Shown one piece after another: positions 1 to 21,418 of a DNA stretch of 21,418 bases. The DNA lies in contig CAMWWF010000009.1 in the NCBI GenBank assembly GCA_947177885.1, positions 1 through 21,418 of the forward strand, given 5' to 3'. The notes below the pieces were generated by a model. It saw nothing but the letters and a program-made list of their open reading frames with translations. It was not told the DNA's origin and ran no database searches. The DNA comes from an uncultured Lachnospiraceae bacterium (GTDB taxonomy: Bacteria; Bacillota_A; Clostridia; Lachnospirales; Lachnospiraceae). The position numbers and the translations under genes were made by a program. The stretch's first letter is position 1; each line of letters starts with the position of its first letter.

Positions 1-756
1 ACTCACCTTTCCCGTCATGGAAAGAGAGGTATATTCCTCAGGAACATAATCTGTCACCGGCGCCTCCGTCTCGGTGGTGATTTCAGACAGTCTCTTATTT
101 TCAACATATCCTATGATGGAATCGGATGTCTTTACCTCACTCCAGGTCTCCATCTGCTCCAGGATTTCCACTGTCTCACCCTTGGCGAGCTGTCTCAGGA
201 TCGGACTCTTGATCCCTCCAAGACTTCTCACCTGTGTGTCTCTGGTAACCTCTGCCAGCTCCCTCGTTCCCCACTCTGTGTAAACCTGCATACACAGGTC
301 GTTATGCACCTCATAGGAAAAGTTCGTAAACATTTTCAGATAATCTGCCGCCATATATATGGTTTCACCCTCAGCAAAGCAGATCGCATATCCCATGTCA
401 CCGGATTCTGTGCCATTCTGCCAGCTGCCTGACCCTATTGCGACTCTGTAAGTATCCACCGCCGTGGTATACAGAAGCAGCTGCTCCTGCAGATCCACAT
501 AAAACCCTTCATTAAAATAAGTGTGTATTGTATCCAGATCGAAGTAACAGACACCATCCCTGCGGACAGCCTGTTCCGGCACGATCTCATCCTGCAGGGC
601 AATTGCCAGTCTGTCCCCCGTCACTCCGTAATATTCCGCCAGATCCGCCGTCTCCCTGCTGTAGGAGTACTTGTCCACCAACATACTTCCAACTGCCACC
701 CCGCCGATGATCAGGATCAGCACCAGCGCCACAATGACCGGAACTATTTTCTTCAT
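1..756 (-). CDS. Membrane-anchored SH3b protein, probable GH18-type glycosidase (partial, 3' end off window)
   Basis: The frame is open from an ATG at 756 to the left edge, giving 252 codons; the C-terminus lies outside the window. The start has a GAGAGG ribosome-binding site about 8 bases upstream. Residues 2-27 (KK followed by a long run of I, V, L, G) form an N-terminal membrane anchor or signal. Residues about 60-165 look like the copper-amine-oxidase-N-like stalk of clostridial cell-wall proteins (short beta strands such as YYMAADYL-type repeats). Residues about 172-225 fit a bacterial SH3 domain (TQVRSLGGIKSPIL, then GETVEILEQMETWSEVKT and IGYVENKRL). This order normally precedes a glycoside hydrolase family 18 (YaaH/chitinase-like) catalytic domain, but that domain is not visible here, so the enzymatic call is inference. 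The exported location is well supported. Confidence 0.75.
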   Translation of the reverse strand, partial: MKKIVPVIVALVLILIIGGVAVGSMLVDKYSYSRETADLAEYYGVTGDRLAIALQDEIVPEQAVRRDGVCYFDLDTIHTYFNEGFYVDLQEQLLLYTTAVDTYRVAIGSGSWQNGTESGDMGYAICFAEGETIYMAADYLKMFTNFSYEVHNDLCMQVYTEWGTRELAEVTRDTQVRSLGGIKSPILRQLAKGETVEILEQMETWSEVKTSDSIIGYVENKRLSEITTETEAPVTDYVPEEYTSLSMTGKVS

Positions 757-852
757 GTATATTACCTCTCTTTGCGCATGTACATGTTATATGACGTCGC
801 CAAAAAACGACAGTTACATTCTACCACATTCCGTCCCCAACGTCATTACCAA

Positions 853-882
853 ATTATACAGATATTTTTAAAAATCTGTTAA
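853..882 (-). promoter_or_regulatory. Probable sigma-A promoter of the SH3b/GH18-type gene
   Basis: On the minus strand, TTAACA (882-877) is followed after 18 bases by TATAAT (858-853). The predicted start near 846 would leave a 5' UTR of about 90 bases. The spacer carries an inverted repeat (ACAGAT ... ATCTGT, 857-878) that could be an operator; that is only a suggestion. Confidence 0.55.
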
Positions 883-1519
883 AAAGCCATCAGGCATACA
901 AAAATCCGCTTATATGGATCAATTTCCAAAAAAGCGCCGCTGCCACGGCATTCCAGCATGAGAGGCAGCCCAGTCCTGTTCCGCAGCAGCAGCTTTTCCG
1001 TTTAACCGACAGCACTGACACTGTCCTGCAATCCGCATTTTGACTTTTCCGACCAAAAGTTCCCGTGATGAATTCTCCAAAAAAGTCGCAAACACCAGAT
1101 TCCTTCATATAAATATAAACATCTCCGGCAGTACTGTATTGACAAAATTTGTCAACAACCTGTTTGTTTAAAATGAATTATATGTGTGAAAATATTAGTT
1201 GAATTACTATGACCAAGCAGGTGCATTTATAAATCCCGCACTCATACTTGTAAGACATCCTTAATATAATTCTAAATCAAAGGATGAATCGGAACGAAAT
1301 GTTCCGGGAAATAACTAAATCAACTGAAAATTTAAGACTGCCGCCCCCTTCCATGTACGGATTACCGGAGGTGCTTACAAAGTGATTATACAATGTTTTG
1401 TCGTCTTTGGCAAGCAGTAGTTTTAAAAATATTAAAAAAGATTAAAGTTGTCGATCCTGCTATTGACTTAAAGCAAGGTAAAGTATTAAGCTAAAGGGAC
1501 AGAAAGGAAGGGTTGTCGA
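883..1519. other. Long intergenic region upstream of mecA
   Basis: No convincing gene is seen here. The 5' part is GC-rich and cysteine-codon-rich in one frame but has no usable ribosome-binding site. The 3' part (about 1140-1500) is AT-rich. It contains a 17-base palindrome TTGACAAAATTTGTCAA (1139-1155), a TATAAT-like hexamer (1265-1270), an inverted repeat CATCCTT/AAGGATG (about 1255-1287) and a small hairpin GGAAC-GAAAT-GTTCC (about 1291-1305). This could be a long structured 5' leader of mecA or an unrecognised small RNA. I could not match it to a known riboswitch. Confidence 0.4.
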
Positions 1520-2248
1520 ATGAAAATAGAAAAAGTCAATGAAAATCAGATTCGCTGTACTTTGACCCGTGAAGATTTGGCAAACCGTGAACTAAAGATC
1601 AGCGAACTAGCCTATGGAACCGAAAAGGCAAAGACATTGTTCCGCGATATGATGCGTCAGGCAAATTTCGAATTTGGTTTTGAGGCAGAAGATATCCCTC
1701 TGATGATCGAGGCAATTCCCCTCAATGCAGAGTGCATTGTGCTGATCATCACAAAGGTGGACGATCCCGAAGAACTGGATACCCGATTCTCCCGCTTTGC
1801 TCCGTCTGTGACGGAAGAGCTTGATGATAGCGACGATTTCAATTCGCCGGCAGATGATGTTCTGGATCTGTTCCGCAGACTCCAGACGGACCAGGAGGAA
1901 ATTGCCGTATCGACAGATACCGCAAAGGATGCCGATTCCGAGAGCAATGCCCCGCATCGCACGAGAGTCTTCCTCTTTGAGTCCCTGTCCCGTATCATGG
2001 AAGCGGCCGCCATCATCGCTCCCCATTACAGCGGCACAAGCACCCTGTATAAGGAAGACGGCTCCGGCAAATATCTGCTGCAGCTGGTTCAGGGCGAATC
2101 GACCCGGGATGCCTTTGACAGATCCTGCAACATTGTGTCCGAATACGGTACACTGCAGCTTCCCACCCGATATAACAGCACATTCCTCTCAGAACATTAC
2201 GAGACACTGATCCGGGATAACGCTGTCCGGTCACTGGGGATCGCATAG
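1520..2248 (+). CDS. mecA: MecA-type adaptor protein for ClpC
   Basis: This 242-aa protein begins MKIEKVNENQIRCTLTREDL, the typical MecA N-terminus. A globular N-domain of about 95 residues is followed by an acidic linker (about 95-145, rich in D, E and S) and a C-terminal domain that starts RTRVFLFESLSRIMEAA and ends near LSEHYETLI. That is the family architecture: the N-domain binds substrates and the C-domain docks on the ClpC unfoldase, delivering proteins such as ComK for ClpCP degradation in Bacillus. In an anaerobic clostridium the substrate is unknown. The start is preceded by GGAAGGG about 8 bases upstream. The gene is monocistronic and closed by a strong terminator. Confidence 0.88.
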   Translation: MKIEKVNENQIRCTLTREDLANRELKISELAYGTEKAKTLFRDMMRQANFEFGFEAEDIPLMIEAIPLNAECIVLIITKVDDPEELDTRFSRFAPSVTEELDDSDDFNSPADDVLDLFRRLQTDQEEIAVSTDTAKDADSESNAPHRTRVFLFESLSRIMEAAAIIAPHYSGTSTLYKEDGSGKYLLQLVQGESTRDAFDRSCNIVSEYGTLQLPTRYNSTFLSEHYETLIRDNAVRSLGIA

Positions 2249-2267
2249 GAAATTTATGGCGGAAAAA

Positions 2268-2319
2268 AGGCCGTTGGGGCAAATTCGCAATATGAAATTG
2301 CCCTACGGCCTATTTTGTT
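2268..2319 (+). terminator. Intrinsic terminator of mecA
   Basis: The stem AGGCCGT / ACGGCCT continues inward as GGGCAA / TTGCCC around an AT-rich loop and is followed by TATTTTGTT. It lies 20 bases after the mecA stop codon. Confidence 0.85.
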
Positions 2320-2466
2320 ACCCCGTCTGCCCGGTTCCCTGCCCGCGGGAATCAACCGCAGCAGTCTGCATTCTTACCGGTGCATATGGCATATAACAGA
2401 TGAACAGGGCAGATCTCCCACGCGCTCAAATGATCGTCAGAACGGCTGTGGTTCCCCAAAAGCTCT

Positions 2467-2658
2467 CTACAGAGCCCCGATAGCTGACATCAGCGCATCT
2501 ATGTCGATCCCATGCACCATAGCTGCCTCTTCCAGGGATTCCCCCTGTGCGGAAGGACATCCCAGACAGTGCATTCCCGCATCCATCAGTACAGGAGCCA
2601 CATCAGGGTTGGTTCTCAGGATCTCACCGATCGTCATCTCTTTCGTTATTCCGCTCAT
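2467..2658 (-). CDS. DUF1858 redox-disulfide domain protein
   Basis: This 63-aa protein ([20 protein letters not shown]..., then [18 protein letters not shown]) has the full DUF1858 / TIGR03980 fold length. It carries the hallmark CxxC (Cys31, Cys34) after a conserved Met-His and the typical ending [17 protein letters not shown]. The family is called hybrid-cluster-protein-associated redox disulfide domain; its biochemical role is not established, but a thiol redox or sensing function is usually assumed. The start is supported by AAAGGAG about 9 bases upstream and a near-consensus promoter. It is transcribed divergently from the PFL locus. A short GCTCT-GTAG-AGAGC-TTTT hairpin overlaps its stop codon and may terminate transcription. 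Confidence 0.88.
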
Positions 2659-2712
2659 TTTTCCATTCTCCTTTCAGATATCCGCAGGGCAGATATATCT
2701 TTTTTCTTTACA

Positions 2713-2741
2713 AGTATAATCTATTCCCCAAAATATGACAA
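2713..2741 (-). promoter_or_regulatory. Promoter of the DUF1858 gene
   Basis: On the minus strand, TTGTCA (2741-2736), a 17-base spacer and TATACT (2718-2713) lie about 55 bases upstream of the start codon. Confidence 0.75.
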
Positions 2742-2888
2742 GTTATTCTTTTCCATGAAAGCATGGAGTGCATAAGGGATCGGAGACAACACATAATATG
2801 GATGCGGCAAAGGTGTGGAAAAGTGAGAGTTTTTGTCAGTAAGGACTGTTGCATGGCTTATGTATCGCAAAAAGTACACGTTCTCTTC

Positions 2889-2917
2889 TTGACTGTGTCA
2901 CTTGTTTTTCATATAAT
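2889..2917 (+). promoter_or_regulatory. Promoter of the pyruvate formate-lyase locus
   Basis: TTGACT (2889-2894), a 17-base spacer and a perfect TATAAT (2912-2917) are followed by an AT-rich 5' UTR of about 63 bases and the strong ribosome-binding site AGGAGG (2972-2977). This fits a highly expressed fermentation gene. No clear Rex or FNR palindrome is visible at the promoter. Confidence 0.85.
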
Positions 2918-2986
2918 AAACCTAAGGATTAGCGGTAACTATTTTAAATTTTAAACTAATTCAAATTTTACAGGAGGTATTTCAAA

Positions 2987-5026
2987 ATGAAACCAATTGA
3001 GACAGATTTCGTGCGTGGCAAATGGGACAAAGAAGTCAATGTTCGCGACTTCATCCAGAGAAACTATCATCCCTACGACGGTGATGACTCTTTCCTGGCA
3101 GGTGCCACCCAGAACACAAAGGACTTGTGGGCTATGGTTCTTGACCTGCAGAAGAAGGAGAGAGAAGCAGGCGGTGTTCTTGACATGGATACCAAGGTTG
3201 TTTCTACCATTACTTCCCATGGCCCCGGATACCTTGACAAGAGCAAGGAGACCATCGTAGGCTTCCAGACTGACAAACCTTTCAAGAGATCCTTACAGCC
3301 TTACGGCGGTATCCGTATGGCAGAGAAGGCTTGCTCTGACAACGGTTATGAGGTTGATCCTGAGATTTCCGAGTTCTTCTCCACACACAGAAAGACTCAC
3401 AACGCAGGCTGCTTCGACGCTTACAATCCCGAGATGAGAGCCTGCCGTTCTTCCCATATCATTACCGGTCTCCCCGACGCTTATGGCCGCGGCCGTATCA
3501 TCGGTGACTACAGACGTGTGGCTCTGTACGGTATCGACAGACTGATCGAAGACAAACAGGCACAGAAGGATTCCACTGGACGTGTTATGACAGACGACGT
3601 GATCCGTCTTCGTGAAGAATTATCCGAGCAGATGGTTGCTCTGAAGCTGATGAAGGAAATGGCTGCTTCTTACGGCTGCGATATTTCCAAGCCCGCTACC
3701 AACGTTCAGGAGGCGATCCAGGCTACTTACTTCGGATACCTTTGCTCCGTAAAAGAGCAGAACGGCGCTGCCATGTCCCTTGGACGTACTTCCACCTTCC
3801 TTGACATCTATGCTGAGAGAGACCTGGCTAACGGTACTTTCACAGAGCAGCAGATCCAGGAGTTCGTTGACCACTTCATCATGAAGCTGCGTCTGATCAA
3901 ATTCGCACGTACACCTGAGTACAACCAGATTTTCGCAGGCGATCCGGTATGGGTAACCGAGTCCCTCGGCGGTGTTGGCGTTGACGGACGTCACATGGTT
4001 ACAAAGATGAGCTTCCGTTATCTGCACACCCTGACCAACTTAGGTCCTTCACCCGAGCCGAACCTGACTGTTCTCTGGTCCACAAGACTTCCCGAGAACT
4101 GGAAGAAATACTGCGCTAAGATGTCCATCCAGACCTCTTCCATCCAGTATGAGAATGACGACCTGATGAGAGCTACCCACGGTGACGACTACGGTATCGC
4201 ATGCTGCGTATCCTCCATGGTTATCGGTAAGGAAATGCAGTTCTTCGGCGCTCGTGCCAACGTGGCTAAGTGTCTGCTGTACGCTTTGAACGGCGGTGTT
4301 GACGAAGTTACCAAGAAACAGGTTGGTCCCAAGTATCGTCCTGTTACAGGTGATGTTCTCGACTATGATGATGTAATGAGCAAATTCATCGATATGCTGG
4401 AGTGGCAGGCAGATGTTTATGTAAATACTCTGAACATCATCCACTATATGCATGACAAGTACTGCTACGAAAGAGCAGAAATGGCTCTTCATGACAGAGA
4501 TGTCAAGAGATACTTCGCAACCGGTGTTGCAGGTCTTTCCATCGTGGCTGACTCCCTTTCCGCGATCAAGTACGCAAAGGTTGAGGTTGTTCGTGACGAG
4601 GATGGTATCATTGTAGACTTTAAGACCACCGGCGAGTTCCCCAAGTACGGTAATGATGATGACCGTGTGGATGAGATCGCTCAGGAGGTTGTTCATAAGT
4701 TCATGACCGCCATCAGACGTCATCACACCTACAGAAATGGTGTTCCCACCACTTCCATCCTGACCATTACCTCCAACGTTACCTACGGTAAGGCAACAGG
4801 TAATACTCCCGATGGACGTAAGAAGGGCGAGCCTTTCGCACCCGGTGCCAACCCCATGCACGGCCGTGATACTCATGGTGCGGTAGCATCCCTGTCTTCC
4901 GTATCCAAGCTTCCTTTCAATGATGCGCAGGATGGTATTTCCAATACCTTCACCATCATTCCCGGAGCTCTGGGCAAAGAAGATCAGGTATTTGCCGGCG
5001 ATATCGAGCTAGACTTGAATAAATAG
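2987..5026 (+). CDS. pflB: Pyruvate formate-lyase, catalytic barrel subunit lacking the glycyl-radical domain
   Basis: This 679-aa protein matches PFL over the ten-stranded barrel and interconverts pyruvate + CoA and acetyl-CoA + formate. The adjacent catalytic cysteines are Cys406-Cys407 in [11 protein letters not shown] (E. coli Cys418/419). The adjacent pair separates PFL from diol- and choline-type radical lyases, which have one cysteine. Other family blocks are [49 protein letters not shown] and [17 protein letters not shown]. The reading frame then ends with [12 protein letters not shown], where ordinary PFLs run straight into the C-terminal radical domain (about 80 more residues). No RVSGYAV glycine motif is present, so alone it cannot be active. 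That domain is encoded at 5489-5731. The start is set by AGGAGG 9 bases upstream. Codon use is strongly biased, as expected for an abundant enzyme. Confidence 0.95.
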
Positions 5027-5085
5027 ATTGACGGCAACAAGATATCGACGTGCGATACTCGAACTTGGCTTGAATAAATTGAGAA

Positions 5086-5127
5086 GCCCTTGATATCAGG
5101 GTGTCATGTATGCCCTGATATCGGGGC
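5086..5127 (+). promoter_or_regulatory. Strong intercistronic hairpin downstream of pflB
   Basis: GCCC-T-TGATATCAGGG pairs with CCCTGATATC-GGGGC to give about 15 base pairs with one bulge and an 11-base loop (5102-5112). No U-run follows (CTGACAGG), so it is not a standard terminator. It more likely protects or marks the 3' end of the pflB message, or attenuates partially. A second perfect palindrome, TCCTGAAATTTCAGGA (5151-5166), lies immediately before the ribosome-binding site of the next cistron. Confidence 0.65.
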
Positions 5128-5181
5128 TGACAGGAACAGGTAATGAAAATTCCTGAAATTTCAGGATAGAGAGGATATACA

Positions 5182-5388
5182 ATGGACGAGAAAAATATGA
5201 TTGATGACCTTGTAAAGATGCTGGATTCCGGCATGACCGAAGGCGTAGGACATATCAATGTGGACTATGACGATCAACAGGCGGATCAGTCTAAGAACGT
5301 TCAGACAATGGGCTGTACGGACTGTTCCAGAACTCCGTTGGCCTGTAGTGTACCTACTCTTCATCAGGGACTGGATGACTACCGGTAA
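5182..5388 (+). CDS. Small PFL-tail-like protein with CxxC-x6-C motif
   Basis: A 68-aa ORF preceded by AGAGAGG about 8 bases upstream. Residues 7-29 (IDDLVKMLDSGMTEGVGHIN and following VDY) line up without gaps with residues 8-30 of the radical subunit next door ([20 protein letters not shown] and VNV). After that the two differ entirely: instead of the RVSGYAV radical loop it has a polar Q/D/N linker and then MGCTDCSRTPLACSVPTLH, with Cys45, Cys48 and Cys55. So it looks like a duplicated docking segment carrying a cysteine motif in place of the glycine radical. A metal, Fe-S or thiol function is possible, and so is a placeholder or regulatory subunit for the barrel. None is proven. I do not recognise a named family. 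Conservation of the ORF should be checked, but the similarity, spacing and ribosome-binding site argue that it is a real gene. Confidence 0.75.
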   Translation: MDEKNMIDDLVKMLDSGMTEGVGHINVDYDDQQADQSKNVQTMGCTDCSRTPLACSVPTLHQGLDDYR

Positions 5389-5416
5389 TTCAGCCCCAAA
5401 ATACAACAGATATACC

Positions 5417-5442
5417 CGTTTGGGGAATTTTTTCCCCAAACG
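5417..5442 (+). promoter_or_regulatory. Perfect intercistronic hairpin before the radical subunit
   Basis: CGTTTGGGGAA and TTCCCCAAACG form an uninterrupted 11-bp stem around a TTTT loop. The following sequence is CAATATATTATT rather than a U-run, so read-through is expected. It may act as a processing or stability element setting the level of the downstream cistron. Confidence 0.7.
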
Positions 5443-5488
5443 CAATATATTATTAAAACAGCAATGATCATATAAGGAGGATATCATT

Positions 5489-5731
5489 ATGGCAGCAAGC
5501 GACGCACAGGTTAACAACCTTGTAAACTTATTGGATGGCTACGCTACAAAGGGCGGACATCACCTTAACGTAAACGTACTGAACAGAGATACTCTGTTAG
5601 ACGCTCAGAAGCATCCCGAGAACTACCCTCAGCTTACGATCCGTGTATCCGGATACGCAGTTAACTTCATCAAGTTGACTCCCGAACAGCAGGCTGACGT
5701 TATTTCCCGTACCTTCCACGAGGCGATCTGA
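5489..5731 (+). CDS. Stand-alone glycyl-radical domain subunit of pyruvate formate-lyase
   Basis: An 80-aa protein equal to the last 80 residues of ordinary [23 protein letters not shown], then [31 protein letters not shown] and [15 protein letters not shown]. Gly55 in RVSGYAV is the residue that carries the radical (E. coli PFL Gly734). The resemblance to the E. coli spare-part protein GrcA/YfiD is clear, but here the partner barrel has no such domain of its own, so this is an essential subunit rather than a repair piece (inference). The start ATG has a textbook AGGAGG (5475-5480) 8 bases upstream, so it is translated independently. It would be the substrate of the activase at 9464-10222. 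A bidirectional-looking terminator follows. Confidence 0.93.
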
Positions 5732-5754
5732 TCGTCAAGTTCTTCTGTAGCAAA

Positions 5755-5789
5755 GCCCCGTTCGACAATGTCGGACGGGGTTTTCGTCT
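5755..5789 (+). terminator. Terminator of the PFL locus
   Basis: The stem GCCCCGTTCGAC / GTCGGACGGGG (one T-G wobble, loop AAT) is followed by TTTTCGTCT. Read from the other side it also ends in CTTTG, so it may serve the convergent glycosyltransferase unit as well. Confidence 0.88.
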
Positions 5790-5906
5790 GAGCTGTCCCG
5801 ATATCCGGGAATCCCTCTGATGTTCTCTTTTCAATATCTGTCAGGAACCGTCTGCCAAATATATTACACTCAAATATAACATATCACAGCAAGTCACCGG
5901 AACCCT

Positions 5907-7505
5907 TCACGATGCCTTTCCCCTTGTGCACCGCCTCAAAATCCTGGAGAACAATCCCTCATATCCATGCAGCGACAAGATCAGGAATGCCGGAGAATAC
6001 AAGATCAGGTAGCGCGCCCTCGCCTCAAACAGCATCAGGAAAGTCAGCAGACCGCACAGGACGATCACCAGAAATGCTTTCTGAAAAGTCTGATTCTTCA
6101 GATCCAAAAACAGAAGCACGATCCCTAACAAGATCTGCAGCCAAATGATCTGCGCAAGTTCACAGTAAAATGTGAAATATTTCCCTTCCGGGTAGAAGAC
6201 TTCCCTGTAAACATCGTTCAGGCTGTTATCATGTTCCGGTACGGAGAAGAAAAACACACCCTCGTCCCCCCATGAAAAAGTCCCATTGTTCATTATATAG
6301 ATCAGTTTCGTCAGATAGTGCTCCTTCTTCTGCGAGGCGGTCATCTGCTCCCACCGGAAAGCGATCTCTTCCCATGTCAGCCGCTTCTTCTCCTCATAGG
6401 TGGGAATACTGACCGCAAAGTTGCGGTCCTCCGCGCTGAATCCTCCGCTGGTATCCGTATTCAGGCCCATCATGATATAATGATTCACCGGAAGCTTTTG
6501 TTCCGGATCCAATCGGAAAGACAGATTGTACTGTACCAGAAATACAATTCCCTGAGCCGCTCCCCAGAAAACAAGGCAGCTCAGCAACAGGATCATCAGC
6601 TCCTTCCACCGCCTGCGGAGTTCCGGGAGATATCCGGGAAGATACAGAATAATTGCGGCAAACAGCGGAAAGATACAGGTCGGTTTCATTTGATAGCCAA
6701 TCAGAGCGGCAAACGCAGTCACCGGCCATTTTAACACAGGCCTCTCCAGGCAACACACTGCCCACACTCCCACAGTGGCAAACAGCATCCCATAGGTATC
6801 CGAGTACGGAATCCCGATCCATGGACTGAATAGGATAAACACCGTGCCGGTCAGATCATACAGCAGACGGATCATACCGCTCTGCGTCATCTTCCGGACT
6901 ATAAGATTTCCGAAAAAGCAGGAGGCAGAGACGCAGAAACAGGAGGCATAAAAGCACATATTATAGGGAGTTTCCAGAGAGAACAGTTCCCCGATCTTAG
7001 CCAGCAAATACTGTACATAAAAGACCAGAAGATTGTTGGGGCATATGGACAGATAGTCATCACCGCCCAGATCCTGCAGAGAATACCCTTCCAGTACTCC
7101 CTCCACTCTCCATTTGACCAGATCCACATCCCATCCGGTATAGAAATAGGTAAAATGCACAAAAACACATTGCAGCGCAAACAGCAGCAGATAAATGCCG
7201 AGAAGCACGATAACAGGATGTTTCCATGCCTGTATCCTCTTCCAAAACGCAGAAAGACTGCCCGAACGCAGAACTTTCATTTCAGAGGAACATTCCGTTG
7301 CGTTTCCCCGGAACGCAAAAAGGCTCACCGCACACAGAACCGCCAGAATGAGCAGATTCACCACAAGCAGCCGCCAGTTGGCAGCATTTCTGTGCACCCT
7401 GTCATCCGTTGCCGCCAGGATGCAGAACACCATAAAAAACACAACATTTCCCGCTATCAAAAAGATGCGTTCCCACACAGCCATAAATTTGCCTGATCCC
7501 GCCAT
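5907..7505 (-). CDS. Polytopic membrane glycosyltransferase-like protein (GT-C fold)
   Basis: 532 aa from ATG 7505, chosen because GGGGAGG lies 6 bases upstream; an upstream ATG at 7526 lacks a site. The protein has about 10-12 hydrophobic segments. The first long extracytoplasmic loop carries an acidic motif (YTGWDVDLVKW) and then CPNNLLVFYVQYLLA, followed by a membrane block with LYDLTGTVFILFSPWIG. Large outside loops sit near residues 340-440 (EEIAFRWEQMTASQKKEHYL, WGDEGVFFFSVPE). This is the layout of lipid-linked-sugar-using GT-C enzymes of the mannosyltransferase/ArnT kind. Donor and acceptor cannot be read; glycan, teichoic-acid or protein modification are all possible. It lies 54 bases after a second GT-C-like gene, so the two are likely co-transcribed. 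Confidence 0.65.
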   Translation of the reverse strand: MAGSGKFMAVWERIFLIAGNVVFFMVFCILAATDDRVHRNAANWRLLVVNLLILAVLCAVSLFAFRGNATECSSEMKVLRSGSLSAFWKRIQAWKHPVIVLLGIYLLLFALQCVFVHFTYFYTGWDVDLVKWRVEGVLEGYSLQDLGGDDYLSICPNNLLVFYVQYLLAKIGELFSLETPYNMCFYASCFCVSASCFFGNLIVRKMTQSGMIRLLYDLTGTVFILFSPWIGIPYSDTYGMLFATVGVWAVCCLERPVLKWPVTAFAALIGYQMKPTCIFPLFAAIILYLPGYLPELRRRWKELMILLLSCLVFWGAAQGIVFLVQYNLSFRLDPEQKLPVNHYIMMGLNTDTSGGFSAEDRNFAVSIPTYEEKKRLTWEEIAFRWEQMTASQKKEHYLTKLIYIMNNGTFSWGDEGVFFFSVPEHDNSLNDVYREVFYPEGKYFTFYCELAQIIWLQILLGIVLLFLDLKNQTFQKAFLVIVLCGLLTFLMLFEARARYLILYSPAFLILSLHGYEGLFSRILRRCTRGKAS

Positions 7506-7559
7506 GCCCGTCCTCCCCGAAAACATAATTATGCAAAAAAGTTACTATACGGTACAGAC

Positions 7560-9260
7560 TCAGGGCAATAACATTTCCATTCCCACGTTCAGCACGATCA
7601 CAGCCATGGAGTAAAGGATGGGCAATGCCACCATCAGCTTTTTACAGCCATTCCCCAAGATTACATTTTTTGACGATACCGCCTTTTGTATTTCGGTTAC
7701 CGCTGCCGCTATTATCAGAAAGCCGATATAAACCGCGCACATAACATAGCGCACATTCATAGAACATACATGTGTGTATTTAAAACAGAATTTAATGTAA
7801 AAATACAAGCTGGCCACGGCCGCAGTCAGCATAAAGATCTTATGTGTCCGCCTGCCGTCTCTGCAGAAACACCACACCGCGAACAAAAGCGGCATGAGTA
7901 TGAACAGCACTATATTGATCCAGAAAATACATGTACCCGCCACTTGAGTCAGCCGGCTTTCCAGATAATAATGACTGTTCCCGAAAGTCGCATACTTGAC
8001 CAGGGATACCGGAATATTATAATCCGCAACCCCGTTGATCTGGTCATCACGTATGGTCAGAAACTCAAAAGCATTCTCAAACCGAAAGAGACGCGACCAT
8101 TTATCATACATGCCGATAAATTGCATTGCATCCTCATCAAAGGAAACCACATACCCGAACGGCATCTGGTATCTGATCCGGCAATAGACGGGATACCACA
8201 GGCCAAGCGGCAGCGCTGCCAGTCCGAAACAGACAAACTGTTTCAGATACGCCGTCCACTTTTCCCGATCCTTCCATACGCGGCACAACATCAGAACCGC
8301 CATTGCTGGCGCGATCACCACTGCCGATAATTTTGTCATCATGGCGGCGCCAATACAGACCGCCATGATAACGATTCCTTTCATATCAGGCTTCTCATAC
8401 CATCTGAACGTATAATAGACACTCATGACCATCAACAGTGTCGTCAACGTGTCATTGTTCAGAGCTCCGCTCATCATAACACTATACGGAAGAAATCCCG
8501 CAAGACATACCGCCACCAGACGTCCCTCGCAGGAAAGCTTCATCTGCTTTCCGATCTTATCGATAAACACGAGCGTCATCATGGAATACATCATGGGCAT
8601 TATCTGCAAAGTCTCATCCACACTCCAAATGATCTCCGGAAGCAGTCCGAAGAATCCATACACCCTCAGAAACACTGCGCTGACGGCATAGTACAGAGGC
8701 GGCTGACAGAATTCAAAAGCCGTCATTGGATTCACATCAGGCAGCCTCCCGTTTGTATAAAGGTGGCAAATATAACCGAGATGACCCTGGCAATCCAGAT
8801 GAAAGGCAGTGATATCGTTCTGAAACAGCAGCCCGTCCGTCATCATCACATAAAATATCCTCACCAGAAATCCTGCAAAGATCACTGTCATGATGACATC
8901 CTCTGTGACTCCCTTTTCTGCTCTCAGCAACAGCAGAAAGGATCCCAGTAAGATCACCGCCACCGCAATGCCCAGGCCCATCCGCAAATGGTCCCCCGCG
9001 TTTTCCATCTGCCGTATCCGGCAGATCCCCTGCATCAGCCCTATCGTGGCAATAACCATTCCGCTGTACCGCAGCACATTCCTGCGATACTCCCATTGTG
9101 TCTTTCGCACCATCAAAAACACATTATAGGCAACGATCAGCGCTGTGATCACGATCAGACGCACAACGGTCAGTTTATAAAGATCGTCCTGCCTGAAAAA
9201 GGCTCCTCCCACAAGTGCCAGAACCGTTGCTGCCGCTAACATTCTATTTTCTCTTTCCAT
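7560..9260 (-). CDS. GT39-like membrane glycosyltransferase
   Basis: 566 aa with about 12-13 membrane segments. The first large outer loop contains ITAFHLDCQGHLGYICHLYT, GRLPDVNPMTAFEFCQPPLY and YYAVSAVFLRV, the H-x-D / QPPLYY pattern typical of the PMT_2 (GT39/ArnT) superfamily. LNNDTLTTLLM and KLSAVVIAPA follow as further family-like blocks. Such enzymes move a sugar from a polyprenyl phosphate to a glycan, lipid or protein on the outer face of the membrane; the actual substrate is unknown. The ribosome-binding site is weak (AAGGGA about 13 bases upstream), so the start might be a few codons off. The gene is first of a two-gene unit. Confidence 0.72.
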   Translation of the reverse strand: MERENRMLAAATVLALVGGAFFRQDDLYKLTVVRLIVITALIVAYNVFLMVRKTQWEYRRNVLRYSGMVIATIGLMQGICRIRQMENAGDHLRMGLGIAVAVILLGSFLLLLRAEKGVTEDVIMTVIFAGFLVRIFYVMMTDGLLFQNDITAFHLDCQGHLGYICHLYTNGRLPDVNPMTAFEFCQPPLYYAVSAVFLRVYGFFGLLPEIIWSVDETLQIMPMMYSMMTLVFIDKIGKQMKLSCEGRLVAVCLAGFLPYSVMMSGALNNDTLTTLLMVMSVYYTFRWYEKPDMKGIVIMAVCIGAAMMTKLSAVVIAPAMAVLMLCRVWKDREKWTAYLKQFVCFGLAALPLGLWYPVYCRIRYQMPFGYVVSFDEDAMQFIGMYDKWSRLFRFENAFEFLTIRDDQINGVADYNIPVSLVKYATFGNSHYYLESRLTQVAGTCIFWINIVLFILMPLLFAVWCFCRDGRRTHKIFMLTAAVASLYFYIKFCFKYTHVCSMNVRYVMCAVYIGFLIIAAAVTEIQKAVSSKNVILGNGCKKLMVALPILYSMAVIVLNVGMEMLLP

Positions 9261-9327
9261 GTCATAACCGTCCCTTATGTATGCGATCAGAAGTTTTGTC
9301 TTGCAAAAATCCTGTCCCTGACTTTGA

Positions 9328-9356
9328 ATTTTATCATTTATTCATCATATGTTCAA
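9328..9356 (-). promoter_or_regulatory. Promoter of the two glycosyltransferase genes
   Basis: On the minus strand, TTGAAC (9356-9351), a 17-base spacer and TAAAAT (9333-9328) lie about 70 bases before the start codon. Confidence 0.75.
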
Positions 9357-9411
9357 CCATATATGCCATAATATCCCATAAAATTTAATCCTTTTATTTT
9401 AGGGCTGATTT

Positions 9412-9420
9412 TGTTATAAT
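9412..9420 (+). promoter_or_regulatory. Extended -10 promoter of pflA
   Basis: TGTTATAAT (9412-9420) is an extended -10 (TGnTATAAT). No good -35 is visible at 17 bases, which the extended element can compensate. Transcription would start about 35 bases before the pflA start codon. Confidence 0.65.
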
Positions 9421-9463
9421 AAAAAAGATGATTGGATGATCATTTCGGAAGGAGATGCCATTT

Positions 9464-10222
9464 ATGCAAGGAAGAATTCATTCATTAGAAAGCTTCGGTA
9501 CCGTAGACGGTCCCGGAACGCGTTTTGTTGTTTTTGTGCAGGGATGCCCCATGCGCTGTGCCTATTGCCATAATCCCGATACCTGGGAAATGAACGGCGG
9601 CACTCTGATGGAACCCTCCTACATCATCGAACAATATGAAAGAAACAGTGCGTTTTACGCTAACGGAGGCGGCCTGACCGTTACCGGCGGGGAACCATTG
9701 ATGCAGATTGATTTCCTGATCGATCTGTTCACTCTGGCAAAACAGCGCAATATTCATACCTGTATCGATTCTTCCGGCATTGCCTACAACCCTGACAATG
9801 CCGCCCAGCGCGAGAAACTGGACAGGCTTATGAGTATGACCGACCTCGTTATGCTGGATATCAAGCATATCGACCCGGAAAAGCATAAGGATCTTACCCG
9901 ACAGCCTAACACCAATATACTGAAATTTGCCGGGTATCTCAACGAAAAGCATGTGGACATGTGGATCCGCCATGTGGTGGTTCCCGGTATCACGGATGAC
10001 GAAAAATACCTCTTTGATCTGGGATACTTTATCGGACAATTCAGCAACCTGAAGGCTCTGGATGTGCTGCCCTATCACACCATGGGCGAATCAAAATACG
10101 AGAAGCTGGGCATGGAATACAGGCTTGCAGGCGTACCCGCCATGGACAAGACATTGCTTTTAGACAAAAAGCAGGCCATTTTAAACGGTATAAAAAAGCG
10201 GCGGGCTGAAAGCGGAAAATAA
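9464..10222 (+). CDS. pflA: Pyruvate formate-lyase activating enzyme (radical SAM)
   Basis: 252 aa. The radical-SAM signature CPMRCAYC (Cys28, Cys32, Cys35) binds the [4Fe-4S] cluster that cleaves S-adenosylmethionine. It follows ESFGTVDGPGTRFVVFVQG, diagnostic of PflA. The SAM-binding block GGGLTVTGGEPLMQ and the later DLVMLDIKHID, RHVVVPGITDDE and DVLPYHTMGESKY complete the family pattern, and the length is normal. It abstracts hydrogen from the radical glycine, here on the separate 80-aa subunit (5489-5731). The start is taken at 9464 because AAGGAG ends 9 bases before it; the ATG at 9455 touches that site. It is separated from the PFL genes by the two glycosyltransferase genes and has its own promoter. 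Confidence 0.96.
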   Translation: MQGRIHSLESFGTVDGPGTRFVVFVQGCPMRCAYCHNPDTWEMNGGTLMEPSYIIEQYERNSAFYANGGGLTVTGGEPLMQIDFLIDLFTLAKQRNIHTCIDSSGIAYNPDNAAQREKLDRLMSMTDLVMLDIKHIDPEKHKDLTRQPNTNILKFAGYLNEKHVDMWIRHVVVPGITDDEKYLFDLGYFIGQFSNLKALDVLPYHTMGESKYEKLGMEYRLAGVPAMDKTLLLDKKQAILNGIKKRRAESGK

Positions 10223-10250
10223 AAGAAGGATAAGTTTTGAGAAATAAAAC

Positions 10251-10279
10251 TTGTATTTGCCTCTCTTTTATATTACAAT
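10251..10279 (+). promoter_or_regulatory. Promoter of the ferredoxin gene
   Basis: TTGTAT (10251-10256), a 17-base spacer and TACAAT (10274-10279). It is followed by AAGGAGG about 8 bases before the ferredoxin start, so the gene need not rely on read-through from pflA. Confidence 0.65.
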
Positions 10280-10330
10280 AGTAGGTACAGTTATTGAACA
10301 TTTCTATCAGATATTAAGGAGGATATTGTT

Positions 10331-10501
10331 ATGGCATATGCAATTGGAGATGCTTGTGTAGCTTGTGGAGCATGTGAGGCTCAGTGCCCTGTTGGCGCTA
10401 TCAGCATGGGAGACGGCAAGTTTGAGATTGATGCTGACAAGTGCATCGACTGCGGTTCCTGCGCAGGCCAGTGCCCTACCGGCGCTATCGCTCAGGCATA
10501 A
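10331..10501 (+). CDS. 2[4Fe-4S] clostridial ferredoxin
   Basis: 56 aa with two C-x2-C-x2-C-x3-C-P motifs: Cys9, 12, 15, 19 and Cys38, 41, 44, 48. This is the standard low-potential electron carrier of clostridial fermentation (pyruvate:ferredoxin oxidoreductase, hydrogenase, Rnf). The halves are clearly repeats of each other (ACVACGACEAQCPVGAI and KCIDCGSCAGQCPTGAI). The gene sits 108 bases after pflA, with a promoter and ribosome-binding site of its own. The neighbourhood suggests it could feed electrons to the activase cluster, but it may simply be a general carrier. Confidence 0.96.
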   Translation: MAYAIGDACVACGACEAQCPVGAISMGDGKFEIDADKCIDCGSCAGQCPTGAIAQA

Positions 10502-10549
10502 TAAAGTGTTTCAGAACGGCACTTGTATTTTCAACATCGTTTTCTAAGG

Positions 10550-10590
10550 AAAAAGCGCTTCAAAAAATGAAGCGCTTTTTCTTTTTTTCT
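10550..10590 (+). terminator. Terminator between the ferredoxin and the MerR-type gene
   Basis: AAAAAGCGCTTCA / TGAAGCGCTTTTT with a short A-rich loop, followed by CTTTTTTTCT. The stem is symmetrical and can end transcription from both sides. The stop codon of the minus-strand MerR-type gene (10560) lies inside it. Confidence 0.9.
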
Positions 10591-11474
10591 GTTTTTTCTT
10601 TGGGATTCTCTCCCAGGATATTATCCTTGGAAATACTTCCTCCGCTGAATTCCAAAAACTCCTTTTCCGTCTCCTGCTCCTTCTTTTCCCTGGCCTTTTC
10701 GCGCAATATTTTTTTCTTTGCTTTCTTGCGCAGCAGCTCGTCCATCTTCTGATAGTGTTCTTCACTGCGCTCCACCAGAAGCTTGTCCCTGGCTTCTTCT
10801 CTTTCCTCCTGCATACGGAATTGATAATCCAGCTCTTTTACCACACTTTCCTTGATCTCCCGGCACAGCTCACTGTTATTTTCCTGAAGAGTCTCCCGAA
10901 TGAGCTGCTGCAGGAGCCATTGCAGCCGCCTGGACTTATCCTCCTTACTGTCAGCCGTTGATATGCCCGTCTCCTTAGTCTCCACAATGTCAATCGGCAT
11001 ATTGGCGGGTTGGATATTCCTGCCGGTTGCCTGTGCCGTATTCTGTGTTCTGCCAGGCGCCACAGGCCGTTCCGCTCCCTGCGCCATGTTCTCTGCCGCA
11101 TTCTGTCTCCTGTCCTGTCTTGCGCTTTGTGCCATATTTTGTCTCATGATCTGATCGGTATTCCATTCGCCGCCTGCACCGCTGCTTTTTCCGGCAGTTT
11201 CACTTTTATCCGTCCCATCTCCGGTTCTTTGTCTGGGTACCAGCATGTCCAGTTTTCCATCCTTCAGAATCATTTTGATTGCCTTCAACTGAAGTCCCCT
11301 TTCTTTCATTCCCTTGATCTGCTTAAACCGTTCCACATCCTCTTCCGTATAATAGCGGTGTCCCAGCTCATTACGTTTGATGGGCAGATGAAGCTCTTCC
11401 TCCCAATAGCGCAGAACATGACTTTCCACTTTTACCTCTTTTGCAGCGTCTGAAATAAACAGATAATTGTCCAT
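10560..11474 (-). CDS. MerR-type DNA-binding protein with long charged coiled-coil tail
   Basis: 304 aa from ATG 11474, fixed by AAAGGAG about 6 bases upstream. The N-terminal helix-turn-helix domain (about 4-70: YLFISDAAKEVKVESHVLRY, then GHRYYTEEDVERFKQIKGM) is of the MerR kind. A low-complexity N/Q/A/R-rich linker (about 80-170, with repeated NMAQ and RQN) follows, then a highly charged, probably coiled-coil tail (about 180-290). There is no effector-binding domain. A MerR head plus a coiled coil next to dnaB resembles chromosome-anchoring or segregation proteins such as RacA, rather than a classical stress regulator. That is inference; the target is unknown. It is downstream of dnaB, after a terminator. 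Confidence 0.75.
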   Translation of the reverse strand: MDNYLFISDAAKEVKVESHVLRYWEEELHLPIKRNELGHRYYTEEDVERFKQIKGMKERGLQLKAIKMILKDGKLDMLVPRQRTGDGTDKSETAGKSSGAGGEWNTDQIMRQNMAQSARQDRRQNAAENMAQGAERPVAPGRTQNTAQATGRNIQPANMPIDIVETKETGISTADSKEDKSRRLQWLLQQLIRETLQENNSELCREIKESVVKELDYQFRMQEEREEARDKLLVERSEEHYQKMDELLRKKAKKKILREKAREKKEQETEKEFLEFSGGSISKDNILGENPKEKTEKKKKRFIF

Positions 11475-11622
11475 ATGATCTCCTTTCCTGTTCCGGTTCC
11501 GCATCCGTCCCGCATCACCAATAGCCGGCAGAACAATTTCCGTTCCGAATTCATGTCCGGTAACTGTTCCTGTGCCGTCAGACATACTATGCTGTTCGGG
11601 CCGATACTGTTTTGGATTCTCT

Positions 11623-11681
11623 GAAAAAGAAAGAGAACCAACAATCTCAATTGTAACAATCCTGATTGTTCATTCTCTTTC
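11623..11681 (-). terminator. Terminator of dnaB
   Basis: On the minus strand, GAAAGAGAA pairs with TTCTCTTTC and the inner ACAATC pairs with GATTGT, followed by TTTTTCAG. It starts ten bases after the dnaB stop codon. Confidence 0.8.
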
Positions 11682-11690
11682 GTAGGTTAC

Positions 11691-13046
11691 TTATGTATAT
11701 TCTCTTCTGGAATGCTCCAGATTTGCAAACTTGGTATATTCGGGCAGCCATGCCAGCTCCACCGTGCCGATAGGACCGTTTCTCTGCTTGGCAATAATCA
11801 CTTCCGAAATACCCTTTCTGTCTGTGTCATGGTTATAATAATCGTCCCGGTACAGGAACATTACCACGTCCGCGTCCTGCTCGATCGCTCCCGACTCACG
11901 CAGGTCGGAAAGCATGGGTCTGTGATCCGGTCTCTGTTCCACCGCCCGGGAAAGCTGCGACAAGGCCACCACAGGAACATTCAATTCCCTGGCAAGCGCC
12001 TTCAGGGACCTGGAGATATCCGATATCTCCTGCTGTCTGGATTCGCTGCGGCCGCTGCCTGACATCAGCTGCAGATAGTCGATCATAATAATGGACAGAT
12101 CATGTTCCAGCTTATATTTCCTGCATTTGGATCGAAGCTCCGCAATGGAGATACCGGGAGTATCGTCAATGATCAGCTTTGACTTGCCGATGGTACCCGC
12201 ACTCTCGATCAGCCTCTCCCACTCCTGATCGTTCAACTGGCCTGTACGGAGCTTCTGGGCGTCCACATTGGACTCCAGGGAGAACATACGGTTTACCAGC
12301 TGTTCCTTACTCATTTCCAGGCTGAACAGCGCCACTGTCAGATTCTTTTTAAAAGCCATATATTGCGCTAAATTAAGTTCAAACGCCGTCTTGCCCATGG
12401 AAGGACGGGCTGCAACCAGAATCAGATCGGAAGGCTGCATACCTGCCGTGCGGTAGTCCAGATCGATAAATCCGGTGGGAATACCGGTTACACTCCCCTT
12501 GTTCTTTGCTGCTGTTTCTATCTTGTCCATGGCATTCATCACAATCTGCCGGACAGGAACAAAGTTGTCCGTTGTGCGCTTCTGAACAAGCTGGAATACT
12601 CTCTTTTCCGTGTCCTCCAGAATGTATTCCAGGCTTTCCTTTCCCACATAGCAGGTATTGGCTATCTCTTCATTCAGTCGGATCAGCTTGCGCAGCGTGG
12701 ATTTCTCCGACACAATGTTTGCATAATATTTAATATTTGCCGATGTGGGAACGGCTGTGATCAAATCCCTGACAAACTCCAGGCTGCTGACCTCGGGAGG
12801 CACATCCTTCTCCTTCAGCTTATTCTGCAATGTTACCAGATCCACAGGGCTGTTGCTGTCATGCAGCTCGACCATCGTCTCGAAAAGGATCCCATACTGC
12901 CTGTTATAAAAGTCTTCTCCAGTGATCAACTCGGAAGCCACCACAATCGCTTCTTTATCCATGATCATGGAGCCGATGACAGACTGCTCCGCTTCCACAC
13001 TGTGGGGCAGTATTCTTTTCAGTACATTCTCTTCCATTGCCGGCAT
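11691..13046 (-). CDS. dnaB: Replicative DNA helicase DnaB
   Basis: 451 aa, normal DnaB length. The N-terminal domain (about 8-110, starting LPHSVEAEQSVIGSMIMD) binds primase. The RecA-like helicase domain has Walker A AARPSMGKT (212-220) and Walker B SIIMIDYLQLMSG (318-330). Later family blocks are QQEISDISRSLKALARELN, LSQLSRAVEQR and SDLRESGAIEQDADVVMFLY. It forms the hexamer that unwinds DNA at the replication fork. It follows rplI closely (start 12 bases after the rplI stop) with GAGG about 9 bases upstream, the usual Firmicutes order. In Bacillus this gene is called dnaC. Confidence 0.97.
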   Translation of the reverse strand: MPAMEENVLKRILPHSVEAEQSVIGSMIMDKEAIVVASELITGEDFYNRQYGILFETMVELHDSNSPVDLVTLQNKLKEKDVPPEVSSLEFVRDLITAVPTSANIKYYANIVSEKSTLRKLIRLNEEIANTCYVGKESLEYILEDTEKRVFQLVQKRTTDNFVPVRQIVMNAMDKIETAAKNKGSVTGIPTGFIDLDYRTAGMQPSDLILVAARPSMGKTAFELNLAQYMAFKKNLTVALFSLEMSKEQLVNRMFSLESNVDAQKLRTGQLNDQEWERLIESAGTIGKSKLIIDDTPGISIAELRSKCRKYKLEHDLSIIMIDYLQLMSGSGRSESRQQEISDISRSLKALARELNVPVVALSQLSRAVEQRPDHRPMLSDLRESGAIEQDADVVMFLYRDDYYNHDTDRKGISEVIIAKQRNGPIGTVELAWLPEYTKFANLEHSRREYT

Positions 13047-13058
13047 CTATTCTGTCCT

Positions 13059-13505
13059 CTATGCCTCTGTCACTTTTACCGTAAGCTTTCCTGTTACCTG
13101 GGGATGCAGCTTTATTGCCACCTCATAAGAGCCAAAAGCCTTCAAACTCTCCGGCAGCTGGATCTTCTTCTTATCCAGCTCGATATGATGCTGTTCTTTG
13201 CAGGCTGCCGCAATCTCCTTGGAAGACACCGAGCCGAAAGCTCTGCCGCCCTCACCAGCCTTCATCTGAACCACCACCTGCTTTTCTTCCAAAAGGGCCG
13301 CAAGCGCTTTCGCCGCGTCCAGCTGCTCCTGCGCGATCTTATCATTGTTTGCTTTCTGTAATTTCAGATCGTTCATATTCTTAGGGGTAGCCTCCACGCC
13401 AAGCTTTTTAGGCAGGATATAATTCCTCGCATAGCCTTCACTGACTTCTATCACATCGCCTTTCCTGCCCAGCTTTTTCTCGTCCTGTAATAAAATTATC
13501 TTCAT
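13059..13505 (-). CDS. rplI: 50S ribosomal protein bL9
   Basis: 148 aa. MKIILLQDEKKLGRKGDVIE, then GYARNYILPKKLG is the conserved rRNA-binding N-domain. A long helix (about 45-80) connects to a C-domain ending HPQVTGKLTVKVTEA. The start is set by AAAGGGG 8 bases upstream; the frame stays open further upstream but without a site. It is co-transcribed with gdpP and dnaB. The 164-base gap to gdpP holds a GC-rich palindrome (GCCGCCGGCGGC, about 13560-13573). Confidence 0.97.
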   Translation of the reverse strand: MKIILLQDEKKLGRKGDVIEVSEGYARNYILPKKLGVEATPKNMNDLKLQKANNDKIAQEQLDAAKALAALLEEKQVVVQMKAGEGGRAFGSVSSKEIAAACKEQHHIELDKKKIQLPESLKAFGSYEVAIKLHPQVTGKLTVKVTEA

Positions 13506-13669
13506 GTGATCAAACCCCTTTCCATATCCTGTCAATTGTAATATTTTCTCTGTCATACCGCCGCCGGCGGCGCATACAATATATAGAAACCTTCCGGACA
13601 TTCATACTTCCCGCAATGCCGCAGCAGCAGACACAGTTCTCTTTACGGGCTTGGATGATCCTTTGATAT

Positions 13670-15721
13670 TCAGATCTCGTGATTCTCCAACATACTGTCG
13701 ATAGTCTGCTTCAGGGCTCCGATCGCTTCGATGATACCCACGCCATCCATCTGGCAGGCTGCAATGTTCATGTGGCCGCCGCCGCCCATCCGTTCCATAA
13801 TGATCTGCACATTGACCTCATCAATAGAACGGGCACTGACATAAATCTTTCCCTGATAATCCGTCAGGACAAAACTTGCCTTGATCCCTTTTATATTCAA
13901 CAGCTCATTTGCCGCCTGCGCGCCGATCACGGTGGGGCTGGGCAAATCCTCTGCGGAGCAAATGGAAATGGCAAAACTCTGCTTGTAAATTTCCGCCTGG
14001 CTGACCGCATCCGCCTTTGCCTTATACTCCAACGCATCCTCTCTGAAAAGCTTTCGCACACGGGTCACATCCGCTCCGTTACGCCGCAGGAAAGCTGCCG
14101 CTTCAAAGGTACGCACCCCTGTCTTGGTCACAAAGTTGTTTGTGTCGATCATAATGCCTGAATACATACAATCCGCCTCTTCCGGGTGGATCTTGATATT
14201 ATCATAAGTATACTGCAGAATCTCGGATACCATCTCACAGGAGGAAGACGCATATGGTTCCACATAGGAGAGTGTTGCATTTTCAATGGTCTCCGTTCCC
14301 TGCCTGTGATGATCCAAAACCACCACTGACTTGCAGAACCGCAGCAGCTCAGGACATTCCGTCAGGGTGGGCTTATTGACATCCACCACCACCAGAACCG
14401 CGTTGCTGTTTGCCGCTTCGATCGCCTGCTGATTCCCTATGATCATGTCCTCTTCATATTCAGGATTATTCTTGAACAGATCCACCATCGGCTGGATAGC
14501 CGGTGTAATTTCGTTAAGTACGATATGGACCTTACGTCCCAGTGTCTGGGCGATCCGATAGATACCCACAACGGCACCAAAGCTGTCGGCGTCAGGCATG
14601 CGATGCCCCATTACCAATACCATATCCTTACTGGTGATGATTTCCCGAAGGGCATGGGCCTTCACACGGGCCTTCACACGAGTATTCTTTTCCACCTGCT
14701 GGCTCTTGCCGCCATAATAAGTGACGCTCTCGGGGGTCTTGATAACAGCCTGATCCCCGCCGCGCCCCAGTGCCAGATCAATGGCATTTCTTGCAAACTC
14801 ATAATTCTGCGCATATGTCAGTCCATCCAGACCTACGCCGATGCTGATGGTCACCGCCATCTCATTGCCGATATTTACGGTTTTGACCTCTTCCAGAAGA
14901 TCAAAGCGGGTCTCCTGAAGCCTGGCTATGGCCTTCTTCCGCAGGATTACCAGATACTTGTCCTTCTCGAGCTTCTTACTGATGCCGTCCAGGGCGGAAA
15001 TATATTTGTTCACCTTACGGTCGATCAACGCGATCAGCAGAGAGCGGCGCACCTCTTCCACGCTCTCAAGCGCCTCCTCATAATTATCCAGATAGATCAT
15101 TCCCACCGCAAGACTCTGATCATCTATCTCCTGCAATGCAATATGAAGCGCCGTCTCGTCATACAGATACAATGCGATCAGATATCCGTCATAATCCTGC
15201 GCATCGATCATATCACTGTGTTCTGCCATTTCCTTCAGGGAAATCTTCTTGAACTTGGCTATAAATTCATTGCCCTCATACTCCAGTTCGTACTGCGCTT
15301 CATCCACTCCCGTATCATCTGGCAGCCTGTCCCTGGTAATGGAGGGAAACAGCGCCGTGATGGATTTCCGAAATCCTTTCGGCTGATGTACCACCGTCTC
15401 AAACGCAATATTGGTCCAGATCACCTTTCCCCCATCGTCCAACAGTGCATATGGCAGATCCATGTCCCGCAGGAGCTTCCTCTGTATCTGCCCATACTCC
15501 GTGGCAAAGCTGACAAGCTCATTCATGATAATAGGCTTATTGTAAAAGTAATGGGATAATGTGATCGCAAAATACAGGATACAAAATCCGGCCAGCAGCA
15601 TACCGGCACGCAGATCGATCAAAAACATCGCTGCATCTATGGCAAGCATTAGAATGCCAAGATATATGCTGAACTGTATATAAGTTTTAATACGACCCTT
15701 TAACTTAATCCTCTTCTTCAT
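13670..15721 (-). CDS. gdpP: Cyclic-di-AMP phosphodiesterase GdpP
   Basis: 683 aa. Two membrane helices (about 13-35 and 38-60) lead to a PAS-like domain (about 75-150), a degenerate GGDEF-like domain (about 175-330; the motif reads LALGRGGDQA instead of GGDEF) and a DHH-DHHA1 phosphodiesterase. Metal ligands visible in the DHH part are His373, Asp377 and Asp379 (GHRMPDADS), Asp447 (DVNKP) and Asp470-His471-His472 (LDHHRQG). GGGGHMNIAACQMDG near the C-terminus is the DHHA1 glycine motif. It hydrolyses c-di-AMP to pApA and so controls potassium, turgor and cell-wall responses. Position before rplI-dnaB is the standard one. The start has GAGGT 7 bases upstream. Confidence 0.96.
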   Translation of the reverse strand: MKKRIKLKGRIKTYIQFSIYLGILMLAIDAAMFLIDLRAGMLLAGFCILYFAITLSHYFYNKPIIMNELVSFATEYGQIQRKLLRDMDLPYALLDDGGKVIWTNIAFETVVHQPKGFRKSITALFPSITRDRLPDDTGVDEAQYELEYEGNEFIAKFKKISLKEMAEHSDMIDAQDYDGYLIALYLYDETALHIALQEIDDQSLAVGMIYLDNYEEALESVEEVRRSLLIALIDRKVNKYISALDGISKKLEKDKYLVILRKKAIARLQETRFDLLEEVKTVNIGNEMAVTISIGVGLDGLTYAQNYEFARNAIDLALGRGGDQAVIKTPESVTYYGGKSQQVEKNTRVKARVKAHALREIITSKDMVLVMGHRMPDADSFGAVVGIYRIAQTLGRKVHIVLNEITPAIQPMVDLFKNNPEYEEDMIIGNQQAIEAANSNAVLVVVDVNKPTLTECPELLRFCKSVVVLDHHRQGTETIENATLSYVEPYASSSCEMVSEILQYTYDNIKIHPEEADCMYSGIMIDTNNFVTKTGVRTFEAAAFLRRNGADVTRVRKLFREDALEYKAKADAVSQAEIYKQSFAISICSAEDLPSPTVIGAQAANELLNIKGIKASFVLTDYQGKIYVSARSIDEVNVQIIMERMGGGGHMNIAACQMDGVGIIEAIGALKQTIDSMLENHEI

Positions 15722-15794
15722 TCGGTATACCTCGCAGCACAGACCTGCAACTGAAAGATCTCCGATCTCTCAATTTAATCTGCCCTTATCGTCC

Positions 15795-15826
15795 ATTTTA
15801 ACATATTCCCATTCACTATGCCACAA
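15795..15826 (-). promoter_or_regulatory. Probable promoter of gdpP-rplI-dnaB
   Basis: On the minus strand, TGTTAAAAT is an extended -10 (TAAAAT at 15800-15795). TTGTGG (15826-15821) is a possible -35, though the spacing of 20 is longer than usual. Confidence 0.45.
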
Positions 15827-15873
15827 TTTAATTTGTCGAATGACGAAATGTTTTGCCGAAAAACCGGGAAAGA

Positions 15874-15904
15874 AATAAAAAGCCCCGGCTTTTCAGCCGG
15901 AGCT
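15874..15904 (-). terminator. Terminator of the rpsF-ssb-rpsR unit
   Basis: On the minus strand, GCTCCGGCT-GAAA-AGCCGGGGC followed by TTTTTATTTC, shortly after the rpsR stop codon. This separates the ribosomal unit from gdpP. Confidence 0.9.
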
Positions 15905-15922
15905 CCCACATCCAATTTCTGA

Positions 15923-16186
15923 TCAATCCTGAACATAAGGCATCAATGCAACATGACGTGCTCTCTTGATAGCTGCTGTCAATGCTCTCTGATGCTTAGC
16001 ACAGTTGCCGGTGATACGGCGGGGAAGAATCTTGCCTCTCTCGGATACGTATCTCTTCAGCTTGTTGGTGTCTTTGTAATCAATTACATTATCCTTACCA
16101 CAGAATACACAGACTTTCTTTCTTCTGCGGACTCCGCCTTTTTTCCTCACGGGAGAATCGGGTTTCTCTGCTTTATTGTAAGCCAT
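15923..16186 (-). CDS. rpsR: 30S ribosomal protein bS18
   Basis: 87 aa. The core [19 protein letters not shown] and [20 protein letters not shown] is the bS18 signature. It keeps the zinc-binding (C+) form: Cys26-x2-Cys29 and Cys62-x2-His65. It is last of the rpsF-ssb-rpsR unit, with AGGAGG about 8 bases upstream of the ATG. Confidence 0.98.
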
Positions 16187-16215
16187 GTCAATGCCTCCTA
16201 TCTTGCAAACTCAAC

Positions 16216-16692
16216 TTAGTTAAACGGTAATTCTTCATCGATGCCGTCAGGGATGTTCATGAAACCGTCACCGGCTCCGGACGCTGCCGGCGCATTGTTT
16301 GCACCGCCTGCAAACCCGCCATTATTGTAACCGCCGTCACCATTGTAGCCGCCGCTGTTCCCACCGGATGCATTCTTGCTCTCGGCGAACTCAATATCGT
16401 CTACAATAACGCGGACGCTGTATACCATCTGCCCGTCCTTGTTCGTATAGTTATCATTCTGAATCCTTCCGCTGAGGACCACCTTTATCCCCTTGCGCAA
16501 ATATCTCTCAACAAATTCAGCTTGTCTGTTAAAACAAGTACAGTTAAAGAAGTCGGCATCCGGTTCGCCCTCACGCTTAAATCTTCTGTCAACGGCAATG
16601 GAAAAACGCGCTACTGCGGTCTGGCTGGCTCCCTGGGAGTACCTCACCTCAGGGTCTCTTGTCAAACGTCCCATAAGAATTACTTTATTCAT
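16216..16692 (-). CDS. ssb: Single-stranded DNA-binding protein
   Basis: 158 aa. OB-fold domain at about 1-105 (MNKVILMGRLTRDPEVRYSQ, FFNCTCFNRQAEFVERYLRK, GIKVVLSGRIQNDNYTNKDG), a glycine/asparagine-rich flexible linker (about 108-148) and the acidic tip DEELPFN that recruits replication and repair partners. It binds ssDNA as a tetramer. It lies between rpsF and rpsR as in most Firmicutes. Confidence 0.98.
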   Translation of the reverse strand: MNKVILMGRLTRDPEVRYSQGASQTAVARFSIAVDRRFKREGEPDADFFNCTCFNRQAEFVERYLRKGIKVVLSGRIQNDNYTNKDGQMVYSVRVIVDDIEFAESKNASGGNSGGYNGDGGYNNGGFAGGANNAPAASGAGDGFMNIPDGIDEELPFN

Positions 16693-16711
16693 ACTGTTTT
16701 CTCGCTTTCTA

Positions 16712-17002
16712 TTAAGCCTCGTCCTGTTTAACGATTAAGTATCTGATTACATTGTCCATGATACGGATACGGCTCTCGATCTCTGCCGGAACAGTGCTCT
16801 CAGCATCGAATCTGATGAAATAGTAGAAAGCTTCCTTCATCTTCTGAACTTCGTAAGCAAGTCTCTTCTTGCCCCAATCGTCCACTTCTGTGATGGTGCC
16901 ACCGAATCTCTCGACAAGAGCCTTGCACTTATCAACTACGGCAGCTCTCTCTTCATCTTCGATCTTAGCGCTAACAACAACGGCTAATTCATACTTGTTC
17001 AT
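16712..17002 (-). CDS. rpsF: 30S ribosomal protein bS6
   Basis: 96 aa. MNKYELAVVVSAKIEDEERA, then VDDWGKKRLAYEVQKMKEAF and YYFIRFDA are typical bS6 strands and helices. It pairs with bS18 in the 30S platform. The start is set by AGGAGGT 7 bases upstream; an in-frame ATG 33 bases further up has no site. First gene of its unit. Confidence 0.98.
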   Translation of the reverse strand: MNKYELAVVVSAKIEDEERAAVVDKCKALVERFGGTITEVDDWGKKRLAYEVQKMKEAFYYFIRFDAESTVPAEIESRIRIMDNVIRYLIVKQDEA

Positions 17003-17074
17003 GCTTGTTACCTCCTTTTGGTCTCTGGCCCGCACTGCAATGCGAGCAAGGAATTTTATTCATCACGAGTTAAT

Positions 17075-17103
17075 ATGATACCATAGTCACTCTCGTATTT
17101 CAA
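17075..17103 (-). promoter_or_regulatory. Promoter of rpsF-ssb-rpsR
   Basis: On the minus strand, TTGAAA (17103-17098), a 17-base spacer and TATCAT (17080-17075), leaving a 5' UTR of about 65 bases in which an autoregulatory bS6:bS18 site might lie. Confidence 0.75.
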
Positions 17104-17142
17104 GTATTTTCGCAGGATTTTTCCAGTACTTTTCAAACTTTT

Positions 17143-17176
17143 CGTAACAGGTCAGACAGTTCACTGAATGGTTACG
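17143..17176. repeat. 34-bp palindromic dispersed element, copy A
   Basis: This runs from CGTAACAG to GTTACG, with the core CAGACAG and TCACTGAA. It has the same length as, and about three quarters identity to, the element at 20755-20788. The ends CGTAAC / GTTACG are complementary. It lies between the rpsF promoter and the DUF951 gene. Confidence 0.6.
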
Positions 17177-17248
17177 GCTTTTCCGGAACAGTGTTATCAC
17201 ATCCTCCATCCCGGAGCCGGATTTCATATTTTTACATTTTTCAATCTG

Positions 17249-17434
17249 TCATGCTTCCGCCTGGCAGATTTCCTTTATATTTTTTTCAAGAAGCCTTCTG
17301 GCTATCATGATCTGATGCCCGCATCCCCTACACCTGATCCTAAAATCCGCCCCCACTCTCAGAACCTCCCACTCCTTACTGCCGCAGGGATGCTGCTTCT
17401 TTAACTTTAATATGTCCCCTATATTGATGTCCAT
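17249..17434 (-). CDS. DUF951 family protein
   Basis: 61 aa from ATG 17434: MDINIGDILKLKKQHPCGSK, EWEVLRVGADFRIRCRGCGH and IMIARRLLEKNIKEI. The pattern (basic strand, HPCGS, then CRGCGH with Cys35 and Cys38, plus Cys17) is the full DUF951 family, a short, probably zinc- or RNA-binding protein of Firmicutes with no proven function. A GTG at 17446 has better ribosome-binding-site spacing and would add four residues. The frame is open up to the YdcF-like stop, but the upstream part is polar and not family-like. It is probably co-transcribed with the DUF218 gene. Confidence 0.85.
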   Translation of the reverse strand: MDINIGDILKLKKQHPCGSKEWEVLRVGADFRIRCRGCGHQIMIARRLLEKNIKEICQAEA

Positions 17435-17657
17435 TTTTACAACCACGCCTTTCCTTTGGTCTTCAAGACCCACTTCCATATTAATACCATCCATATCCCC
17501 GGTTGACTTAATCTGTCTGACCCCTTTTTCCGTCTGCTCGGATTCCGGAATGTTTGAACTTTCCGGTTTTTGCAAATTTGCCGCCGGATCGCCATTTGAA
17601 CTGATCTGATCCGTTATGGGAAAAGTATACCGTATATATACATGTGCCCACACTTCC

Positions 17658-18497
17658 TCACAGATTTCCCACGAAAAAGTCCTTCAGCACTCCCAAAAAC
17701 TCCCTCAACAGATTATTCAGCAGATTTCCCCTGTGCGTACTGGCCGCCATACCCTGTACCGCGCCGTATCCCTGCTTCTTTGCAATAGACACCGCCCGGA
17801 AAACATGAAAATTATTTGTCACAATCACCACACTGTCTCCGCTCTTATCTATCAGTCCGGCACTGTACTCCAGATTCTCCTTCGTATTGGTCGATTTATC
17901 CTCCATCAGGATCCGTTCCCCGGCTATCCCCCGGGCAACCAGATAATCCCGCATTCCCTGTGCCTCGCTGACGGGCTCGTTACTGCCCTGTCCGCCTGAC
18001 ACCACCACTATGGTATCCGGATTCTCCCGAAGGTAGTCCAACGCCTTGTCCAGCCTTCTTTGCAGCACATCACTGGGACCCGACTCCTTCATCTGCGCCC
18101 CCAGAATAAGGCATACATCCGCTCCCGGCTTTGGCAACGCGTTAAGCTGGCTGAGGATCAGCCCCTCCACCACAAGAAACAATACGATGCACATTCCGAA
18201 CAAAAGCTGTACGATCCTCCTGAGTCCTCTGGGAATCTTCTCCACCCAGGTCCTGTGTGCCAGGAAAAAGGAGAGCATTCCGCTTCCCACCGCCATCAGT
18301 CCCCAGACAATAAAAAAGTTGGTGCCTGTGCTGACAAAGAAGAACTGATATCCGAAATAGATCAGGCACAACACTCCAAACGCACCAAAAATAACCGCCG
18401 CTACAGGCTTATGCCCTTTGGCCACGCCGCGTCTGTCCAGATAAATCACACGTTTGCTTTTTTCCAATGGTATCAGCTGCTTTTTCTCTCTTCTCAT
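17658..18497 (-). CDS. YdcF/SanA-like DUF218 membrane protein
   Basis: 279 aa from ATG 18497. A basic start (MRREKKQLIPLEKSKR) is followed by three membrane helices (about 28-50, 55-76, 90-112) and a DUF218 domain (about 118-270). The latter has the usual blocks ADVCLILGAQMKESGPSDVL, QRRLDKALDYL, TIVVVSGGQGSNEPVSEAQG, MEDKSTNTKENLEYS and VIVTNNFHVFRA. The conserved acidic and asparagine residues are present. Members are linked to envelope integrity and possibly bind nucleotides or cell-wall intermediates; the reaction is unknown. The frame is open for 39 more codons upstream, but those lie in the tandem repeat and were not used. The ribosome-binding site is weak. Confidence 0.82.
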   Translation of the reverse strand: MRREKKQLIPLEKSKRVIYLDRRGVAKGHKPVAAVIFGAFGVLCLIYFGYQFFFVSTGTNFFIVWGLMAVGSGMLSFFLAHRTWVEKIPRGLRRIVQLLFGMCIVLFLVVEGLILSQLNALPKPGADVCLILGAQMKESGPSDVLQRRLDKALDYLRENPDTIVVVSGGQGSNEPVSEAQGMRDYLVARGIAGERILMEDKSTNTKENLEYSAGLIDKSGDSVVIVTNNFHVFRAVSIAKKQGYGAVQGMAASTHRGNLLNNLLREFLGVLKDFFVGNL

Positions 18498-18577
18498 GCA
18501 TATACTGTAACATAAACCGCTCCGCAGTTTATGTCGAATGGCCGTCCGCCCGCTCCTTGTCCAGAATGGAATATCAT

Positions 18578-18730
18578 ACCATGATCGCAAAGCAATCATG
18601 GTATATATGGCCATACGGCCGATGACTGCCCTGAATATGGTCTTGTTCTACCATGATCACAAAGCAATCATGGTATATATGGCCATACGGCCGATGACTG
18701 CCTTGAATATGGTCTTTATTTTACCATGTT
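18578..18730. repeat. Two tandem ~72-bp repeats plus a third partial copy
   Basis: The unit starts ACCATGATyrCAAAGCAATC at 18578 and 18650, and a truncated third start (ACCATG) lies at 18723. The copies differ at only a few bases. Each unit holds an inverted repeat (ACCATGAT ... ATCATGGT) and a second (GGCC-ATAC-GGCC) preceded by ATATAT. One frame is open right across on the plus strand, repeating the peptide HDRKAIMVYMAIRPMTALNM, but it has no ribosome-binding site and is probably not translated. Confidence 0.85.
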
Positions 18731-18881
18731 CTCGTATGTTTCGACGTACATGGGATCAGAAGTTGACACAATGCCTTTCTGTGTCATCATTATAGCATAT
18801 ATTATCCCCTGTTCTCAATAGCGCCCGCCTCCCCGTTTCTTAAGAATTTATGATAATTTGATGAAAATTCCTCTAAAATTA

Positions 18882-18890
18882 TGTTATACT
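18882..18890 (+). promoter_or_regulatory. Extended -10 promoter of the sirtuin gene
   Basis: TGTTATACT (18882-18890) is an extended -10 element. A TTGATG upstream is too far (about 21 bases) to be a good -35. A GGGGAATCCCC inverted repeat lies just before the ribosome-binding site and may modulate translation. Confidence 0.55.
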
Positions 18891-18928
18891 TATAAAAAGT
18901 ATCAGGGGAATCCCCGGAAAGGATGCAT

Positions 18929-19657
18929 ATGAAAAATACACAGGATGCAATTCAAGAGCTAAAGCAGATCATCGACAAATATGACAACATTGTCTTTTTC
19001 GGCGGAGCAGGCGTTTCCACCGAGAGCGGAATCCCTGACTTCCGAAGCGTCGACGGCCTCTACCACCAGCAGTATGACTATCCTCCCGAAACCATCCTAA
19101 GCCACACCTTTTACCGGCATTACGGGGAAGAATTCTTCCGCTTCTACCGCAACAAAATGCTGTTTACGGACGCACAGCCCAACGCGGCTCATTTAAAGCT
19201 CGCCGAGCTGGAACAACGGGGCAAACTCCGCGCGGTGATCACCCAGAACATCGACGGCCTGCATCAGTCGGCTGGAAGCAAAACGGTTCTGGAGCTGCAT
19301 GGTTCCGTGCTGCGCAACTACTGTGAACGATGCGGAGCCTTCCACGATGTGGCGCATATCCGGGAGTCCGCAGGCATACCCAAATGTCGGAAATGCGGCG
19401 GTCCCGTAAAGCCTGACGTGGTATTATATGAGGAAGGGCTTGACCAAAAGACCTTAAATTCCGCCGTCCGTTTTATACAGAAGGCTCAGGTGTTGATCAT
19501 CGGAGGCACTTCCCTCGCCGTATATCCCGCCGCCGGGCTGATCGACTACTTTCAGGGAGAGAAGCTGGTGGTCATCAACAAGTCGCCGACCCCCAGGGAC
19601 AGTCACGCCGACCTGTTGATACAGGCTCCTATCGGAGAAGTATTTTCACAGCTGTAA
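18929..19657 (+). CDS. cobB: Sirtuin-family NAD-dependent protein deacylase
   Basis: 242 aa. The Rossmann and NAD motifs are GGAGVSTESGIPDFRS (25-40) and TQNIDGLH (105-112). His124 (LELHGS) is the catalytic base. Four zinc cysteines are present: Cys132, Cys135, Cys153, Cys156. IIGGTSLAVYPAAGLI is the family C-terminal block. It removes acetyl or other acyl groups from lysines, producing nicotinamide and O-acyl-ADP-ribose. The start is taken at 18929 because GGAAAGG ends 6 bases before it; the ATG at 18923 touches that site. It is a single gene; its substrates here are not visible. Confidence 0.95.
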   Translation: MKNTQDAIQELKQIIDKYDNIVFFGGAGVSTESGIPDFRSVDGLYHQQYDYPPETILSHTFYRHYGEEFFRFYRNKMLFTDAQPNAAHLKLAELEQRGKLRAVITQNIDGLHQSAGSKTVLELHGSVLRNYCERCGAFHDVAHIRESAGIPKCRKCGGPVKPDVVLYEEGLDQKTLNSAVRFIQKAQVLIIGGTSLAVYPAAGLIDYFQGEKLVVINKSPTPRDSHADLLIQAPIGEVFSQL

Positions 19658-19952
19658 AAATGCGTCCCCGATCAGTGCTTACAGGCCCCCATTCCTTTAT
19701 GAACCTGCAAGCCCACATGTCTGACAACAGATCCCATAAGAGAAAGCCGCCGCATGCGGTTCGAATTCTCTATCGTGAATATGCTCCAAAGCAGAAAGAG
19801 GACTGCCGCAGTCAATGTGACAGCCCCCTTTTTGCTTTCGGAAGCTCCGCTCTCTCTCGTTTGCCGTTTCAAACTATTTTCACCAGTCCGCTCCGAAAAT
19901 ATCAAAACTCTTGATCAATATCGGTTCCATTTTCGTTCTCTTTTTCGCTGCT
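19658..19952. other. Intergenic region between the sirtuin and the metallophosphoesterase
   Basis: No convincing gene is seen. A GC-rich hairpin (CCGC-CGCATG-CGG with flanking AGAGAA / TTCTCT, about 19739-19772) lies in the middle. A minus-strand frame encodes one hydrophobic stretch but starts with TTG without a ribosome-binding site. It may hold the sirtuin terminator, which I could not place with certainty. Confidence 0.4.
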
Positions 19953-20654
19953 TCATCTTTCCCCGACTCTGTCACCGCCGTCCCGCGCCATCGTCTGCAT
20001 CCGGGCGCCCCTCAAGCGGATATGACCGTTTTCATCCATGGAATTCCCGCGCCGCCTTTGATCCAGCTCTATCCACTCGTCCAGTGTAAGCGGCTCGTAA
20101 TCGGAATACTTGCAGAAACAATTGATCATATTGCAGGGAATCTTCTGTTCCTCTCCCTGCATATTAACCGTCACCGTATTCCGGGTCATCTCCTGAAACC
20201 GCTCCAGCAATCTCTGGTCTGTGGAATCATGGACATGACCATAGAGCATATAAGTTTTGGGCTTTCCGTCCTTATCCAGACGATATTGCCCATTATAACA
20301 CATAATGGGGTAATGGCACAGAACCACTTTCCGCTTATTGTCAGAAAGCTCCTCATAATGTTTCATCCACTGAAAGCGGGTGGTATCGATCCTGCGATCG
20401 GATAAGATCTGATCATGATTCCCCAAAATAAGGTACAATGCTCCGTTCAGACGTCGTAACAGGGCATTGGTCTCCTCCGCCTTTCCCCATGAAAGATCCC
20501 CGATCACGACCACATCATCATTTTGGCGAACCTTACCATTCCACCTGGCGATCATATATTCATTCATTTCTTCCACACCGGCAAATCCGCGATGATCCAT
20601 GTGATCGTTCATGGCGGAATGAAAAAAGTGCAGATCCGCAATATAATATCTCAT
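19953..20654 (-). CDS. Calcineurin-like metallophosphoesterase
   Basis: 233 aa. All metal-binding blocks are present: Asp7-x-His9 (IADLHF), Gly52-Asp53 (VIGDLSWG), GNHD (78-81), His114 (LCHYP) and GHVH (139-142). The family (YmdB/YfcE-like) hydrolyses phosphodiesters or nucleotides with two metal ions; the substrate is not readable. The C-terminal part (about 165-233) includes NMQGEEQKIPCNMINCFCKY and a basic tail, longer than the minimal fold. The start has AAGGGG about 8 bases upstream. It is preceded by a terminator-ended structured RNA that shares its transcription direction. Confidence 0.88.
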   Translation of the reverse strand: MRYYIADLHFFHSAMNDHMDHRGFAGVEEMNEYMIARWNGKVRQNDDVVVIGDLSWGKAEETNALLRRLNGALYLILGNHDQILSDRRIDTTRFQWMKHYEELSDNKRKVVLCHYPIMCYNGQYRLDKDGKPKTYMLYGHVHDSTDQRLLERFQEMTRNTVTVNMQGEEQKIPCNMINCFCKYSDYEPLTLDEWIELDQRRRGNSMDENGHIRLRGARMQTMARDGGDRVGER

Positions 20655-20698
20655 TTATAATACCCCTTGTCCGCTTTTACATTCAAATTCCTCATCAT

Positions 20699-20713
20699 GC
20701 CGTCTCCGACGGC
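20699..20713 (-). promoter_or_regulatory. Small hairpin in the metallophosphoesterase leader
   Basis: GCCGTC-TCC-GACGGC, a perfect 6-bp stem about 45 bases upstream of the start codon. There is no U-run. Confidence 0.45.
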
Positions 20714-20754
20714 ACAGACAAAATGTGAAGCCCTCTCCAGCATTTCCGACCATA

Positions 20755-20788
20755 CATAACAGTGCAGGCAGATCACTGAACTGTTACG
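20755..20788. repeat. 34-bp palindromic dispersed element, copy B
   Basis: Runs from CATAACAG to GTTACG with the core CAGGCAG and TCACTGAA. The terminal TAACAG / CTGTTA are complementary. It is related to 17143-17176 and sits just after the terminator of the structured RNA. Confidence 0.6.
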
Positions 20789-20792
20789 ATCA

Positions 20793-20830
20793 TACAACAA
20801 AGAGCCCTGAGAAGCTGCCTCAGGACTCTT
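20793..20830 (-). terminator. Terminator of the structured RNA
   Basis: On the minus strand, AGAGTCCTGAG pairs with CTCAGGGCTCT (one wobble) around a 7-base loop, followed by TTTGTTG. It ends transcription 140 bases before the metallophosphoesterase start. Confidence 0.85.
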
Positions 20831-20833
20831 GAA

Positions 20834-20986
20834 AAGGTGCGAGCCGGATCTGAACCGGCGATGGCGGTGTTGCAGACGTATGCCTGCGTCCACACCGCCG
20901 CACCCACACGGTTTTCATAACCGGTCGGATCCCCATAACCGCCTTAAGTCCACCTTATTGTATGGAGGCAGTCGGTTCTCTGAACT
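20834..20986 (-). ncRNA. Structured RNA, unrecognised (T-arm-like hairpin, possible leader)
   Basis: A transcript from the promoter at 20993-21021 would cover this stretch and end in the terminator at 20793-20830. Visible helices: AAGGTG / CACCTT (20951-56 with 20834-39) or, as an alternative, GGTGCG / CGCACC (20899-20904 with 20836-41); a long hairpin GGCGGTGT / ACACCGCC (20892-99 with 20863-70) topped by GCAGGC-ATAC-GTCTGC; a small hairpin CGGTT-ATGAA-AACCG (20909-23); and GCCGG-TTCAGAT-CCGGC (20843-59), which looks like a tRNA T-arm although position 58 is G. The G-U pairs in the upper stem fit the minus-strand RNA better than the plus strand. A full tRNA cloverleaf, tmRNA, SRP RNA or a riboswitch I know do not fit. 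Confidence 0.55.
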
Positions 20987-20992
20987 TACTAA

Positions 20993-21021
20993 ATTATAGC
21001 ATGACAGAAGGCTGAAATCAA
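20993..21021 (-). promoter_or_regulatory. Promoter of the structured RNA
   Basis: On the minus strand, TTGATT (21021-21016), a 17-base spacer and a perfect TATAAT (20998-20993). The predicted start is near 20986. Confidence 0.8.
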
Positions 21022-21176
21022 TATTTATCAGCACTCTGTTCCGTGATTCTCCGTTCTTAGACACATTCTGAAATGGAAATGAGTTTTCCTGCACCTAACC
21101 ACCTCTGATAAAACGCAGCCGCTCCCAAAATTGCGCCTGCAGCCATCCCTGCCAATGTTACGACAATAATGGGTTT

Positions 21177-21418
21177 TTAATACCCATATCTCTTTCTATA
21201 TTTCAAAAACATAAAGGCAGACAGGGCAAGCGCCATCATTTCCGCCACAGGCGTTGCCAGCCAGATGCCGTTCACGCCAAAAACCAGGGGAAGTATCAGC
21301 ATGGTGATCAGCATAAACACAAAGGATCTGGAAAATGCGAGGACGGCCGAAATAATCCCGTTGGACAATGCGGTAAACATCCCGCTGGCAAAGATATTAA
21401 ATCCGATAAAAAATAATG
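21177..21418 (-). CDS. MATE-family transporter, C-terminal end (partial)
   Basis: The frame is open from the right edge to a stop at 21177, about 80 residues. FFIGFNIFASGMFTALSNG, then SRSFVFMLITMLILPLVFGV and NGIWLATPVAEMMALALSAF are the last two to three helices of a MATE (MepA/NorM-like) multidrug or metabolite exporter, ending in the usual basic tail KYRKRYGY. The N-terminus lies outside the window; the ATG at 21380 is internal. It would use a sodium or proton gradient to export cationic compounds; the substrate is unknown. The same frame continues open past the stop for 39 codons. Confidence 0.88.
   Translation of the reverse strand, partial: LFFIGFNIFASGMFTALSNGIISAVLAFSRSFVFMLITMLILPLVFGVNGIWLATPVAEMMALALSAFMFLKYRKRYGY

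Follow-up and report, generated by a model that had tools for sequence, protein, structure and literature searches.

The window analysed here, a stretch of 21,418 nucleotides from an uncultured Lachnospiraceae bacterium, on balance probably encodes a natively split pyruvate formate-lyase (PFL), made of three protein parts and served by an activase, in which a small Cys module acts as a redox placeholder. Among the steps of anaerobic fermentation, PFL is one of the main oxygen-sensitive ones, and in textbooks it is a single chain. In the window, its parts are spread over a barrel gene, an accessory open reading frame that we call mid, and a separate glycyl-radical subunit gene. Judged from sequence, the split enzyme is very probably functional.

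Barrel, radical subunit and activase

The barrel gene (2987..5026, forward strand) encodes a 679-aa formate C-acetyltransferase without a radical domain. It scores 1092.5 bits against TIGR01255 (cut-off 994.2) and covers that profile as far as position 665 of 744, and the 80-aa protein encoded at 5489..5731 on the same strand covers positions 663 to 743. On the chain of E. coli PFL (1h16), the barrel match ends at position 681 and the match of the 80-aa protein begins at position 680, and because the two meet there, barrel and 80-aa protein together constitute one PFL. The translation of 2987-5026 agrees with an earlier note on this DNA, which had described a barrel with the Cys-Cys pair that terminates in GDIELDLNK and has no radical motif: the active-site pair is present in IACCVSS, and the glycine-radical motif, RVSGYAV, is located in the product of the 80-aa gene. 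Both active-site columns are Cys in all 59 split and all 9 intact rows compared. The claim that the RVSGYAV domain is a cistron of its own with a ribosome-binding site also stands, with TAAGGAGG upstream, while the statement that the split falls exactly at the start of a GrcA/YfiD domain holds only approximately, as the match to YfiD (6owr) begins at residue 19 of 80. An additional barrel Cys (A. muris position 376) occurs in 59 of 59 split copies versus 3 of 9 intact copies and is a possible partner.

The 80-aa protein belongs to NCBIfam GrcA3 (NF038360), whose cut-off of 158 bits it passes narrowly (160.6 bits); it stays below that of TIGR04365 (GrcA/YfiD; 99.8 against 170) and also misses that of GrcA2. 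The activase gene, pflA (9455..10222, forward strand), encodes PflA, a PFL-activating radical SAM enzyme of 255 aa that scores 289.2 bits against TIGR02493, above the cut-off of 231.75. It lies about 3.7 kb from the radical gene in the window, and within 600 nt of it in 56 of the 80 related loci described below (the best 80 of 432).

E. coli PflB (TIGR01255; 1h16, 2pfl) resembles the split enzyme in the whole barrel sequence, the Cys-Cys pair and the activase, but carries its radical domain in the same chain, whereas the match of the window barrel stops at about E. coli position 681. GrcA3 is named as an autonomous cofactor, and here it is apparently the sole radical domain of PFL. YfiD/GrcA and Y06I, the latter presumably a phage T4 protein, are likewise stand-alone radical domains that act on a PFL barrel. 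Both are described as repairing oxygen-cleaved intact PFL (PMC8683613, PMC12338860), whereas most of the split genomes studied here show no intact PFL to repair.

The closest solved chains to the barrel are two named 'Formate acetyltransferase', PDB 38la_A (687 aa) and 38lb_A (739 aa). Both terminate near the split point, the first in LGKED and the second after running on through GECDMCEMKELD, 44 residues past the match of the window barrel; from their chain sequences, both look like such barrels. Their presence in the 2026 PDB implies that somebody has already worked on such barrels and, together with the GrcA3 entry in NCBIfam, that the split has not gone unnoticed. Searches of the open-access PMC literature, judged from the papers listed and from passages of PMC5476646, PMC13252398, PMC9403272, PMC12338860, PMC12590467 and PMC12288474, turned up no account of a split PFL, of GrcA3 or of the Cys module. 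Within that literature, the module as mid or tail, and its exchange between the two forms, appear to be undescribed.

Conserved loci and distribution in the family

Related loci were fetched with the mid open reading frame as the query, since intact PFLs cannot swamp such a search, and the best 80 of 432 species-genome stretches were kept. As the earlier note had proposed, relatives' genomes could thus be searched for the same split, and it was found. In all 80 loci, the order is barrel, mid and radical gene on the same strand, and the C-terminus of the barrel falls at query residue 677-679, many of these barrels being truncated on their 5′ side where a contig ends. The gap between barrel and mid ranges from 13 to 198 nt (median 53) and that between mid and radical gene from 12 to 323 nt (median 72.5); by a loose pattern, a Shine-Dalgarno-like site precedes mid in 77 and the radical gene in all of these 80 loci. 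Selection was computed for mid and the radical gene in 6 loci, and each of the two genes has a dN far lower than its dS, with dS saturated for mid in two of the loci. For mid, dN/dS is about 0.06 against two relatives (L009 and L022) and 0.13 against a third (L014), and dS is very high or saturated in the remaining three.

In the window, both gaps hold strong RNA hairpins on the forward strand: one at 5085..5128 between barrel and mid (fold of 5075-5145, -29.4 kcal/mol, z -4.4), and one at 5415..5442 between mid and radical gene (fold of 5386-5488, -23.4 kcal/mol, z -3.75). Among relatives with gaps of at least 50 nt, z is below -3 in 20 of 44 barrel-mid gaps and in 16 of 52 mid-radical gaps, and such hairpins may set different amounts of the enzyme parts. 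A terminator-like hairpin with a T-rich 3′ side follows the radical gene (5752..5784, forward strand; fold of 5729-5800, -27.8 kcal/mol, z -4.3), a stem that the consensus terminator scan did not list. Pattern scans gave 14 promoter sites against 11.9 in shuffled sequence and 8 terminator sites against 7.1, and nothing is drawn from them because these numbers are close to those of shuffled sequence. No tRNA was found in the window, and an Rfam scan of it returned no family at gathering scores. On the other side of the barrel gene, a divergent gene (2467..2658, reverse strand) encodes a DUF1858 or hybrid-cluster-associated redox disulfide protein (PF08984, TIGR03980); such a gene lies divergently within 1.5 kb in 39 of the 45 loci with sufficient upstream DNA, which is an association only.

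Across 250 genomes from the A. muris family (Lachnospiraceae), a split PFL was counted in 96, an intact PFL in 94 and both in 6, for some genomes among the matches listed, and no intact PFL was seen in 90 of the 96 split genomes. The first survey considered matches listed at 1100 bits or more, and in a few genomes not every first-look candidate was scored; 185 of the 250 genomes were then searched again in full, which added one split genome (G115) that had been classed as intact-only. The 96 include two pieces that are cut by contig ends, and two further genomes (G087 and G166) were too fragmentary and were left uncounted. In 13 relatives' genomes taken from the 80 loci, the split PFL is the sole match over the cut-off in 12, the 13th being contig-cut. 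Additional radical genes, located on a different contig, were seen in 3 of 13 genomes and in 15 of 46. Of 291 genomes sampled across the class, 148 hold a match over the cut-off, and at least 3 of these are split among the matches listed, which reach down to about 1117 bits, a level below which many split barrels score.

These counts bear on whether the radical domain is a spare part in the manner of GrcA, which calls for an intact PFL to repair. No such PFL was seen in 12 of the 13 relatives, the 13th being contig-cut, or in 90 of the 96 split genomes, and the suggestion in the earlier note that the domain is obligatory apparently holds, as judged from relatives' genomes.

The Cys module in trans and in cis

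The two-part account given in the earlier note, a split enzyme with a seemingly obligatory radical domain, was borne out in part, but it missed a third gene. This gene, mid (5182..5388, forward strand), encodes a 68-aa protein that combines an N half resembling a radical domain with a tail of the form C-x6-C-x-x-P. The window mid reaches no Pfam or NCBIfam family above the cut-off, and no Pfam family was found among 56 mids. A protein search returned 1744 homologues; the C-x6-C-x-x-P motif is kept in 238 of 240 members listed, one of the two exceptions being a fragment, and seven residues are invariant in the 56 mids (D15, H24, C48, A54, C55, P58 and D65). The likeness of the first 30 or so residues to the start of the radical domain appears as weak matches to NF038360, with an E-value of 0.018 for the window mid, 0.0012 for one relative and no match for the mid of G123. 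In P0343 and P0360, the linker between the two halves has grown by tens of residues, in keeping with a tethered tail, and two mids (L127 and L128) end early, after the first CxxC. None of 95 pattern matches in viral contigs was confirmed as a mid. A sequence search of the PDB with the mid profile gave 4 matches at E ≤1, none of them relevant and none a [4Fe-4S] accessory subunit of the glycyl-radical-enzyme type. The AlphaFold model of the mid protein is of low confidence (overall pLDDT 57.8).

The first mid profile (A1) was too narrow to judge absence. The 30 split genomes in which it found no mid, and the 89 that at this stage counted as intact-only, were therefore retested with a second profile (A3). 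A mid gene is present in 66 of the 96 split genomes (65 by A1, and G123 by A3), and the 88 intact-only genomes show no full-length match. The A3 profile reaches the radical gene in 28 of the 30 split genomes retested, at about positions 1-37 with E-values of 5e-7 to 6e-4 per genome, and it also picks up the radical domain in 5 intact PFLs; these matches show the likeness of the N half of mid to the radical domain independently of NF038360. The mid gene lies away from the barrel in three genomes (G014, G248 and G123).

The split genomes without mid were inspected individually, and in 29 of the 96 the barrel itself carries a short C-terminal tail containing two or more Cys (DCKDLACNIPNIEDSIDNE and DECAGSCAIPNLTEGLDLNE are examples); a single split genome (G254) has neither mid nor Cys tail. 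The number of Cys in the tail is either zero (131 loci, with a few genomes counted twice) or at least two (24 loci) and never one, tails missed by the pattern having been judged by eye. No Cys occurs at the barrel end in the 52 of the 66 mid-bearing genomes for which it was fetched, nor in the 80 loci (the best of 432). At the level of sequence, the Cys-pair module of split PFLs thus takes the form of either a separate gene, in trans, or a barrel tail, in cis. Since it is found as mid or tail in 95 of the 96 split genomes, and as mid in 0 of the 88 intact-only genomes, the module very probably belongs to the split enzyme.

The mid profile reached one of the 29 cis tails, the barrel end of G089 (A3 profile positions 57-78, E 1.6e-5), and the other tails are linked to mid by likeness of motif. 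Here, a C-x(n)-C-x-x-P pattern fits 24 of the 28 tails tested and fails in 4, and the 29th (G115), judged by eye, does not fit either. The Cys spacing of the tails varies from 1 to 7, some have only CC or CxCC, and all are entirely without the N half of mid. On a tree of 73 barrels, built without the tail by a quick method, with 20 of 70 inner branches weak and long branches among the intact rows, parsimony counts 8 changes between cis and trans, of which 4 to 5 are forced by well-supported branches. On the same tree, one branch separates the split copies from the 9 sampled intact ones (SH-aLRT 98). That a single motif has moved repeatedly between a separate protein and the barrel end suggests that the cis and trans modules act at the same place, although similar cis tails may also have been invented independently. 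AlphaFold did not place the tail of a tailed barrel, with pLDDT below 50 over residues 584-697 (55-row alignment), and the leading matches in a fold search with this barrel (structures to April 2026) are ordinary glycyl radical enzymes, 38la and 38lb not being among the matches listed.

Proposed mechanism and alternative readings

In the proposed mechanism, GrcA3 would dock on the barrel and there receive its radical from PflA, the GrcA3 loop would reach the Cys-Cys pair of the barrel, and catalysis would run as in normal PFL. Once oxygen cleaves the radical subunit, only the 80-aa protein would need to be replaced; the arrangement suggests that the cell treats the fragile radical end as a replaceable part, and we infer that the radical subunit is detachable for this replacement. 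The Cys module would sit on the rim of the barrel, at the docking site of the radical domain, and act there as a redox-responsive placeholder, covering the vacated active site as a reduced dithiol or, under oxygen, as a disulfide or mixed disulfide. When reducing conditions are restored, it would yield to GrcA3 or help to seat it. This placeholder or gate mechanism is put forward tentatively. It is favoured because the Cys pair is conserved and a single Cys is never seen in the tails, because the loose spacing in cis speaks against a rigid metal site, and because the trans form comes with the first half of the radical domain; two or three Cys of the module could equally be metal ligands.

The need for such a component can be approached from E. 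coli PFL that was engineered with a cut at residue 695, which, once activated, was catalytically competent but bound YfiD undetectably (PMC8683613). The split barrel is also without the stretch removed in that construct, and given the undetectable YfiD binding of the cut enzyme, a natural split may need a compensating element. The native split, a barrel without 696-759 and with a separate radical domain, can be seen as evolution's answer to this engineering question. For how the split enzyme is put together and shielded, the Cys module offers a concrete candidate that can be tested. A recent paper states that most glycyl radical enzymes, including PFL, are single-polypeptide homodimers and that more accessory subunits may await identification (PMC12590467, 2025), and the Cys module looks like such a subunit. 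The furthest extension is that Lachnospiraceae in large part use a modular PFL with a consumable radical subunit and, as an oxygen-responsive lock on the vacated site, a Cys-pair module that moves freely in evolution between a protein of its own and the barrel tail. This extension is doubtful; if true, no glycyl radical enzyme before it would have been known to be redox-gated, and no accessory subunit would have been known for PFL.

An alternative that we consider unlikely is that the module is a recognition or assembly element, replacing residues 696-733 of E. coli PFL and recruiting GrcA3 and/or PflA, with the Cys pair being structural. Residues 696-733 are, in such a reading, what YfiD needs for docking and activation; in the E. 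coli study, loss of 696-759 makes YfiD binding undetectable and lowers radical installation 32-fold (PMC8683613), and the split barrel has no 696-759 stretch while mid supplies a homologous N half. However, GrcA3 already comprises the complete radical domain, its own strand included, the Cys pair is the most conserved part of the module, and the cis tails do without the N half.

The accessory subunits of benzylsuccinate synthase (BSS; BssB/BssC) and 4-hydroxyphenylacetate decarboxylase (HPAD; HpdC) are also small, Cys-bearing extra subunits of glycyl radical enzymes. If the module were a metal-binding subunit of this kind, regulating radical transfer to the active-site Cys, its size class (accessory subunits of 7-10 kDa, PMC12590467), its two invariant Cys with invariant His24 and Asp, and the third Cys of 107 of the 240 listed mids would be in keeping; four Cys in one chain are found in 26 of the 240. 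Such a subunit is quite improbable here, as the BSS and HPAD subunits bind [4Fe-4S] (PMC12590467), whereas mid has only two invariant Cys and no detectable relation to a PDB sequence, and the spacing in the cis tails is variable, down to CC or CxCC.

It is highly improbable that the barrel is a decayed pflB and the radical gene a spare part of the usual kind, with another PFL or PFOR in use: an intact PFL does accompany the split one in 6 of 96 family genomes, but the decay that the earlier note had named as grounds for refutation is ruled out by the three genes kept in order in 80 of 80 loci (the best of 432), by 12 of 13 relatives' genomes with a split PFL only, and by dN far below dS for mid and the radical gene (6 loci, some dS saturated). 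The same conserved order and low dN argue against an assembly or sequencing error that split one frame, the other ground named in the earlier note, for which the chance is negligible: independent assemblies, including that of Acetatifactor muris DSM 23669, are arranged alike, and in them a complete gene separates the two halves.

Candidate partners

All 59 of the split barrels compared have a cysteine at position 376 (Acetatifactor muris numbering), vs. 3 of 9 intact pyruvate formate-lyases (PFLs). This residue is a candidate partner of the cysteine module, which is carried by the accessory protein mid or, in relatives, by the barrel tail. Upstream of the barrel gene lies a divergent gene on the reverse strand (2467–2658 of the window) encoding a DUF1858/hybrid-cluster-associated redox disulfide protein. 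This arrangement recurs in 39 of the 45 relatives with enough upstream DNA, and the encoded protein is a possible redox partner.

Linkage and length of the mid gene

Linkage of mid to the barrel is not required, because the mid gene stands apart from the barrel gene in genomes G123, G014, and G248; in G123 and G248, the activating-enzyme gene pflA lies between the barrel and radical genes. At loci L127 (2488–2655) and L128 (2405–2620; both sets of coordinates on the barrel's strand), mid ends early, stopping after GCTDCAK or GCTTCSQ and missing the second part of the cysteine motif; these are either natural variants or damaged copies.

Barrel ends and additional radical genes

Two PFL barrel chains in the PDB, 38la_A and 38lb_A, have ends close to the split point. 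A second GrcA3-like radical gene, perhaps a true spare, occurs on a different contig in 3 of 13 split genomes in one set and 15 of 46 in another. Examples include L155, L156, and L157 (G005:C12, G006:C44, and G008:C64), with 91–93% identity to the window's radical gene.
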